A stretch of 64,000 nucleotides of DNA from Kribbella antiqua (lineage in GTDB: Bacteria; Actinomycetota; Actinomycetes; Propionibacteriales; Kribbellaceae), in the NCBI RefSeq assembly GCF_004345665.1, contig NZ_SLWR01000002.1, positions 558,001 to 622,000 on the forward strand. The letters are read 5' to 3'. Positions 1-64,000 of the stretch are shown piece after piece. How positions within the stretch are numbered: position 1 is the first letter of the stretch; each line of letters starts with the position of its first letter. A model generated the notes under the pieces. The model was given only the letters and a program-made list of their open reading frames with translations, made no database searches and was not told the DNA's origin. Made by a program: the position numbers and the translations under genes.

Positions 1-293
1 TACGGGCGTCCACCGAGGCTCGGGTTGGCCAGCGCGATGGCCCGTCGTTCGCCGCCGCGGCCGACCGGGACGAGGTCCCCGGAACGCGCGGCCAGTTCGA
101 CCAGGTTCTTCCAGTCCCAGAGGTGCGGCTGCGCCTTCGAGGTCGGCTGGTGCGGCATCAGGTCGCCGATCCTGGTCCACAGCGGTACCAGCAGCTCCTT
201 CTCGAAGCCGCGGTACAGATCGTCGAGCTCCGGCGTGGCCGGCGGCTGGTCGGGGCTGTCCTCAGCGGTGAGTTTCACAGGCGAGTCCGTCAT
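1..293 (-). CDS. Gentisate 1,2-dioxygenase, N-terminal part (cut by window edge)
   Basis: Cupin-fold Fe(II) dioxygenase that would open the ring of gentisate to maleylpyruvate in cytosolic aromatic catabolism. Reading the minus strand from ATG at 293 gives an uninterrupted frame to base 1. It contains the family-typical N-terminal blocks LYRGFEKELLVPLW, MPHQPTSKAQPHLW, and VPVGRGGERRAIALANP. Only about 97 residues are present, so the metal-binding histidines of the cupin barrel lie outside the window. The gene diverges from an IclR regulator 65 bp away, a common arrangement for gentisate genes. The family call comes from remembered sequence similarity, not an alignment. Confidence 0.82.
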   Translation of the reverse strand, partial: MTDSPVKLTAEDSPDQPPATPELDDLYRGFEKELLVPLWTRIGDLMPHQPTSKAQPHLWDWKNLVELAARSGDLVPVGRGGERRAIALANPSLGGRP

Positions 294-334
294 AGGAGTA
301 CCGTGCGTCGTACGACCCGATTTGGAACAGTAGA

Positions 335-349
335 TTCTGTCTTGCAGAA
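335..349. promoter_or_regulatory. Candidate IclR operator between gentisate dioxygenase and iclR
   Basis: TTCTG-TCTTG-CAGAA is a perfect 5-bp inverted repeat with a 5-nt spacer in the 65-bp divergent intergenic region. It directly follows a TAGATT hexamer (331-336) that could be the -10 box of the iclR gene, so binding there would allow autoregulation and control of the dioxygenase. Site function is inference. Confidence 0.4.
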
Positions 350-358
350 CGGCTCACG

Positions 359-1099
359 ATGAAGAACCCACCGGCGTACGGCGTGACGAGTGTGGACCAC
401 GCGCTGCGTCTCGCGGTGATCCTGCAGGTGGAGGGACCACTCACCGTGTCCGCCGCGGCGTCACGGCTCGGCGTGGCCCGATCCACCGCTCATCGTTTGC
501 TGTCCACGCTCGTGTACCGCGACTTCGCCGTACAAGACGATGACCGCAGCTATCGCGCCGGCCCGGTCCTCGAGGTCGCGGCGAAGGCGCAGTCCGGCAT
601 CGGCACCATCCGCGCCGCCGCCCTCGGACCGATGCGGACCCTGGCCGAGACCGTCGACGAAACCGTCAACCTCAGCATCCGGACCGGGCGCACGATCCGG
701 TTCATCGCCTCGGTCGAAGGCACTCAGACTCTCCGAGTCGGCAGCCGCGAAGGCATGGTCCTGCCCGCCCACCACGCCACCGGCGGTCTCGCCATCCTCG
801 CGGCTTTGTCCGACTCGGAGCTCACCTCGCTGTACGACGCCGCGCCTGTGGACGAACGGGTTGACCTGGCCAAGCTCCGGCGCGAGCTGCGAGCGGTACG
901 GCGCAGCGGCATCGCCATCAACCGCGAACGCACCGAACGCGGCCTGATCGCCTTCGGCCACGCGATCACCAACAGCCTCGGCGATACCGTCGCAGCCGTG
1001 TCGGTGTCGATGCCGACCGTCCGCTACTCCCCCGCCACCGTCGAACACATCACGCCCGCGTTGACCACCGCCGCGCACGCGATCTCCGCGGCACTATGA
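359..1099 (+). CDS. IclR-family transcriptional regulator
   Basis: A 246-residue DNA-binding regulator. Residues ~10-65 form the winged helix-turn-helix (GPLTVSAAASRLGVARSTAH followed by RLLSTL), and residues ~80-245 form the IclR effector domain, including VNLSIRTGRTIRFIASVEG, LPAHHATGGLAILA and a C-terminal INRERTERGLIAFGHAI block. Length matches the family (about 250). It is divergent from the gentisate 1,2-dioxygenase gene, so the natural target is the gentisate/3-hydroxybenzoate pathway; this is inferred from context and from known IclR regulators of that pathway. ATG at 359 is the first start in frame with the HTH. Confidence 0.88.
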   Translation: MKNPPAYGVTSVDHALRLAVILQVEGPLTVSAAASRLGVARSTAHRLLSTLVYRDFAVQDDDRSYRAGPVLEVAAKAQSGIGTIRAAALGPMRTLAETVDETVNLSIRTGRTIRFIASVEGTQTLRVGSREGMVLPAHHATGGLAILAALSDSELTSLYDAAPVDERVDLAKLRRELRAVRRSGIAINRERTERGLIAFGHAITNSLGDTVAAVSVSMPTVRYSPATVEHITPALTTAAHAISAAL

Positions 1100-1134
1100 C
1101 CGATTTGTTCAAGACCCTGCGGCGGCACGACTCC

Positions 1135-1148
1135 TAAGGTCGATGGCA
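1135..1148 (+). promoter_or_regulatory. Leaderless promoter -10 of the SRPBCC gene
   Basis: TAAGGT at 1135-1140 fits the actinobacterial TANNNT -10 consensus and lies 7 nt before ATG 1148, with no ribosome binding site. This suggests transcription starts at or next to the start codon. Confidence 0.4.
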
Positions 1149-1543
1149 TGGAAACCTCACGACACATCAGCACCTACATCGACCGGACGTCCAAGGAGGT
1201 CTACGACTTCGCGTCGAACCCGCAGAACCTGCCGCAATGGGCTTCCGGCCTGAGCAACAGCACGGTCGAGATCGTGGACGGGCAATGGGTCACGGACTCC
1301 CCGATGGGACGGATCCTGATCGACTTCGCTCCCCCGAACGACTTCGGCATCCTCGACCACGACGTCACCGTCCCGTCGGGCCAGACCTTCCATAACCCGA
1401 TGCGGGTGATGCCCGACGGCGACGGCGCCGAGGTCGTCTTCACCCTCCGCCGCCAGCCGGACGTGACCGACCCCGACTTCGAACGCGACGCCACCACCAT
1501 CGCCGGCGACCTCGCCACCCTCAAGACCCTGCTCGAGGGCTAG
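1148..1543 (+). CDS. SRPBCC (polyketide cyclase-like) family protein
   Basis: A 131-residue soluble protein with the helix-grip pattern of the START/SRPBCC superfamily: an N-terminal strand (SRHISTYIDRTSKEVYDFAS), the NPQNLPQWASGLS block, and a final helix (DATTIAGDLATLKTLLEG). Members bind hydrophobic ligands or act as small cyclases; no particular ligand can be read from the sequence. It has its own leaderless promoter, so it is probably a single transcription unit after iclR. The short length is normal for the group. Confidence 0.75.
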   Translation: METSRHISTYIDRTSKEVYDFASNPQNLPQWASGLSNSTVEIVDGQWVTDSPMGRILIDFAPPNDFGILDHDVTVPSGQTFHNPMRVMPDGDGAEVVFTLRRQPDVTDPDFERDATTIAGDLATLKTLLEG

Positions 1544-1611
1544 CGCGCCTACCCCGGAGCTGCGACGACCTCTTCACCGCCCACCGCTTGCCTATCACTT
1601 TCTGACCGGTC

Positions 1612-3703
1612 TTGAGTGTGACGTTTCCCCTTGTGGATAAGGGATTTCAGTTCACGGTCGACTTGCTTCGGCATCCAATCGAACATATGCTCGGATACAT
1701 GTTCGACGATGACCTGGCTGAGCTCGACACCGCAGACCTGCTGGTCGCCGCGGCGCAGTTCGTCGACGGTCCAAGAACACGCCGCGGTACGGCTCCTCGA
1801 GGCCGCGCTCGCCTTCGCCGACCGGCACGCCGTCGTCAACTACGACAGCGGCGAGGTGCTGCCCGGCACCGAACGATTGAAGGTGTACGGCGGCGACGGC
1901 TGCCCCGGGGTGGCCGAGTTCGCCCCGGTCGAGTTCGGCGCCGTCACCCGGATGTCCACCGGCGCCGCCGCCTCCTTCATCGGCGAAGCCCTCGCCCTGC
2001 GGCACCGCCTCCCCAGGATCTGGGCCGCCGTGCTGGCCGGGAACGCGGTCGCGTGGCGGGCCCGCAAGATCGCCCACGCCTGCCTGTCGCTGTCGCTGGA
2101 GGCGGCCGCGATCGTCGACCGCCGCATCGTCGGCATCGTCAACACCGTCACCCCCACCAAACTCGCCACCATCGTGAAGGCCGCCATGTGGGAAGCCGAC
2201 CCCGACCTGGCCAAAGCCCACGCCGAAGCCGTCGCCAAAGCCCGCCGCGTCTACGTCGGCCCCTCCGACGACCACGGCACCAAGCGGTTCTGGGTCCGCG
2301 CCGCCGCCGGCGACGTCATCCGCTTCGACGCCACCATCAACGACATCGCCCGCGCCCTCAAAATCCTCGGCGACCCCGACACCCTGGACCAACGCCGCGC
2401 CAAGGCCATCGGCTGGATCGCCGACCCCGCCGCCGCCCACCACCTCCTCCAAGTCGCCCGCTACCTCGCCCGCATCCGCCCCCACATCCCCGAAGACGAC
2501 CCCGGCCACACTCACACGCCTACCGCCGACCGCCCTGCAAGCAGTACAGAAGCCGCCGCTCCCGATGAGCGGCCTGCGCCGGACGACTGGCCGCCGCCGG
2601 AGGACGACACTGTCCTGGACGACGGCGACCACGACGTCGACGGCGCCCACGACCACGACCACGACCACGACGGCGACGACCACGACGGCGGCGACGACGG
2701 TGACGACGGGCATGACCGCACCGCGGGGCGCGACTGGACCTCACCGGCTGACGACACCGTCCCGAACGACGGGGTCCGCGGGTACGACGGCGACGACCGC
2801 ACGGCGGCACGCGACTGGACCAAGCCGGCTGCCGACAGCCCCGCCCACGCCAGCGCCGGCGACGGCGACCCTCACAAGGACGCCAGCCATCCCGACGCCG
2901 CCGCAGACCAGACCGACGACGATGGTTGGTACCCGGCGGACGACGGAGCCAACCCGGACAACAGGGGCGTCATGCACGACTGGGCAATGCCCGATGACGA
3001 TCCGGGCCCGGATGACTGGCACGACCCGGAAGACCAGAGCGCGGCGGCCGGCACCGGTGAATCGGGTGTGCCGGGGGACGAGTTCGCCGACGACGCGTTC
3101 ACGCGGCGGATGTTGGCCGAGTCACTTCCGGCCAGGCTCGCCGCGATCAAGCAGCAGGCCTACAGCCACGGCCTCGCCGCCGGCACCGGACAACGCCCCA
3201 ACCGGCACACCCTCTACGTCCACCTCACCGACAAAGCACTTGCCACCCGCAACGGTGTCCTACGGGTCGAAGAACTCGGACCGCTGCTGCTCAACCAACT
3301 GAGCGAACTGCTCGGCCACGACCACATCGTGGTCAAGCCCGTCATCGACCTGCGCGAACAGATCAATGTCCACAGCTACGAAATCCCCGACCGGATCCGC
3401 GAACGCGTCCGGCTGCGGCACCCGGTGGACATGTTCCCCTACGGCGCCGCCGAAGCGACCACCCGAATGGACCAAGACCACATCACCCCCTACGACCGAA
3501 CCGGCCCACCAGGCCCACGAGGCCAGACCGACCCCGACAACCTCATACCACTCGGACGACTCCACCACCGCGCAAAAACCTTCGGCGGATGGCAGAGCCG
3601 CAGGCTGCCCACCGGCGGCGTCGAATGGATCAGCCCGCACGGCTTCCGCTTCCACGTCGACCACACCGGCACCCACCCGATACCGACGGATCAGCCAGGC
3701 TGA
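1612..3703 (+). CDS. DUF222/13E12-type HNH endonuclease-domain protein with apparent +1 frameshift
   Basis: Two frames make one gene. The first (TTG 1612, or ATG 1687/1699) reads MFDDDLAELDTADLLVAAAQ. The second carries on from about 1769 with VQEHAAVRLLEAALAFADR and runs to 3703. Removing one G from the GG at 1768-1769 joins them as ...QFVDVQEHAAV. The merged protein is about 670-697 aa, with a DUF222 region over the first ~310 residues. A very Asp/His-rich low-complexity linker (alternating DHD and DDG, about 2560-3080) follows. An HNH nuclease domain ends it (MDQDHITPYDRTGP, NLIPLGRLHHRAKTFGG). This family is multicopy in actinobacteria and its role is not established. The frameshift could be real decay or a sequencing error. 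Confidence 0.8.
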
Positions 3704-3707
3704 GCTT

Positions 3708-4559
3708 TCACGGTTGAGTGTTCGTCAGAGCCCAGAGGGCGGCAATCAGCGGACGTCGTAGGTCTGCGCGACGGGCGCAGAGGCCGATGGTGAGCGGCTC
3801 GAGTGTTGGGCGCGCGGACAGCTCGACCAGTCGGCCAACAGAGGTCGAGGACTCCAGCACGAGGCGTGGCACGATCCCGGTGCCGCAGCCCAGGGCCACA
3901 AGCGCAAGGAGTGCTTCATGCCCGTCGGGCTCGGCCGCGATGACCGGCTTCACCCCAGTCCGGCGGAACCACCGGAACGCCGCCTCGCGCACCAGCCCCC
4001 GTGCCGGTACGACGAACGGCCCATCCGCCGTGGACACCTCCGTACCGCGAGCGGCGACCAACACCAGATCGGTGACGGCCACGGTACGGGTCACCATCGT
4101 TTGCGGCAGACGCTTCGGGATACCCGCGACCGCAGCGTCCACCTCGCCCTCATCAAGCCGGGCCAATGCGGTCGCCGCGTCACCGGTCCTCACGTCCAGC
4201 CGGATCTGCGGGTGCGCTGACCGCAGTGGCGCGAGCAAGTCAGGCAGCAGTGCCTGGCAGGCGGTGACCGTGGCGAAGATGCGCAGGTCGCCGGCCAGTT
4301 TGGCCGGCTCGCCGGTGCCGGCGTGGTAGTCGTCCCAGAGTTGCAGAGCCTGTTCGGCGTACGACGTGAAGCGCTGACCCTCGGCGGTGAGAACTACGCC
4401 GCGCGGACCGCGGTCGAGCAGTCGCGCCCCCGCGCGTGTCTCCAGCCGCTGGATCGTCCGGGTCAGCGTCGCCGGGCTCACGTGACACTCCAGGCTGGTG
4501 CGCCCGTAGTTCAGCGTGCGCGCCAGATGCAGGAACAGCTCCAGCTCGCGATGCTCCAT
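3708..4559 (-). CDS. ilvY: LysR-family regulator resembling IlvY
   Basis: A 283-residue LysR regulator. Residues 1-60 are the winged HTH (FLHLARTLNYGRTSLECHVS, TLTRTIQRLE) and residues ~90-283 the effector-binding domain. From memory of E. coli IlvY, many blocks agree along the whole length: HVSP.TL.R.IQRLE, TGDAA.A, GE.D.A.AG.P..LP, WFRR, GHEA...LVALGCG, and a C-terminal GLCAR. IlvY senses acetohydroxy acids and activates ilvC. Here the gene diverges from a KARI gene exactly as ilvY does from ilvC in enterobacteria, with 75 bp between the starts. The ribosome binding site GGGAGGTG precedes ATG 4559. The name rests on recalled similarity plus context. Confidence 0.8.
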   Translation of the reverse strand: MEHRELELFLHLARTLNYGRTSLECHVSPATLTRTIQRLETRAGARLLDRGPRGVVLTAEGQRFTSYAEQALQLWDDYHAGTGEPAKLAGDLRIFATVTACQALLPDLLAPLRSAHPQIRLDVRTGDAATALARLDEGEVDAAVAGIPKRLPQTMVTRTVAVTDLVLVAARGTEVSTADGPFVVPARGLVREAAFRWFRRTGVKPVIAAEPDGHEALLALVALGCGTGIVPRLVLESSTSVGRLVELSARPTLEPLTIGLCARRADLRRPLIAALWALTNTQP

Positions 4560-4589
4560 GTTTCACCTCCCGCAACGGCCCGATGCAGA

Positions 4590-4608
4590 TGTTGCGCTTG
4601 CTGCAACA
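4590..4608. promoter_or_regulatory. Candidate IlvY operator (LysR T-N11-A box)
   Basis: TGTTGCGCTTGCTGCAACA has perfect 6-bp inverted arms (TGTTGC/GCAACA) with a 7-nt spacer, and contains the T-N11-A core expected of LysR operators. It sits in the 75-bp divergent region between the LysR and KARI starts. Specific binding is inference. Confidence 0.55.
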
Positions 4609-4634
4609 CTAGCGGTCGGCGTTGACTGAAAGGC

Positions 4635-6098
4635 ATGAGCACCTTCACTTCGGAGATCTTCCAGACCGAGACCATGACCGTCCCCGGTGGGACGGAGACG
4701 ATCCTGCGCGGCGGCCGGGACCTCTTCCCGTTGCTCCCCGACGCGCTGCACGGCGTACGGCGGATCGGCGTACTCGGCTGGGGACCGCAAGGTCGCGCCC
4801 AGGCCCAGAACCTGCGTGATTCGCTGGCCGGGACCGAGGTGACGGTGTCCGTCGGCTTGCGGCCGGGCTCGGCCTCGGCCGACGACGCGCGTACGCACGG
4901 ATTCACCGAGGACAACGGCACCCTCGGCGACTGGCTGGCGGTCGCGGCCGAGTCCGACCTGGTGATCCTGCTCATCGCCGACGCCGCCCTGGCCGCGGAG
5001 CACGAGAAGATCTTCGCGGTCCTCAAGCCTGGCGCCACGATCGGCCTGTCGCACGGCTTCCTGCTCGGCCACCTCAAGGCAATCGGCAGCGGCTTCCCTG
5101 CCGGCCACCCGGTCATCGCAGTGTGTCCGAAGGGCATGGGCGACTCCGTACGGCGTCTCTACCAGCAAGGGGCGACGGTGAACGGCGCCGGCATCAACGC
5201 GAGCATCGCCGTCCACGCGGATCCGGATGGGCACGCGACGGATCGTGCGCTGGCGTGGTCGGTCGGGCTGGGTTCTCCGTACACCTTCGCGACCACCCTG
5301 CAGGACGAGTACCGGTCCGACATTGTGGGTGAGCGCGCCATCCTGCTGGGCGCAGTGCACGGACTGGTCGAGGCCCTGTACCGCCAGTTCCGGCTCGACG
5401 GAGCTGATCCGGTGACGGCGTACGAGCGTTCGACCGAGTCGATCACCGGGCCGATCGCCCGCACGATCTCCCGGTCCGGCCTGCCCGCTGTCCGGGCCGC
5501 GCTGTCCGAGGCGGAGCAGGAGTTGTTCGACCGCGCGTACAGCGTCTCCTACGGACCAGCGCGCGAGATCGTCGCCGAGATCTACGACGAAGTTGCCGAG
5601 GGCACCGAACTACGCAGCGTGATCCTCGCGGAGCAGCGGCTCACTTCTCGTCCGATGTCGCGGATCGGCGGCAGCACGATGTGGTCCCACAGCGCCGAGG
5701 TGCACACGCGCCGCGGTACGACGCCGGCCGCGATCGACCCACTCACCGCGGGCCTGTTCCTCGCGACCATGATGGCGCAGGTCGACGAATTCGCCGACCG
5801 CGGGCACGCCTGGTCGGAGATCGTCAACGAGTCGATCATCGAGGCGGTCGACTCACTTCTCCCGTACATGCACGCCCGCGACGTCGCCTACATGGTCGAC
5901 AACTGCTCCCGCACGGCTCGCCTCGGCACGCGCCGCTGGGGTCCCCGCTTCCAGGCGGCGTACGAGCAGATCGCCCTGCCGGCCGTCGACACACCCGCGG
6001 ACCCCACGCTGATCAAGGGCTTCCTGGACAACCCGGCCCACGAAGCCCTCGCGGCCGCAGCCGAACTCCGCCCATCGGTCGACATCTCCGTCGCCTGA
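4635..6098 (+). CDS. ilvC: Ketol-acid reductoisomerase, class II (long), plant-like
   Basis: NADPH- and Mg-dependent enzyme converting acetohydroxy acids to dihydroxy acids in valine, isoleucine and leucine synthesis. At 487 aa it is the long class II form; actinobacterial housekeeping KARIs are usually ~335-aa class I. The Rossmann motif is IGVLGWGPQGRAQAQNLRDS (residues ~42-62). Blocks such as ILRGGRDLFPLLPDAL, LSHGFLLGHLK, VCPKGMGDSVRRLY, NGAGINAS, EYRSDIVGER and MVDNCSRTARLGTRRWGPRF match, from memory, chloroplast KARI of plants more closely than E. coli IlvC. The metal-binding acidic pair lies in DEYRSDIVGERAILLGAVHG. GAAAGG precedes ATG 4635. Control by the divergent IlvY-like regulator is inferred. 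Confidence 0.9.
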   Translation: MSTFTSEIFQTETMTVPGGTETILRGGRDLFPLLPDALHGVRRIGVLGWGPQGRAQAQNLRDSLAGTEVTVSVGLRPGSASADDARTHGFTEDNGTLGDWLAVAAESDLVILLIADAALAAEHEKIFAVLKPGATIGLSHGFLLGHLKAIGSGFPAGHPVIAVCPKGMGDSVRRLYQQGATVNGAGINASIAVHADPDGHATDRALAWSVGLGSPYTFATTLQDEYRSDIVGERAILLGAVHGLVEALYRQFRLDGADPVTAYERSTESITGPIARTISRSGLPAVRAALSEAEQELFDRAYSVSYGPAREIVAEIYDEVAEGTELRSVILAEQRLTSRPMSRIGGSTMWSHSAEVHTRRGTTPAAIDPLTAGLFLATMMAQVDEFADRGHAWSEIVNESIIEAVDSLLPYMHARDVAYMVDNCSRTARLGTRRWGPRFQAAYEQIALPAVDTPADPTLIKGFLDNPAHEALAAAAELRPSVDISVA

Positions 6099-6130
6099 CA
6101 CGCGAGGAGGGCGGGCGCCGTCCTTGCGCT

Positions 6131-6746
6131 TCAGCGGAGTTCGAAGCCCAAGGTCTGGAGGGCTGCACGGAGGTGTTCGCGACCTTTGAGACCGGCCGTG
6201 GTGCCGAACCGGGTCGCGACTCGCTCCGTCCAGCCTTCCGGTAGACCCGCAGCGGAGTAGAAGCCGTTGAGCACCTCCTCGTAGGTCTTCAGGTGAGGTG
6301 CTTGCGGCTCGAGCTCGTAGCGCTCGTGGTGAAGCACCACCTGCTGCGGGAGCCGCGGCTTCACGGCGGTCTCGTCGTACTTGTCTGGATGACCGACGAC
6401 GAGACCGAAGACCGCGAACACACACGTGTCGCGCCCGGGCGAGATCGGCCAGCCAGGCCAGCAGCAAGGGCGCCTCGACGATGAACTGCTGGTCACCGGC
6501 CAGTTCCGCCAACCGCCGACGACGTTCTTCGTCGCGTACGGCGACCACGCTCCACAGCTGGAGATTGCCCGACGTCGGAGCCGATTGCGCGGCGGCGATC
6601 AGAGCCGTCAACGTCTCGTCGGGGACCGGATCGGGCCGGTACGAGCGCACCGACCGGTGGGCCAGCTGGTGCGACAGCACCTCGGTCCACTGCTCCGGAG
6701 CGTCGTACGCCTTCGATCCGTAGCGCAACTCGTAGGGGTCTGCCAT
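6131..6746 (-). pseudogene. Nitroreductase-family pseudogene (internal deletion plus frameshift)
   Basis: The N-terminal frame from ATG 6746 gives ~104 good residues of an FMN-dependent nitroreductase/NADPH oxidoreductase (HQLAHRSVRSYRPDPVPDE, AAQSAPTSGNLQLWSVVAV, FIVEAPLLLAWLADLAR). It then leaves frame near 6434. The C-terminal part resumes in another frame at about 6421 (VFAVFGLVVGHPDKYDETAV, KPRLPQQVVLHHERYEL) and ends at 6131. Together they make about 205 residues, while the family has about 260-290. The central segment carrying part of the FMN site and dimer interface is missing, by my estimate 60-80 residues. One deletion near 6421-6434 that also breaks frame explains both facts. A functional product is unlikely. 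Confidence 0.72.
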
Positions 6747-6909
6747 GTCAGCTCCTCGCTGCGGTGCCGTGGATGCCGTGCTCGTCGATGCAACTCTTCG
6801 TCGGTCAAGGACGGGAAGTCCAGAGCGGGCTGACCTGCTCCTCCACCGCGCCGTCCGTGAGCTGGGACGGCGTTACCGCGCGGAAACGCCGGGGGCTTAT
6901 CGTGCCCGG

Positions 6910-7605
6910 ATGCGTGGTCGGTCGGGATTCGCCTCGCGGTTGGTGCGGACGGCCGCCGCCGGGGAGCAACCGCATGTCGAAACGGACTTGCGGCACGCCA
7001 TCCTGACCGGGGAGCAGCCGCCGGGGACGGGCATCCCGATCGACGAGGTCGCGGCGTTCTTCGGCGTGAGCGCGATTCCGGTCCGGGAGGCGCTCAAAAC
7101 ACTGCGCGGCGAAGGCCTGGTCGAGCATCGGCCGCATGTCGGGTACAGCGTCGCCAAGCTGACCTACCTCGAGTTCCAGGAGCTGTACGACGTACGCCAG
7201 GCGCTCGAGGCCGCCGCGCTGCGGGCAGCCGCGGTGAATGCGACCAGAGCAGACCTGGAGGAGATCGAGGCAGCCCTCGAAGAACAGGGCCAGGCCGGCG
7301 ACGACCGCGCGTACGCCGCGGCGACCCGCCGGTTCCACTTCGCGTTGATCCGGCCGTCGGGGATGCGGCGGATGATCCGGATGTACGAGTCGGCCTGGAA
7401 CATCACCGAGCCGGCCCGCCCGATGTCGCGCGTACCCGCGCACGAGCGGACTGCCTTCCACACCGACCACGCGCGGCTGCTCGAGGCGTACGCCGCCCGC
7501 GACGCCGACGCCCTGGTTGCGGAGTCCGACCGGCACTATGCACACCTCAAGGAAGCGATCGCGGAGTTCGCCACGGATCCGGAATGCTTCGCTGACCCTG
7601 CGTAA
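6910..7605 (+). CDS. GntR-family regulator (FCD/FadR subfamily)
   Basis: A 231-residue regulator if started at ATG 6910. The open frame extends upstream to 6745, but those 55 residues are basic and unlike the family. Residues ~15-75 are the GntR winged HTH (LRHAILTGEQPPGTGIPIDE, FFGVSAIPVREALKTLRGEG). Residues ~90-220 are the all-helical FCD ligand domain, with metal-site-type residues in FHFALIRPSG and the late HARLLEAYAARDADAL helix. It precedes an NCS1 permease and a racemase in the same direction and is the likely controller of that unit, responding to a ureide, pyrimidine or hydantoin-like ligand. The ligand is inference. Confidence 0.85.
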   Translation: MRGRSGFASRLVRTAAAGEQPHVETDLRHAILTGEQPPGTGIPIDEVAAFFGVSAIPVREALKTLRGEGLVEHRPHVGYSVAKLTYLEFQELYDVRQALEAAALRAAAVNATRADLEEIEAALEEQGQAGDDRAYAAATRRFHFALIRPSGMRRMIRMYESAWNITEPARPMSRVPAHERTAFHTDHARLLEAYAARDADALVAESDRHYAHLKEAIAEFATDPECFADPA

Positions 7606-7611
7606 TCCCGC

Positions 7612-7634
7612 GTTTCCTATATTTGAACGGAAAC
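7612..7634. promoter_or_regulatory. Candidate GntR operator upstream of the NCS1 permease
   Basis: GTTTCC and GGAAAC form perfect 6-bp inverted arms with an 11-nt AT-rich spacer (TATATTTGAAC), an unusually AT-rich stretch for this genome. A further CGTTTACC half-site follows at about 7639. It lies 7 bp after the GntR stop and about 100 bp before the permease start. Confidence 0.4.
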
Positions 7635-7734
7635 CCGGCGTTTACCGGCGACGCCGGCCGGCGAAACGACCGGTTCCTAGCTTCGGTGCACTGGCCGCAC
7701 GACTCCGCCCGCGGCCCGGCCCGAGGAGCAGACC

Positions 7735-9186
7735 ATGACCGACCCCCGGCTCACCAACGAAGACCTGGCGCCGCTGAAGAAACAAACCTGGGGCAGCTAC
7801 AACATCTTCGCGTTCTGGATGTCCGACGTGCACAGCGTCGGCGGCTACCTGACCGCCGGCAGCCTGTTCGCCCTCGGCTTGACCAGCTGGCAGGTGTTCG
7901 TCTGCCTGATCGCCGGCATCTGCCTGGTGCAGTTCTTCTGCAACCTGGTCGCCAAACCCAGCCAGGTCACGGGCGTTCCGTATCCGGTGATCAGCCGCGT
8001 CTCCTTCGGCGTACTCGGCGCCAACATCCCGGCGATCATCCGCGGCCTGATCGCGGTCGCCTGGTATGGCGTGCAGACCTTCCTCGCCGCGGAGTCGCTG
8101 AACATCGTGTTCCTCAAGCTCTGGCCCGGGCTCGGCCCCTGGGCGGATGCCGACGTCCACGGCTTCCTCGGGCTGTCGCTGCTCGGCTACGTCAGCTTCG
8201 CGATCCTCTGGGTCGCCCAGGCCGCGCTGTTCTGGCGCGGGATGGAGACGATCCGCAAGTTCATCGACCTGGCCGGCCCGGCGGTCTACGTGACCATGCT
8301 GGCGCTCTGCATCTACCTGCTGGTCAAATCGGACTTCGCCATCGACCTCAACCTGTCCAACCACACCCTGTCCGGCTGGACCACCGTCGGCACGATGCTC
8401 GGCGCGATCGCCCTGGTCGTCTCGTACTTCTCCGGTCCGATGCTCAACTTCGGCGACTTCGCCCGGTACGGCAAGAGCTTCGACAGCGTGAAGAAGGGCA
8501 ACTTCTGGGGACTGCCGGTCAACTTCGTCTTCTTCTCGCTGCTGACCGTCCTCACCGCCGGCGCCACGGTCCCGGTGTACGGCGAACTCCTCACCGACCC
8601 GATCAAGACGGTCGAGCGGATCGACAGCACCTTCGCGATCCTGCTCGGCGCGGCCACCTTCGTCACCGCGACCGTCGGCATCAACATCGTGGCGAACTTC
8701 ATCTCCCCCGCGTTCGACTTCTCCCACGTCAGCCCGCAGAAGATCAGCTGGCGGATGGGCGGCATGATCGCGGCCGTCGGGTCAGTCATCCTCACCCCGT
8801 GGAACTGGTACAACAACGACACCGCGATCCACTACACGCTCGGCATCCTCGGTGCGCTGATCGGCCCGCTGTTCGGGATCCTGATCGCGGACTTCTACCT
8901 GATCCGCAAGCAGAAGGTGGTCGTGGACGACCTGTTCACGATGGAGGAGAGCGGCGAGTACTACTACCGCAAGGGCTACAACCCGGTCGCGGTTCAGTCG
9001 GTGATCGCCGCCGGTCTCGTCTCGGTCGCCTCGGTGCTGGTGCCGCGCTGGATCGGTACGGCGCTGTGGATCAGCGACTACAGCTGGTTCATCGGCTGCG
9101 GCATCGGCTTCGCCGTCTACACGGTGCTGGCGAAACGTGCTGACGTCGGCGCGAGGGTCGCCGTACCGGCAACTGCGGCGGCGTGA
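7735..9186 (+). CDS. NCS1-family cytosine/purine/allantoin-type permease
   Basis: A 483-residue inner-membrane symporter with about 12 hydrophobic segments. The N-terminal block WGSYNIFAFWMSDVHSVGGY is characteristic of nucleobase:cation symporter-1 transporters, and the WYGVQTFLAAESLNI segment and the central GPMLNFGDFARYGKSF block also fit. Length agrees with the family (about 450-500). Substrates of the family include cytosine, uracil, allantoin and hydantoins. The adjoining racemase suggests allantoin or a 5-substituted hydantoin, but this cannot be settled here. AGGAG lies 8 nt before ATG 7735. The stop overlaps the start region of the next gene, so both are likely co-transcribed. Confidence 0.9.
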   Translation: MTDPRLTNEDLAPLKKQTWGSYNIFAFWMSDVHSVGGYLTAGSLFALGLTSWQVFVCLIAGICLVQFFCNLVAKPSQVTGVPYPVISRVSFGVLGANIPAIIRGLIAVAWYGVQTFLAAESLNIVFLKLWPGLGPWADADVHGFLGLSLLGYVSFAILWVAQAALFWRGMETIRKFIDLAGPAVYVTMLALCIYLLVKSDFAIDLNLSNHTLSGWTTVGTMLGAIALVVSYFSGPMLNFGDFARYGKSFDSVKKGNFWGLPVNFVFFSLLTVLTAGATVPVYGELLTDPIKTVERIDSTFAILLGAATFVTATVGINIVANFISPAFDFSHVSPQKISWRMGGMIAAVGSVILTPWNWYNNDTAIHYTLGILGALIGPLFGILIADFYLIRKQKVVVDDLFTMEESGEYYYRKGYNPVAVQSVIAAGLVSVASVLVPRWIGTALWISDYSWFIGCGIGFAVYTVLAKRADVGARVAVPATAAA

Positions 9187-9905
9187 CCTTCGTGACGGGG
9201 ATGCGGATCAAGGTCATCAACCCCAACACCACAGCGTCGATGACCGCCATGATCGGCAAGTGCGCCCGGGCCGTTGCCGGTCCGGGCGTGACCGTCGACG
9301 CGGTGAATCCCCGGCAAGGACCCGCGGCGATCGAGAGCCACACCGACGACGCCCTCGCCGTACCGGGCCTGCTGGAGGAAGTCGCACGGGGTGAGGCCGA
9401 GGGGTACGACGGTTACGTCGTCGCCTGCTTCGGAGACCCCGGCCTGAAGGCGGCCCGCGAGCTGGCCCGCGGCCCGGTCGTCGGCATCGCCGAGGCCGCC
9501 ATGCGAACGGCGTCGTACCTGGGCCGCGGCTTCAGCGTGGTCACCACAATCGCCCGCACCGTCGGGCACGCCCGCGACCTGACCTTCGCATACGGCGTCG
9601 AGCGCCAGTGCCTGGGCATCCATGCCTGCGACATCCCGGTCCTCGACCTCGATACCGACCCGAACGCCTGGACGACCATCCTCCGCACCTGCGAGAAAGC
9701 CCTCACCCGCGACCACTCCGACGCCATCGTCCTCGGCTGCGCCGGCATGGCCGACCTCTGCCACGACCTCTCGGCCAACCTAGGCGTCAGCGTCGTAGAC
9801 GGCGTCGCCGCAGCCACCACCACAGTCGAGACGCTGGTCCGAATGCGCCTGACCACCGGCAAACTCACCGAGTTCGCCCAGCCACCGGCTCGCGGCCTCA
9901 GTTGA
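9183..9905 (+). CDS. Asp/Glu/hydantoin racemase family protein
   Basis: A cofactor-independent racemase of the aspartate/glutamate/hydantoin racemase superfamily, 234-240 residues. It opens with IKVINPNTTASMTAMI, the usual strand and loop of hydantoin/allantoin racemases. The two catalytic cysteines are visible in VACFGDPGLKAA and VLGCAGMADL. GTG 9183 overlaps the permease stop, while ATG 9201 gives the start more typical of the family (MRIKVINPNTT); either is possible. With the NCS1 permease upstream this suggests uptake and racemisation of an allantoin- or hydantoin-like compound. The ring-opening hydrolase is not in the window. Confidence 0.86.
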   Translation: MTFVTGMRIKVINPNTTASMTAMIGKCARAVAGPGVTVDAVNPRQGPAAIESHTDDALAVPGLLEEVARGEAEGYDGYVVACFGDPGLKAARELARGPVVGIAEAAMRTASYLGRGFSVVTTIARTVGHARDLTFAYGVERQCLGIHACDIPVLDLDTDPNAWTTILRTCEKALTRDHSDAIVLGCAGMADLCHDLSANLGVSVVDGVAAATTTVETLVRMRLTTGKLTEFAQPPARGLS

Positions 9906-12900
9906 GCTGATCAAGTGTCTCCCGTAGGCGGCGGCCCGTGCGGGTGAGCTTGAGGCTGGTGGCGTCTGGACTGGATCGGGTGAGCAGGCAGCGGAAGCGG
10001 ACATCGTTCTTCCACAGCAGCTCGACCACCTCGTCTGGGCTCTCGTCCTGGGCGGGCCACTGGAGTACGGCGTTCTTCTTGTCCCTGAGCAGGCGTTCGC
10101 GGATCCGTCGTACCGATCCGGTCAGCACAGTGATCGGTACGACGTACAGGAGGAGCAGGGCGAAGATGACAGCGGTGGCGAGGGCTGAGCGCCAGACCCA
10201 GTTCGGCTGGTCCGGCCACCAGGTGATGATTCCGGCCGCGACGAGCCCGTAGCACGTGCCGTAGATCACCGACCAGGTCGCGGCGACACCACTCGACTGA
10301 TGGACCCCGCGGATCCGGTAGACGACGCTCGTACCGTCGCTCAGCTCGTTCCACGATCGCAACCGCCACCCCGTCCAGTAGCCGACCGCGCAGCCGACCA
10401 GAACGAGCGCCGCAGTGATGACCCAGAGCCAGATGCGGTGGTCCTGCCACGTCGGGGCTTGGTCGAACACCCAGAAAGCCAGCTCGACCAGAGCGTAGAC
10501 GGCCAGCGCGAGGAGCGCGAGCGAAGCGATCACGCGCGCGATCCAGACCCAGCCGGCGAGGACGCGCAACCAGAACCGCTTCCGCGTCGAGAGCTCCTTC
10601 TTGGCCTGTTTCGGGAAGTAGCGCCGCAGAAGCCGGTCCAGGGACCGATACACCGCGGCGACCGGGCTCATCGTCTCCGACGGCAGGCTGCCCAGCAGCA
10701 TGAGTGCCAACGCGAACGCGATGATCGTCCCAGCCACCGCCAGCGAACGGGACTTCCCACCGTCGTCGCCACTGTTCCAGCCGTCGACCGCGAAGGCGAC
10801 GAGTGGTATCAGAGGTGTCAGCAGTACGACGCTGTGCAGCAACGTCCCGGTCCGCAGCGCGGCGAAGCCGAAGGCGGTCAGCAAGGCGCCGACCCCGATC
10901 GCGGTCGCCGGTCCCGACGCCCAGCCGTCGATGCCGCCCAGCAAGGAGAGCGCCAGGAGCAGCGCTCCTCCGGCCAGCGTCAGCACGGCAAGGAATCGGG
11001 CGATGGTGGTCCCCGCCGCGAGGCCCAGGATGGTCCAGTACGGCATCAGCATGCCGCCGCGCAGTGTCCGGGTGACGGGCTTGATCGCACCCAGGCCCGA
11101 ACGGTTGCTGTCGGCAACAGTGACGGCGACGCTGGCCGCGGTCGCCGCCGTACGGATCAGCTGATCGCTGCGTGACTCCTCCTCGAGCGGCTCGCGACCG
11201 ACCCCGGCGCGATCGAACGCCCGCAACGCCTGCAGGCCGCGGTCCACCTCGTCGGCCGACAGCGGAGCCGAGTCCGCCGGCGGCTTCGTGATCTCGAGCT
11301 GTTTCAGCAAGGAACTGTTCTGGATCAGGAAGAGCTCGCCCTTCGAGGACGGGTTCGCACGGTCGATCCGGTCGGCTTTCACCGCCGCCGCGATGGAGGG
11401 AAGCTCCTCGACCGCGGCCCGGAGGTGCACCGCCCACGCCGCGAGCGCGGCGAGACTGGGCAGGCTGGCCGGCAGGTCCCGATCCGGCATGTACGCCGAT
11501 TTCAGTTCGTCCACCGCGACCGCGCGCAGACGTTGAAGCTGCTCGGGCAGCGGCCCTCCGAACAACGTCCCGACCAGCTTCTGGACGAATTCCTCCGCGG
11601 TCTCGGCCTCGCCACGCAGCCTGCGCTGGACGCTGCGCCGACGCAGTCGCTCCGGCGACAGGATGACCTGACACAGCATGGTGGCGGCGTCCATCCGGCC
11701 CCAGGCCCAGTCGTTCATCCGCCACGATCGCTTGAGGAATCCGCCGAAGCGGTTGAGCGACATCCCACCGACCTTGTCGTCGGCGGTGGTCGACTGCTCG
11801 GCAAAATGGTTCTGCGTCTGCAACGAGATCTGCACCAGGTCCACCGGATGCGAGCTGGACGCACCACTCTCGTCGGCGAGCGTCCACGACGCGATGTGCA
11901 ACCACAGCAGCCGCGTCAGAACCCGCTGCTCGACGTCCTCCCCCTCGATGTCGCCGAACACCTTGCGCCACTGCGTCAGTGCGCCCACCTCGGCGACCGC
12001 GTCCGACAACCTGTTCAGTACGTCGAGCGCACTCACGACGGCCTCGACAATGACCCCCACCGCGTTGTTGGCGCGCACACCTGGGGCGCCCGTCGGTATC
12101 AGCTTGTAGAGCCGCGCGAATGCCTCGACCTGCGCGGCCCTGCGCACCTCACGCCGTACGTCGAAATTGGACCCGGCACGGTCGCCGCGATCGGGCCGGC
12201 CGGCGCGATCGCGGACCCACTCGCGGGTGTCCTCGAAGGTCTCGAACCCGATGACCGCTTCCTCGGCGCTGCGGATCAGCTCAGTGGCCGCGCCATCGTC
12301 GTCCCCGGCCACCGCGCGGGCGTAGTGCGCCAGCCGCAGCTTCCAGTAGTCCGTCCCGGGTCGCAGTGTGCTGAGGGTCTCGTCGTCCACCCAAGGACTG
12401 TCCATCGCCTCGCGAAGGGCCTGCAGGTCGTCCCTCGCCCTGCTGACCTTCCTCCGGTCGTCGGCGAGCCGGGTACAGGTGTCCGGGTCGGAGCTGATTC
12501 CGATCAGGCGATGCAGCAGGTCCATCGCCGCGTCGCCGAGATCGAGCGCCGCGGTGATTCCCCAACGCCAGTATGGCGCCGCTTCGCCGGTGTCTTCGGG
12601 GAATTCGGCCGGGACATACGGCAGTTCCGCCCGTTCCTCCGTCCATTGGACCTGTGCTGCCTGGACCGCCGCTGCGATCCGTCGTACCGACCAGTCCGCG
12701 GGTGGCTGAACGCGCTGGGCGAGATCACGGGCCGCACGCCTGATGCGCTGGTTGCGGTACTGCGTGAAGACGCAGCGGGCCAGCGTCCGCAGGCCGGTCC
12801 GTGATCTCGCCCATGATGTCGAGCCGGGTACCACGGCGGGCCCGTGCCGCCTGGTTGTGTTTCTCGACCTCGTCGACGAAGGTCCGGCTGCCCTGGCTGA

Positions 12901-13930
12901 GCAGCGCACCGAGGACGCCGCCCATCGCGTCGGTGACGGTCGGCGGCTCGTCGGAGAGATCTGGCGGATCCGGATGGTTCACCGGCGCATGCGGATAGAC
13001 GAGCAGCATCACGCGCTGAACCAGGTCACCGGCCGGCATCCGGGCGATCGCATCGAGCGCGGCTTGGGTCGGTGTGTTCGCGAGGAGGCCGCCGTCCACG
13101 GCGTACCGCGATCGGTCTGGCGGCATCTCCTCGGCCGGCCCCGCGGTCCGCCACGACACGTACTGCCCGAGGTCAGGCCGACGGTCCGGATCGGTCAGAT
13201 CGATCGGCCGGTCACCGGGTGGGGCCGTCGTACCGGCTCGGCCGCGGGCCGGCACGAAGCAGGGCTCGAACGCCACTGGGAAGCCCGCCGTACACCGGGC
13301 GGCCATCGCCAGCGCCGCCGGCACATTCCGGCCCGGTCCGGGAGCGAAGTCGTCGTGCACCCCGACGGCCTCGTCGTCGCGCCTGAAGGTGAAGTGTCCC
13401 TGGTGGACCATCTGCGGCAACTGCTGGCCGAGCGAGTCGACCGTCACCGTTCGCGCGCCATTGAGCAGCGTGGTCGTGATGATCAGCTCGATCGGATGCT
13501 CAGCGCTGTCGGTCGCATCCCACGGCTTGCACAGCTGCCGCATCGCGTCGTTCAGCTTCGGCAGGAAGTAGTCGTCGCCGCGCAGCAGTGACGCCGGTGA
13601 TCCCTTGAACGGCCGCTGCAGCAGCGAGTCCATCCGGCCCTGCTCGGCCCACAGGTCCCGCATCAACCCGACGTCCGCGCAGGTGTTGGCCTGGCCCAGC
13701 GCCAACGCGGCTCCGTTGATCCCGCCTGCCGACGTACCGGCGATGACGTCGGCGCGAGCCTTGGCATTGACCAGTTCCAGCAGACGACCGTACGGGCCGA
13801 GCCCGCGTGTGACCCGGTCGATCTCGCGGACGACCCCGCCCATCCAGACCGCGAGACTGACGCCGCCGTTCAGTACGACAGCGAACCGGATCTCCTCCGG
13901 CACGCCCCACTCGTCGCCCGGCACGTTCAT
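9898..13930 (-). CDS. Very large patatin-like phospholipase/membrane protein with apparent frameshift
   Basis: The first frame (ATG 13930, GGGGGC upstream) encodes the patatin domain: glycine-rich LNGGVSLAVWMGGV, nucleophile motif IAGTSAGGINGAAL, and the catalytic Asp in YAVDGGLLANTPTQ. It runs out of frame at 12725. The rest is in another frame down to 9898. Deleting one base of the GG at 12792-12793 joins them as GEITDRLRTLARCVFTQYRN, giving a protein of about 1,340 aa. Residues ~380-930 are helical and unrecognised (DUF3376-like context). The last ~350 residues hold roughly nine or ten membrane segments followed by a basic cytosolic tail. Domain order fits the long actinobacterial 'patatin-like protein' family; substrate unknown. 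It starts a few bases after the MFS gene, so they are probably co-transcribed. Confidence 0.8.
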
Positions 13931-13945
13931 GAAAGCCCCCAAGGG

Positions 13946-15208
13946 CTATCGCGCCCACCCCTGGACCGCCTCTGCCCTTGCGTGGATGGTACGCCGATCA
14001 TCACGCTCCGTCACCCCCCGAGCCCGCAGGATGAACGGGATCGCGAGGAGCTGGATGCACGCGCTCAGCAGGTACGCCGGCCCGTAGCTCCAGGCGTCGG
14101 CGGCCTTGCCCAGCGCCGGCTGGATGACGACACCACCGGCGGATCCGAGCAGGCTGTCCGACGAGAGGACGGTCGCTCGCTGGGCCGACGGAATCAGACT
14201 GTTCAGGAGTGCCTGCCGGACCGGAGTGGTCGCCGCGAACAACACGGACCAGATCGCGAGGAGCACCAGAGCCATCCAGAAGTTCGTGATCAGGCCGATC
14301 AGCACGAGCACCACCGCGGTGGCGCCAGTCGCGAAGAGGATCACGGAGGTACGACGCCGGAAGACGCCCGCCACCATCGATGCCGTGGCACCACCCACGA
14401 TCTGAGCACCGGCGACCAGACCGGCGGAGAGTCCCGCGATCGCGTAAGAGTCGGTGCTGCCGTAGAGCTGCAGCAGGTAGGGCTGAGCGGCGTAGAAGCC
14501 GTAGATACTCACACCCGCGGCGAAGGGCGACGCGAGCATCAGCCAACGCACCGGCGGGTTGCGCAAGCCATGATCAAGCGAAGCGCGCAGGATTCCGCGC
14601 ATCTCCCCCAGCACCGACACTCGCGGCTTCGGGGTGAAGCCGATGTCGTGCATCGACCGCCACGCAACCACGAAAGTGACACCGAGCAGTACCGCACGTA
14701 CGACGTACGGCACACCAAGGTTCGTCCACTGCGCCAGCAGACCGCCACCGATCGTGCCGCCCATCATCGCGATGCCGTTGACGATCTGGCCCTTCGCGAA
14801 CGCCCCGTCGAGCGAGCCCCGGTACCCGGTCGCGTTCAGCCCGTCGACCAGCCAGGCCTCGGTCGCACCGCTGAAGAACGTGAACCCCAGCCCGAGCAGC
14901 GCCGACGCCACCGCCCAAGCCGCGAACGGCGCACCCGTGTGCCACAGCAGCAGATAGAGCAAGGTGGACCCGAACAAGGTGGCGGAGCCGAGCAAGTACG
15001 ACGTACGCCGTCCAACCGTGTCGGCGACGACACCGGTCGGGACCTCGAACAGCACCATCCCCACGGTGAAGAAAGCGTTCGCCGCGAACGCCTCGCCGAT
15101 GCTCAGTCCCGCGTCCAGCAGGAACAGGGTGTTGACACCCCAGATCATCGACGAGGCGCTCGTCGACACCGCGACCAGCGTGAGATACGTCCGCAGTACT
15201 CGGCTCAT
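13946..15208 (-). CDS. MFS transporter
   Basis: A 420-residue, about 12-segment major facilitator protein. The motif between TM2 and TM3 is PTGVVADTVGRRTSYLLGSA (the Gx3DxxGRR type), and the half-repeat begins near HGLRNPPVRWLM. I start it at ATG 15208 because GGAGGT lies about 6 nt upstream; the longer frame to 15229 has no such site. The divergent gene at 15359 encodes a winged-helix regulator that probably controls it, and the patatin-like gene follows within 15 bp. The cargo cannot be predicted; the fold is close to drug- and metabolite-efflux MFS proteins. Confidence 0.85.
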   Translation of the reverse strand: MSRVLRTYLTLVAVSTSASSMIWGVNTLFLLDAGLSIGEAFAANAFFTVGMVLFEVPTGVVADTVGRRTSYLLGSATLFGSTLLYLLLWHTGAPFAAWAVASALLGLGFTFFSGATEAWLVDGLNATGYRGSLDGAFAKGQIVNGIAMMGGTIGGGLLAQWTNLGVPYVVRAVLLGVTFVVAWRSMHDIGFTPKPRVSVLGEMRGILRASLDHGLRNPPVRWLMLASPFAAGVSIYGFYAAQPYLLQLYGSTDSYAIAGLSAGLVAGAQIVGGATASMVAGVFRRRTSVILFATGATAVVLVLIGLITNFWMALVLLAIWSVLFAATTPVRQALLNSLIPSAQRATVLSSDSLLGSAGGVVIQPALGKAADAWSYGPAYLLSACIQLLAIPFILRARGVTERDDRRTIHARAEAVQGWAR

Positions 15209-15358
15209 CAGGCACCTCCGACCTTTCACCTGCTACGTCGGAGCCGCCATCGCGTTCTCGACAGTAGAGCCCGCCGTGACCGGCGCGCGTTCTTGCAGCG
15301 GGGTGCTGATCTGGTGAGACTGAGGCGCTGGACAGCTTGGACGAGGGGGTGGCCCGCG

Positions 15359-16573
15359 ATGGTGACGACGATCGGCATCGTCGGTCCGTCCGACCTGGTC
15401 ACCTCCACCAGCCGGATCTGCTCGGGTCTGCGCGGTGTGGAGGTGGTCCCGCTGCGGTACCGACGCGAGACCGATACACCGAAAGTGATGGCTGAGGCGC
15501 CACCCAGCGTCGATGCGTGGCTCTTCACCGGCGTCGTTCCGTATCAGATCGCCGCCGCCGCCGACCTCCTCGACCGCCCGGCGGCGTACGTCGAATACAC
15601 CGGCGCTACTTTGATGCGTTCTCTGGTGCAGCTGCTGCGCGAGGGCCGCGACGTGACTTCGATGAGCATCGACGTGCTGGGCGACGCACAGGTCCGGGAG
15701 ACGCTGGAAGAGGTGGGTCTGCCGACCCGCGATGTCCAGGTGCTGCCTTATCGTCCTGGGCTGAGCTCCGATGACGTGGTTGCCTTCCATCGCGAGGCTC
15801 AGGCGACCATCGCGGTGACCTGTCTGCGGTCGGCGTACGAGAAACTGCGGACCGAGCGGACCGCCGTCCGGCTGGCGCCGTCGGTGCATTCGGTGCGTGC
15901 GGCGGTGAACGGATTGTTGCTGCGGCACGACGCTTTGCGCAGTGACGATGCGCAGATCGCGCTCGGTCTGGTCGAGATCGCCGCCGAGGGCGAGCAGGCG
16001 CTGCGACGCGAGGCCGGCTCGCTCGGCGGCAGCGTCATCCGGTACGACGACAAGCGCTATCTGGTGGTGGCGACACGCGGCCCGCTGGAGCAGGCGACCG
16101 CTTCGTTCACCGAGCTCGGCATGCTGACCAGGCTCAAGGAGCGGTTCGGGCCGGTCCGGATCGGATTCGGGATCGGCGGCTCTGGCACCGAGACGGAGGC
16201 ACTGGCTCGGCGCGCGCTGGGGCGTGCGAAGACGGCCGGGCGTACGGCGGCAGTGGTTTCACTCCGCAACGACATCGACCTCGTGCTGGCCGGAGGCGCC
16301 GCACCGCGCGCCCAACAGCGGACGAAGCTTCAACTGCTCGCCCAACGCGCCGGACTGTCCAAGGCGACTCTCGAGAAGCTTCAGGAGATGGTCCACGCCA
16401 CTCCGGACTCCGGCCTGACCACCCGCAGCGTCGCCGACCACCTGGGCATTCAGCCGCGTACGGCGCGCCGGGTCCTGAACCGCCTCGAACGCGCCGGTCT
16501 CGCCGACGCGACCGGCACCCAGATCGGCCCCGGCAGCGGCCGCCCGCTGGTCATCTACCGCGTCCACCTCTGA
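15359..16573 (+). CDS. Winged-helix regulator with degenerate GGDEF-like domain
   Basis: A 404-residue protein from ATG 15359 (GAGGGGG about 9 nt upstream). Residues 1-150 form an alpha/beta sensing domain opening MVTTIGIVGPSDLVTSTSRI. Residues ~200-310 resemble a degenerate nucleotide-cyclase/GGDEF fold (VIRYDDKRYLVVATRG, VRIGFGIGGSGTETEALA, RRALGRAK) without a GGDEF signature, so it is probably a ligand-binding rather than catalytic domain. Residues ~335-400 are a clear winged HTH (TTRSVADHLGIQPRTARRVL). The overall plan recalls PucR-type regulators with a different C-terminus. It diverges from the MFS gene, the obvious target. I do not know a named family. Confidence 0.7.
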   Translation: MVTTIGIVGPSDLVTSTSRICSGLRGVEVVPLRYRRETDTPKVMAEAPPSVDAWLFTGVVPYQIAAAADLLDRPAAYVEYTGATLMRSLVQLLREGRDVTSMSIDVLGDAQVRETLEEVGLPTRDVQVLPYRPGLSSDDVVAFHREAQATIAVTCLRSAYEKLRTERTAVRLAPSVHSVRAAVNGLLLRHDALRSDDAQIALGLVEIAAEGEQALRREAGSLGGSVIRYDDKRYLVVATRGPLEQATASFTELGMLTRLKERFGPVRIGFGIGGSGTETEALARRALGRAKTAGRTAAVVSLRNDIDLVLAGGAAPRAQQRTKLQLLAQRAGLSKATLEKLQEMVHATPDSGLTTRSVADHLGIQPRTARRVLNRLERAGLADATGTQIGPGSGRPLVIYRVHL

Positions 16574-16591
16574 GTTTTCCACACCCTCTGC

Positions 16592-16612
16592 ATCGACCGA
16601 TTGACGGTCGAT
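16592..16612. terminator. Short hairpin after the regulator gene
   Basis: ATCGACCG-ATTGA-CGGTCGAT is a perfect 8-bp stem with a 5-nt loop, 19 bp after the regulator stop. There is no U-run. It overlaps the -35 box of the next promoter, so it could be an operator instead of a terminator. Confidence 0.35.
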
Positions 16613-16630
16613 CGGGCCCGCGCGTAATCT
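16601..16630 (+). promoter_or_regulatory. Sigma-70-like promoter for the 16.7-19.7 kb operon
   Basis: TTGACG (16601-16606), an 18-bp spacer and TAATCT (16625-16630) make a good housekeeping promoter about 55 nt before GTG 16686. The -35 box lies inside the hairpin arm at 16605-16612, consistent with repressor control. Confidence 0.5.
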
Positions 16631-16685
16631 GCCGGGTAATTTCAGCCATGACCGTAAAACTGTCATCGATGTCCCGGAGGCCCTT

Positions 16686-17012
16686 GTGGACAAGCGATTC
16701 GCACGGAGGTTGATCGCTCGCCGTACACTTCCGTTCACCTACAACCTCGCGACGAAGGCCGTCGTACGTGGGAGCAACAAGCTGTCCGGTTACGGTGAGA
16801 TCTACACCGACAACACCGGGGTCTATTGTGAAACGAACTTCGGCGGCAACCTGTATCAGCTCGGGCCGGGCCTCGCGGCGGCGAAGCTGCTGGTGAACAA
16901 GCTGGGCGACGGGTGGTACACCGTTCCACAGCTGTCGCCGGTGCGCGGCGCGCCACAGCACCGCGTCTGGGGCCTCGCCGACCGCGACCTCGTCCAACTA
17001 CCGTTGCCATGA
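16686..17012 (+). CDS. 108-aa protein of unknown function
   Basis: A small soluble protein I do not recognise. It starts at GTG 16686 with GGAGG about 5 nt upstream and follows a good promoter, so it is likely real and the first gene of the operon. The N-terminus is basic (MDKRFARRLIARRTLPFTYN). The middle reads like antiparallel beta strands (SGYGEIYTDNTGVYCETNFG), with one cysteine, and the end is proline-rich. No signal peptide, membrane segment or catalytic motif is visible. A 13-bp gap to the DegT aminotransferase gene suggests a shared pathway. Confidence 0.6.
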   Translation: MDKRFARRLIARRTLPFTYNLATKAVVRGSNKLSGYGEIYTDNTGVYCETNFGGNLYQLGPGLAAAKLLVNKLGDGWYTVPQLSPVRGAPQHRVWGLADRDLVQLPLP

Positions 17013-17025
17013 GCAAAGGAATGCC

Positions 17026-18258
17026 GTGATGGACAAGCTGGCCCGCGACGGTGGGACCCCGGTGCGCACCACTCCCCTGCCGTCGGTGGCCGATGCCTCC
17101 GGTCGCCGCTTCGGCGACGAGGAGGTCAAGGCGGTCGAGCGGGTGCTGCGTAGCGGCATGCTCTCCGCCACCTGGGGCACCGAGGTGCCGGGGCTCGAGC
17201 AGGAGTTCGCGGAGCTGCTCGGTGCGTCGCATGCGGTCGCGTGCAGTTCCGGGACGGCGGCGCTTCATCTCGCAGTCGCCGCGGTCGACCCGGAGCCGGG
17301 TGACGAGATCATCACCACGCCGATCAGCGACATGGGCACGGTGTTCCCGATCCTGATGCAGAACGCCGTACCGGTGTTCGCCGACGTCGACCCGCTCACC
17401 GGGAACCTCGACGTCTCCGCTGTCGCAGCTGCAATCACTGAGCGCACCAAGGCTGTGATGGCGGTGCACCTGTTCGGCAAGCCGGCGCCTGTTCTTGAGC
17501 TGCGGGAGTTGTGCGACCGGCACGGGATCGTGCTGATCGAGGACTGCGCGCAGGCGTACCTCGCGCCGGTCGGCGACACGTATGTCGGGCGCATCGGGCA
17601 CATCGGTTGCTTCAGCTTGCAGCAGACGAAGCACATCAGCGCCGGCGACGGTGGGCTCGTCGTCAGCGACGACGCTGGATTGGCCCGACGGATGCGGCTG
17701 TTCTCCGACAAGGGATGGCCGCGCGACACGGACGAGCGGACTTATCTCTTCCTTGCGCTCAACTACCGGATGACCGAGCTGGTCGGCGCGGTCACCCGGG
17801 CCCAGTTGGCGCGGCTGCGGGGCGTGGTCGACGATCGCCGTACGGCGGCTGCGCGGGCGACGGCCGGGATCGCCGGACTGTCCGGAATCACGACGCCTCC
17901 TGACGATGGTGATCATGTGTATTGGCAGTATCCGCTGATTCTCGATCCATCAGTCGCGGGAGAGCTGCATGAGTGGGCGGCTGCGCTGACTGCGGAGGGT
18001 GTGCCGGCGAATGGGGGTTATCTGACTAGTCCGTTGTATGCCGCGCCGGCGTTGCGCGAGCGGTCGACGTACGGACAGTCTCGGTTTCCGTTGCAGGACG
18101 TCGATTATCCGCCGGGGTTGTGTCCCAACGCCGAGGAGCTGATCGAGCGGCGGCTGCTGGTGCTGCCGTGGAACGAGAACTACACCTCGGCTGATATCGA
18201 CGACATTGTGGCCGCAGTTCGTAAGGTCCATGCCGCGTTGGCACGGGAGGCGCGATGA
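17026..18258 (+). CDS. DegT/DnrJ/EryC1/StrS-family PLP aminotransferase
   Basis: A 410-residue fold-type I PLP enzyme of the sugar/cyclitol aminotransferase family. Starts GTG 17026 and ATG 17029 are adjacent. The motifs are the N-terminal block RRFGDEEVKAVERVLRSGML, cofactor phosphate-binding SSGTAALHLAVAAV, the Asp that pairs with the pyridine nitrogen in VLIEDCAQAYLAP, and the Schiff-base lysine in FSLQQTKHISAGDGG. Family members aminate keto-sugars, or act as sugar dehydratases. No glycosyltransferase or sugar-nucleotide genes are nearby. Its partners are two amidohydrolase-like proteins, so a catabolic or small-molecule role is as likely as glycan synthesis. It overlaps the next start by 4 nt (ATGA). 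Confidence 0.9.
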   Translation: MMDKLARDGGTPVRTTPLPSVADASGRRFGDEEVKAVERVLRSGMLSATWGTEVPGLEQEFAELLGASHAVACSSGTAALHLAVAAVDPEPGDEIITTPISDMGTVFPILMQNAVPVFADVDPLTGNLDVSAVAAAITERTKAVMAVHLFGKPAPVLELRELCDRHGIVLIEDCAQAYLAPVGDTYVGRIGHIGCFSLQQTKHISAGDGGLVVSDDAGLARRMRLFSDKGWPRDTDERTYLFLALNYRMTELVGAVTRAQLARLRGVVDDRRTAAARATAGIAGLSGITTPPDDGDHVYWQYPLILDPSVAGELHEWAAALTAEGVPANGGYLTSPLYAAPALRERSTYGQSRFPLQDVDYPPGLCPNAEELIERRLLVLPWNENYTSADIDDIVAAVRKVHAALAREAR

Positions 18259-18962
18259 ACGACGTACCTCTGCTGCTGGATTGCGATGTGCTGGTCGGCC
18301 ATGACGTGACGACCGGTCGCTGGTCGCATCCTTCGGCGGTGCGCGACGTGATGAAGGCGACCGGCGTCTCCGGCGGGCTCGTGTCGTCGCTGCGGGCGGT
18401 GCATTTCGACGTACCGAGTGGGAACGACGAGGCGGACGCTGTTGCCTCGGACAACGGTTGGTCGTGGTGTCCGGTGCTGGATCTTCGGGATCCATTGGGG
18501 GCCGAGCGGGAGCTGGAGCGGTTGGCGGGCCGGTCTGGGGTGATCCGGCTGGCGCCGGAGAAGCAGGGCGTGGAGCCGGGGTTTCCCGCTTTCGAGCACG
18601 TCGTACGGCTGCTGGTGGAGGCGGGGCTGACCATCTTCGTCGAGGGCGACGTACGCAAGGTGAGTGCACCGTTCCGGGGGCTCGGGGCGCGGGTCGTGTT
18701 CCTCGACACGCACTTCTATCATCTGGGCGATTACGTCGTACTGGCTCGTGCGGAGCCGGGGTTCCTGACGTCGACGCGGATGCTGACCGGGCCGGATTCG
18801 CTGGAGATCGTCGCGGCCGAGGTCGGTGCCGAGCGCCTGGTCCTCGGCTGCCGGACGCCGTTCCACGAGACCAACGCCGTCGTACGGCGACTCCTCACGT
18901 CCAAGCTCACCCCGGACGAGATCGCCCAGGTCGGCAGCCGCAACCTCCTGGAGCTCGCATGA
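18255..18962 (+). CDS. Amidohydrolase-2-like protein, divergent
   Basis: A 235-residue protein that looks like a reduced TIM-barrel of the amidohydrolase-2 superfamily: alternating strands and helices, and a C-terminal ERLVLGCRTPFHETNAVVRR block at the position where homologs have FGTD. It ends in the typical SRNLLEL helix. The HxH metal motif at the N-terminus is absent (LLLDCDVLVGHDV), and the late Asp is replaced by Cys-Arg, so metal-dependent hydrolysis is doubtful. It may be a non-catalytic partner of the next gene. Start and stop both overlap neighbours by 4 nt, implying translational coupling with the aminotransferase and the second amidohydrolase. Confidence 0.7.
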   Translation: MNDVPLLLDCDVLVGHDVTTGRWSHPSAVRDVMKATGVSGGLVSSLRAVHFDVPSGNDEADAVASDNGWSWCPVLDLRDPLGAERELERLAGRSGVIRLAPEKQGVEPGFPAFEHVVRLLVEAGLTIFVEGDVRKVSAPFRGLGARVVFLDTHFYHLGDYVVLARAEPGFLTSTRMLTGPDSLEIVAAEVGAERLVLGCRTPFHETNAVVRRLLTSKLTPDEIAQVGSRNLLELA

Positions 18963-19681
18963 TCATCGACGTGCACGCTCATTGGGGTCCCTGGTTCTTC
19001 TCCATGGACGTTGGAAGTCTGGCCGTCAACAGCGAGCTGCTCGATCGGTTCGGGATCGACATCCAGCTGGTGTCCGCGATCGAAGCCATCGTGTACGACG
19101 CTCCGGCCGGGAACCGCTCACTGGCGTCACAACTCCCGGCCGACCCGCGGTTGCGCGGCATGATCGTGGTCGACCCTCGGCGGCCGGAGGAGGCGCGCGC
19201 CGATCTGACTGAGCTGGCTGGCGATACGCGATGGGTCGGCGCGAAGATCCACACCGACTACAGCCGGACCCCGATCGACTCCCCCGCCATGCGAGCCGCG
19301 ATCGAACTCACCAGCGAGTTCGGCCTGCCCACCCTGGTTCATACCTGGGGCGACAACCTCCTCGACCTCGCCGACGTCGCCGCCGCCGTGCCCGACGCCC
19401 GCGTCATCGCCGGCCACATGGGCGCGGCAGGCTGGCCACTCGTCCCCGAGGCCGCCTCCCGCAGCGACCGCATCTGGTTCGAACCCTGCTGGTCAGCCCC
19501 CGAAGCCGGCCGCATCCGCTGGATCCTCGACCGCATCGGCCCGTCCCGCCTCATGTTCGGCACCGACGCCACCTTGATCGACCCCTCGATAGCCCTGGCC
19601 ACCTTCGACGCCGCCAACCTGACCCCCACCGAACACGAAGCCATCATGTGGCAAAACGCCACCAGCCTGTTCAACCTCTGA
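18959..19681 (+). CDS. Amidohydrolase-2 family metal-dependent hydrolase
   Basis: A 240-residue TIM-barrel hydrolase starting at ATG 18959, overlapping the previous stop. It carries the metal-binding HxH in MIIDVHAHWGPWF, later histidines in TLVHTWGDN and VIAGHMGAAG, and the catalytic Asp in RLMFGTDATLID. The family cleaves C-N bonds or decarboxylates. At 240 aa it is shorter than the usual 280-330 but retains all recognisable metal ligands. Paired with the sister protein directly upstream and a DegT aminotransferase, it probably acts on a carboxylated or amidated small molecule; the substrate cannot be read from sequence. Confidence 0.83.
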   Translation: MIIDVHAHWGPWFFSMDVGSLAVNSELLDRFGIDIQLVSAIEAIVYDAPAGNRSLASQLPADPRLRGMIVVDPRRPEEARADLTELAGDTRWVGAKIHTDYSRTPIDSPAMRAAIELTSEFGLPTLVHTWGDNLLDLADVAAAVPDARVIAGHMGAAGWPLVPEAASRSDRIWFEPCWSAPEAGRIRWILDRIGPSRLMFGTDATLIDPSIALATFDAANLTPTEHEAIMWQNATSLFNL

Positions 19682-19759
19682 GACCACTCAGGGCGCGAGG
19701 AAGACGACGATGTCGGTTTCCGGGCCGCGGCGCTATCCGATGCGACCGAGTCGCCTTGC

Positions 19760-19772
19760 TAGCGTGGCGTGG
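19760..19772 (+). promoter_or_regulatory. Leaderless promoter -10 that decides the XRE gene start
   Basis: TAGCGT (19760-19765) is followed by 6 nt and GTG 19772. No ribosome binding site is present, so this spacing favours GTG 19772 over the in-frame GTG at 19769. Confidence 0.4.
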
Positions 19773-20539
19773 TGACAGGGCGCCGGGAGCAGTTGCGGGA
19801 GTTTCTTCGGGCGCGGCGGGCGGCGATTGGACCGGCTGATGTCGGCTTGCCGGATGCCGGGCGGCGCCGTACGCCGGGATTGCGGCGCGAGGAGGTCGCG
19901 CTGCTGGCGGGTGTCGGCGTGTCTTGGTACACCTGGCTGGAGCAAGGGCGAGACATCAAAGTCTCGGGCGAGGTGCTCGACGCGATCGGCAAGGCGCTGC
20001 GCCTCAACGCACCGGAACGCGCACACCTGTACGTGCTCGCCGGACTCAACCCACCGCTGGACAGGCCGATCCAGTCTGAGGTGACACCCGAGTTGCGGCG
20101 GTTGGTCGCCGCGTGGTCGCCGCGGCCGGCGATCCTGCGCGATCGGTACTGGAACCTACTCGCGATCAACGACGCGACCCGCACGGTCTTCGGGTACGAC
20201 GATGCCGACCGCAACTGCCTGATCTCGTTCTTCACCAACCCCCGGTACCGCGGTATGCACACACACTGGGCCTCAGTCGCACCCGCCGTTGTTGCGGCCT
20301 TCCGTGCCGACGCAGCGCACGCTCCCGACGACCCGGAATTTGGTCGCGTGGTGGATGAGCTCACCAAAGCGAGCCCCGAGTTCGCTGAGCTGTGGGCGCA
20401 GCACCAGGTCGCCGTACTGGGGCAGGCAGTGAAGGCCGTCAACCACCCGGAAGCCGGTGAGCTGTTCTTCGACATGACGACGCTGACGGTGACCGAGCAC
20501 CCGCACTGGCACCTCGAGCTCTACACCCCGCGCCCGTAG
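19772..20539 (+). CDS. XRE-family regulator with MmyB-like ligand domain
   Basis: A 255-residue regulator. Residues ~5-75 are an XRE helix-turn-helix ([50 protein letters not shown]). Residues ~95-250 match the MmyB-like domain common in actinobacteria ([51 protein letters not shown]). Such proteins usually control one adjacent oxidoreductase gene. Here an SDR gene follows in the same direction 68 bp later. A paralogous protein with the same architecture is encoded at 48304-49170, also beside a dehydrogenase. The effector is unknown. Confidence 0.88.
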
Positions 20540-20607
20540 CCTGGTGGTGCCACACCCAGGTTGACTGCGCACTGGTTGCCACGCGCAACGACCAGCACGC
20601 TGGACTC

Positions 20608-21357
20608 ATGACTGACCGATTCAACGGCAAGATCGCGCTCGTCACCGGCGGCTCCAGCGGCATGGGCCTGGCCACTGCCCGGCGGTTGCTGGCCGAGGGT
20701 GCTCAGGTGATCATCACCGGACGCGACAAGACCCGGCTCGACGCCGCCACCGAGAGCCTTGGCGGCGGCGTCCTCGCCGTACCCGGCGACACCGCTCAGG
20801 TTGGTGACCTCGATGCGCTCACCAGCGCGATCGACCGGCGCTACGGCCGTCTGGACGTCGTGTTCGCAAACGCGGGCGTGGCGGCGTTCCGGCCGGTCGA
20901 GGAGACCGACGAGGCCGAGTTCGACCGAGTCGTGGAGGTCAACTTCAAAGGCGTGTTCTTCACCGTCCAGAAGTCGCTCCCGCTGCTGTCCGACGGCGCG
21001 GCGATCGTGATCAACGCCTCCTGGACGATCCAGCGCGGCCTGCCCGGCTCCTCCGTGTACGCCGCGACGAAGGCGGCCGTGCACAACCTTGCTCACACCC
21101 TCGCCGCGGAGCTCGCACCCCGGCGGATCCGGGTCAACTCCGTCAGCCCCGGCTACATCGAGACGCCGATGTTCCACGGCAACGTGACGCCCGAGGCGCA
21201 CGCGGCCGTGGTCAGGGCGATCCCGGCCGGCCGGATCGGATCCGCGGACGACGTCGCCGCCGCGGTCGCCTTTCTCGCGTCCGACGAGGCGTCTTACATC
21301 AACGGCCAGGACATGATCATCGACGGTGGCCTGGTCACCGCGGGCACCGTCGCCTGA
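20608..21357 (+). CDS. Short-chain dehydrogenase/reductase (SDR)
   Basis: A 249-residue NAD(P)-dependent oxidoreductase of the classical SDR family. The cofactor motif is TGGSSGMG (residues 12-19), the structural NAG is in [10 protein letters not shown], and the catalytic triad is Ser in INASWTIQ, Tyr and Lys in SVYAATKAA. The C-terminal [12 protein letters not shown] and [18 protein letters not shown] blocks are standard. An Arg after the second strand (ITGRDKTR) hints at NADP preference. Probably regulated by the upstream XRE protein; substrate unknown. Confidence 0.93.
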
Positions 21358-21358
21358 G

Positions 21359-21655
21359 CTACCCCGGGGGTGGTTCGGCTGCGGTTGCGGCTAGTTCGGG
21401 TGGGGTTGCTGCGATGGTGTCGAGTTCGGTGCGGAACTGGGGCAGCATCCAGCGCAGCGGCTGGTCGAGGACGCGGGCAATGGTGGCTTCGTCGACGCTG
21501 AGCAGGGCGGCGATCCGGGTCAGGGCGTCTGGCTCGTCGGAGGCGGCGTACAGCAGATGGACGACTTCGTGGCGGTGCGCGTAGACGGCGAGTGCCGCCG
21601 CGGCGAGGCCCGGATCGATGGTGGGCAGGCTCGTAGTTTCCCCGTTGACTGTCAC
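21359..21655 (-). CDS. 98-aa hypothetical protein
   Basis: A small, mainly helical, acidic protein from GTG 21655. It contains TIDPGLAAAALAVYAHRHEV and LLSVDEATIARVLDQPLRWM, which could be a short helix-turn-helix-like segment, and a Pro/Ala-rich tail. No signal peptide or membrane segment. I do not recognise the family. It is convergent with the SDR gene (stops 1 bp apart) and 48 bp upstream of the CPBP gene end. Codon usage matches its neighbours, which supports a real gene, but the start lacks a clear ribosome binding site. Confidence 0.5.
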   Translation of the reverse strand: MTVNGETTSLPTIDPGLAAAALAVYAHRHEVVHLLYAASDEPDALTRIAALLSVDEATIARVLDQPLRWMLPQFRTELDTIAATPPELAATAAEPPPG

Positions 21656-21703
21656 GCCATCACAACCTGATAAAGCACCCGTCGGTTACGTGGCTAGACC
21701 GGT

Positions 21704-22486
21704 TCAGTGTGGGAGCCAGCCGACTTTACCGATCAAGTACGTCGCCCCGACCAGCGCGGCGACGTCGATCAGGGTGTGGGCGACGACCAGGGGCATGACG
21801 CGACCCCAGCGGCGGTAGAGGTAGCAGAAGATGGCGCCCATGATGACGTTGCCGGCGAAACCACCGAGGCCCTGGTAGAGGTGGTATGAACCACGCAGCA
21901 GCGAGCTGGTGATCGTCGTACGGCGAAGTGACCATCCGAGCTGATCGAGCCGCCGGTTCAGGTACCCGAGGACGATGACCTCCTCGAGTACGGCGTTCTG
22001 CGCCGCCACCAGGACCAGGACCGGAATCCGCCACCAGTTGTCCGGAAGCTGCGCCGGATCGACGCTCAGGTTCGCACCGGAGGCGTACGCCAGCAGGTAG
22101 AACCCGAGCCCGGCACCCCCGATGCAGGCCGCTACCGCAGTCCCCCGCCCAAGATCCCGGAGGCGGTCCCGCAGGTCGAAGCCGATTGTGCGCAGCGACT
22201 CGCCGCCGCGAGCCATGAAGTGCGCGACGAGCGCGACCGGCACGAGCGCCGTCACGATCGCGAAGAGCTGCCACGCGAGATCCAGCCAAGGCCGCCCCGG
22301 CGCCCGGGACCCCACAATGACCGCCGTCTGACCGCTGATCGGCTTACTCGACGTCAACACCCCGGTAAACGAGATGAGCGCCGCCACCCCGGACGCCCCC
22401 AACGAAAGCGCCAGCACCAACCAGATTTCCTTCGTCAGCACCCGCCGCCCAACCACAGCCCCCGCCGCAGCCTCATCCGTCACCAT
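21704..22486 (-). CDS. CPBP-family intramembrane glutamic endopeptidase
   Basis: A 260-residue integral membrane protein with about 7-8 hydrophobic segments. The Abi/CPBP signature is present: the glutamate pair in AVLEEVIVLGYLNRRL, a histidine in LLRGSYHLYQG, and a second histidine in PLVVAHTLIDV. The family includes Rce1-type CAAX proteases and bacterial membrane proteases linked to bacteriocin immunity. The Arg usually following the first motif appears here as Gly-Tyr, a mild departure. I start it at ATG 22486; the open frame runs much further upstream but only antisense to the LacI gene. No partner gene is evident. Confidence 0.85.
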   Translation of the reverse strand: MVTDEAAAGAVVGRRVLTKEIWLVLALSLGASGVAALISFTGVLTSSKPISGQTAVIVGSRAPGRPWLDLAWQLFAIVTALVPVALVAHFMARGGESLRTIGFDLRDRLRDLGRGTAVAACIGGAGLGFYLLAYASGANLSVDPAQLPDNWWRIPVLVLVAAQNAVLEEVIVLGYLNRRLDQLGWSLRRTTITSSLLRGSYHLYQGLGGFAGNVIMGAIFCYLYRRWGRVMPLVVAHTLIDVAALVGATYLIGKVGWLPH

Positions 22487-22524
22487 GCACCAACTATCCC
22501 CTGCCACTCCACCCGGCCCGGGTG

Positions 22525-23523
22525 CTAGTGCGGCGGAGCCGTGCTTTCGCGTACGACGAGGCGCGGGGTCAGGGAGACCGCGGCGGGCTCCGGGCGGGTC
22601 AAGCGGAGCAGCCCGAGGAGGTGATCGACCGACTCCTGGGCCAGCTGGTCGATCGGGAACGCGACCGTCGTCAGCGGCGGCTCCGCGGACGCGGCGGCGG
22701 CGATGTTGTCGATGCCGATGACCGAGAGGTCGTCCGGGACTCGGCGGCCGGTCGCGCCGGCTGCCTGCAGGACGCCGAGGGCGAGGAGGTCGTGGGTCGC
22801 GATGATCGCGGTGACCTCTGGATGGTCGGCCAGGAGTTGGGTTGCTGCCCGGACGCCGCCACGCTGCGACTTCTCTGGTGTCGAGACGATCCGCGTCGGG
22901 CGGATGGCGATTGAACCCTCCGCCAGCGCCCGCTCGGCGCCGTACAGGCGCATGCGGTGAGCGGGGAACTCCCCGACGACGGCGATCTCCCGATGGCCGA
23001 GTTCGCGCAGGTGTTCGCCGGCCAGGTAGCCCGCGCGGGCGTGGTCGAAGGTCACCACCGGGGTTCCGGCCGGGATCTCGGGCTCGGATCCGCACAGGAC
23101 GAACGGAAGCTCCAGTTGCCGGACCAGGTCGAGGTGGCGGCTGACGTTGCCGTCGTCGAAGAGGATCAGCCCGTCGATGTACCGGCGTTTGAGCGTGACG
23201 AGCTGCTGGGTCGCCCGGTCCGGGTCGCCGTCCGTCGTACAGAGGGCGATGCCGTAGCCGTCGACCTCCAGGCAGCGCTCGAGCCGCTCGATCAGCTCGG
23301 TGTAGAACGGGTTCGCCAACGTCGGCACGACCAGGCCGATCATCATCGACTGCCCGGTCGCGAGGCCGCGGGCGATCAGGTTCGGCGTGTAGCCGAGTTC
23401 GGCGATGGCCTGCTGCACGCGTTCCCGGGTGGCGGGCTTCACCACCGGCCGCTGGTTGATGACGTTGGACACCGTCTGCTTGGTGACGCCCGCCCGCAGC
23501 GCAACGTCCTTGATCGTGACCAC
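22525..23523 (-). CDS. LacI-family regulator of the lyase locus
   Basis: A 332-residue repressor. Residues 1-55 are the LacI HTH and hinge (VTIKDVALRAGVTKQTVSNV, YTPNLIARGLATGQS). The remainder is a periplasmic-binding-like sensor (MIGLVVPTLANPFYTELIER, DDLSVIGIDNIAAAA, RLVVRES). I choose GTG 23523. The frame extends to a TTG at 23565, but that codon lies inside the operator at 23553-23566 and the extra 14 residues are basic and atypical. The gene diverges from three Tat-exported polysaccharide enzymes. Two identical operator copies lie in between, consistent with repression of both directions until an oligosaccharide binds. Confidence 0.9.
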   Translation of the reverse strand: MVTIKDVALRAGVTKQTVSNVINQRPVVKPATRERVQQAIAELGYTPNLIARGLATGQSMMIGLVVPTLANPFYTELIERLERCLEVDGYGIALCTTDGDPDRATQQLVTLKRRYIDGLILFDDGNVSRHLDLVRQLELPFVLCGSEPEIPAGTPVVTFDHARAGYLAGEHLRELGHREIAVVGEFPAHRMRLYGAERALAEGSIAIRPTRIVSTPEKSQRGGVRAATQLLADHPEVTAIIATHDLLALGVLQAAGATGRRVPDDLSVIGIDNIAAAASAEPPLTTVAFPIDQLAQESVDHLLGLLRLTRPEPAAVSLTPRLVVRESTAPPH

Positions 23524-23552
23524 TCGCGCGGGCGCCCTTCGTCGAGGTCGAG

Positions 23553-23566
23553 TTGACCGGTCCAAT
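23553..23566. promoter_or_regulatory. LacI operator copy 1
   Basis: TTGACCGGTCCAAT, a near-palindrome with a central CCGG typical of LacI-family sites. It is identical to the copy at 23634-23647, 81 bp away. This copy lies 30 bp upstream of the LacI gene's chosen start. Confidence 0.65.
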
Positions 23567-23619
23567 TATCACCTCACCCAGCTGCGTTTGATCGATAAAA
23601 ACCTCTCGAAACTTTCTTG

Positions 23620-23631
23620 GCAAGCGCTTGC
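23620..23631. promoter_or_regulatory. Second LacI-type palindrome in the same intergenic region
   Basis: GCAAGCGCTTGC is a perfect 12-bp palindrome with a central CG, differing from the TTGACCGGTCCAAT sites and only 2 bp from copy 2. It could be bound by a different LacI-family protein, giving dual control of the lyase operon. Confidence 0.45.
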
Positions 23632-23633
23632 TA

Positions 23634-23647
23634 TTGACCGGTCCAAT
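23634..23647. promoter_or_regulatory. LacI operator copy 2
   Basis: TTGACCGGTCCAAT again, exactly matching copy 1, 55 bp before ATG 23703 of the first lyase gene. Centre-to-centre spacing of 81 bp is near eight helical turns, compatible with DNA looping by a tetramer or by two dimers. Confidence 0.65.
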
Positions 23648-23702
23648 CCCGCCCGGCAGGGTGATTGCCGCTTCCCCCGCCCCACCGCCCCAGGGAGAAA
23701 CC

Positions 23703-26700
23703 ATGACCTTGATGAGTCGTCGCACGGTGCTGGCCGCGGCAGGTGGAGCGGTCGCCGCGGCCCACCTCGCCGAAGGCCCTCCCCCAGCCAACGCCACGAG
23801 CACTGACCCCGCTGCCACCGACTCGGCCACCACAGCAGGGTTCCTTCATCCCGGGCTGCTCCACACCACGGAGGACCTCGAGCGCATGCGGTCCTCCGTC
23901 GCCTCCGGACAGGCGCCGGTGTACGACGGGTTTCTCGCCCTCGCCGCGCACCCCCGATCGTCGTACGACTATGTCGTCCGAAACACCGGGCACATCACCT
24001 CGTGGGGTCGTGGGCCGGCGAACTTCATGGCGGAGGCGGTCAGCGACTCCTGCGCGGCATACCAGAACGCGCTCATGTGGTGTGTCACTGGCGACAAGAA
24101 GCACGCCGACAAAGCGCGCGACATCCTCAACGTCTGGTCCGCCAGCCTGCAGGCGATCACCGGCGCGGACGGTCAGCTCGGCTCGGGCCTCCAGGGCTTC
24201 AAGTTCGTCAACGCCGCCGAGCTCCTCCGCGAGTACGACGGCTGGGCCGCAGCTGACGTCGACCGTTGCCGAGACTCTTTCCGCAAGGTCTGGTACCGCT
24301 CCTTCGCCGGCAACGCGCTATTTGCCAACGGCAACTGGGACGTCGCCGCCCTCCAGGCGATCATCGCGATAGCCGTCTTCTGCGACGACCGCGTGATGTT
24401 CGAGGACGCGATCCGGTACGCCGTCGCCGGCGCGGGCAACGGCCGGATCGACCACATCGTCGTCGAGGCCACCGGCCAGGGTCAGGAGAGCGGCCGCAGC
24501 CAGGCCTACGCTCAGCTCGCTCTCGGACTGCTCGCCAACGTCGCCGAGGTCGCCTGGAACCAGGGTGTCGACCTCTACGGCCAGCTCGACAACCGAATCC
24601 TCAAGGGCTTCGAGTACACCGCCCGCTACAACCTCGGCGACGACGGCGTCCCGTTCGCCACCGACCTCGACCGCACCGGCAAGTACCTCAAGACCACCAT
24701 TGCCACCGGCAACCGAGGACAGTTCCAGCCGATCTATGAGCTTGCCTACGGCCACTACGTCGGCCGTCGCGGCCTCAAGGCGCCGTACCTCGAACAAGTT
24801 GTCTTCCGCAACAACGGCAACCGATTCATCGAAGGCACCAACGACGACCACCCCGGCTTCGGCACCCTGACCCACGCCGGAGCGACACCCAACACAAGAA
24901 TCGGCACACCCTCCGGCCTGACCGCCCGCAGCGAAGCCGCCGGCGTCGTACTCACCTGGGTGTCGTCCAACGCGACGAGCTACACCATCCAGCGGGCAAC
25001 GTCCGGCGGCCCGTACACGACCATCGCGACCGGCGTCACCGAGACGACCTACACCGACAGTACGGCGAGACAGGCCGGCCGCACGTACTACTACAAGGTC
25101 GAGGACTCGCTCGCGGTCGCCAGCCAGAGATTGCCCTGGGCAAACAAAAACATCAGCACCTCCACAGGAAGAACAGACTTCGACGGCCACACCTTCACGA
25201 TCGAAGCCGGCGGCACCGACATCGGCGGCACCACCGACAGCTTCCACTTCGCCTACCTCCCGATGTACGGCGACGGCGTCATCACCGCCCGCGTAGCGCA
25301 CCCGGTCAGTTCGCAGTACGCCACCCTCGGCGTGATGATGCGCCAGACCCTCGACCCGGACTCCGCCCACGCATCCATGCTGATCAAGGGCCTCCCCCTC
25401 CACACCTGGAGCGGCGTGTGGACCGTCCGCCCCGCAACCGGCGCGAAGACGACAGCAACAGGCAGCACCACCGTTCCGCCGTCCCAGCAGCAGGCGATCA
25501 CGGTCAACGCCGGCTTCCCCATCTCCAACCTCGGCACACTGCCGGAATCCGCGACCCCGCTCCAGGCGCCGTACGTCGAGGCAGCCAGCGACGGCTATCG
25601 GCTTCGCCGTCCGTACTGGGTCCGCCTCGTCCGCAAGGGCAACACCTTCACCGGCCTGATCTCCCCCGACGGCCACACCTGGACCGAAGTCGGCTCCTCC
25701 AAGCTCCGCCTAGGCGCCCCGCTGTACGCCGGCATCGCCGTCTGCTCAGCCCTGGGCGACAAGGAAACAACCACCGCGGCCTTCGACAACGTGACCGCAC
25801 CAGGCTGGTCCGTACGACGCCCTGACACCACAGTCAGCACTCTCACCGCACGAGCCGACACCAGCGCGATCGAGCTCGCCTGGACCGACCTCGACCACTC
25901 CGCCACCTTCACGATCCAGCGCAGTACGACACCCAGCGGCCCCTACAAGACCATCGCCACCGGCGTGACCGGCTTCGGCGTCGAGACCCGCTACCGCGAC
26001 GCGACCGGCGTACGCGGAACCACGTACCACTACACCGTCGCGAAGACGAACGTCGCCGGCGCCGGCCCGAGCTCCAACCCGGCCAGTGCGATCATGCCCA
26101 CCCCGCCGGCACCCGAGATCACCAGCGCCAGCACCGCCTTCGCCAACCTGACCAGGCCCTTCCAGTACCGGATCGAGGCCACCAACGACCCGACGACGTT
26201 CACCGCAACCGGTCTCCCCCAAGGCCTCATCATCGATCCCCGCACCGGCATAATCGGCGGAAACCCAACAGAACAAGGCACTTTCGCCGTCGACCTCATC
26301 GCAGCGACCATAACCAAGCGCCTCACCCTGACCGTCGCCGCACCGCCGCCGGCCCCCTGGGAATACCGCGACCTCGGCGACTACGTGCTGGACGAACGAC
26401 AGCTGGCCACCTATAGCGCCTTATCGATCCGCACGCCCGGTATCACCAACTACGCCGACGGCAGCTTCACCGTCCGCGGCGCCGGCACCGATCTCAACGT
26501 CATCAACCAGGGCATGACGGCCCACTACGTCTCCACGCTCCGGGCCGGCGACCACTCCATCACCGCCCGCATCGCCAGCATCGAATCCGGCCGATCCGGC
26601 CTGATCATGACCAAGTCGCTGAACCCCTTCGACCAGATGGCCGGCGTGATCATCACAAGCGACAAGCTCCAATTCGTACGACGCTTGCGCGTGGCAACCA

Positions 26701-26930
26701 CTCTGGTCACGACCGAACTGTCAATCACCGCGAGCTGGCTGAGACTGCGGCGAGTCGGCGAAACCTTCAGCACCGAAACCTCGACCGATGGCCAGACCTG
26801 GACCCCACTCGGCGAGCCGGCCGGCATCCCGGGCTTCGGCGATGCGCCATACCACACCGGACTCGCGGTCACGTCCCGCAACCCGTTCGTCCTCAGCACC
26901 ACCGTCTTCGACCACGTGTCGATCAGCTAA
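23703..26930 (+). CDS. Tat-exported multidomain alginate-lyase-fold protein
   Basis: A 1,075-residue secreted protein. Residues 1-35 are a Tat signal (MSRRTVLAAAGGAV). Residues ~40-390 are an alpha/alpha-toroid of the alginate lyase family (PF05426-like; compare PL5/PL38), with ANFMAEAVSDSCAAYQNALM, FANGNWDVAALQAIIAIAVF and SGRSQAYAQLALG. Two fibronectin-III-like modules follow (VLTWVSSNATSYTIQRATSG and a second near 25840-26090), interleaved with two beta-sandwich modules of DUF1349/concanavalin type and one He-PIG Ig-like module (ATGLPQGLIIDPRTGIIGGN). GGGAGAAACC precedes ATG 23703. The catalytic domain is paralogous to the 400-aa enzyme two genes on. Substrate is an acidic glycan by family; alginate itself is not proven. 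Confidence 0.8.
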   Translation: MTLMSRRTVLAAAGGAVAAAHLAEGPPPANATSTDPAATDSATTAGFLHPGLLHTTEDLERMRSSVASGQAPVYDGFLALAAHPRSSYDYVVRNTGHITSWGRGPANFMAEAVSDSCAAYQNALMWCVTGDKKHADKARDILNVWSASLQAITGADGQLGSGLQGFKFVNAAELLREYDGWAAADVDRCRDSFRKVWYRSFAGNALFANGNWDVAALQAIIAIAVFCDDRVMFEDAIRYAVAGAGNGRIDHIVVEATGQGQESGRSQAYAQLALGLLANVAEVAWNQGVDLYGQLDNRILKGFEYTARYNLGDDGVPFATDLDRTGKYLKTTIATGNRGQFQPIYELAYGHYVGRRGLKAPYLEQVVFRNNGNRFIEGTNDDHPGFGTLTHAGATPNTRIGTPSGLTARSEAAGVVLTWVSSNATSYTIQRATSGGPYTTIATGVTETTYTDSTARQAGRTYYYKVEDSLAVASQRLPWANKNISTSTGRTDFDGHTFTIEAGGTDIGGTTDSFHFAYLPMYGDGVITARVAHPVSSQYATLGVMMRQTLDPDSAHASMLIKGLPLHTWSGVWTVRPATGAKTTATGSTTVPPSQQQAITVNAGFPISNLGTLPESATPLQAPYVEAASDGYRLRRPYWVRLVRKGNTFTGLISPDGHTWTEVGSSKLRLGAPLYAGIAVCSALGDKETTTAAFDNVTAPGWSVRRPDTTVSTLTARADTSAIELAWTDLDHSATFTIQRSTTPSGPYKTIATGVTGFGVETRYRDATGVRGTTYHYTVAKTNVAGAGPSSNPASAIMPTPPAPEITSASTAFANLTRPFQYRIEATNDPTTFTATGLPQGLIIDPRTGIIGGNPTEQGTFAVDLIAATITKRLTLTVAAPPPAPWEYRDLGDYVLDERQLATYSALSIRTPGITNYADGSFTVRGAGTDLNVINQGMTAHYVSTLRAGDHSITARIASIESGRSGLIMTKSLNPFDQMAGVIITSDKLQFVRRLRVATTLVTTELSITASWLRLRRVGETFSTETSTDGQTWTPLGEPAGIPGFGDAPYHTGLAVTSRNPFVLSTTVFDHVSIS

Positions 26931-26943
26931 GGAGCCCCTGCCG

Positions 26944-28707
26944 ATGACCGGAGAATTCACCCGACGCCGTCTGCTGCAGGCCGCCGGCGCCACCGTCGCC
27001 GCCGGCTACCTCACGTCCCAGACCAGCGCCGCCAGTGCCGACACCGCGGAGACCAAAGTGCCGAGACTGAAGACCTATCCGATCCCCGTGGGCATCGCGC
27101 AGGCCACCACCTTCGAGGTGAAGGTGCGTACGGCGCCGGGCCCGTGGCAGCCGGTGTCGGCGTACTCGGTCAATCTCAAGGAGATCAACGCCAAGACCGG
27201 CTCCGGGAAGATCCTGAAGTCGTCGATGGTGTACTTCGACTTCGCCGGGCCGGTCGAGGTGATGGTCACCTACACCAAGGGCACCATCAACACCGCGCGG
27301 ATCCGGCCGCTCGCGGCGGGGATCCAGCCGGCGATCGACGGCAGCACGCTCAAGTTCACCCTGACCGACCCGCGCAAGCTCGTGATCGAGGTGAACGGCG
27401 AGATCTTCGACTGCCTGCACCTGCTCACCCGCCCGATCGAGGTCGACGCGCCCGACCCGAACGATCCGGACGTCATCTACTTCGGCCCCGGCGTGCATAC
27501 GACCGCGACGGGTGAGGTAGTGGTGCCGAGCGGGAAGACGGTCTATCTGGCGGGTGGCGCCGTACTCAAGGCTGGGGTGAACTTCAAGAACGTCGCCGAC
27601 GCCGCGCTCACCGGCCGCGGCCTGATCTACGGCACCAAGGCCGGCGGCTGCACCATCGTGGACTCGAAGAACATCCGTGTCGACGGCATCTCGATGCTCG
27701 ACCTGGTCTCCGGTTACGCGATCACGGCCGGCCAGTCGGAGCAGGTGTCCATCACCGACTTCGGCTACTTCAGCGCGGGCCAGTGGGGCGACGGCATCGA
27801 CATCTTCTCCAGCAGCGAGATCCTGATCGACAACTCGTTCCTGCGCTGCTCCGACGACTGCATCGCCCTCTACACCCACCGCTGGGACTACTACGGCGAC
27901 ACCCGGAACGTCACCATCTCGAACTCCAGCCTGTGGGCGGACGTGGCGCACCCGATCAACGTCGGCACCCACGGCAACACCGCCAACCCCGAGGTACTGG
28001 AGAACATCACCATCAGCAACGTCGACATCCTCGACCACCGCGAGCCGCAGAAGTGGTACCAGGGCTGCATCGCGCTGAACCCCGGTGACAGCAACCTGGT
28101 CCGCAACGTGCGGATCGAGAACGTCCGGGTGGAGGACTTCCGCTGGGGTGAGTTCATCCACCTGCGCGTCGCGTACAACAAGACGTACAACACCTCGGCC
28201 GGCCGGGGCATCGAGGGCGTGTACGTCAAGAACCTCACGTACACGGGCCAGCACGCCGAGACCGCGATGATGCTCGGGTACGACGAGACTCGCGGCATCA
28301 AGGACGTCACCTTCCAGAACCTGGTCGTCAACGGCACCGTGATGGCGTCGACGATGCAGAAGCCCCGCTGGTTCACGGTCGCCGACATGGTGCCGATGCA
28401 CGTCAACGAGCACGTCACGAACCTGCGCTGGCTGGACGCGGCGACCGCGCCGACCGACACCCCGCCTGTCATCACCACCCCGGACACCGCCGGCCTCACC
28501 GCCGGCGCCCCGGTCGTGCTCACCCTTACCGCGACCGGCTTCCCGTCGGGTTTCGCCGTACAAGGCCTGCCGGCCGGGCTCGTGGTCGACCAGACCACCG
28601 GCGTCGTCACCGGTACCCCGACCGCCCCCGGCACGTCCACCGCCACGGTGAGCGTGACGAACGCCGCGGGCACGACAACGAAGGACCTCATCCTGACTGT
28701 GCAGTGA
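26944..28707 (+). CDS. Tat-exported GH28-like parallel beta-helix glycosidase
   Basis: A 587-residue secreted enzyme. The Tat signal is TRRRLLQAAGATVAAGYL (residues ~6-25). Residues ~40-160 form an Ig-like N-terminal domain. Residues ~170-500 form a right-handed beta-helix with GH28-type motifs: GDGIDIFSSSEILIDNSFL, then the acidic pair in RCSDDCIALY, then GTHGN in place of the usual GHG. Family members hydrolyse polygalacturonans. The C-terminal ~80 residues are a He-PIG module (VVDQTTGVVTGTPTAPGTST). AAGGAG precedes ATG 26944, which is 14 bp after the previous stop, so it is the second gene of the lyase operon. The altered histidine motif leaves the exact substrate open; GH49-like enzymes are an alternative. 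Confidence 0.78.
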   Translation: MTGEFTRRRLLQAAGATVAAGYLTSQTSAASADTAETKVPRLKTYPIPVGIAQATTFEVKVRTAPGPWQPVSAYSVNLKEINAKTGSGKILKSSMVYFDFAGPVEVMVTYTKGTINTARIRPLAAGIQPAIDGSTLKFTLTDPRKLVIEVNGEIFDCLHLLTRPIEVDAPDPNDPDVIYFGPGVHTTATGEVVVPSGKTVYLAGGAVLKAGVNFKNVADAALTGRGLIYGTKAGGCTIVDSKNIRVDGISMLDLVSGYAITAGQSEQVSITDFGYFSAGQWGDGIDIFSSSEILIDNSFLRCSDDCIALYTHRWDYYGDTRNVTISNSSLWADVAHPINVGTHGNTANPEVLENITISNVDILDHREPQKWYQGCIALNPGDSNLVRNVRIENVRVEDFRWGEFIHLRVAYNKTYNTSAGRGIEGVYVKNLTYTGQHAETAMMLGYDETRGIKDVTFQNLVVNGTVMASTMQKPRWFTVADMVPMHVNEHVTNLRWLDAATAPTDTPPVITTPDTAGLTAGAPVVLTLTATGFPSGFAVQGLPAGLVVDQTTGVVTGTPTAPGTSTATVSVTNAAGTTTKDLILTVQ

Positions 28708-28732
28708 CAACCGCCCCACAAGGAGAACAGCA

Positions 28733-29935
28733 ATGAGGGAGTTCAATCGACGTACGTTGCTCAAAGGCACCGCAGGTGCGGCCGCGGCCGCAGCCGGTAT
28801 CACCATGCTGGACGGGCCGGCGACTGCCGCACCCGCCACCTTCACCCACCCCGGCGCTCTGCACAACTGGGGCGACCTGAACCGGGCGAAGGTCAGAGTT
28901 GCCGCCGGCACCGATCCGTGGCTCTCGGGCTACTACAAGCTGATCGCCAACTCGCACGCCCAGTCGGGCTGGGCAGCGAGGCCGCAGGCAACGGTCATCC
29001 GCGGCGGCACCGGCGAGAACTACGGCCTGCTCTACAACGACATCGCCGCCGCCTACCAGAACGCCCTGCGCTGGTGGATCACCGGCTCGACCGCGCACGG
29101 CGACACCGCGCGCAACATCCTCAACGCGTGGTCGTCCACGCTCACCTCAATCGGCGGTAACGCAGACCGGTTCCTGGCGGCCGGCCTCTACGGATACCAG
29201 TTCGCGAACGTGGCCGAGCTGATGCGCGGCTACTCCGGCTTCGACCTGGCCCGGTTCAAGACGATGATGCTGAACGTCTTCTACCCGATGAACAACTCGT
29301 TCCTGAACAATCACAACGACGCCTGTATCACCAACTACTGGGCCAACTGGGATCTGTGCAACATGAACTCGATCCTGGCCATCGCGATTCTCTGCGACGA
29401 TGCGGCGAAGTACGACCAGGCGGTCAACTACTTCAAGACCGGCGCCGGCAACGGCTCGATCAAGCACGCCGTCCCGTTCGTGTACGACTCGGAAGGATTG
29501 GCTCAGTGGCAGGAGTCGGGCCGCGACCAGGGCCACACCGTGATGGGCATCGGGCAGATGGGCGCGTTCTGCGAGATGGCCTGGAACCAGGGCGAGGATC
29601 TGTACGGCTATGACAACAACCGCTTCATGAAGGCCGCGCAGTACGTCGCCAAGTACAACCTCGGCCAGGACGTCCCGTTCACCAAGTACACCTGGGGCAC
29701 TGGGCAAAGCTGCGCCTACCAGGAGCACACGGTGATCTCCAGCGCGAGCCGCGGTCAGCTCCGGCCGGTGTGGGAGATCCTGCACTTCCACTACACCCGG
29801 CGGAAGTACCTGTCGGTGCCGTACATCTCCCAGATGGCCGCGCAGGTCAGGCCGGAGGGAGGCGGCGGCGACTACGGCTCGACCAGCGGCGGTTTCGACC
29901 AGACCGGCTTCGGCACCGTGATGTACGCCAAGTAG
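28733..29935 (+). CDS. Tat-exported alginate-lyase-fold enzyme
   Basis: A 400-residue secreted protein from ATG 28733 (AAGGAG 8 nt upstream). The Tat signal contains NRRTLLKGTAG. The mature part is one alginate lyase-type alpha/alpha-toroid that mirrors the catalytic domain of the 1,075-aa protein: AAAYQNALRWWITGSTAHGD, WANWDLCNMNSILAIAILCD, WQESGRDQGHTVMGIGQMG, AWNQGEDLYGYDNNRFMKAA. The shared NxH/WQESGR-type residues are likely catalytic or substrate-binding. Unlike its paralogue it lacks accessory modules, so the pair may divide labour between polymer-bound and free chains. It is the last gene of the LacI-controlled operon. Confidence 0.82.
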   Translation: MREFNRRTLLKGTAGAAAAAAGITMLDGPATAAPATFTHPGALHNWGDLNRAKVRVAAGTDPWLSGYYKLIANSHAQSGWAARPQATVIRGGTGENYGLLYNDIAAAYQNALRWWITGSTAHGDTARNILNAWSSTLTSIGGNADRFLAAGLYGYQFANVAELMRGYSGFDLARFKTMMLNVFYPMNNSFLNNHNDACITNYWANWDLCNMNSILAIAILCDDAAKYDQAVNYFKTGAGNGSIKHAVPFVYDSEGLAQWQESGRDQGHTVMGIGQMGAFCEMAWNQGEDLYGYDNNRFMKAAQYVAKYNLGQDVPFTKYTWGTGQSCAYQEHTVISSASRGQLRPVWEILHFHYTRRKYLSVPYISQMAAQVRPEGGGGDYGSTSGGFDQTGFGTVMYAK

Positions 29936-29946
29936 GTCACAGCAAG

Positions 29947-30513
29947 TCAGAGCAAGGCCAGCAAGTGCTCCATCACCTCAGCCGGCTCGTCGTCGAGGCT
30001 GAACTGTGACTGGATCTGCAGTCCGTCGGACACGGCGATCAGCAGGGTGGCGATCTTCTCCGGATCCGCGGCCGTGCTGATCGTTCCGGCCGCCTGCCGG
30101 GTCCGGATGCTGTCGGCCAGCGACTCGCGCAGCCGCTGGTAACGCTCCACGAAGTACTCGTGCGCACCGTGTTGCGGATCGCCGGCTTCGGCCGAGAACG
30201 TCGAGTAGAGCTGGACCAGGCCCGGTACGTCGCGGTTGTGCCGGACGATCTTGACCAGGCCGCCGACGACGTCCTCATCGCCGAGCCGCTCGAGGTCGGC
30301 CTCGTCGCGTGCCCGCAGCACCGCCTCGAAGAGCTGCTCCTTGGACCCGAAGTAGTGCAGCAGGCCCGCCTCGCTCAGGCCGACGGCGGCCGCGAGTTCT
30401 CGCGTGGACGTCTTGCGGTAGCCGTGCCGGGCGATCACCTCGAGCGCCTTGGTCAGGATCTCCTCCCGCTTGGCTACGCCTTTCGCGTACGGACCTCTGG
30501 AAGAAGCAGTCAT
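29947..30513 (-). CDS. TetR-family regulator
   Basis: A 188-residue repressor. Residues ~12-60 are the TetR HTH (KREEILTKALEVIARHGYRK, GLSEAGLLHYFGSKEQLF). The rest is a helical ligand domain of the short AcrR/TetR_C_6-like type (AEAGDPQHGAHEYFVERYQR). It diverges from a GH3 beta-glucosidase gene with only 47 bp between starts, and an inverted repeat covers both promoters. The TAGGTT -10 lies 7 nt before ATG 30513, so it is probably leaderless and autorepressed. TetR regulators paired with GH3 genes are frequent in actinobacteria; the inducer is likely a sugar or aglycone. Confidence 0.9.
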   Translation of the reverse strand: MTASSRGPYAKGVAKREEILTKALEVIARHGYRKTSTRELAAAVGLSEAGLLHYFGSKEQLFEAVLRARDEADLERLGDEDVVGGLVKIVRHNRDVPGLVQLYSTFSAEAGDPQHGAHEYFVERYQRLRESLADSIRTRQAAGTISTAADPEKIATLLIAVSDGLQIQSQFSLDDEPAEVMEHLLALL

Positions 30514-30518
30514 ATTTC

Positions 30519-30541
30519 AAAACCTAGCACTACTCGGTTTT
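30519..30541. promoter_or_regulatory. TetR operator between tetR and GH3 gene
   Basis: AAAACC and GGTTTT are perfect 6-bp arms with an 11-nt spacer. Symmetry continues partly inward (CTAG/CTCG). It overlaps the -10 box of the tetR gene and the region upstream of the GH3 -10 box. Confidence 0.6.
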
Positions 30542-30547
30542 CGCGCG

Positions 30548-30561
30548 TAGCATGCAACGCA
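30548..30561 (+). promoter_or_regulatory. Leaderless promoter -10 that decides the GH3 start
   Basis: TAGCAT (30548-30553) lies 7 nt before ATG 30561. It overlaps the alternative ATG 30552, which would therefore be upstream of the predicted transcript. Confidence 0.45.
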
Positions 30562-32978
30562 TGAGCCCGACACCCGGTGACTTCGAAGAACTGCTCGGCC
30601 GCCTCACGCTCGAGGAGAAGGTCCGGATCCTGACCGGCCAGGACTTCTGGTCCACCCATCCGCTGCCCGGGATCGGGCTGCGGTCGATGGTTCTGTCCGA
30701 CGGTCCGAGCGGCGTGCGCGGTGCCGTCTGGGACGAGCGCGACCCGTCGCTCAACCTCCCGTCGGCGACCGCGCTCGCGTCGTCCTGGGACGTCGGCATC
30801 GCCCATCAGTACGGCGTCGTGTCGGGCCTCGAGGCCCGTCGCAAGGGCGTGGACGTCGTACTCGGGCCGACGATCAACCTGCATCGGTCACCACTCGGCG
30901 GGCGGCACTTCGAGGCGTTCAGCGAGGACCCAGTGCTGACGTCGGAGCTCGCCGCCGCCTACGTGTCCGGTGTGCAGGAGCTCGGTGTCGGCGCGACGCC
31001 GAAGCACTACATCGCGAACGACTTCGAGACCGAGCGCTTCACCGCCGACGTGGTGGTGAGCGAGCGGGCGCTGCGCGAGCTGTACCTGCTGGCGTTCGAG
31101 AAGGCTGTCACCGAGGCCAAGGCATGGCTGGTGATGAGCTCGTACAACTCCATCAACGGCGCCACCGCGTCGGAGAACGAACTGCTCGAGACCCCGCTCA
31201 ACACCGACTGGGGTTTCGACGGCGTCGTGGTCAGCGACTGGACCGCCGTACGCAGTCTGGAAAGCGCCAAGCACTCCCAGGACCTGGCGATGCCCGGGCC
31301 GGTGGGTGCGTGGGGTGACGCGCTGGTCGAGGCGGTGCGCTCCGGGGAGATCAAGGAGGACGCGATCGACCGGAAGGTGCTGCGGATCATCGCGCTCGGC
31401 GCCCGCGTCGGTGCGCTCGAAGGTTTCGAAAAGCCGGCATCAGTGCCGGACGTGGACGGCGTCGCTTTCGCTCGTACGGCGGCCGCCGAGGGCTCGGTGC
31501 TCGTGCGGAACACCGGCGAGCTGCCGTGGGACGCGTCGGCGTTGTCGCGGGTGGCGATCATCGGGCACAACGCGCAGCACGCGCGCACCCAGGGTGGCGG
31601 CAGCGCGACCGTCATCCCGTCCTCGGTTGTCTCCCCGCTCGACGGTTTGCGTACGGCGCTTCCTGGTGTCGACGTGACGTACTCCGTCGGGGCCGTCGTA
31701 CAGGAAGGCATCGCGGAGCTGCCGCTGGAGTCGATGGTCAACCCATCAACTGGGAAGCACGGCGCGCGGGTGCGATTCCTCGATGCCAACGGGGTCGAGT
31801 TGTTCGCGGAGGACCGGTTCTCGAGTGCGCTCGTTTATATCGGTGGTGGGGCGCCGATCGGTCAGACGTCGACCTTCGAGTTCCGTACGACGTATACGCC
31901 GTCGGAGAGCGGCACGATCCTGCTCGGCTTCGCGTCCGTCGGTCTGGGGCGGATCTTCGTCGACGGCACGCTGGCGCGCGAGGTCACCGCCGTACCTGAA
32001 GGCAAGGATCTCGCCGAGATCATGCTCGCTCCGCCGTCGGTCTCTACGCCGGTCGAGGTCACCGCGGGCCAATCGATCGACGTCCGGGTTGAGCTCGAAT
32101 TGGAAAAGCACGAGGGTGCGTTCGCCGACGCCATGGCCATCACGGTCGGCGTCGAGCCCGACCGCTCCAACCCCCAGGCGCTGATCGACGAGGCCGTCGC
32201 CGCCGCCCGCGCCGCAGAGGTCGCGGTCGTGGTGGTCGGCACCAACTCGAAGGTCGAATCCGAGGGCTACGACCGTACGACGCTGGCGCTTCCAGGTCTG
32301 CAGGACGACTTGGTCCGCGCCGTCGCTCTGGTGAATCCGCGGACTGTGGTTGTCGTGAACGCCGGCTCGCCTGTGCTGATGCCGTGGCGCGATGAGGTGG
32401 CCGCCGTACTGGTGACGTACTTCGGTGGGCAGGAGTACGGCAACGCGTTGGCCGACGTACTGCTCGGCGTCGTGGAGCCGGGCGGCCGTCTCCCGACCAC
32501 CTGGGCGCGGGAGGAGTCCGACGTACCGGTCATCGACGTGACCCCGCGCAACGGGATCGTCCGGTACGACGAGGGCATCCACATCGGCTACCGAGCTTGG
32601 CTCCGGGCCGGCACCGAGCCCGCCTACGAGTTCGGCCACGGCCTCGGCTACACCACCTGGTCCCTCAGCGACCTTGCCGCGAGTCAATCCGCTGTGTCGG
32701 TCAACGTCACCAACACCGGCGAACGGTCCGGCAAGCACGTCATCCAGGTATACGCCGAACGCCCCGAAACCACCGTCGACCGCCCGGTGCGTTGGCTGGC
32801 CGGCTTCACCGTCGTACGCCTAGACGCCGGCGAATCCACCGAGGCCACCATCGACCTACAACCCCACACGTTCCAACACTGGGACAACGGCTGGACCACC
32901 GAACCCGGCACCTTCACCCTCCACGCCGGCTCCTCAGTCACCAACCTCCCCTTGTCGACAACCATCCAGGTCGACTAA
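30561..32978 (+). CDS. GH3 beta-glucosidase with PA14 insertion
   Basis: An 805-residue cytosolic glycosidase with no signal peptide. The N-terminal GH3 barrel has LTLEEKVRILTGQDFWST, the substrate-binding VVLGPTINLHRSPLGGRHFE and KHYIANDFETER, and the catalytic nucleophile in GVVVSDWTAV. A PA14-like beta domain is inserted around residues 400-530 (FRTTYTPSESGTILLGFASV). The GH3 C-terminal alpha/beta sandwich and a fibronectin-like end (YEFGHGLGYTTWS, FTVVRLDAGESTEATIDL) follow. PA14 insertion is known in beta-glucosidases acting on short oligosaccharides. It is controlled by the divergent TetR gene and followed by a strong terminator. The specific linkage is not predictable. Confidence 0.92.
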   Translation: MSPTPGDFEELLGRLTLEEKVRILTGQDFWSTHPLPGIGLRSMVLSDGPSGVRGAVWDERDPSLNLPSATALASSWDVGIAHQYGVVSGLEARRKGVDVVLGPTINLHRSPLGGRHFEAFSEDPVLTSELAAAYVSGVQELGVGATPKHYIANDFETERFTADVVVSERALRELYLLAFEKAVTEAKAWLVMSSYNSINGATASENELLETPLNTDWGFDGVVVSDWTAVRSLESAKHSQDLAMPGPVGAWGDALVEAVRSGEIKEDAIDRKVLRIIALGARVGALEGFEKPASVPDVDGVAFARTAAAEGSVLVRNTGELPWDASALSRVAIIGHNAQHARTQGGGSATVIPSSVVSPLDGLRTALPGVDVTYSVGAVVQEGIAELPLESMVNPSTGKHGARVRFLDANGVELFAEDRFSSALVYIGGGAPIGQTSTFEFRTTYTPSESGTILLGFASVGLGRIFVDGTLAREVTAVPEGKDLAEIMLAPPSVSTPVEVTAGQSIDVRVELELEKHEGAFADAMAITVGVEPDRSNPQALIDEAVAAARAAEVAVVVVGTNSKVESEGYDRTTLALPGLQDDLVRAVALVNPRTVVVVNAGSPVLMPWRDEVAAVLVTYFGGQEYGNALADVLLGVVEPGGRLPTTWAREESDVPVIDVTPRNGIVRYDEGIHIGYRAWLRAGTEPAYEFGHGLGYTTWSLSDLAASQSAVSVNVTNTGERSGKHVIQVYAERPETTVDRPVRWLAGFTVVRLDAGESTEATIDLQPHTFQHWDNGWTTEPGTFTLHAGSSVTNLPLSTTIQVD

Positions 32979-32987
32979 CCCCTATCG

Positions 32988-33022
32988 GTTCGCGGCGGGC
33001 CCGCTGCCCGCCCGCCGCGAAC
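32988..33022 (+). terminator. Strong hairpin terminator after the GH3 gene
   Basis: A perfect 13-bp stem, GTTCGCGGCGGGC paired with GCCCGCCGCGAAC, with a 9-nt loop, 9 bp after the GH3 stop. It has no U-tract, as is common in high-GC actinobacteria. Confidence 0.75.
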
Positions 33023-33073
33023 TACTCCCGTGCCGGGGCGTCAGAGCTGCAGGCGGGGCGGCGCTGCTCCGGT

Positions 33074-33279
33074 CGTACGACGGATCGCCCGAGACGAAGG
33101 TGTGGTCGAGGGCGCGGCGCCGGGCGTACGACGGATAGCGCGAGACGAAGGTGTGGTCGAGGGCGCGACTCCGGGCGTACGACGGAATGCCCGAGACGAA
33201 GGTGTGGTCGAGGGCGCTGCTCCGGGCGTACGACGGAATGCGCGAGCCGAAGGTGTGTGGTCGAGGGCGCGGCTCCGGG
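33074..33279. repeat. 51-bp tandem repeat, four copies
   Basis: Units at 33074-33124, 33125-33175, 33176-33226 and 33227-33279. The last has a 2-bp GT expansion. Each begins CGTACGACGG and ends GGGCGCGGCTCCGGG or close to it; units differ at about 3-6 positions. The bases just before unit 1 resemble a repeat end, so a partial fifth copy may exist. The unit is 17 codons long and open in more than one frame, but I see no gene. Confidence 0.85.
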
Positions 33280-33295
33280 CTGCGTGAGGGTGCTA

Positions 33296-33376
33296 GTCCG
33301 GCCGGTGGGTGTCAAGGGCGCCTCCTTCGTCGGCGTCGCTGCGCGATCTTCGACCCTTGACACCCACCACCCGGAC
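33296..33376. repeat. Long inverted repeat (cruciform/REP-like)
   Basis: Arms GTCCGG-cc-GGTGGGTGTCAAGGG (33296-33318) and its complement CCCTTGACACCCACC-ac-CCGGAC (33354-33376) pair over 21 of 23 positions around a 35-nt GC-rich centre. The central 15 bp are perfect. It lies 17 bp after the tandem repeat. It could be a bidirectional terminator, a REP-type element or a structured RNA. Confidence 0.8.
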
Positions 33377-33506
33377 CAGGGAAGGACGCAGCTATCCCGG
33401 AGCTGCTCACCCGAGTGGTCGCGTGCCGGGGTGGATCCGGGTGGTGCGGCCGTGAAGCGTGCGGACCGGGTCGTTCGGCACCGGAGGTGGCTGTCGGGCC
33501 GGGCCC

Positions 33507-33564
33507 GATAGCGGGTTATGTGACGGCTGACGGTTTATTGGGCGCTATCGATCAAACAACCCGC
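33507..33564. other. Two overlapping, mutually exclusive stems
   Basis: GATAGC (33507-33512) can pair with GCTATC (33544-33549), or GCGGGTT (33511-33517) with AACCCGC (33558-33564). The 5' arms share two bases, so the full stems exclude each other, the geometry of a switch or of a pseudoknot. No downstream gene on the plus strand is evident. Confidence 0.4.
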
Positions 33565-33658
33565 CATCGAGCCGGCGAATCAGCCCTAGTGCCCGGGATA
33601 TGGCCGGTTTCGTCCGGATGCCGGGATCGGCCGGACCTGGCACAAGAAGCCGGGGCCC

Positions 33659-33680
33659 GACACAGGTTATTTCCTGTGTC
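33659..33680. terminator. Hairpin with 8-bp perfect stem
   Basis: GACACAGG-TTATTT-CCTGTGTC. Further CCTGTGTC and CCTGTCCC words follow within 40 bp. It is a possible terminator for the convergent TetR gene or part of a structured RNA. Confidence 0.4.
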
Positions 33681-33866
33681 CGCCCCCCAGTACCTGTGTC
33701 AGTCCACCAGCACCTGTCCCAACCCACCCAGGCGACCCCACCCCAACCCGCCAAGCACACAGACCACCCGGAGCTAAAACCATCCACCTCGACCAGCACA
33801 CTCACGCAGCGAAGCCCGCGGACAATCACCTCCGTCTAAACGCGAGACAAACCCGCACCCAAAAGA

Positions 33867-34517
33867 TCAGGCGGCGGGGAGGTCGTCCAGGCTTGGGAGC
33901 GGAGCCTGGCTGAGCGAACGCGCCTCCTCGGGCGGGAGGCCGAACATGCGCAGCAGATCCTCGGCGATCTGGTCTGTGGCGGTGGCGTCGTCGCGGTCCG
34001 GGCGGTCGAGGAGGAGCTGACCGAGGGCGAGCAGGGCCCCGCCGGCGATGACGACGGCGAGCTCTGGGTCCTGGGCGGTGAAGCGGCCGGAGTCGATCGC
34101 CGCCTGCAGGTCGCGGATCGCGCGCGGCGCCAGACCGCGCCCCGACGTGATCAGCTCGGTCCCGCTGCGGAGCAGCACCCGGCTCAGCTGCGGCGCCTTC
34201 CGATGCAGCCGCCCAGTCAGCCGGAAGCTCCGCGCGAACGTCTCGGCCGGGTCGTCAGACGACTCACCAAGCGAATCCAGTACGGCGCCGTGCGCCTCGA
34301 GCGCAGCGTCGACAGCGGCCGAGAACAGCTCGTCCTTGGTTTGGAAGTGGTTGTAGAACGAGCCCATCCCGACATCCGCCGCCTTGGTGATCTCCAGTAT
34401 CGGCACGTTCAGGTTGCCGTCGGCGATGAAGGTCTGAGCTGCATGTACGAGCGCCGCCCGGGTGCGCATCTTGCGCCGCTCCAGGCGGTTCGGCTCTGGC
34501 TTGGCGTCGGCTGCCAT
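33867..34517 (-). CDS. TetR-family regulator
   Basis: A 216-residue repressor started at ATG 34517. TAGGGT lies 8 nt upstream and fits a leaderless start; the frame to 34535 is open but lacks support. Residues ~15-62 are the HTH (RMKMRTRAALVHAAQ-like, then LEITKAADVGMGSFYNHFQT). The rest is helical, with LSRVLLRSGTELITSGRGL and a Leu/Ala-rich dimer region. A palindrome at 34538-34555 probably gives autoregulation. No obvious divergent target exists; the next gene is an ArsR-type regulator reading the same way. Confidence 0.88.
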   Translation of the reverse strand: MAADAKPEPNRLERRKMRTRAALVHAAQTFIADGNLNVPILEITKAADVGMGSFYNHFQTKDELFSAAVDAALEAHGAVLDSLGESSDDPAETFARSFRLTGRLHRKAPQLSRVLLRSGTELITSGRGLAPRAIRDLQAAIDSGRFTAQDPELAVVIAGGALLALGQLLLDRPDRDDATATDQIAEDLLRMFGLPPEEARSLSQAPLPSLDDLPAA

Positions 34518-34537
34518 GGCACGAAACCCTAGCATTC

Positions 34538-34555
34538 ATCGTCAGAGATGACGAT
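34538..34555. promoter_or_regulatory. TetR operator candidate
   Basis: ATCGTCA-GAGA-TGACGAT: a perfect 7-bp inverted repeat with a 4-nt spacer, 20 bp upstream of the TetR start. Confidence 0.55.
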
Positions 34556-34621
34556 CTCGTCAGTCCAATGGAGACCACATGGTCGGCCCAGCCTCACGAT
34601 CGGCAGCATGGCGGCCTTCCG

Positions 34622-35572
34622 CTAGCGACGCAGCTGGGCGACGCGGGTGCCGGTGTCGGATTGCCAGTAGAGGACTGAGCGGCCTGCGCGGCGGCGTTCG
34701 AGGAGGCCGGCTTCGGTCAGGATGCGTAGGTGGTCCGCGACCGTGGCCAGGGACAGACCGGTGGTCGCGACCAGGGCGGTGGTGCTGATCGGGGTGGCGG
34801 CTTCGACCAGGATGCGGGCGCGATTCCGGCCGAGCAGTTGTACCAGCGGCTCGGTCGGCGCCTCGCGGGCGGCGAAGATCCCGGTGACGGGATAGGTCAG
34901 GGCAAACAGATCCGGTGGGAACCAGCTGACGTTGACGCGCAGCGTATGGGCCGCGATGAACAGCAGGTCGCGGCCGCGGACGTCCGTCGGCGGGTAGTTC
35001 CAGAGATTGATCTGGATGCGGCCGTCGCCGAGCCAGCGGACGTTCGGACCGAGGTCGCGCAGTACACCCGCCCAGCCCTGCGCGCTCAGCCGCGCCGTAC
35101 GGGACACGATGTCGGCCTGGAGCACCCGGAGCCGTCGCGGCCACTCGGGCTCGACCGTAGCCGCCCACACCCAGCGAAACAGCTCGGCCGCATGCTCGGC
35201 CAGCCCGTTCGACTCCAGCAGGATGTCGGGCAACGGCGTCCGTACGACCCTGAGGTCGGCGCGGATGTGCTCGTCGTCCAGGCCGAGGAGATACTCCAGT
35301 TCGTCCTCGAGGACCATGTTCGGCTCACGCGGTGGCACGGCGATGAAGTCGGCGATCCAGCTGCGGCCGAAGCCGCTGTCGACGATCGCCGCCCAGATCG
35401 GATGAGCGGCGAGCTGCTCCTGGTAAGCGGCGACGTGCGCGTCCTTCCAGGTGCGGTACCAGGGCTCGGTCGGAGCCCTCAGCATCTTCAGCGCGGCTAC
35501 CGTCTCGGTCAGCTGCGACGTACCGAATCGGGCGTTCGCCAGGGTGTCGGCATCGACGAGGAACTCGGACAA
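34622..35572 (-). CDS. ArsR-family regulator with DUF5937 domain
   Basis: A 316-residue regulator. The first ~230 residues form the DUF5937-type sensing region (LTETVAALKMLRAPTEPWYR, GLAEHAAELFRWVWAATVEP, YPVTGIFAAREA). The last ~75 are an ArsR winged HTH (ILVEAATPISTTALVATTGL, TVADHLRILTEAGLLERRRA, GRSVLYW). No CxC-type metal motif is seen in the HTH, so the ligand is probably organic. It starts with TTG 35572, GGAGGCG about 8 nt upstream. It diverges from an MFS transporter gene 60 bp away, the probable target. Confidence 0.87.
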   Translation of the reverse strand: MSEFLVDADTLANARFGTSQLTETVAALKMLRAPTEPWYRTWKDAHVAAYQEQLAAHPIWAAIVDSGFGRSWIADFIAVPPREPNMVLEDELEYLLGLDDEHIRADLRVVRTPLPDILLESNGLAEHAAELFRWVWAATVEPEWPRRLRVLQADIVSRTARLSAQGWAGVLRDLGPNVRWLGDGRIQINLWNYPPTDVRGRDLLFIAAHTLRVNVSWFPPDLFALTYPVTGIFAAREAPTEPLVQLLGRNRARILVEAATPISTTALVATTGLSLATVADHLRILTEAGLLERRRAGRSVLYWQSDTGTRVAQLRR

Positions 35573-35631
35573 GGTTTCGCCTCCATCCGAAACTGTAGGT
35601 GGCCGATCGACCGGAGTCGATCCTCGGTGGC

Positions 35632-36876
35632 ATGACTACTTACCGCCAGCTCTTCGCGAATCAGGAGTTCCGCAGCCTGTGGATCGGCAGCGCACTCGGC
35701 ACTGCCTCCTCGACGATGACGAGCCTGACACTCGCACTGATGGTCGACGCGGCCACTGGTTCGGCGCTGCTGGCGGCTCTGGTGATGTTCGGTCCGTCGC
35801 TGGCTCAGGTATTGGGCGCCTCAACGCTGATGTCGGCGGCCGACACCGCGCGACCGCGGCGCGTCCTGATCATGCTCGCCACGCTGTCGACAGTGGCGGT
35901 CGGTGCTCAAGCCGCTCTCGATCTGAACGCCGGGACGCGACTGCTGCTGGCCCTGCTGGTGGCGTATGGCCTGTCGATCGGATCCGGTGTGCGCTGGGGT
36001 CTGCTGAACGAGGTGGTCGACAAGGACCAGTTCGTGCTCGGCCGCTCCGCGATGAACCTGTCCGTCGGCGCCATGCAGATCGCCGGCTTCGGTACGGCGG
36101 GATTGTTGCTGCAGGCCCTCAGTCCGTCCACGGTGCTGTGGCTGGCGACCGGCGCCTCGGCGCTGGCCATCCCGGCGTTCCGTTTCGGCCTGCGCGACCG
36201 CGCTCCCCGGCGGGTCGCCCGTACCGGTTTCGGCGAGACGTGGCGCGGCAACCGCCGCCTGCTCGGCCAGGCCAGCACTCGGCCGTTGCTGCTTGCCCTG
36301 TCGATCCCGAACGGCTTGATCGTCGGCTGCGAGGCACTCTTCGTCCCGTACGCCGGATCGGGCGCCGGCTGGCTGTTGGCCGCAGGAGCCGCCGGCATGA
36401 TGACCGGGGACCTCGTGATCGGTCGTTTCCTCAGCCCCTCGGGTCGCCGGACCGCTGGACGCTGGCTGCGGTACCTCCTCGCCGTACCGTTCCTCGGATT
36501 CGCGTTCGAGCTGCCGATCGCCGTACTGGCCGTATTTGTTGCCCTCGGCAGCTTTGGCTATTCGGCGTCGCTCGCACAGCAGGAGGTCCTCGTCGACCTG
36601 ACTCCGGTGGAGCTGCGGGGGCAAGTCCTCGGCCTGGAATCAGCTCTCCGGATGACAGCATTCGGCGTTTTTGCCATCCTGGCCGGCGCCCTCGCCGATC
36701 TGACCGCGGCTGGCCCCGGTATCACCACGTTCGCTGTCGCCTCTCTGCTTGCTTCGCTCGCACTGACGCCTCCGCTTGCCCGGGTCATGTCGATAGGCTC
36801 GGCGCGTGGAGATAGTGCGGCTGCGGAACGTCTCGAAACGGTACGGCCGGCGGCGGGAGGTGCTGGCGGACGTTGA
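35632..36876 (+). CDS. MFS transporter
   Basis: A 414-residue membrane transporter with about 11-12 segments, started at ATG 35632. It opens YRQLFANQEFRSLWIGSALG, typical of MFS_3/enterobactin-exporter-like proteins in actinobacteria. It lacks a textbook motif A in the first loop but has DTARPRRVLIMLATLS at that site. The last ~20 residues are polar and overlap the next gene, an ABC ATPase, by 71 nt in another frame. It is probably an efflux protein controlled by the divergent ArsR/DUF5937 regulator. Confidence 0.86.
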   Translation: MTTYRQLFANQEFRSLWIGSALGTASSTMTSLTLALMVDAATGSALLAALVMFGPSLAQVLGASTLMSAADTARPRRVLIMLATLSTVAVGAQAALDLNAGTRLLLALLVAYGLSIGSGVRWGLLNEVVDKDQFVLGRSAMNLSVGAMQIAGFGTAGLLLQALSPSTVLWLATGASALAIPAFRFGLRDRAPRRVARTGFGETWRGNRRLLGQASTRPLLLALSIPNGLIVGCEALFVPYAGSGAGWLLAAGAAGMMTGDLVIGRFLSPSGRRTAGRWLRYLLAVPFLGFAFELPIAVLAVFVALGSFGYSASLAQQEVLVDLTPVELRGQVLGLESALRMTAFGVFAILAGALADLTAAGPGITTFAVASLLASLALTPPLARVMSIGSARGDSAAAERLETVRPAAGGAGGR

Positions 36877-37615
36877 CCTACAGGTCGCGGCCGGCGAACT
36901 GCTGGCACTGGTCGGCGCGAACGGCTCCGGCAAGTCGACTGTGCTGAAACTGATGGTCGGCCTGTCGCGACCAACGTCGGGGACCGTACGGCGGAACGCG
37001 CAAGTCGTGAGCTACGTCCCGGACGTCTTCGCCTCGCACGACCGCTTGTCGGCGTCGGCGTACCTCAGGCACATGGGACGGATCCGGGGACTCTCGAGCC
37101 ACGCGGCCAGGAAACGCTCGGACGAACTGCTCGACAGACTCGCTCTGGCAGGCGGCGCAGACACACCCATGCGCAAGCTGTCCAAGGGCAACGCCCAGAA
37201 GGTCGCCCTGGCTCAGGCACTGCTGGAGCCACCACAACTCCTGGTGCTCGACGAGCCATGGGCCGGACTTGACGCGATCGCCCACGGCACGTTGCGCGAG
37301 CTCCTGACTGAGACCGCCAACCAGGGTGCAGCTGTCGCCTTCACCGAGCACTCCGACGACACCGTCAAGTCCACCGCCACCCGCGTTTGCGAACTTCGCA
37401 ACGGGAAGCTCGTTTCGGGCACCACCGCCACTCTGACCGAGATCACCCTGACGTCCGGACCGGATCTCGACTGGTCCCAGCAGCCAGACGTTCTCGAGGT
37501 ACGACGGAACGATGACGGCGTGACGCTGATCCTGCCGACCGGCAGCCACGACGCCGCGTTGCTCACGGCACTCACCCACGGCTGCTCTGTCACCTCTGTC
37601 CGGCGGGTGCAATGA
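36806..37615 (+). CDS. ABC transporter ATP-binding protein
   Basis: A 269-residue ATPase. Walker A is GANGSGKST, the signature region is KLSKGNAQKVALAQALL (the canonical LSGGQ appears as LSKGN), and Walker B is LLVLDEPWAGLD. A conserved switch His is in AFTEHSDD. GTG 36806 gives the natural start (VEIVRLRNVSKRYG) and lies inside the MFS gene. The last ~60 residues resemble the C-terminal extension of drug/antibiotic exporters of the CcmA type. The 4-nt overlap with the next, membrane-protein gene shows they form one exporter. Confidence 0.92.
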   Translation: MEIVRLRNVSKRYGRRREVLADVDLQVAAGELLALVGANGSGKSTVLKLMVGLSRPTSGTVRRNAQVVSYVPDVFASHDRLSASAYLRHMGRIRGLSSHAARKRSDELLDRLALAGGADTPMRKLSKGNAQKVALAQALLEPPQLLVLDEPWAGLDAIAHGTLRELLTETANQGAAVAFTEHSDDTVKSTATRVCELRNGKLVSGTTATLTEITLTSGPDLDWSQQPDVLEVRRNDDGVTLILPTGSHDAALLTALTHGCSVTSVRRVQ

Positions 37616-38259
37616 CCGCCCTCTATCGGTACCTACTCGTCAGCGTCCTGCTCTCCCAGCGCTATTTACCACCGACCTTGATCTTCCTGGCCTTGATGGC
37701 GGTCGGCACCACCTCCGACTCCGGACCTCTGCAGGAGTCCTATGCGTTCTGCGTGCTGGCGATGCTCGTCTGTACCACCTGGCTGACGGTCAGCATCGTC
37801 AACCACGAGGACCCGACCCAGCACCAGATCACCCGGGTCATGATCGGCAGCTCTCTGCGTGTCCTCGCCACCACGGTCGCCGTTGTCCTCTCCTGGTGCG
37901 TCCCGCTCCTGGTGATCGGACTCGTCTACCCGATCGTCACCGGCAAGCACGTCGTCACCCTCGGCGCGCTCACGATCGGCGGCATCGCCGAATCAGCCGC
38001 CGCGATGATCGGCATCGCCATCGGTCTGCTCTGCTCGCGCCTTGTCATCCCGCGCATCGGCATCGCCATGCTCGCTGCAGCCGCCGCCCTCCTCGCCGTA
38101 CTGCTGGTCCGCTGGATTTCCCCCATCCGTCCGCTGATGAGCATGCTGTCCAACGACAGCACGGCTGTCGTGCCCTTCACACTTCTCACGGCACTGTGCG
38201 CTGCGATCCTCTGCGCTGCTGTCATCGCCACTGGAGCTCTCGCCGACCGGAAGGAGTGA
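37612..38259 (+). CDS. ABC-2-like exporter membrane subunit
   Basis: A 215-residue integral membrane protein with six hydrophobic segments and no soluble domain, starting at ATG 37612, overlapping the ATPase stop by 4 nt. Sequence similarity to named permeases is weak. Assignment as the transmembrane partner rests on translational coupling to the ATPase, size and topology. A conserved-looking MSMLSNDST loop precedes the last helix. Substrate unknown. Confidence 0.72.
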   Translation: MTALYRYLLVSVLLSQRYLPPTLIFLALMAVGTTSDSGPLQESYAFCVLAMLVCTTWLTVSIVNHEDPTQHQITRVMIGSSLRVLATTVAVVLSWCVPLLVIGLVYPIVTGKHVVTLGALTIGGIAESAAAMIGIAIGLLCSRLVIPRIGIAMLAAAAALLAVLLVRWISPIRPLMSMLSNDSTAVVPFTLLTALCAAILCAAVIATGALADRKE

Positions 38260-38261
38260 GG

Positions 38262-39308
38262 TCAGGAGGCGGCGACCGACTGGTACTGATTGGGGGCGGC
38301 GGAGCCGCGGACGATCAGGGTGGTGGCGAGCTCGACGTGGTGGGAGTCGACCTTCTCGCCGGCGGCGAGTTGGAGTGCGGTGCGAAGAGCTACGGCGCCC
38401 ATCTCGCGAAGAGGCTGCTTGACCGTCGTCAACGGCGGCGAGGCCAAGCGGGCGGCCTGGGTGTCGTCGAAGCCGACGACGCTGAGGTCTTCTGGCACCC
38501 GAAGGCCGCGGGCGCGGGCCGCTTCGAGGACGCCGAGCGCCACCTCGTCGCTGCCGGCGAAGATCGCGGACGGCCGGTCCTGACAGTCGAGCATTGACGC
38601 GGCGCCTTCCACGCCGTCGTCGTACAAGAAGTCCCGGAGCCAGATGAACTCCGGCGGTACGTCGGCGCCGACCGACTCCATCGCACTGCGGAAGCCGCTC
38701 AGCCGCGCCTGATTGCAGCTCGAGGTCGGCTGACCCCCGACGTACCCGATGCGCCGATGCCCGAGGGACAGCAGGTACTGAGTGGCTGCCATCCCGCCGG
38801 CGAAGTTGGTCGAGCCGACACTGGCCACGTCCGGCTGCGGGATGTTGGCCGGGTCGATGACCACGAGGGGCAACCGGGCCCGGGCCAGCGCGGCAAGGTC
38901 TGCGTCGGCGAGCTGACTGGTGATGCCGATCGCGGCACGGCGATCGGCGGAGATGAGCTCGCGGATCCAGCGCGCCGCGCGGCCGCTGCTCGACGTCGGC
39001 GGGTGCGGCGGATGCGTGGTCAGGACGACGTCCACGCCGGCCGCCTGGCCGGCCTCGACGACGCCCTGGATCACTTCGACCGAGTAGGCGTTCAGGACAC
39101 CTTGGTAGAACAACTCGATCGTGTCGCGCTGGACCCGGTCCGGGCGGCGGCCGACGTACCCGTGTTTCTGCAGGATCTCCTGCACCCGTGCCCGGGTCAC
39201 CGGCGAGACGTCGCTGCGGCCGTTGAGCACCTTGGAGACCGTCGCGACGGACACTCCCGCCGTACTCGCGACGCTGGCCAGGGTGACACGGCCCTTCAGT
39301 CGTGGCAT
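38262..39308 (-). CDS. LacI-family regulator of the GH3/ABC sugar locus
   Basis: A 348-residue repressor. Residues 1-60 hold the HTH and hinge (VTLASVASTAGVSVATVSKV, LNGRSDVSPVTRARVQEIL). The sensor domain contains YVGGQPTSSCNQARLSGFRS, PSAIFAGSDEVALGVLEAAR and DLSVVGFDDTQAARLASPPL. It lies 4 bp downstream of the GH3 gene with GGAGG before ATG 39308, so it is translated from the same mRNA. Its likely sites are the palindromes in the 41.7-42.0 kb divergent region. By the analogy of bxl-type systems it would respond to a xylo- or gluco-oligosaccharide. Confidence 0.92.
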   Translation of the reverse strand: MPRLKGRVTLASVASTAGVSVATVSKVLNGRSDVSPVTRARVQEILQKHGYVGRRPDRVQRDTIELFYQGVLNAYSVEVIQGVVEAGQAAGVDVVLTTHPPHPPTSSSGRAARWIRELISADRRAAIGITSQLADADLAALARARLPLVVIDPANIPQPDVASVGSTNFAGGMAATQYLLSLGHRRIGYVGGQPTSSCNQARLSGFRSAMESVGADVPPEFIWLRDFLYDDGVEGAASMLDCQDRPSAIFAGSDEVALGVLEAARARGLRVPEDLSVVGFDDTQAARLASPPLTTVKQPLREMGAVALRTALQLAAGEKVDSHHVELATTLIVRGSAAPNQYQSVAAS

Positions 39309-39312
39309 CTCA

Positions 39313-41679
39313 TCACCCTCCTCCAGCTTCGACGATCTCGACAGGGGTCGTCAGGACGCGATCGTGCCCCACAACCCTCACATCACCGGTGATTCGTACG
39401 ACGGCGCGACACGGCAGGTCCACCGACGACGTACCGACGAGGACCTCGAAGTCACCAGGCTCGACGATCCGGCGCAGATCCGGACCGGTGTACGCCGTCC
39501 GGTCCGCGTGCACCTGGAAGGTGACGTCCTTCGCCGAGCCCGGCTCCAGCGACACCCGGGCGAACCCGGTCAGCTGCTTCAGCGGCCGGGCAACCCGGGC
39601 GACCACATCGTGCAGGTAAAGCTGAACGACCTCGTCACCAGCTCGCTCGCCGGTGTTGCGGACCCGCACGGTCGCGGTGAACTGACCGTCGTTCCCGATC
39701 TCGGTCGCACTGAGCCGCAACTCGCCGACCTCGAAGGTGGTGTACGACGATCCGTGGCCGAACGGGAACAGCGGCACGACCTCCAGACCGCTGATGCCCG
39801 CGCTCTCGACGCTGCCGAGCGCCGGCTGCAAATACGTGCCGGGCTGTCCGCCGACGTGCTTCGGGATCTGCACCGGCAACTTGCCGCTCGGCACGATCCG
39901 CCCGCTGAGGACACCGGCGATCGCGGCCGCACCTTCCTGACCGGGCATAAACGCTTGAACCACCCCGGCCCACCGATCCGCGAACTCCCCCAGCGCATAA
40001 GGACGACCGGAGACGACAACCACCACAACCGGCGTACCGGTGTCGAGAAGCCGGGTGAGTAGCTCTGCTTGTACGCCGGGCAGCCGCAGATCCTCGGCAT
40101 CGCAGCCCTCCCCCGACGTGCCGTGGCCGAACAGGCCGGCCAGGTCACCGACGAACGCGACCACCAACTCCGCGTCGCGAGCCGCTGCAACAGCCGCTTC
40201 GAAGCCGGACCGGTCGTCGCCGGACACCGCGCAGCCCACCTCGTGCACGAGCTCGACATCCGGGAGTTCGTTGCGCAGGGCATCGAGTGGGCTGCGCACC
40301 TCGACCCCCATGCCGCGCTCGGGGTAACGCGGCAGGACGTGGTTGGGGAACGAGTAGCAACCCATCATCGTCTTCGCGTCGGCCGCACAGGGCCCGACCA
40401 CCGCGATCCGTCGTACGCCCGGATCGAGCGGCAAGGCAGAGCCCGCATCCAGCAGTACGACGGACCGTTCGGCGAGCTGCCGCGCGATCTCACGGTTCTC
40501 GGCGGAGTCGAGGTCGACGCTGTCGCGGACCGAACCCTCAGGAGTCCAGTCGGGATCAAGCAGGCCGAGCTTGACCTTCTGCAGCAGCAGACGCCGGGCC
40601 GCCCGATCGACCAGGTCCTCGGACACCTCGCCCGATCGCACCTGCTCGACCAGACTCGCGAAGCCGATGGTGTCCGGCAGTTCGACATCGGTGCCGGTGG
40701 TCAGCGCAAGCGCGCCCGCATCGGCCGTGTCGACCGCGACGCGATGCATCGACGCGAGGAACGGCACGGCCCAGTAGTCCGAGACAACAGTGCCGGCGAA
40801 CCCCCAGTCGTCCCGTAGTACATCGGTGAACAACCAGGTGTCGGCACTCGCCGGCAGGCCGTCGATATCGGCGTACGAGCTCATCACCGAGCCGGCATCG
40901 GCGGTCGCGATCGCGGTCTCGAACGTCGGCAGGATGAAGTCGAGCAGCTCACGCTTCCCCATCGACACCGGTCCGTGATTGCGGCCGGCCCTGGACGCGG
41001 AGTAGCCGGCGAAGTGCTTCAGCGTCGCGAGTACGCCGCCGCTCTGCAACCCCCGCACGTACGCCGATCCGAGCATCGCGACCAGGTACGGATCCTCGCC
41101 CATCGTCTCCTCGACGCGACCCCACCGATAGTCACGTACGACGTCCAGCACCGGCGACAGCCCCTGATGCACACCGACCGCGGCCATGTCCCGCCCGATC
41201 GCGGCGGCCATCCGCTCGACCAGCCCGGGATCGAAGGTCGCACCCCACGCGATCGACGCCGGGTAGACCGTCGCGCCGTACGTGGTGAAGCCGGTCAGGC
41301 ACTCCTCGTGGATCAGCGCCGGAACACCGAGCCGCGAACCCTCCAGGACCACGTGATGCTGGCGGATCACCTCGGCGACGCCCTGCTCGACCGTTTGCGG
41401 GACGCTGCCCCAGACCCGGGTGAGGTGGCCGAGTCCGTCCCGGCTCGCCTCCTCCAGCGACAGCGATCCGCCGGCGGCGAAGACGTCCTCCATCGGCGCG
41501 ACGTTGATCGTCTCGTCGGCCGGCAGTTCGGTGTCGGCCATGTCGTTGCCGGCCCAGCGGCTGCCGAGCTGGGCGACCTTCTCCTCCAGCGTCATCGCCT
41601 GCAGGAGCAGTTCCACCCGCTTCTCGGCGGACAGTGCGGTGTCCTGCCACGGACGGTCGGGCGAGCTCGCGGTGGTCAA
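39313..41679 (-). CDS. GH3 beta-xylosidase/beta-glucosidase
   Basis: A 788-residue cytosolic glycosidase. GH3 barrel motifs are AMTLEEKVAQLGSRW, LIHEECLTGFTTYGATVYPA, GLSPVLDVVRDYRWGRVEET, TLKHFAGYSASRAGRNHGPV, and the nucleophile in TVVSDYWAV. The alpha/beta sandwich (VVVVVVSGRPYALGEF) and a fibronectin-like C-terminus (FGHGSSYTTFEVGELRLSA) follow. The HEECLTG and DYRWGRVEE segments are typical of BxlA-type enzymes. I start it at TTG 41679 because AAGGGAG lies 8 nt upstream; an ATG at 41697 is in frame but would place that site inside the gene. It acts on oligosaccharides delivered by the divergent ABC importer. Confidence 0.9.
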   Translation of the reverse strand: MTTASSPDRPWQDTALSAEKRVELLLQAMTLEEKVAQLGSRWAGNDMADTELPADETINVAPMEDVFAAGGSLSLEEASRDGLGHLTRVWGSVPQTVEQGVAEVIRQHHVVLEGSRLGVPALIHEECLTGFTTYGATVYPASIAWGATFDPGLVERMAAAIGRDMAAVGVHQGLSPVLDVVRDYRWGRVEETMGEDPYLVAMLGSAYVRGLQSGGVLATLKHFAGYSASRAGRNHGPVSMGKRELLDFILPTFETAIATADAGSVMSSYADIDGLPASADTWLFTDVLRDDWGFAGTVVSDYWAVPFLASMHRVAVDTADAGALALTTGTDVELPDTIGFASLVEQVRSGEVSEDLVDRAARRLLLQKVKLGLLDPDWTPEGSVRDSVDLDSAENREIARQLAERSVVLLDAGSALPLDPGVRRIAVVGPCAADAKTMMGCYSFPNHVLPRYPERGMGVEVRSPLDALRNELPDVELVHEVGCAVSGDDRSGFEAAVAAARDAELVVAFVGDLAGLFGHGTSGEGCDAEDLRLPGVQAELLTRLLDTGTPVVVVVVSGRPYALGEFADRWAGVVQAFMPGQEGAAAIAGVLSGRIVPSGKLPVQIPKHVGGQPGTYLQPALGSVESAGISGLEVVPLFPFGHGSSYTTFEVGELRLSATEIGNDGQFTATVRVRNTGERAGDEVVQLYLHDVVARVARPLKQLTGFARVSLEPGSAKDVTFQVHADRTAYTGPDLRRIVEPGDFEVLVGTSSVDLPCRAVVRITGDVRVVGHDRVLTTPVEIVEAGGG

Positions 41680-41720
41680 GAAATTCTCCCTTAACATCTA
41701 CCCTTTGCCGTGACAAAGTA

Positions 41721-41735
41721 TCGAAAAAGTTTCGA
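41721..41735. promoter_or_regulatory. LacI operator candidate before the GH3 gene
   Basis: TCGAAA-AAG-TTTCGA, a perfect 6-bp inverted repeat. On the minus strand it sits directly upstream of TACTTT (41720-41715), a plausible -10 box for the GH3/LacI transcript, so binding would block that promoter. Confidence 0.55.
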
Positions 41736-41850
41736 GGATTCCGGAGCTGGTCCGCGTCGTCGTCACGATCGGTGGGAAGCCGGTGGATCGCCTGTGACAG
41801 CAGGGAATCCGTGACCTCACTGTGACCCCAAAGAGGGCTTAGTTCAAGTC

Positions 41851-41879
41851 TTGACAGCGATACTCGCGAAATCTACGTT
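41851..41879 (+). promoter_or_regulatory. Promoter of the sugar ABC operon
   Basis: Consensus -35 TTGACA (41851-41856), a 17-bp spacer and TACGTT (41874-41879). The transcript would have a leader of about 135 nt before GTG 42024. Confidence 0.6.
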
Positions 41880-42023
41880 ACGAAACATAGTCTTAATCGG
41901 CAGGTGCTTCCGCTACCTCGTGGAGCATCCGGCCGGAAGGTTTCGACCTGTCCGGACGGCGGCCCCGCACCTGGCAACCACGTCGCCGTGGAGCGGTCCG
42001 CGGCATGGAGTACGGAGATCACT

Positions 42024-43382
42024 GTGGATCCCATGACGACATCTCGGCGTTCTTTCCTCGGCCTGGTCGGTGGCGGCGCGCTCGCGGCCGGCCTGGCCGC
42101 CTGCGGTACCTCTGGCCCGAAGAGCTCCGGCGGTTCCACCGGCGGCGCCGCGGCCGGTAGCGGAACGACGTACTGGTTCCTCACCGGCCAGCCCCAGCAG
42201 AGCATCCGGGAGGCTCAGGTCAAGCGGTTCAACGACGCGAACCCGGATACGAAGATCAAGTACACGGAGTTCCAGAACGACGCGTTCAAGCAGAAGATCA
42301 AGACCGCGATCGGCGCGGGCCAAGGCCCGACGCTGATCTGGGGCTGGGGCGGCGGCGGCCTGAAGGCGTACGTCGAGGCCGGCCAGGTCGAGGACCTCAC
42401 CGACTGGCTCACCAACCAGGAAGCCGACCTGAAGAACTCGATCTTCCCGTCCGCCTTCACGGCGGCGACCGTCAACGGCAAGATCTACGCGGTGCCGGGA
42501 GAGACCGTGACGCCGATCGTGCTGTTCTACGACAAGCGCGCGTTCGAGAAGATCGGTGCCCAGCCCCCGCAATCCTGGGGTGACATCATGGACCTGGTGC
42601 CGAAGTTCAACGAGAAGGGCATCGCGCCGTTCTCGCTCGGCGGCCAGTCGCGCTGGACATCGATGATGTGGCTGGAGTTCCTGTTCGACCGGATCGGCGG
42701 CAGTGAGGTCTTCCAGAACATCTTCGACGGCAAGGCGAACGGCTGGTCCGACCCGTCCGCGCTGAAGGCGCTGGAGGAGATGCAGAAGCTGATCAAGGCG
42801 AACGGTTTCGTCAAGGGCTTCTCCTCCATCACCGCCGACTCCAACGCCGACCAGGCGCTGCTCTTCACCGGCAAGGCCGCGATGATGCTGCACGGCGCCT
42901 GGACCTACGGCAACATGAAGGCGTCCGGTGGCGACTTCGTGACCGGTGGGCACCTCGGCTACATGAACTTCCCGCCGGTCGACGGCGGCAAGGGCGACCC
43001 GAGCGACACCGTCGGCAACCCCGGTCAGTACATGTCGATCTCCTCCAAGGCCAGTGACGCGGACAAGGAGACCGCGAAGAAGTTCATCGCCAACAACACT
43101 CTCGACGACGCCACGGTGGAGGCCTGGGTGAAGTCCGGCAACATCCCGGTCGTCAAGAGCGCGAAGGACAAACTCTCGTCGATCACCGACAAGAACGACT
43201 CCGCGTGGCTGAACTTCGTCTACGACACCGCGGCGAACGCGAAGAACTTCGCCCAGTCCTGGGACCAGGCGCTCCCCCCGACCCAGGCCGAAACCCTGCT
43301 GGACAACATCGCCAAGCTGTTCCAGCTGTCGATCTCCCCCCAGCAGTTCGCCGACAGCATGAACGCCGTCATCGGCAAGTGA
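42024..43382 (+). CDS. ABC sugar transporter, solute-binding lipoprotein
   Basis: A 452-residue extracellular lipoprotein of the family-1 extracellular binding proteins. The signal combines a twin-arginine (TSRRSFLGLVGGG) with a lipobox LAAGLAACG; the Cys would be lipidated. The mature protein follows a Gly/Ser-rich linker, with KRFNDANPDTKIKYTEFQND near the start and LLFTGKAAMMLHGAWTYGN typical of the fold. I choose GTG 42024 because GGAG lies 7 nt upstream; ATG 42033 is in frame. With two permeases downstream and no ATPase, it probably shares a genome-wide MsiK-type ATPase, as is usual in actinobacteria. Confidence 0.92.
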   Translation: MDPMTTSRRSFLGLVGGGALAAGLAACGTSGPKSSGGSTGGAAAGSGTTYWFLTGQPQQSIREAQVKRFNDANPDTKIKYTEFQNDAFKQKIKTAIGAGQGPTLIWGWGGGGLKAYVEAGQVEDLTDWLTNQEADLKNSIFPSAFTAATVNGKIYAVPGETVTPIVLFYDKRAFEKIGAQPPQSWGDIMDLVPKFNEKGIAPFSLGGQSRWTSMMWLEFLFDRIGGSEVFQNIFDGKANGWSDPSALKALEEMQKLIKANGFVKGFSSITADSNADQALLFTGKAAMMLHGAWTYGNMKASGGDFVTGGHLGYMNFPPVDGGKGDPSDTVGNPGQYMSISSKASDADKETAKKFIANNTLDDATVEAWVKSGNIPVVKSAKDKLSSITDKNDSAWLNFVYDTAANAKNFAQSWDQALPPTQAETLLDNIAKLFQLSISPQQFADSMNAVIGK

Positions 43383-43413
43383 CAGTGCTACTCAGTTCAG
43401 GCCGGGAGGCCCC

Positions 43414-44343
43414 ATGACCGTGACCGCACCGCCCGTCGCGCCGACGGCGGCTCGCAAAGGACCGTCCTCTGCCGCCGGGCGGAGCGGTCCGGTCGCCTGG
43501 ATGGCCGTCCCCGCCCTGGCCATCTTCCTGCTCTTCGGCGTCGTCCCGCTGTTCGGCGTACTGGCGCTGAGCTTCGCGCAGTGGGACGGCCTCGGCGCCA
43601 TCCACACCGCCGGTTTCTCCAACTGGCGTTCGGTGCTGAGCGATCCCGCACTGCCGCACACGATCTGGGTGACGTTCGAGATCATGATCCTGTCCTGGGC
43701 CGTGCAGACCCCGATGAGCCTGCTGATCGGGACGTTCCTGGCCGGCCGGCAGCGGTACCGCGGCTTCCTCGCCGTGCTGTACTTCATCCCCCTGCTGCTC
43801 AGCTCGACCGCGATCGCGATCACCTACAAGGCGCTGCTCGACCCGAACTTCGGACTCGGCGCCGGGCTCAAGATCGGCTTCCTCACCCAGGACTGGCTCG
43901 GCCGCAGCGACCTCGCCATCGGCGTCCTGATTTTCGTGGTGTCGTGGCAGTTCATCCCGTTCCACTCGCTGATCTACCAAGGCGGCGTACGGCAGATCCC
44001 GACCTCGATGTACGAGGCCGCCGCGATCGACGGCGCCGGCCGGGTGCGGCAGTTCTTCAGCATCACCGTGCCGCAGCTGAAGTACACGATCATCACGTCG
44101 TCCACCCTGATGGTGGTCGGGTCGCTGACCTTCTTCGACCTGATCTTCGTGCTCACCGCGGGCGGTCCGGGCGACGCGACGCGCGTCCTCGCCCTCGACA
44201 TGTACAAGCGTGGTTTCCAGGCGAACCTGATGGGCCCGGCGAGCGTGATCGCCGTCCTGCTGGTCCTGCTCGGCCTGGCGCTGGCGCTGATCCTACGACG
44301 ACTCGGCGGCAGTACGACGGCCAGCCAACTGGAAGGAATGTGA
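43414..44343 (+). CDS. ABC sugar transporter permease, MalF type
   Basis: A 309-residue inner-membrane permease with six or seven segments. The EAA loop that contacts the ATPase is visible as YEAAAIDGAGRVRQFFSITV. The N-terminal ~25 residues are cytosolic. GGGAGG precedes ATG 43414, 32 bp after the binding-protein stop. It forms the transmembrane channel with the next gene product and imports the sugar bound by the lipoprotein, probably an oligosaccharide cleaved by the divergent GH3 enzyme. Confidence 0.93.
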   Translation: MTVTAPPVAPTAARKGPSSAAGRSGPVAWMAVPALAIFLLFGVVPLFGVLALSFAQWDGLGAIHTAGFSNWRSVLSDPALPHTIWVTFEIMILSWAVQTPMSLLIGTFLAGRQRYRGFLAVLYFIPLLLSSTAIAITYKALLDPNFGLGAGLKIGFLTQDWLGRSDLAIGVLIFVVSWQFIPFHSLIYQGGVRQIPTSMYEAAAIDGAGRVRQFFSITVPQLKYTIITSSTLMVVGSLTFFDLIFVLTAGGPGDATRVLALDMYKRGFQANLMGPASVIAVLLVLLGLALALILRRLGGSTTASQLEGM

Positions 44344-44344
44344 C

Positions 44345-45235
44345 ATGGCCGTTGCCACCACCGGAACTCCTACGACGGCCCAGCCCACGCGTAACGGCCC
44401 CGTCCGCGCCCACAAACTGCTGCAGCTGAACTGGTTCGGCGGGGCGGCGGGCTGGCTGTGGCTGGTGATCGTGTTGGTGCCGCTGTACTGGATCGTCGTC
44501 ACCAGCTTCAAGGACCAGACCGCGTACTTCAGCCAGAACCCGTTCGCCCTGCCGGCTGATCCGACCTGGGCGAACTACAAACTGGTCATCGAATCGGACT
44601 TCCCGCGGTACTTCCTGAACAGCGTGATCGTCACCGCCGGCACCATCATCCCGGCGGTCGCGATCTCGTTCATGGCGGCGTACGCGATCGTCCGCGGCGC
44701 CGGCGGCCGCTTCCTGGCCGGGGTCAACGGGTTGTTCCTGATGGGACTGGCGATCCCGCTGCAGGCGACGATCATCCCGGTCTACCTGCTGATCATCCGG
44801 ATGCGCCTGTACGACAGCCTGCTCGCGATCATCCTGCCGTCGATCGCGTTCTCCATCCCGCTGTCGGTGCTGGTGCTGACGAACTTCATCCGCGACGTGC
44901 CGAAGGAGCTCTTCGAGTCCATGCGCGTCGACGGCGCCAGCGAATGGGGCATGCTGCGCGGCCTCGCGCTCCCGCTGACCAGGCCCGCCCTGGTCACCGT
45001 CAGCATCTACAACGGTCTCGCCGTGTGGAACGGCTTCCTGCTTCCGCTGATCCTGACCCAGAGCCCGGACAAGCGCACACTTCCATTGGCCTTGTGGACC
45101 TTCCAGGGGCAATACAGCGTCAACGTGCCTGCCGTCCTGGCGTCCGTGATGCTCACAACGCTCCCGATCGTCATCCTGTACGCCGTCAGCCGCAAGCAGC
45201 TGCTCAGCGGTCTGACCGCCGGCTTCAGCAAGTAG
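44345..45235 (+). CDS. ABC sugar transporter permease, MalG type
   Basis: A 296-residue permease with six segments. The EAA loop reads ELFESMRVDGASEWGMLRGL, followed by PLTRPALVTVSIYNGLAVWN, the standard MalG C-terminal half. ATG 44345 follows GGAATG directly after the MalF-type stop. Its 3' end overlaps the convergent apbE gene by 11 bp, so the two transcripts meet tail to tail. No ATPase follows. Confidence 0.93.
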   Translation: MAVATTGTPTTAQPTRNGPVRAHKLLQLNWFGGAAGWLWLVIVLVPLYWIVVTSFKDQTAYFSQNPFALPADPTWANYKLVIESDFPRYFLNSVIVTAGTIIPAVAISFMAAYAIVRGAGGRFLAGVNGLFLMGLAIPLQATIIPVYLLIIRMRLYDSLLAIILPSIAFSIPLSVLVLTNFIRDVPKELFESMRVDGASEWGMLRGLALPLTRPALVTVSIYNGLAVWNGFLLPLILTQSPDKRTLPLALWTFQGQYSVNVPAVLASVMLTTLPIVILYAVSRKQLLSGLTAGFSK

Positions 45236-45989
45236 CCAGCCTCGTCGCGTTGCTTCGGTAGACGTGGCGGGTGCCGTCCTCGAGTACGACCAGGCCGGTC
45301 CGGCCTGGTCGGCTCGCGAGCCAGGTAAGGGCATCGGAGCCTTTCGCGAAGGCTGCTGTCGCGTCGATGTCGGCCCAGGTGAGGTTGCTGTGGACAACGG
45401 TGACTGAGGCAACGGCTGTGGGGGTCATGCCAGTGCGGGCGTCGGTAATGTGGTTGCCGCGGTGTTTCAGGCCGGAGGTGGCGATGGCGCCGTTGCGGAT
45501 TGGCACTACTGCGGCGACGGTGTTCAGGTGGTGCGGGTCTTCGATGCCGATGCGCCAAGCGGGTGAGTCTGGCGAGGCGACGTGGCAGGTCATGTCTCCG
45601 CCGGCCGAGAGGCAGTAGTCGGTGCCTGCGAGTTTGGCCAGGGCCTGGGCAGCACGTTCGACTGCCCAGCCTTTGACGACACCGCTGGGGTCGAGGGCGC
45701 CTGAGCGCCGTACGTTGAAAGCGTCGCCTGATTCGCGTCGTGCCTGCTCGCCGAGATTCAGCACTTCGGCGACCTCGGGTGGACAGTCGGCTACCTGGAT
45801 TTCGCCGCGGTTGAGGCGGGAGATGTACGAGTCGGGGCGGTAGGTGCTGAAGACTCGGTCGGCATCGCGCAGGATGGCGAGTGCCTTGCTCCACGCCTGG
45901 TGTGCTTGGGCGTCGGAGGTGTGGCGGCCGCGGAGGGCGAGGCCGATCGGCATGCCCATGACGTGTTCGACGTACCGCGCGGTGTTCAC
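45225..45989 (-). CDS. apbE: FAD:protein FMN transferase (ApbE family)
   Basis: A 254-residue flavinyltransferase that attaches FMN from FAD to a Ser/Thr in FMN-binding domains of extracytoplasmic proteins. Conserved blocks are GMPIGLALRG near the start, RVFSTYRPDSYISRLNRG, LDPSGVVKGWAVERAAQAL, YCLSAGGDMTCHV, and the C-terminal ATSGLKHRGNHITDARTGM with Mg ligands. No clear signal peptide is visible, unlike many homologs, so the site of action needs care. GTG 45989 overlaps the stop of the FMN-binding gene, coupling enzyme and substrate. The family is somewhat short here (usually about 270-330). Confidence 0.9.
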   Translation of the reverse strand: MNTARYVEHVMGMPIGLALRGRHTSDAQAHQAWSKALAILRDADRVFSTYRPDSYISRLNRGEIQVADCPPEVAEVLNLGEQARRESGDAFNVRRSGALDPSGVVKGWAVERAAQALAKLAGTDYCLSAGGDMTCHVASPDSPAWRIGIEDPHHLNTVAAVVPIRNGAIATSGLKHRGNHITDARTGMTPTAVASVTVVHSNLTWADIDATAAFAKGSDALTWLASRPGRTGLVVLEDGTRHVYRSNATRLATC

Positions 45990-46423
45990 TTCGCCTGGTC
46001 CAGAGCGCTCTGCAGGGAACGGATGTAGCCGTCGCTGGTGACCGTGGCACCGCTGACCATGTCGATCTGGGCACTCTGCGCCTTGGTGGTCTCGTCGATC
46101 AGGATCGGCAGCGCGTAGTCGTTGATCTCGACGTCGCGGTGATTCCCGTTCGGGTACTGCAGGACGTTGACCGCGGTGATCTTGCCGTTCTCAATGGTCA
46201 GCTGCACCTGGACCGGCCCCCACTGCGTCGACGCGACCTCACCCGTGACCGTCTGCGCGTTTGAGGTCGATGACGGGGCCGGCGTGCTCTCCACCGAACC
46301 GCCACTGATCGCAGGAGCCGCGGTCATCCGCCCGGAGGTCGAGGTGCGGTACGCGAACAGCAGCACGACGATCGACACCGTCGCGAGGAACGAGAAGACA
46401 ATGCGTTTCACAGGCGTCACCAC
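45986..46423 (-). CDS. FMN-binding domain protein, membrane-anchored
   Basis: A 145-residue protein. One N-terminal membrane segment (VFSFLATVSIVVLLFAY) would anchor it outside the membrane. A Ser/Thr/Pro-rich linker follows, then an FMN-binding domain (residues ~60-145) with ILIDETTKAQSAQIDMVSGA followed by TVTSDGYIRSLQSAL. The SGATVTS segment is the usual flavinylation site, Thr carrying covalent FMN, and ApbE is encoded next door. It would pass electrons between the ferric-reductase-like protein and an external acceptor. GTG 46423 overlaps the reductase stop by 7 bp. Confidence 0.9.
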   Translation of the reverse strand: MVTPVKRIVFSFLATVSIVVLLFAYRTSTSGRMTAAPAISGGSVESTPAPSSTSNAQTVTGEVASTQWGPVQVQLTIENGKITAVNVLQYPNGNHRDVEINDYALPILIDETTKAQSAQIDMVSGATVTSDGYIRSLQSALDQAK

Positions 46424-47799
46424 TTGAAGGTCTCGAGGTGGAGTTGGCCGGCCGGGAGGCCGGCGGCGGTGAGGGTTTGCTTCACCAGTTCGGTCCAGTG
46501 GTCAGGGCCGCACAGGTAGACGTCGCGGTCGGCGATGTCGGGGATCCAGTACAGGAGGGCCTGCAGGTCGTCGACCGGCCCGACGCCCTGCCCCAGCCAC
46601 GAGTCCGTACGGCGACGATGGCCGGGCAGCGACAGGACGAACAGCCCTCGCTGATGCACCAGAGCCTGCAGCTCATGGGCGAACAACGGCTGATCGGCGT
46701 ACCGCTGCACGAGGATCGCATCGCCCGGCGCATAGCTGAGCCCTTCCGCCAGGGCGCGCAACGGCGTGATGCCGACCCCGGCACCGATCAGCGCGATCTT
46801 CCGCCGAGACCTCGCCCGTGGGCTGAGCCGCCCGTACGGACCTTCGACGAAGACCCGCGTGCCGGGCCGCACCGACCGAAGAGCCGCGCTGCCGTCACCA
46901 ACCTCTTGCACGGTGATGCGCAAACCTCGCCCGTCCGGCGCCGCGGATAGCGAGTACGGGTTCGCACGCGTCCAGCCGGGCCGGCCCAGGAACCGCCACG
47001 CGAAGAACTGCCCGGGCTCAGCGCGTAGCCGCTCCAGTCGTCGGCCGGCGACGTACAGCGAAAAGACGCCGTCGGTCTCCGGCACGACGGCCGCCACTCG
47101 GAGGTCATGTCGTGCGTTACGCAGCAGCGGCAGTCCGATGCGATAGACGAGCACCGTGACGGCTGCCAGTGCCCACGCCGTCCACCAGAACACTGTTCGG
47201 CCGGTGGACGACATGAACTCCTGGCCTGTCCAGAGCTGATGTGGGAGCGCCAGGCCGACGCCGAGGTAGGCATACAGATGCAGCAGGTGCCACGACTCGT
47301 ACCGGATCCGACGCCGCGCCGCTTTGATACTCGTCACGACGCTCAAGCACAGCGCGACTGTCCCGCCAACTGCCAGCAGCATGCCTGGGTAGTCGACGGT
47401 GAGATCCCAGAGCGTCGCGGGTGTCCGGCCGATCTCCCCTGCGGCGTATCCCCAGATGATCAGGACGAGATGCGCCAGCATCAGGTTGAACGACGTGAAC
47501 CCGGTCAGTCGGTGAATCCGCGCCAGCCGATCCTGCCCGAACGCGGCCTCCAGCACCCGCACCCGGGCCATCAACACGACCTGAGCAAGCAACAGTACGG
47601 CGCTAGCCAGGCCGGTGAACCGACCGAGTGACGTAAGCCCCGTCGCCCACCCGCCCAGCTCCTGCACACCGCCGTCGACCACCCACCAATAGGTGACCAT
47701 CAACAGGCTCAGCCAGAGCGCAGCCATCGCGCCGACGCGCACCACACCGTCGACCCGCGCCCGCTGCCCCAGCAGCACCGCGGAAGACGTCTCGATCAT
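46417..47799 (-). CDS. Ferric-reductase-like transmembrane flavoprotein
   Basis: A 460-residue membrane oxidoreductase. Six hydrophobic segments (residues ~20-230) carry haem-ligand-type histidines in RIHRLTGFTSFNLMLAHLVL and SWHLLHLYAYLGVGLALPHQ. The C-terminal half is a ferredoxin-NADP reductase module: FAD motif in TRANPYSLSAAPDG, pyrophosphate loop GAGVGITPLRAL, and NAD-site CGPDHW. It would move electrons from NAD(P)H across the membrane. ATG 47799 follows AGGAGC. Encoded with an FMN-binding protein and ApbE, it forms a compact extracytoplasmic electron-transfer operon; the terminal acceptor is unknown. Confidence 0.9.
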   Translation of the reverse strand: MIETSSAVLLGQRARVDGVVRVGAMAALWLSLLMVTYWWVVDGGVQELGGWATGLTSLGRFTGLASAVLLLAQVVLMARVRVLEAAFGQDRLARIHRLTGFTSFNLMLAHLVLIIWGYAAGEIGRTPATLWDLTVDYPGMLLAVGGTVALCLSVVTSIKAARRRIRYESWHLLHLYAYLGVGLALPHQLWTGQEFMSSTGRTVFWWTAWALAAVTVLVYRIGLPLLRNARHDLRVAAVVPETDGVFSLYVAGRRLERLRAEPGQFFAWRFLGRPGWTRANPYSLSAAPDGRGLRITVQEVGDGSAALRSVRPGTRVFVEGPYGRLSPRARSRRKIALIGAGVGITPLRALAEGLSYAPGDAILVQRYADQPLFAHELQALVHQRGLFVLSLPGHRRRTDSWLGQGVGPVDDLQALLYWIPDIADRDVYLCGPDHWTELVKQTLTAAGLPAGQLHLETFKW

Positions 47800-47896
47800 C
47801 AAAGCTCCTGGGGTACGGCGGAATCACCCCAAGTGTCGAGCCCTCCCCTGAGCCAAACCTCCCGCTTCCCTGGCAGCCGGCTGTGAAACGATCGTT

Positions 47897-48301
47897 CTAC
47901 TCGTTAGGTACGGCGTACTCCTCGTCGGTGACGTGGTCGCCCCATTCGGTTTCGGGGGTTTCGTCGGCGACGCCTTCCCAGATGGCGGTGTGGGTCATGA
48001 AGTTGTCGGGGGTGGCGCCGTGCCAGTGCCATTCGCCGGGTGGGGTGTAGATGACGTCGCCGGGGCGGATGACGGTGACGTCGCCGCCGCGGGATTGGAT
48101 CAGGCCGACGCCGTCGGTGACGTGCAGGGTTTGGCCGTTGGCGTGCCGGTGCCAGGCGGTATGGGCGCCGGGCGCGAAGCGGACGGTGTTCACGCGGACG
48201 CGGGACGGTTCCGCGCCCCGGATGATCACGTCGAACCAGACGTCACCGGTGAACCACTCGGCCGGGCCTTTGGCACTGGGCGTCCTGGGGAGGATCTCCA
48301 C
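47897..48301 (-). CDS. Cupin-domain protein
   Basis: A 134-residue single-domain cupin from GTG 48301 (AAGGA 8 nt upstream). Cupin motif 1 is APGAHTAWHRHANGQTLHVT with two histidines and a Gln in place of the usual Glu, and motif 2 is PGDVIYTPPGEWHWHGATPD. It is the type often annotated as carboxymuconolactone-decarboxylase-associated cupin, likely binding a divalent metal. Two bases separate it from the XRE gene stop, so they form an operon. The opposite operon includes a CMD protein, supporting a shared redox or detoxification role. Confidence 0.88.
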   Translation of the reverse strand: MEILPRTPSAKGPAEWFTGDVWFDVIIRGAEPSRVRVNTVRFAPGAHTAWHRHANGQTLHVTDGVGLIQSRGGDVTVIRPGDVIYTPPGEWHWHGATPDNFMTHTAIWEGVADETPETEWGDHVTDEEYAVPNE

Positions 48302-48303
48302 AA

Positions 48304-49170
48304 CTATTCCTTGTCTTGAGCAACGATATTGTCCTGGGTGGCCGCCCAGCTGGCGAGCAGCTTCAGGGCGTCGGCGGTCGGGCTGCCCGCGGGGGCGGTG
48401 TAGACGACCATCGTCAGCCCCGGATCGGAGGGGAACTCCATCGCCTCGAAGTTGATGTCGAGGTCGCCGACCACCGGGTGGTGCAACTTCTTCCGGCCGG
48501 TGCGGTGGAAGCGGACGTTGTGGTCCGCCCATCGCTTCCGGAACGTCTCGCTCTGAGTCGACAGCTCACCGATCAGATCGCTCAACGCCTTGTCGTGCGG
48601 GTTCCGGCCCGCCTCGGAGCGCAGCACCGCAGCGATATCGTCCGCGGCGCGCTCCCAGTCGACGAAGAACTCCTTCGCGGCCGGATCGAGAAACACGAAC
48701 CGGGCCGAGCTGTGCGGCCGCCGAGGATCCGCGAACAGCGGTGCATACAGGGCGCGCGACATCCGGTTCGCCGCCAGTACGTCGAAACGCCCATTCCGGA
48801 TCCACGCCGGGGCGTCGGTGATCGCGTCCAGGATCTGCTGCAGGGCAGGCCGAATCACCTTGGCCGGCTGACGACGTCGTACGGCGGGACCGGCATCGCG
48901 GGCCAACGCGAACAGGTGCGCCAGCTCGGCATCGTCCAGCTGTAGCGCGCGGCCGAGCGCCACGAGGACGCTCTCGGAGGCACCGGAAAGGTTCCCCCGC
49001 TCCATCCGCACGTAGTAGTCCACCGAGACACCGGCCAGCAGCGCGACCTCCTCCCGGCGCAGCCCCTTCACCCGGCGGTTGCCGCCGTACACGGGCAGCC
49101 CCGCCTGCTCAGGAGTCAGGCGGGCGCGTCGGGAGCTGAGGAACTCCTTGATCTCGGCTCGGTGGTCCAT
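48304..49170 (-). CDS. XRE-family regulator with MmyB-like ligand domain
   Basis: A 288-residue regulator of the same architecture as the one at 19.8 kb. The HTH covers residues ~8-75 ([48 protein letters not shown]). The ligand-type domain covers ~110-270 (DVLAANRMSRALYAPLFADP, HNVRFHRTGRKKLHHPVVGD, EAMEFPSDPGLTMVVYTAPA). TAGTGT lies 7 nt before ATG 49170, so the mRNA may be leaderless. It diverges from the zinc alcohol dehydrogenase operon and is the probable regulator of both directions. Confidence 0.9.
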   Translation of the reverse strand: MDHRAEIKEFLSSRRARLTPEQAGLPVYGGNRRVKGLRREEVALLAGVSVDYYVRMERGNLSGASESVLVALGRALQLDDAELAHLFALARDAGPAVRRRQPAKVIRPALQQILDAITDAPAWIRNGRFDVLAANRMSRALYAPLFADPRRPHSSARFVFLDPAAKEFFVDWERAADDIAAVLRSEAGRNPHDKALSDLIGELSTQSETFRKRWADHNVRFHRTGRKKLHHPVVGDLDINFEAMEFPSDPGLTMVVYTAPAGSPTADALKLLASWAATQDNIVAQDKE

Positions 49171-49272
49171 GACATCAACACTACGGACCGTCGCCGGGGC
49201 GAGGGAGGCACTGCCATTACCTGGATCAGCAGTGACTCCCGCGCGCACGGAACGTCACCTTCACTGGATGGC

Positions 49273-50310
49273 ATGAGAGCTACATACATGTACAGCGCCG
49301 GGGACGTGCGTGTCATCGACGTACCGGACCCGGTGATTCAGCAACCAACGGATGCGCTGGTGCGGGTGGTCAACTCCTGCATCTGCGGTAGCGATCTGCA
49401 TCCCTTTCACAACCTTCCGGCCACGCCGGGCGGGAAGTCGATGGGCCACGAGTTCATCGGTGTCGTCGAGGACGTCGGCGGCGAGGTCACGACGGTCAAG
49501 CGGGGCGACTTCGTCATCGCGCCGTTCGCTTGGTCGGACGGTACGTGTGACTTCTGCCGTGAGGGTCTGCAGACGTCCTGCCGGCACGGTGGATTCTGGA
49601 ACGCGAACGGCGTCGGCGGCGGTCAGGCCGAGGCGGTACGGGTACCGCTGGCGGACGGCACGCTGGTGAAGGTTCCGGTCAGTGAGGACTCGGCGTTGCT
49701 GCCGTCGCTGCTGACTCTTTCCGATGTCTACGGCACTGGTTACCACGCGGCCTTGAAGGGTGGCGTCGCACCTGGCTCTACGGTCACGGTGATCGGCGAC
49801 GGCGCGGTCGGCCTGCTCGCCGTACTGTCCGCGAAGCAGTTGGGTGCCGAGCGCATCATCCTGATGGGCCGGCACAAGGACCGCACCGATCTCGGTGTCG
49901 AATTCGGTGCGACCGACGTCGTCGCCGAGCGCGGCGAGGAAGGTATTGCCAAGGTCCGCGACCTCACCGGCGGCGACGGCACCCACGTCGTACTCGAGGC
50001 GGTCGGGCACATGTCCGCGTACGAGCAGGCGATCGGCGTCGTCCGGGCCGGCGGTGTGATCAGCCGCGTCGGCGTTCCGCAGTACGACGAAGCGCCGGTG
50101 GGCTTCGCCACCTTCTTCGTGCCCAACATCACCCTCACCGGCGGCGCGGCTCCCGCTCGCGCGTACATCGACCGGCTGCTGCCCGACGTCCTGGATGGAA
50201 AGGTTAACCCGGGCAAGGTTTTCGACCGGACGATCGAGCTCGACGGCGTGCCGGACGGGTACCGAGCGATGGACGACCGGGAAGCACTGAAGGTCCTGGT
50301 CCGGTCGTGA
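49273..50310 (+). CDS. Zinc-dependent alcohol dehydrogenase (MDR family)
   Basis: A 345-residue NAD(P)-dependent dehydrogenase from ATG 49273. The catalytic zinc site shows Cys in SCICGSDLHPF, then GHEFIGVVEDVG. A structural-zinc-like lobe keeps CDFCREGLQTSC with three cysteines. The Rossmann motif is VIGDGAVGLLAVLSAKQLGA. Length is normal. It heads an operon with an exporter, a CMD protein, a DUF2255 protein and a broken aldo-keto reductase, all probably induced through the divergent XRE regulator. The stop overlaps the MFS start by 4 nt. Substrate: an alcohol or aldehyde, unspecified. Confidence 0.92.
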   Translation: MRATYMYSAGDVRVIDVPDPVIQQPTDALVRVVNSCICGSDLHPFHNLPATPGGKSMGHEFIGVVEDVGGEVTTVKRGDFVIAPFAWSDGTCDFCREGLQTSCRHGGFWNANGVGGGQAEAVRVPLADGTLVKVPVSEDSALLPSLLTLSDVYGTGYHAALKGGVAPGSTVTVIGDGAVGLLAVLSAKQLGAERIILMGRHKDRTDLGVEFGATDVVAERGEEGIAKVRDLTGGDGTHVVLEAVGHMSAYEQAIGVVRAGGVISRVGVPQYDEAPVGFATFFVPNITLTGGAAPARAYIDRLLPDVLDGKVNPGKVFDRTIELDGVPDGYRAMDDREALKVLVRS

Positions 50311-51740
50311 CCACCCCCACCCGGTCCGGGCCGATCCTCGCGATCATTCTGACCAGCTACTTCATGATCCTGCTGGACAACTCGGTGATCTTCACCGGCC
50401 TGCCGAGCATCCGGTCCGAGCTGGGGTTGTCGGCAACCGAGTTGTCCTGGGTGCAGGACGCCTACACGCTGGTGTTCGGCGGATTGTTGTTGCTCGGGGC
50501 AAGGGCCGGGGACCTGATCGGTCGACGGCGGCTGTTCGTCATCGGGCTGGCGATCTTCACCACCGCGTCGTTCCTGGTCGGCGCCGCACCGACCGGCTGG
50601 TGGCTGATCGCGGCCCGCGCGTTGCAGGGCATCGGCGCGGCCGTGGTCGCACCCACCTCATTGTCGTTGCTGACGGCAAACTTCCCGGAAGGACGCGAAC
50701 GGACCCGCGCGGTCAGCTGGTACGGCGCGACCGCCGGAATCGGGGCGAGTCTCGGCCTGGTCGTCGGTGGCGCGTGTGCCCACTGGATCTCCTGGCGGGC
50801 CGGGTTCTTCATCAACCTGCCGGTCGGGCTGGCGCTGGTGCTGGCCGCTCGGCGGTACCTCGGCGAGACGGAACGCCGTACCGGCCGCTTCGACACTGTC
50901 GGGGCCTTGACGGCCACGCTTGGTGTCGGGGCGATCGTGTTCGGGATCGTGAATTCGGCCGACGCCGGATGGGGTTCTCTGACGACCGTCGCCGCGCTGG
51001 CGGGAGGCGTCGTACTGCTGGTGGTTCTGGTGGCGAACGAGTGGCGGGCGGAGCAGCCGATCATGCCGTTGCGGTTGTTCCGCAGCCGGGAGCGCAGTGG
51101 TGCCTATGCGGCGCGGTTGCTGTTCCTCGGTGCGATGATCGGGTTCTTCTACTTCACCACGCAGTATCTGCAGGGCGTGCTCGGCTTCAGTCCGTTGCAG
51201 GCGGGGCTGGGGTTCTTCCCGATGACGGTGGTCAACTTCGCCGTGGCGATCGCCGTACCGCGGCTGACCCGCCGGTTCGGCAACGCGATGTTGCTTGCCG
51301 CCGGGCTGGCGGTCACGCTGGCCGGTATGGCCTGGCTCAGCCGGCTGCACGCCGGCGACGTGTATCTGAGCAGTGTCGCCCTCCCGATGGTCCTCATCGG
51401 GGCCGGCCAAGGTCTAGCGTTCGCCCCGCTCACCGCGGCCGGTATCAGCGGCGTCACCGCCGCGGACGCCGGCGTCGCCTCCGGCCTGGTCAACACCTTC
51501 CACCAGTTGGGCAGCGCCCTCGGCCTGGCCCTACTGGTCGCCATCTCCGCGAACGCGACCACTCTCACGACCCACGTCACCACAGCCCTCACTGGTAGCG
51601 CCGCGCTCCTGGCCGCGGCGCTGCTTATCACCCTCACTACCCGACCTACGAGGACAGACCATGCCAACCCCCGCACAACAGCTCATCGGCGACTTCGCCC
51701 CGAAGCTCGTCTCGCTCACGGACGACGTCCTGTTCGGTGA
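50307..51740 (+). CDS. MFS exporter, DHA2/EmrB-like (14 segments)
   Basis: A 477-residue drug-efflux-type transporter starting at GTG 50307 within the ADH stop. It has about 14 membrane segments, the DHA2 N-terminal ILTSYFMILLDNSVIFTGLP, and motif A-type GARAGDLIGRRRLFVIGLAI. Motif C is near GATAGIGASLGLVVGGACAH. The polar tail of about 25 residues overlaps the CMD gene by 80 nt in another frame, which is long. The family exports hydrophobic cations and antibiotics with protons. Part of the XRE-controlled redox operon. Confidence 0.92.
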   Translation: MTTPTRSGPILAIILTSYFMILLDNSVIFTGLPSIRSELGLSATELSWVQDAYTLVFGGLLLLGARAGDLIGRRRLFVIGLAIFTTASFLVGAAPTGWWLIAARALQGIGAAVVAPTSLSLLTANFPEGRERTRAVSWYGATAGIGASLGLVVGGACAHWISWRAGFFINLPVGLALVLAARRYLGETERRTGRFDTVGALTATLGVGAIVFGIVNSADAGWGSLTTVAALAGGVVLLVVLVANEWRAEQPIMPLRLFRSRERSGAYAARLLFLGAMIGFFYFTTQYLQGVLGFSPLQAGLGFFPMTVVNFAVAIAVPRLTRRFGNAMLLAAGLAVTLAGMAWLSRLHAGDVYLSSVALPMVLIGAGQGLAFAPLTAAGISGVTAADAGVASGLVNTFHQLGSALGLALLVAISANATTLTTHVTTALTGSAALLAAALLITLTTRPTRTDHANPRTTAHRRLRPEARLAHGRRPVR

Positions 51741-51978
51741 CGTCTGGGCGCGGACCGAACTCTCCCCACGCGACCGCAGCTTGATCACCGTCGCTAGTCT
51801 CATCAGCGGCGGGAACACCGAGCAACTCCGCGGCCACCTGGCCCGGGCCAAGGCGAACGGTCTCACCGAGACCGAACTCAAGGAGGTCATCATCCACCTG
51901 GCCTTCTACGCCGGCTGGCCCAAGGCGATGTCCGCGATCACCATCGCGAAGCAGATCTTCGAAGGCGCCGAGCAGTGA
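51661..51978 (+). CDS. Carboxymuconolactone decarboxylase family protein
   Basis: A 105-residue small helical protein of the CMD/AhpD-like family. It contains LFGDVWARTELSPRDRSLIT, VASLISGGNTEQLRGHLARA and EVIIHLAFYAGWPKAMSAIT. No CxxC pair is present, so it is not an AhpD-type peroxidase; the family's Glu and His residues are kept (LKEVIIHLAFYAGWP). The role is probably lactone or quinone handling beside the dehydrogenase. ATG 51661 follows AGGACAG. It overlaps the exporter gene upstream and the next gene by 4 nt. Confidence 0.9.
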   Translation: MPTPAQQLIGDFAPKLVSLTDDVLFGDVWARTELSPRDRSLITVASLISGGNTEQLRGHLARAKANGLTETELKEVIIHLAFYAGWPKAMSAITIAKQIFEGAEQ

Positions 51979-52352
51979 CCGCCTGGACAGCAGACGAACT
52001 GCAGCGCATCGGTGACGCGACCCAGCTCCGTGTGTCCTCACTGCGAAAGGACGGCTCCCTCCGTCCGTACGTGACGATCTGGGTGGTCCGGGTCGGCGAC
52101 GACATCTACATCCGCTCGGCACACGGCGCGGACAACCCGTGGTTCCGCCGCGCCAAGACCAGCGGCAAGGGCCGTATCAAAGCGGGCGGGGTAGAACGCG
52201 ACGTCACGTTCGCGCCCGCCTCACCCGGCACCCACCAGGCCATCGACACCGCGTACCACACCAAGTACGACCGCTACGGCCGCGCCATCGTCGCCACCGT
52301 CGTCGGCGAGAACGCAATGACCACCACCCTCCAGCTCGTCCCCCGCGACTGA
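51975..52352 (+). CDS. DUF2255 family protein
   Basis: A 125-residue protein matching the DUF2255 pattern, a flavin-reductase-like split beta-barrel: VSSLRKDGSLRPYVTIWVVR, DIYIRSAHGADNPWFRRAKT and a conserved late AYHTKYDRYG block. Proteins of this fold bind F420 or FMN, so a redox role alongside the alcohol dehydrogenase is plausible, though unproven for DUF2255. GTG 51975 overlaps the CMD stop by 4 nt. Confidence 0.85.
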   Translation: MTAWTADELQRIGDATQLRVSSLRKDGSLRPYVTIWVVRVGDDIYIRSAHGADNPWFRRAKTSGKGRIKAGGVERDVTFAPASPGTHQAIDTAYHTKYDRYGRAIVATVVGENAMTTTLQLVPRD

Positions 52353-52367
52353 TCACAGGAGACACCC

Positions 52368-53015
52368 ATCGAGCAGCTCGACGCGTCGCTGGACCGGCTC
52401 GGCACCGAGTACGTCGATCTGTACCAGATCCACCGCTTCGACCCCGACGTACCGGTCGAGGAGACGATGGAGGCACTGCACGATGTCGTCAAAGCCGGCA
52501 AGGTCAGGTACCTCGGAGCGTCGTCGATGTGGGCGTGGCAGTTCGCGAAGATGCAGCACGCCGCCGACCTGCACGGCTGGACGCGGTTCGTGTCGATGCA
52601 GAACCAGTACAGCCTGATGCAGCGGGAGGAAGAGCGTGAGATGTTCGGTCTGCTCGCCGACCAGGGTGTCGGCAGCATCCCGTGGAGCCCGCTCGCCAAG
52701 GGCCGCCTCGCGCGTCCTTGGGGCACCCAGACGCAGCGCGCGGACACCGATCCCATCGGGCAGCGCTTCTTCGCCGCGAACGACCAGCCCATCGCCGACG
52801 CGGTCCAGCGGGTCGCCGAGGCCCGCGGCATCCCGATGGCCCAGGTCGCCCTCGCCTGGGTCCTGCACAACCCCTGCGTCGCCGCCCCGATCGTCGGCCC
52901 GACCAAGCCCCATCACCTGGCCGACGCCGTCGCAGCCCTTGACGTCACCCTCACCCCCGACGAAGTCACCGCCCTCGAAGCCCCCTACACCAACCGCCCA
53001 CCCACCGGCTTCTGA
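52368..53015 (+). pseudogene. Aldo-keto reductase, 5'-truncated
   Basis: The frame reads IEQLDASLDRLGTEYVDLYQ, IHRFDPDVPVEETMEALHDV and onward to PIVGPTKPHHLADAV, then a normal C-terminus, about 215 residues of an AKR that should have about 320. The first ~105 residues, with the catalytic Asp, Tyr and Lys of the tetrad, are missing. Only the His of YQIHRF remains. An intact-looking AGGAG (52357-52361) and CCCAT sit directly before the fragment, as if a deletion removed everything from the start codon's last base to codon ~105. The first in-frame ATG is 52467. It is last in the XRE-controlled operon. Confidence 0.75.
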
Positions 53016-53099
53016 AGTCCTCAAGACGGCGCTGAACAGTGATTGATTGATCACCATCAGTCATAACTCTGGGCAGATCCGTTAAGTCAATGCCTAAAA

Positions 53100-53138
53100 G
53101 GTCCCGGAAAGGCCTCTCCTGTCGTACTCTCCGGGACC
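53100..53138 (+). promoter_or_regulatory. Leaderless promoter embedded in an inverted repeat before the PBP gene
   Basis: GGTCCCGG (53100-53107) and CCGGGACC (53131-53138) are perfect 8-bp arms ending at the base before ATG 53139. TACTCT (53125-53130) fits the -10 consensus 8 nt before the ATG, and no ribosome binding site is present. A protein binding the arms could repress the promoter. Confidence 0.4.
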
Positions 53139-55532
53139 ATGCGCAGACGCGAGACGGGCGGTGCCAAGGCCGTTCAATCGGTGGTTCTGTTCTTACTGGT
53201 CAGTACTCTGTCGGGCGCGCTGGTCGCCGGACTGGCGTTGCCGTTCGCCGGCCTGGCCGGAGTCACCACCAAGGAGGCGCGCGAGAGCGTCCAGTACCTC
53301 CCGCAAGACCTCAAGACGGTGCCGCTGGCCCAGAAGAGCACCATCCTGGCCGCGGACGGCTCGCTCATCGCGACGCTCTACCAGGAGAACCGCACCCCGG
53401 TCACGCTGAAGCAGATCAGCCCGATCATGCTCAAGGCGATCGTCGCGATCGAGGACGACCGGTTCTTCGAGCACGGCGCGATCGACGCCAAAGGCACGCT
53501 GCGCGCACTGCTCCGCAACCAGTCGAACGGCTCGGTGCAGCAGGGTGGTTCGAGCATCACCCAGCAGTACGTGAAGATGAGCCTGATCGCGAAGGCGCGC
53601 ACGGTGGAGGAGGTGCGCGCGGCCACCGCGGAGACCTACGAGCGGAAGGTCGCCGAGCTGCGCTACGCGATCGCCGTCGAGAAGCAGTACTCGAAGTGGG
53701 AGATCCTGGAGAAGTACCTCAACCTGGCCAACTTCGGCGACGGCGCCCGCGGTATCGAGACGGCCGCACAGCACTACTTCTCCGTGCCCGCGTCGAAACT
53801 CAACCTCCCGCAAGCCGCGCTGCTGGCCGGCCTGGTGAAGAACCCGACCGGCTACGACCCGACCAACGACCTGAAGCGGGCCAAGGATCGTCGCGACGTA
53901 GTACTGCGGCGGATGCAGGAACTCAACGTCATCACGGCCAAGCAGGCCGCCCAGGCGCTGAAGACCCCGGTCATCGATCCGGCCAAGATCCGCAAGGTGC
54001 CGAACGGCTGCGCGAACTCGAAGTACCCGTTCTACTGCGACTACATCGTGGCCAAGCTGAAGGAGAACCCCGCCTTCGGCAAGACCAAGGAGGAGCGGCA
54101 GAAGTACATCGAGACGGCCGGCATCGTGGTCCGCACCGCGCTCGACCCGAAGATCCAGGCCGCGGCCGAGCAGTCGATCCGGAAGCACTCCAAGCCGGGC
54201 GACTCCGCGGTCGCCGCGATCACCATCGTCGAGCCCGGTACCGGTCTGGTGAAGGCGATGGCCCAGAGCCGTCCGTACGGCAACAACAAGGGGCAGACGT
54301 CGTACAACTACAACGTCGAGAAGTCCTACCCCGGTGGTTTCGGCGGTTTCCAGAACGGCTCGACGATGAAGGCGTTCACCATCGCGGCCGCGATCCAGAA
54401 GGGCATTCCGCTCACCTACCGGATCAACTCGCCGCAGACCATCAACCTGAGCGGCAAGGACTTCAGCACCTGCACCGGTACGACGTCCGACCCCGATTAC
54501 AACCCGAGTAACTCAACGAAGACGATCGCGGACCCGTCGATGATCGACGCCGCCCGCGCGTCGACGAACACCTACTTCCTGCAGCTGTCCGAACAGGTCG
54601 GCCTCTGCCCGATCGCCACCATCGCCAAGAAGCTCGGCATGTACGACGCCCAGACGATGGACCCGCTGCAGCAGGTCGTGTCGTTCACGCTGGGCTCCGC
54701 GGGTCTGATCACCCCGCTGATGCTCTCCAACGCGTACGCGACGTTCGCCGCGCGCGGGATGTACTGCAAGCCGCAGGTGATCACCTCGATCCTGAGCAAC
54801 CGGAAGAAGCCGATCTCCACCCCCGGCCGCAGTTGCACACAGGCGCTCGCCCCGACCGTGGCCGACGGCGTCAACTACGTCCTGCATCAGGTGATGGAGC
54901 CCGGTGGCACCGGCGGCAAGCTGAAGTTCGGCAAGAGCGATCTGGCCGGCAAGACCGGAACGATCCAGAAAAACCAGGCGGTGTGGTTCGCCGGCTACTC
55001 GACGAGGCTCGCGGCCGCTTCGGTGGTGGCGGATGCGGATCCCCCGGCCGCGAATCTCATCGGCCAGACGCTCAACGGGAAAGAGATGCACGACGCCTCG
55101 GGATCCGGTACGGCGGGACCGATCTGGGAGACGGCGATGCAGCTCGCACTGAAGGGCCTGCCGGCGTCCAAGTTCGTGGCGCCGAGCGACGAGATCATCC
55201 GCGGCAAGGTCAAGGACCTGCCGAACTTGAAGGGCCTGACCCCGCCGGACGCCACCGCCAAGCTGCAGCAACTCGGCTTCCAGGTCGAGGTCGCCCCGCA
55301 GCCGGTCGACTCGGACGCTCCGGCGGGCACTGTCGCCTACACCAGGCCGCGCCAGGAGGACGGCGCTCCGGAGGGCTCGAAGGTCACGCTCTACCTGTCT
55401 AACGGCAGCGCCGCACCGCCTCCGCCACCGGTCACCCCGCCGCCAGGCCCACCCACGGCCCCACCCACCATCTGGGATCCCAACTGCCCGCCCTGGGACC
55501 CCAAGTACCCCAACTGCCGCCGCCACGGCTGA
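53139..55532 (+). CDS. Class A penicillin-binding protein with PASTA domain
   Basis: A 797-residue bifunctional peptidoglycan synthase. One membrane anchor (residues ~10-35). The glycosyltransferase domain has EDDRFFEHGAIDAKGTLRAL with the catalytic Glu and GGSSITQQYVKMSLI. The transpeptidase has STMK (catalytic Ser), a SxN-type STN in ARASTNTYF, and KTGT. One PASTA domain (VKDLPNLKGLTPPDATAKLQ, about residues 690-760) binds muropeptides or beta-lactams, and a proline-rich tail ends the protein. It acts outside the membrane to polymerise and cross-link the cell wall. Length fits actinobacterial PonA-type enzymes. Confidence 0.95.
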   Translation: MRRRETGGAKAVQSVVLFLLVSTLSGALVAGLALPFAGLAGVTTKEARESVQYLPQDLKTVPLAQKSTILAADGSLIATLYQENRTPVTLKQISPIMLKAIVAIEDDRFFEHGAIDAKGTLRALLRNQSNGSVQQGGSSITQQYVKMSLIAKARTVEEVRAATAETYERKVAELRYAIAVEKQYSKWEILEKYLNLANFGDGARGIETAAQHYFSVPASKLNLPQAALLAGLVKNPTGYDPTNDLKRAKDRRDVVLRRMQELNVITAKQAAQALKTPVIDPAKIRKVPNGCANSKYPFYCDYIVAKLKENPAFGKTKEERQKYIETAGIVVRTALDPKIQAAAEQSIRKHSKPGDSAVAAITIVEPGTGLVKAMAQSRPYGNNKGQTSYNYNVEKSYPGGFGGFQNGSTMKAFTIAAAIQKGIPLTYRINSPQTINLSGKDFSTCTGTTSDPDYNPSNSTKTIADPSMIDAARASTNTYFLQLSEQVGLCPIATIAKKLGMYDAQTMDPLQQVVSFTLGSAGLITPLMLSNAYATFAARGMYCKPQVITSILSNRKKPISTPGRSCTQALAPTVADGVNYVLHQVMEPGGTGGKLKFGKSDLAGKTGTIQKNQAVWFAGYSTRLAAASVVADADPPAANLIGQTLNGKEMHDASGSGTAGPIWETAMQLALKGLPASKFVAPSDEIIRGKVKDLPNLKGLTPPDATAKLQQLGFQVEVAPQPVDSDAPAGTVAYTRPRQEDGAPEGSKVTLYLSNGSAAPPPPPVTPPPGPPTAPPTIWDPNCPPWDPKYPNCRRHG

Positions 55533-55596
55533 CTTATCCACAGGCTGGCGTTCGGGCCCCGCGCGGGGGTGGTGATTTTTCCTAGACTCCTGCGTC

Positions 55597-57996
55597 ATGA
55601 AGTGTCTGGGGCTCCGCGTCATCATCAGCTGCCTGGTTCTCGGCCTGGCCGCGTGCACGTCGTCGTCCGGCTCGAATCGGCTCGCGTCCGATCGACCGGT
55701 TGCGCGTCCGATCGACTTCGATCAGCCGACCACGCCACAGGCGGCGGACAAGGCCTATCCGCCAGGCGATCGGACGTCGCAGGCGCTGCAGGCGGCCGCC
55801 GTGCGCGACAAGCGCGTGGTCGCGGCAGGGTTCGACGAGTCGTTCAATCTGAGCCGGCCGCTGTTCCTGAGCAGCGACGACGGTGGCGGCACCTGGGTCC
55901 GGCGTGAACTCGACCAGGACTCGGTCGACCGGTCGAGCACGTCCGAGGGAGTGACCGACCTCGCCGCGGGACCGGCGGGTTTCGTTGCCGTCGGCTACGG
56001 ATATCCTGGCACCGTGCTGTGGCACAGCCCGGACGGTGTGAGCTGGCGGCGCCTGCCGGAGAACGCGAAGGTCTTTCCCGAGACCGACTCCGTGAGTGCG
56101 ATCACGGCGACCACGAGCGGATTCGCCATGATCGGCAGTAGCAGTCTGGGTCAGGGCCGCCTCGTCTATTGGCAGTCCGCCGACGGTACGACGTGGCGTC
56201 GTACCGACGGACCCCCGATCGGGTTGAAGCCGACGGTGGCGGGAGACGTCGGGGCCACCGAGATTGTTGCCCACGGCACCACCGTGGTGATCAGCGGGAA
56301 TCTGTCCACACCGGCGAACAGCAAGCAGACCGATCGCCTGCAGTACTGGTATTCCACGAACGGTGGCAGGAGTTTTCGTACGGCGGCCATCCGGGGCGAG
56401 ATCGCCAGCGACTACCGGCTGTACAACAACGCGCTCGCGGCTGCGGACGGGAAGTTCGTGGCGCTCGTGCAGGGCAGTGGGTTCGACGACTCCGGCGATG
56501 GTTCGTGGGACGGCGTCGTACTGGAGGGCGGCCCAAATGGCGCCTCATGGCGGGTGGTCGCCAAGCCGTGGGTGCTCGGCTCGGCGTACGAGGAAATCCC
56601 CGGCACGCTGGTGAAGGCGGGCAATGATTGGGTTGCCACGGCCATGATGACGTCCGGCACGGTGGACACCACGGTCGCCGTCGGACCGACCTGGAAACAG
56701 TTCGCGGACGGCACCGACGTGGACAGCCAGCGCGGCCGCGGGGACCAGGTCGTCACCGATTCGGTTGCTGTTGGCAACGATGCACTCCTGGTCGGCTCGA
56801 ACAATCGCAGCGGCTCGAACGAGCCGGCGATCTGGCGCTACCGGGAGTCGCGGGTGTCGCCCATCGCGCTGCCGGCCGAGGCGTCCGCCGGCCGCGCCTC
56901 GTCGAGTGTGAACACGCTCGTGCGGGCCGGCCGGGAGCTCGTCGCGGTCGGCGATGTCTCGGGCGCTCCGACCGGATGGACCCGCAGTGGATCGACGTGG
57001 CCGGCCACGACCCTGCCCGGCCGGAAGAACGGCGTGACCATCTACCAGCGAGACGCCGCCGCGACCGCGGACGGCCGAGTGGTCGCCGTCGGCGAGAAGA
57101 GCTTGCCGATCGGGCGTCGAGCCGTGGTCTGGGTCAGGGCGGCCAACGGTCGATGGACAGAGGCCGACTCCCCCATCTTCGGTGTGCAGGCCAAGTCGCC
57201 GTACGGCGGACCGAGCGCGGAGGCGATCGCCATCGGTCCATCGGGTTGGGTCGTGGTCGGTCAGCGTCATGACGGCGACGGTCATTTCGACGCCTGGTCG
57301 GCGTACTCGAAGGACGGCAAGACCTGGACCGAGGGGGTCGGAGGTCAGGTGCTGCCAGTTGGCGACGATGAGCGGACGCGGCGGACCCGTTCGCGGAACT
57401 TGCGCAGCGTGGGCACTGATGAGGCCGAGATGCGGACGGTGCTCGCGGTCGGCTCGCGCTTCGTGGCCGGTGGCGACCGCGGCGACGGGAGTCCGGCCGT
57501 CTGGCTGTCGCCGAACGGGAGCGACTGGAAGACCGTGGTGAAGCTGCCACTCGCGAAGGGCATGCATTCGGCCACCCTTCGCTCCTTGGGGCGCATCGGG
57601 AACAGCCTCGTCGCGATCGGCGATTACGAGCGGAAGGACGGTGACGCCGAGGGCGGATGGACGAGTTGGACGTCCAAGGACGGTGGCCTCACCTGGACCG
57701 CGGCTCCAGCGGCGGTGCCGACCCGCGCGTTCGCGGGAGGCCTGGTCAGCGTTCCGAACGGGCTGATCGCGCTGGGCCACACGGGTGCACGTGACGACAT
57801 CGACGCGGCGGCTTGGTTCAGCCGCGACGGTCGTACGTGGACGGCCGTCCCGCTGCCGGGCGAGCGGATCAAGGGTCCTGGGCGGCAGGGGCTCAGCTCG
57901 GCCGTGCCTGTGGACGGGAAGCTGCTCGCGGTTGCCTTCGACGTTCCGCCGTACGGCGGTGGTTTCTACACGCTCGAGATCGACCTCCCGAAATAA
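55597..57996 (+). CDS. Large lipoprotein with beta-propeller (BNR/sialidase-like) repeats
   Basis: A 799-residue exported protein. The lipoprotein signal is ISCLVLGLAAC (lipobox LAAC), followed by a disordered Ser/Pro linker. The rest consists of repeated four-stranded units built on variants of 'W.S.DG..W' with flanking VAVG (HSPDGVSWRRLPENA, QSADGTTWRRTDG, YSKDGKTWTEGVG, SPNGSDWKTVVKL, TSKDGGLTWTAAP, FSRDGRTWTAVPL). About nine or ten such Asp-box-like units suggest one or two propellers. No catalytic residues of sialidases are evident. The function is unknown; ligand binding at the cell surface is the simplest reading. Confidence 0.78.
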   Translation: MKCLGLRVIISCLVLGLAACTSSSGSNRLASDRPVARPIDFDQPTTPQAADKAYPPGDRTSQALQAAAVRDKRVVAAGFDESFNLSRPLFLSSDDGGGTWVRRELDQDSVDRSSTSEGVTDLAAGPAGFVAVGYGYPGTVLWHSPDGVSWRRLPENAKVFPETDSVSAITATTSGFAMIGSSSLGQGRLVYWQSADGTTWRRTDGPPIGLKPTVAGDVGATEIVAHGTTVVISGNLSTPANSKQTDRLQYWYSTNGGRSFRTAAIRGEIASDYRLYNNALAAADGKFVALVQGSGFDDSGDGSWDGVVLEGGPNGASWRVVAKPWVLGSAYEEIPGTLVKAGNDWVATAMMTSGTVDTTVAVGPTWKQFADGTDVDSQRGRGDQVVTDSVAVGNDALLVGSNNRSGSNEPAIWRYRESRVSPIALPAEASAGRASSSVNTLVRAGRELVAVGDVSGAPTGWTRSGSTWPATTLPGRKNGVTIYQRDAAATADGRVVAVGEKSLPIGRRAVVWVRAANGRWTEADSPIFGVQAKSPYGGPSAEAIAIGPSGWVVVGQRHDGDGHFDAWSAYSKDGKTWTEGVGGQVLPVGDDERTRRTRSRNLRSVGTDEAEMRTVLAVGSRFVAGGDRGDGSPAVWLSPNGSDWKTVVKLPLAKGMHSATLRSLGRIGNSLVAIGDYERKDGDAEGGWTSWTSKDGGLTWTAAPAAVPTRAFAGGLVSVPNGLIALGHTGARDDIDAAAWFSRDGRTWTAVPLPGERIKGPGRQGLSSAVPVDGKLLAVAFDVPPYGGGFYTLEIDLPK

Positions 57997-58056
57997 CGAC
58001 TGGCAGCCGTCACTAGGCTGAAGCCAACACCCCCTGGTTTGTGAAAGGACTCCCCT

Positions 58057-59316
58057 GTGAGCGTCGACGAGCTGATTGCCCAGCGTGACCGTGCCCGGCA
58101 GGACTACGAGGCGTTGGTGGCCAAGGGGCTGAAGCTTGATCTGACGCGAGGGAAGCCTTCGCCTCGGCAGCTGGATCTGGCGGACGGGATGCTGGCAGCG
58201 GTGGACCGGGCAGTCTCGGCAGACGGGGTCGATCTACGGAACTACGGCGGGCTGGAAGGGCTGCCGGAGTTGCGGGCGATATTTACCGAGGCGTTGCAGG
58301 TGCCGGTGGGGCAGTTGCTTGCCGCAGGCAACTCGAGCCTCGAGCTGATGCACGACGCGATCGTCTTCGCTTTGCTCGGCGTACTGCCGGGTGCCGAGCG
58401 GCGGTGGGCGGACGAGCCGGAGATCACGTTCCTGTGCCCGGTGCCTGGTTACGACCGGCACTTCGCGATCTGTGAGCGGTACGGGATCAAGATGGTCGCG
58501 GTGCCGATGACACCGGACGGTCCGGACATGGACGTCGTCGAGCAACTGGTGGCCGCGGACCCGCAGGTGAAGGGCATCTGGTGTGTGCCCAAGTACAGCA
58601 ACCCCGACGGCACCGTCTACTCCGACGACACCGTACGGCGCCTGGCCGCGATGGAGACGGCGGCACCGGACTTCCGGATCTTCTGGGACAACGCGTACGC
58701 CGTGCATCACCTGACCGACCAGCCGGCCGAGATCGCCGACGTACTCGCGCTGTGCGCCGAGCACGGGCATGCCGACCGGGCGTTCGTGTTCGGCTCCAGC
58801 TCGAAGATCACCTACGCCGGCTGCGGTGTCGCCTTCTTCGGCTCCTCCCCCGCCAACATCGAGTGGTGGGTGAGCCACACGTCCAAGCGCAGCATCGGGC
58901 CGGACAAGATCAACCAGCTCCGGCATGTGCGGTTCCTCGGGGACGCCGACGGGTTGCGGCAGCACATGCGTAACCTCGCGGACCTGATCCGCCCGAAGTT
59001 CGACGCCGTCGACAAGATCCTCACCGCCGAACTCGGTGGCACCGGCCTCGCCACGTGGACAGCGCCGGCCGGCGGCTACTTCATCACCCTCGAGGTACCT
59101 GAAGGCTGCGCCCGCGAGGTCGTCGCCAAGGCCAAGGCCGCCGGCATCGCCTTAACACCCGCCGGCGCCAGCCACCCGTACGGCGACGACCCGGCCGACC
59201 GCACCATTCGCCTCGCCCCCACCTACCCCGACCTCGCCGAGGTCGAAGCCGCCATCACCGGCGTAGCAACCGTCGTCCGCCTGGTCGCCGCCGAAAAGGC
59301 GCTCAGCACCACCTAG
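58057..59316 (+). CDS. PLP-dependent aminotransferase (PF12897-type, aspartate aminotransferase-like)
   Basis: A 419-residue fold-type I enzyme from GTG 58057 (AAAGGA about 10 nt upstream). It shows the family's opening LDLTRGKPSPRQLDLADGML, the cofactor-site GNSSLELMHDAIVFALLG, the substrate loop NPDGTVYSDDT, the Asp/Tyr pair in FRIFWDNAYAVHHL, and the Schiff-base lysine in FGSSSKITYAGCGV. The C-terminal arginine that holds the alpha-carboxylate is in DRTIRLAPTYP. The subgroup is distinct from classical AspC and common in actinobacteria. It stands alone between the lipoprotein and a convergent thioesterase, so substrate and pathway are open. Confidence 0.9.
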   Translation: MSVDELIAQRDRARQDYEALVAKGLKLDLTRGKPSPRQLDLADGMLAAVDRAVSADGVDLRNYGGLEGLPELRAIFTEALQVPVGQLLAAGNSSLELMHDAIVFALLGVLPGAERRWADEPEITFLCPVPGYDRHFAICERYGIKMVAVPMTPDGPDMDVVEQLVAADPQVKGIWCVPKYSNPDGTVYSDDTVRRLAAMETAAPDFRIFWDNAYAVHHLTDQPAEIADVLALCAEHGHADRAFVFGSSSKITYAGCGVAFFGSSPANIEWWVSHTSKRSIGPDKINQLRHVRFLGDADGLRQHMRNLADLIRPKFDAVDKILTAELGGTGLATWTAPAGGYFITLEVPEGCAREVVAKAKAAGIALTPAGASHPYGDDPADRTIRLAPTYPDLAEVEAAITGVATVVRLVAAEKALSTT

Positions 59317-59325
59317 ATCAGCGGA

Positions 59326-59838
59326 TCAGGCGGCGGGGAGGTCGAAGATCAGGCAGGTGGAGGTCGCGTGGGCCAGTAGCGTGCCGCGCTCGTCCAGGAG
59401 GCGGGATTCGGCGACGGCAGTACGACGGCCGCGGTTGATGATGGCGCCTTCGCAGCGGAGCAGGCCGGACGCGACGGTGACCGGCTTGATGAAGCGCGTC
59501 ATCAGGTCGAGCGACGTGTAGCCGACGCCGGCCGGCAGCGTCGAGTGAACCGTGCAGCCGGCGGCCGTGTCGAGCAGGGTCGCGATGATGCCGCCGTGCA
59601 CAGTGCCGAGCGGGTTGTAGTGGAACTCCTGCGCCGGCATCAGCACGGCGACCCGGCCTTCCTCGACCTCGAATCCGGTCCCGCCGACCAGCTGCAGGAT
59701 CGGCGGCGGCGGGATCTCCCCGTCCCGCATCGCCCGCAGCATCTCCAGCCCGGAGGTCGATCCGACCCGCGCCGCCGTCAGCGCCGGATCCGACCACGAG
59801 AACGTACGGCTGCGGCTCGCCTGCTGCGTCCCGGTCAT
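59326..59838 (-). CDS. PaaI-family hotdog thioesterase
   Basis: A 170-residue acyl-CoA thioesterase of the hotdog fold. The signature HNPLGTVHGGIIATLLDTA appears as FHYNPLGTVHGGIIATLLDT, with the catalytic region's Asn and the acid in the following helix (LLDTAAG). Further blocks are YTSLDLMTRFIKPVTVASGL and AVAESRLLDERGTLLAHATS. GGGAGG precedes ATG 59838. It diverges from an HxlR-type regulator and probably removes aromatic or short acyl groups from CoA; the actual acyl chain is unknown. Confidence 0.92.
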   Translation of the reverse strand: MTGTQQASRSRTFSWSDPALTAARVGSTSGLEMLRAMRDGEIPPPPILQLVGGTGFEVEEGRVAVLMPAQEFHYNPLGTVHGGIIATLLDTAAGCTVHSTLPAGVGYTSLDLMTRFIKPVTVASGLLRCEGAIINRGRRTAVAESRLLDERGTLLAHATSTCLIFDLPAA

Positions 59839-59997
59839 GGGGCCTCCCGGCCTGGACTGAGGAGTGGAGGGAGCGAAGCGACCGGAGGGACGAGGGAAGG
59901 CCGGGAGTCAAAGCCCCATGACCCGCCGCGCCGGAGGCGTGGCATCAATACAGTCATGGGCCGAGCCTCACATTCCCAGCTGGGTCTGTCAACGAGA

Positions 59998-60015
59998 CCT
60001 AGCACTCACTAGGAT
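59998..60015 (+). promoter_or_regulatory. Operator and leaderless promoter of the HxlR gene
   Basis: CCTAG-CACTCA-CTAGG (59998-60013) is a perfect 5-bp inverted repeat. Its right arm overlaps TAGGAT (60010-60015), a -10 box 6 nt before ATG 60022. Binding there by the HxlR protein would give autoregulation. Confidence 0.45.
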
Positions 60016-60021
60016 GCAGTC

Positions 60022-60516
60022 ATGACGGCGACGACGTACGACGCCCTGGACTGGTCGGTGGACAACTGCCCGATCGGCCGGGCGATGGAGATCCTCGGCG
60101 AGCGGTGGACCGTGGTGGTGCTGCGCGAGGTGTTCAACGGCATCCGCCGGTTCGACGACATGCGGGTCCGGACCGCGATCCCGCGTCAGGTGCTGTCTAA
60201 CCGGCTCGCCAAACTGGTCGACCACGGCATCCTGCGCCGGACGCCGTACCGCGAACCCGGATCCCGGCAGCGCGAGGAGTACCGCCTCACCGAGAAGGGC
60301 TTCGACCTCTATCCGCTGCTGATCGCCGTCCGCGACTGGGGTGACAAATACCTCGTCGGCGCGGAGGGTTCGCCGCTGAGCATCGCCCATCGGGACTGCG
60401 GCGCGGATGTCCACACCGAGATTCGCTGCGCGTCCGGCCACACTCTGACATCGCCTCGCGACGCAGTGCCACGCCCTGGCCCGGGTGCCCGGCGACGCCG
60501 TCCGAAACCTTCCTGA
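60022..60516 (+). CDS. HxlR-family transcriptional regulator
   Basis: A 164-residue MarR-like winged-helix regulator. The HxlR domain spans residues ~12-105: NCPIGRAMEILGERWTVVVL, REVFNGIRRFDDMRVRTAIP, QVLSNRLAKLVDHGILRRTP and EYRLTEKGFDLYPLLIAVRD. The remaining ~50 residues add a second region with cysteines (AHRDCGADVHTEIRCASGHT) resembling a small zinc-binding or redox-sensitive tail, then a basic end. It likely controls the divergent thioesterase and itself. An electrophile or quinone signal would suit a cysteine-based sensor; this is inference. Confidence 0.9.
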   Translation: MTATTYDALDWSVDNCPIGRAMEILGERWTVVVLREVFNGIRRFDDMRVRTAIPRQVLSNRLAKLVDHGILRRTPYREPGSRQREEYRLTEKGFDLYPLLIAVRDWGDKYLVGAEGSPLSIAHRDCGADVHTEIRCASGHTLTSPRDAVPRPGPGARRRRPKPS

Positions 60517-60586
60517 CAGCCTCCTTGCGCCGCCGCCCAGGCTCGATAAGCTGCGGATTCGGACGGCCTGGGGAGGAAGGTTCCGA

Positions 60587-61216
60587 GTGAGGCAGTTCAA
60601 CGCACCAGACGGGTGGCCGGATCCACCGAACGCACGCTGGCGACCACCGAAAAACTGGCAACCGTCGGAATCATGGCCCCCCGCCCCGCCCGGGTGGAGG
60701 TTCTGGGTCGACGAGGACGGATACCCCGTCCGCGGACCGATCGGCCGGTACGGCGGACCGAGTGTGCTCAAGCTCGGCGCCGCAGCTGCCGTCCTGCTCG
60801 TGCTGATCGGCTTGATCCTGTCCGTCCCGTTCAACGGCGACGACACCGCGAGTACGTCGGCCGACAGACCAGTCGGTACGGCGCCAACGCCCGCGCCCGC
60901 GCCAACGGAGACCACCACGTCGGCGAGTCCGACCGAGACGCCTACCGATGAGCCGACGCACAGCACGACGCCGAGGTTGACGCCCACACCGTCGCCGAGT
61001 GAGACGCCGTCCACTGCCGCGCCGCCGGCCACCCCAACCGAGACGCCAACAGAGGCAACGAAGACGACGCCATCCGTTGCCGCGGCCATCGCGTACAAGA
61101 ACTGCGCCGAGGTCCGCGCCGCCGGTAAGGCACCGCTGCACCGCGGCGACCCGGGCTATTCGAGGGACCTCGACCGCAACGGCGACGGCGTGGCCTGCGA
61201 ACGCGGCAACTCCTGA
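60587..61216 (+). CDS. Membrane-anchored excalibur calcium-binding domain protein
   Basis: A 209-residue protein from GTG 60587, chosen because GGGAGGAAGG lies just upstream. The N-terminal ~60 residues are Trp/Pro-rich and cytosolic (WPPAPPGWRFWVDEDGYPVR). One membrane segment follows (LKLGAAAAVLLVLIGLILSV), then a ~90-residue Thr/Pro/Glu-rich extracellular stalk. The last ~37 residues form an excalibur domain, YKNCAEVRAAGKAPLHRGDP, with the calcium loop DLDRNGDGVACE. Such proteins are cell-surface components of unknown role in Gram-positive bacteria. The 3' end overlaps the convergent membrane-protein gene by 61 bp. Confidence 0.85.
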   Translation: MRQFNAPDGWPDPPNARWRPPKNWQPSESWPPAPPGWRFWVDEDGYPVRGPIGRYGGPSVLKLGAAAAVLLVLIGLILSVPFNGDDTASTSADRPVGTAPTPAPAPTETTTSASPTETPTDEPTHSTTPRLTPTPSPSETPSTAAPPATPTETPTEATKTTPSVAAAIAYKNCAEVRAAGKAPLHRGDPGYSRDLDRNGDGVACERGNS

Positions 61217-62076
61217 CCATCACCGCGTAGGCCCTCGTTCCACAACTCCTGCGTCTGGATGATCCAGAAGATCGCAAACAACGTGATCAGCGAGCCCTCG
61301 ATCCACAACACCACGTGGCCCCAGCCGAACAGCGCCCTCCAGGCCCACATCACCAGCGGTACGACGACCATCGCAATGGCGATCGCGGAGTACCTGTTCG
61401 CCGGCATCGGCTTCGTGGTCGGCGCCCGGTGGTGCTCGGCCCGGTGCTGTTTGCGGCGGAACTGCTCCGCGTTGAGCAGCACCACTGCGACGATGCAGAC
61501 GAACATGACCACGGCCGCGGCATAGTGCGCATGACCGTCGAACCCGCCGCGATCGACGAAGAACCACAGGATTCCGCCGCCGAAGATCGCCGCCACGACC
61601 GCGAACCCGACCAGATACATCGGGTTCGAGTCCGCCCGCGACAACCGCGCCCTCGTCACGAACACCAGCGTCACCGCCAGGCAAGGACCGCCGACGATGA
61701 ACAACGCGAGCATGTTGTTGGCAATGTTCGCCGTCGTGTCCCCCAGCACCATCGGCACCGAGCGGCACGAGCCCGGACTTGGCGTCGGGACGAACGCGAC
61801 CCCCGGCGCGAGAACACCGGCCACGTTGAGCAGGATGTCCTCCGGCTCGGTGTTGCCCTTGAGCACCACCATGCAGACGCCGATGGTGATCAGCGCGCCG
61901 ACGAAGATCGCCTGGACCGGCGTGTAGTAGTAGGCGCTGATCGAGGTCTGCAGACAATGCGGGTTCGTCTTCGACCACTCGATGACCAGCGCTGCTCCGA
62001 GGAGCACAACCATGGCCACCATGGCCATCCGCAGATAGCGGTAGGTCTTGATGGAGTAACCAGCGGGCTCTCCCAT
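61156..62076 (-). CDS. Multi-pass membrane protein of unknown function
   Basis: A 306-residue integral membrane protein with about seven hydrophobic segments, started at ATG 62076. CATACT lies 6 nt upstream, fitting a leaderless start; the open frame to 62145 adds a charged, unsupported extension. Notable features are an early TNPHCLQTSISAYYYTPVQA loop, PTPSPGSCRSVPMVLGD with a second cysteine, and the RRKQHRAEHHRAP basic loop. The YYYTPVQAIFVGALI element recalls uncharacterised actinobacterial DUF998-type membrane proteins, but I cannot name the family. It overlaps the excalibur gene tail to tail. Confidence 0.7.
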   Translation of the reverse strand: MGEPAGYSIKTYRYLRMAMVAMVVLLGAALVIEWSKTNPHCLQTSISAYYYTPVQAIFVGALITIGVCMVVLKGNTEPEDILLNVAGVLAPGVAFVPTPSPGSCRSVPMVLGDTTANIANNMLALFIVGGPCLAVTLVFVTRARLSRADSNPMYLVGFAVVAAIFGGGILWFFVDRGGFDGHAHYAAAVVMFVCIVAVVLLNAEQFRRKQHRAEHHRAPTTKPMPANRYSAIAIAMVVVPLVMWAWRALFGWGHVVLWIEGSLITLFAIFWIIQTQELWNEGLRGDGQELPRSQATPSPLRSRSLE

Positions 62077-62082
62077 GTCGGC

Positions 62083-62088
62083 AGTATG
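62083..62088 (-). promoter_or_regulatory. Leaderless -10 box deciding the membrane-protein start
   Basis: On the minus strand CATACT lies 6 nt before ATG 62076, close to the TANNNT consensus. There is no ribosome binding site at either candidate start. Confidence 0.35.
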
Positions 62089-62147
62089 GCGCCGGTGCGG
62101 ACCGCACAACAGCAGGTGCGGCCCACTCGTGTCCGGAGTTGCCATCG

Positions 62148-63506
62148 TCAGAGGCGGATGGATTTCTTGTTCATGAATTCTTCGATGCCGGCCGGGCCGA
62201 GTTCGCGGCCGATGCCGGAGCGTTTGATGCCGCCGAAGGGGAGGTCGGCCTGGGAGCCGCCGGCGCGGTTGAGGTAGACCATGCCGGCGTCGATGCGTTC
62301 GGCGACTCGGCGGGCGCGAGCCGGGTCGGTGCCCCAGACGCTGGCGCCGAGACCGAACGGCGTGTCGTTGGCCAGCCGGATTGCGTCCTCCTCGGTCTCG
62401 GCGCGGAAGACGATCACGACCGGGCCGAAGATCTCTTCGTAGTACGCGTCCATCTCCGGCGTGACGTCCGTGAGTACGGTCGCCTCGAGGTAAGCCCCGG
62501 GCTGGATGCGACGACCTCCGGCGCGCAGGGTGGCGCCTTGCTCGACCGCCTTGGCGATCTGCGCCGCGACTTCGTCAGCTGCCGCGATCGAGGCGAGCGG
62601 CGGGAGCTTGGTTTCGGGGTCCGCCGGGTCTCCCGGGACGTAGTACTCGGCGACTCGCTTGGTCAGGCGGTCGACGTACTCGTCGTAGATGTCGGCCATC
62701 ACGATCATCCGTTTGGGCGCATTGCAGGATTGGCCGCAATTCCGCATCCGGGCGGTCGCGGTGGCGCTGACGGTCTCGTCCATGTCCGCGGTGTCGAGGA
62801 CGATCAGCGGGTCGGACCCACCGAGCTCGAGCACGGTCTTCTTCAGATGCCGGCCGGCTTCCGCGGCGACCGCGATGCCGGCCTGTTCGCTGCCGGTCAA
62901 CGAGACGCCCTGGATCCGTGGATCGGCCAGGATCGCCGGGATCTGACGGCTCGACGCGAAGGTGTTCACGTACACGTCGTCCGGTACGCCGGCTGCCCGC
63001 AGTACTTCCTCGATCGCGCGGGCCGAGCGCGGGCAGATCGACGCGTGCTTGAGCAGGATGGTGTTGCCGAGCACCAGGTTCGGCGCGACGAACCGGGCCA
63101 CCTGGTAGCACGGGAAGTTCCACGGCATGATCCCGAGCAGCGCACCGATCGGGCTCTTGGTGATGACGGCCTTGCCGCCCTTGATGTCCAGCGGTTCGTC
63201 CGCGAGCAACGCCGGCGCCTGCTGGGCGTAGTACCGGAAGATGTCGACCACGATCCCGATCTCGCCGCGGCCTTCGTTGATCCGCTTCCCCATCTCCAGC
63301 GTCATGATCGCGGCCAGCTCATCGGCCCGCTCCGCGAAGATGTCCGCCGCCCGCGCCACGATCGCGGCCCGCTCCCCCACCGATCGCGCCCGCCAGGCCG
63401 GAAAGCCCTCATGCACCCGTCCGATCGCGGCCCGCACCTCCGCGTCCGTCGAATTCACCACTTCCTCGACCAGCTCGCCGGTCGCCGGGTTCGTCACCAC
63501 GTACAT
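62148..63506 (-). CDS. NAD(P)-dependent aldehyde dehydrogenase (succinate-semialdehyde type)
   Basis: A 452-residue cytosolic ALDH, started at ATG 63506 because GAGGAGG lies about 6 nt upstream; the longer frame to 63578 runs through the operator. Motifs are PWNFPCYQVARFVAPNLVLG, the general-base Glu in KTVLELGGSDPLIV, the catalytic Cys in MRNCGQSCNAPKRMIV, and EEIFGPVVIVFRAETEEDAI. It ends in FGGIKRSGIGRELGP. The sequence pattern is that of GabD-type succinate-semialdehyde dehydrogenases, which feed GABA carbon to succinate; a broader aldehyde range is possible. A perfect GntR-type palindrome lies just upstream. Confidence 0.92.
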   Translation of the reverse strand: MYVVTNPATGELVEEVVNSTDAEVRAAIGRVHEGFPAWRARSVGERAAIVARAADIFAERADELAAIMTLEMGKRINEGRGEIGIVVDIFRYYAQQAPALLADEPLDIKGGKAVITKSPIGALLGIMPWNFPCYQVARFVAPNLVLGNTILLKHASICPRSARAIEEVLRAAGVPDDVYVNTFASSRQIPAILADPRIQGVSLTGSEQAGIAVAAEAGRHLKKTVLELGGSDPLIVLDTADMDETVSATATARMRNCGQSCNAPKRMIVMADIYDEYVDRLTKRVAEYYVPGDPADPETKLPPLASIAAADEVAAQIAKAVEQGATLRAGGRRIQPGAYLEATVLTDVTPEMDAYYEEIFGPVVIVFRAETEEDAIRLANDTPFGLGASVWGTDPARARRVAERIDAGMVYLNRAGGSQADLPFGGIKRSGIGRELGPAGIEEFMNKKSIRL

Positions 63507-63539
63507 GCGCGGCCTCCTCGAGATGTCAACTGAAGCACA

Positions 63540-63553
63540 TACTGTATACAGTA
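63540..63553. promoter_or_regulatory. GntR-type operator before the aldehyde dehydrogenase
   Basis: TACTGTATACAGTA is a perfect 14-bp palindrome with a central TGTATACA, the form often bound by FCD-type GntR regulators. It lies 34 bp upstream of ATG 63506. No GntR gene adjoins it inside the window. Confidence 0.6.
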
Positions 63554-63583
63554 GTCTTCCAGTTCGGGACACCCCCAACGGTT

Positions 63584-63825
63584 GTGGAGTGGATCAAGCC
63601 GTACCTGAAGGGCGACGTCTACCGCGTCTCCGCAAAGATCGACGGCAAGGACTGGACGATGTCGCTCCCCAGCGCCCTGGCCACCGCGAACGCGGGCCAC
63701 AGCACGACGGTCCCCGTCACGCCAAGGCCGGCACCAGCCCCCTCGCCAAGATCACCCTCACCGCAACGTCCGAAAGCGACCCGACCATAAAATCAACGGC
63801 CACCTGCATCGCGGTCAAGCGTTAA
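63584..63825 (+). pseudogene. Fragment: C-terminal exported-enzyme module with 1-base deletion
   Basis: From GTG 63584 the frame reads WIKPYLKGDVYRVSAKIDGK and SLPSALATANAGHSTTVPV, then shifts at about 63720 to AKAGTSPLAKITLTATSESD, PTIKSTATCIAVKR, stop 63825. Together they form the end of an Ig-like/NEW3-type module found at the C-terminus of large secreted peptidases and glycosidases. Inserting one base after GTC at 63718-63720 restores frame. The rest of the parent gene is absent; upstream is the aldehyde-dehydrogenase promoter. It is a decayed remnant. Confidence 0.55.
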
Positions 63826-64000
63826 GAGTTCGTCCACCGTCCATGCATCGCTGACGCCGGGCGCGGAGTGGAGGTACTCCGCGACCCGGTGGGCAGTCCA
63901 ACCGTGAGCTTCGGTCAGGCCTGCGGCGATCCAGCGGAGGTATGGGAGGGTGGGCGCCCTCGGCTCGAGGTCGGCGATGGTTCCGTGGGTGACGGTGAAC
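63793..64000 (-). CDS. Hypothetical protein, C-terminal end (cut by window edge)
   Basis: The minus strand is open from base 63999 to a TGA at 63793, giving 68 residues: FTVTHGTIADLEPRAPTLPY, LRWIAAGLTEAHGWTAHRVA, EYLHSAPGVSDAWTVDELLT and a short end. It is helix-rich, without membrane segments; the AHRVAEYLHSAPGV stretch may be part of a small DNA-binding or structural helix pair. I do not recognise the family. Its codon use matches the genome. It overlaps the fragment on the other strand by 33 bp. Confidence 0.55.
   Translation of the reverse strand, partial: FTVTHGTIADLEPRAPTLPYLRWIAAGLTEAHGWTAHRVAEYLHSAPGVSDAWTVDELLTLDRDAGGR

Follow-up and report, generated by a model that had tools for sequence, protein, structure and literature searches.

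A dispersed, inserted non-coding element of Kribbella with possible kinship to rolling-circle replication hairpins

What fills the gap between two convergent genes of Kribbella antiqua at positions 33023–33866 of the window (the whole stretch of 64,000 nucleotides that was analysed)? The island is almost certainly one copy of a dispersed, inserted element. In the preferred reading, to which a probability of about 0.5 is assigned, it is what partial deletion has left of one copy of a non-coding, non-autonomous element whose ends come from a hairpin resembling the single-strand origins of rolling-circle replicons. An earlier description prepared from the letters alone (the original prediction) had taken the island for a structured, non-coding one with a function at the level of DNA or RNA; it was right in that the island is non-coding and non-random, a feature of the DNA and a repeated palindromic element. 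The intergenic island is no longer unexplained: it belongs to a defined family of repeats, whose link to the replication of actinomycete integrative and conjugative elements (AICEs) can be tested.

Extent, coding content and parts of the island

The features of the locus are collated in Table 1. In the window genome (28 contigs, 8.1 Mb) the GH3 and TetR genes converge on the island, and the gap between them measures 888 bp. The left limit of the island directly follows the terminator-like hairpin, which is taken as old intergenic DNA immediately outside the element; the right limit is the TetR stop codon. The limits originally proposed are close to the true ones, the interval being missing at the orthologous site of another Kribbella genome (G032). 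Separately, two called genes were seen to share 21 identical bases at their 3' ends (33865–33885 and 59324–59344).

Table 1. Coordinates of the island, its parts and its neighbours in the window.
Feature	Position	Strand	Remark
GH3 gene	30552–32978	+	named by Pfam
Terminator-like perfect hairpin	32988–33022	.	13/13 bp, 3' of GH3 gene
Whole inserted element (truncated copy)	33023–33866	.	missing at syntenic site of G032 (L108); dispersed copies
Tandem array T, 51-bp unit	33060–33280	.	4.3 copies
Possible 5' arm of outer stem around hairpin A	33269–33279	+	GCGGCTCCGGG
Hairpin A, long stem with three apical mini-hairpins	33292–33380	+ (modelled strand)	- strand bears GNA triloops
Conserved motif just outside hairpin A	33388–33396	+	GCAGCTATC; common to AICE-type copies, outside model
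Possible 3' arm of outer stem	33396–33406	+	CCCGGAGCTGC
Central 64-bp quasi-palindrome	33506–33569	+	most widespread part of element
Companion block	33570–33634	+	3' of palindrome in many copies
Internal 20-bp repeats	33673–33728	.	2.8 copies
Remnant of inverted second hairpin A'	33791–33810	-	20 nt, 90% complementary to 33279–33298
Outer right end of element	33811–33866	.	adjoins A' in other copies (L044, L045, L046, L047)
TetR gene	33867–34535	-	named by Pfam

No ORF of the island looks coding, in agreement with the claim that it holds no credible gene. Five of the six ORFs tested gave no Pfam match (E 0.01), and the sixth (33030–33287, + strand) reached 41.9 bits with E3_binding (PF02817) only in sum, no single stretch passing. 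A coding origin of the 51-bp repeats in this frame was considered and rejected: a 2-bp insertion is carried by the last unit, and different tandem units stand at this place in other species. The resemblance to PF02817 is taken as incidental. Indels among copies of the element are not multiples of three, and the weak ORFs that a crude gene caller marked inside some copies (mostly GC3 0.72–0.77) were not accepted as genes.

The 51-bp repeats and the adjacent long inverted repeat that had been described are both present. The array has a period of 51 with 90% match, and a 26-nt family within it recurs at spacings of 51, 51 and 53, the last reflecting the inserted 2 bp. The inverted repeat has 26-nt arms (33293–33318 and 33354–33379, 88% complementary, 35 nt between them) and lies within hairpin A. 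The array has a second strong copy in the genome (C9:287925–288143, 86%), which likewise adjoins hairpin A. The further hairpins that had been announced held up in part: as RNA, the stretch 33480–33640 has no more than ordinary stability (z −0.67; 43 of 200 shuffles folded as well), but it does contain the 64-bp quasi-palindrome, which is repeated across the genome. The plan of fuller copies is tandem repeats, hairpin A, the quasi-palindrome, an inverted hairpin A' and tandem repeats again. A' is present in copy L044 and is mostly missing from the window copy.

Copies, insertion sites and gene context

Far from lacking copies and conservation, the outcome that the original prediction had named as fatal to itself, the island has relatives in many Kribbella. 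In the window genome hairpin A (33280–33390) occurs at no fewer than nine places, the window included, with 78–100% identity, and the quasi-palindrome at 28 or more (window included, 56 strand matches); both counts are lower bounds because the first-look candidates were scored in part. The segment 33390–33866 gave 39 matches including itself, many of them covering the palindrome only. Copies were also met at contig ends (contig C26 and genome G030). The segment 33270–33640 had no match in the plasmid collection or the phage collection.

The palindrome was modelled by sequence only (model R1), since RNAalifold gave no pair for it. R1 matched 22 of the 58 genomes searched, all of them among the 37 Kribbella genomes, and 24 of the 31 named records with palindrome-pattern matches are Kribbella. 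Pattern matches of the palindrome type were also seen in three Streptomyces and four cyanobacterial records (L119, L122, L124, L128, L130, L133 and L137). A second model, R2, built from element copies alone, found hairpin A in at least 27 of 38 Kribbella genomes and an A-type hairpin in at least 37 of 293 genomes and at least 9 of 37 genera across the order Propionibacteriales. Within the order, one genome outside Kribbella (G049, contig C1; L249 and nine others) holds at least ten A-type hairpin places, longer than those of Kribbella and perhaps a dispersed family of their own. In another genus of the order (L261, G062:C2:389000–404000), two A-type hairpins lie on opposite strands 0.37 kb apart (7836–7924 and 8293–8379), possibly a small relative of the element.

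In G020, G036, G024 and G027 copies of hairpin A stand as inverted pairs spanning about 0.7–1.4 kb, and the inverted arms align over about 120–250 bp within single copies. Five copies in G036 are 91–97% alike over 0.96–1.12 kb. The tandem units, compared by eye, vary in length and sequence between species.

The element is inserted at two orthologous sites, where it is present in some genomes and absent from others. At the site of the window copy, the same convergent GH3 and TetR genes stand 68 bp apart in G032, with a short simple hairpin of its own between them. The second site lies between a serine hydrolase and a MarR family gene (identities assigned by us from the translations) and was matched in 33 of 38 genomes; the spacers were read in 25 of these 33. 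It is occupied in G036 and G024, with stop-to-stop spacers of 1149 and 1331 bp. Thirteen genomes have no room for the element: the stop codons overlap by four bases in ten of them, and the spacers are 0, 4 and 13 bp in the other three. Ten further genomes (G028 included) have spacers of about 0.1–2 kb without a match to the element. In G028 a different insert, 184 bp in length and with a long hairpin, occupies the convergent junction that holds the element in G036 and G024 (L221, G028:C1:1754800–1756100). Even with empty sites at hand, the degenerate tandem arrays at both ends of the element prevented the reading of any clean target-site duplication. Among the loci read, none carried an autonomous partner sharing these ends.

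These observations bear on the most serious rival, an ordinary MITE, that is, a deletion derivative of a DDE cut-and-paste transposon in which the hairpin ends are incidental and the likeness to AICEs is borrowed or convergent. Terminal inverted repeats are found as A/A' pairs (in the window as a 20-nt remnant), the element is short (about 0.7–1.4 kb) and free of ORFs, and it is present or absent at two sites, all as expected of a MITE. Instead of fixed termini, however, there are variable tandem arrays at the outer ends, no transposase-bearing relative was met among the loci read, and the hairpin, the loops and the GCAGCTATC motif common to AICE-type copies (see below) would be left unexplained. 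A MITE is considered rather unlikely.

The sites are biased in their gene context. Convergent genes flank 24 of the 37 classifiable sites (9 tandem, 4 divergent; 4 of the 41 sites unclassifiable, palindrome-only copies being included in the 41), against 12 of 51 in the window (27 tandem, 12 divergent; Fisher p 1.6e-4), with the context taken from a simple, crude GC3-based gene caller and a small background of one window. When L060, which matches the 20-bp-repeat part only, and one of L176 and L178, which are one locus in two genomes, were left out, 22 of 35 sites were convergent (p 3.3e-4). Many copies lie within tens of bases of the end of a neighbouring gene.

Such a distribution would suit a bidirectional terminator or boundary useful to the host, kept between convergent genes as its hairpins stop transcription both ways, and the conservation of hairpin A with compensatory change points the same way. 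Against it stand the patchy occurrence in the genus (22 of 37 genomes by R1, at least 27 of 38 by R2) and the closely spaced neighbours of element-free sites, which manage without; moreover, a convergent bias can arise from harmlessness alone. As the explanation of the island this function is judged improbable. A terminator role is nevertheless compatible with mobility.

Hairpin A, its loops and its relatives on AICEs and plasmids

When folded as RNA, 33280–33395 reached −63.9 kcal/mol; 200 shuffles gave −46.5 ± 4.0, and none was as good (z −4.4). The long stem with three mini-hairpins is kept in 40 aligned copies of A (38 distinct): 89.0% of cells were paired versus 82.6% after shuffling (0 of 500 as good), 84 cells showed two-sided, compensatory change versus 23.8 (0 of 500), and 13 pairs had two-sided change (1 of 500), the test being favoured by a structure drawn from the very sequences tested. 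Sliding of the partners reduced pairing to 32–43%. A measure of further pair types was not raised (190 of 500 shuffles), and in the long stem, which has 25 positions, four are paired in no more than 57% of copies. RNAalifold alone predicted 25 pairs in A, six of them with two-sided change. The compensatory change could come from quasi-palindrome correction or template switching without selection.

Outside the hairpin, a set of motifs written by us (GCAGCTATC and five variants) was matched by 10 of the 16 element copies and, among the other copies, by 20 of 25; the six element copies outside the set have GCAGCTA and then TG or CG. A possible outer stem scored 12.8 with its own arms and 8.6 with mismatched arms in 20 AICE-type copies, and 6.7 with shuffled upstream arms over all 30 rows. 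In ten element copies the scores were 8.05 (own) and 7.79 (mismatched), and co-variation gave the outer stem no support there.

The loops bear on which strand folds. In 32 distinct non-element copies (AICE-type, plasmid and other), 100 triloop hairpins were counted. T-N-C loops account for 61 of them, each with a C-G closing pair; N is A in 21, T in 16, G in 15 and C in 9, and every one of the 32 copies has at least one such loop. In 40 distinct element copies the loops are T-N-C in 66 of 116 cases, 65 of them closed by C-G. Overlapping alternative hairpins are included in the counts for the copies. For comparison, the whole window has 31 T-N-C triloops closed by C-G among 1383 triloop hairpins of this kind. 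The complement of these loops is C(GNA)G, and it lies on the repSA-sense strand. Loops of the type d(C-GNA-G) are exceptionally stable in single-stranded DNA. T-N-C loops with N free, read as GNA on the repSA-sense strand, suggest folded single-stranded DNA. The first mini-hairpin is longer in the window genome and, judged by its letters, could be extended on the GNA strand by tandem G-A pairs.

An RNA, whether a structured RNA gene or a cis-regulatory one, would account for the fold of A, which is far better than that of shuffles, and for its co-variation. Still, a known structured RNA finds no backing, the window having given no Rfam match at the gathering threshold; two hairpin copies run in opposite directions within one element, the 64-bp palindrome gave no consensus RNA structure in RNAalifold, and the T-N-C loops, being GNA on the other strand, fit folded DNA. 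An RNA of either kind is very unlikely. Other Rfam searches returned two tRNAs and otherwise matches far below threshold; the tRNAs near some single copies are ordinary genes. Least credible of all is a REP/BIME-type element mobilised by RAYT (a Y1 transposase): the dispersed, partly inverted intergenic palindromes speak for it, but the units are far larger than REPs, which also speaks against a REP element in the strict sense, and PF01797 occurs in one of 38 Kribbella genomes (G032) and is absent from the window genome (G000) and the copy-rich G020, G036 and G024, by which the RAYT route is already contradicted for enzymes that PF01797 recognises.

The reading in which the ends come from an origin-like hairpin draws on the relatives of A near repSA. 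RepSA (PF20199) is encoded in 22 of 38 Kribbella genomes. The weaker R2 matches are mostly solitary, some standing as same-direction pairs 2–5 kb apart. Among the matches listed, 48 were weaker Kribbella matches (some below 70 bits); 18 of these lie within 16 kb of repSA, where 0.21 were expected, at distances of 4.5–15 kb and not beside it, and 30 have no RepSA within 16 kb on the contig. Half of the Kribbella RepSA loci (16 of 32) have a weaker match within 16 kb, and 16 do not. Each of the 22 hairpin–repSA pairs examined (18 in Kribbella, two in G157, one in G131 and one in Nocardia farcinica) has its hairpin and its gene on opposite strands; as the elements are related, the pairs are not fully independent.

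At three outgroup loci, two of G157 and one of G131, the hairpin stands by a repSA and an integrase gene, and in both G157 cases it lies about 40 bp 3' of repSA. RepSA (PF20199) was confirmed by Pfam in L244 and L251, as was the integrase of L244. At the second G157 locus rep and integrase were identified by tblastn, and the integrase of L251, without a Pfam match, was named by position and look. An A-type hairpin also occurs near RepSA in Nocardia farcinica, and on the 8-kb plasmid pPA43082 it is found about 0.2 kb upstream of the annotated rep in the same relative orientation. In Gulosibacter molinativorax, plasmid pARLON1 (L277) has a good A-type match at 3997–4085, flanked by a hypothetical gene and a gene for a recombinase, with mobC and a relaxase gene close by.

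No convincing A-type match was obtained in pMR2, in the Nonomuraea RepSA region or in 12 short Kribbella RepSA loci (about 1.5 kb flanks); in pIJ101, which bears a single-strand origin, the best match (20.6 bits, 4141–4216) lies inside an annotated gene and is likewise unconvincing. Copies of A are present in G030, G027 and G018, which have no PF20199 match, so RepSA is not needed for present copies. Among the papers listed, none dealt with an AICE hairpin or a Kribbella repeat, which says little. Taken together, hairpin A and the AICE hairpin probably share ancestry.

Proposed origin and comparison with known systems

According to PMC3218068, PMC4595007 and PMC4170104, rolling-circle elements have a double-strand origin that is nicked by Rep, and many also carry a single-strand origin, functional in one orientation. 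In the proposed scheme, hairpin A would derive from, or share ancestry with, an AICE replication hairpin that takes shape in the single strand displaced by rolling-circle replication. This AICE hairpin would most likely be a single-strand origin, a double-strand origin or a transfer site being possible as well. A single-strand origin fits best with its fixed orientation, its single-stranded-DNA type of fold and its number of one or two per RepSA locus, and the odds that it has this function are put at about even. Two head-to-head hairpins may then let the element be copied and moved in trans by the rolling-circle (HUH) enzymes of AICEs or plasmids; spread by such enzymes is proposed tentatively. 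Survival mainly between convergent genes might follow from harmlessness or from a choice of target, and the hairpins may afterwards act as terminators.

It is equally speculative that the family represents a class of gene-less, non-autonomous rolling-circle transposons that use AICE enzymes in trans and land between convergent genes, and that its hairpin belongs to an undescribed family of AICE and plasmid origins with GNA-loop mini-hairpins on a four-way junction. If the link to AICE replication is true, the hairpin would mark, by its structure, a site of replication in AICEs and actinobacterial plasmids, and the element would be a case of a gene-less parasite made from an origin.

Among known systems, the single-strand origins of rolling-circle plasmids and of ICEBs1 share with the hairpin a fixed orientation, a structure as single strand and a place on rolling-circle elements. 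In PMC4595007, sso1 of ICEBs1 lies just downstream of the relaxase gene, and the hairpin described here about 40 bp after repSA (L253 and L257). The Kribbella element differs in having two such hairpins, inverted and chromosomal, and pIJ101 lacks a convincing match. AICEs of the pSAM2/RepSA type carry the same kind of hairpin near int and/or rep, whereas rep, int, tra and any other credible gene are lacking from the window element. Non-autonomous Helitrons and Helentrons and IS91-like transposons are rolling-circle transposons whose ends are recognised by HUH enzymes, and the proposed mechanism would be theirs; the Kribbella element, in contrast, has inverted ends, and no HUH transposase gene is linked to it. 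Bacterial MITEs are short and non-coding with inverted ends, many copies and insertion polymorphism, all of which the Kribbella element shares, but its ends are tandem arrays and three-hairpin arms, and neither a transposase partner nor a target duplication was found. REP/BIME sequences, finally, are dispersed intergenic palindromes associated with RAYT; the Kribbella element resembles them in its dispersed intergenic palindromes and differs from them in size, in anatomy and in the absence of PF01797 from copy-rich genomes.
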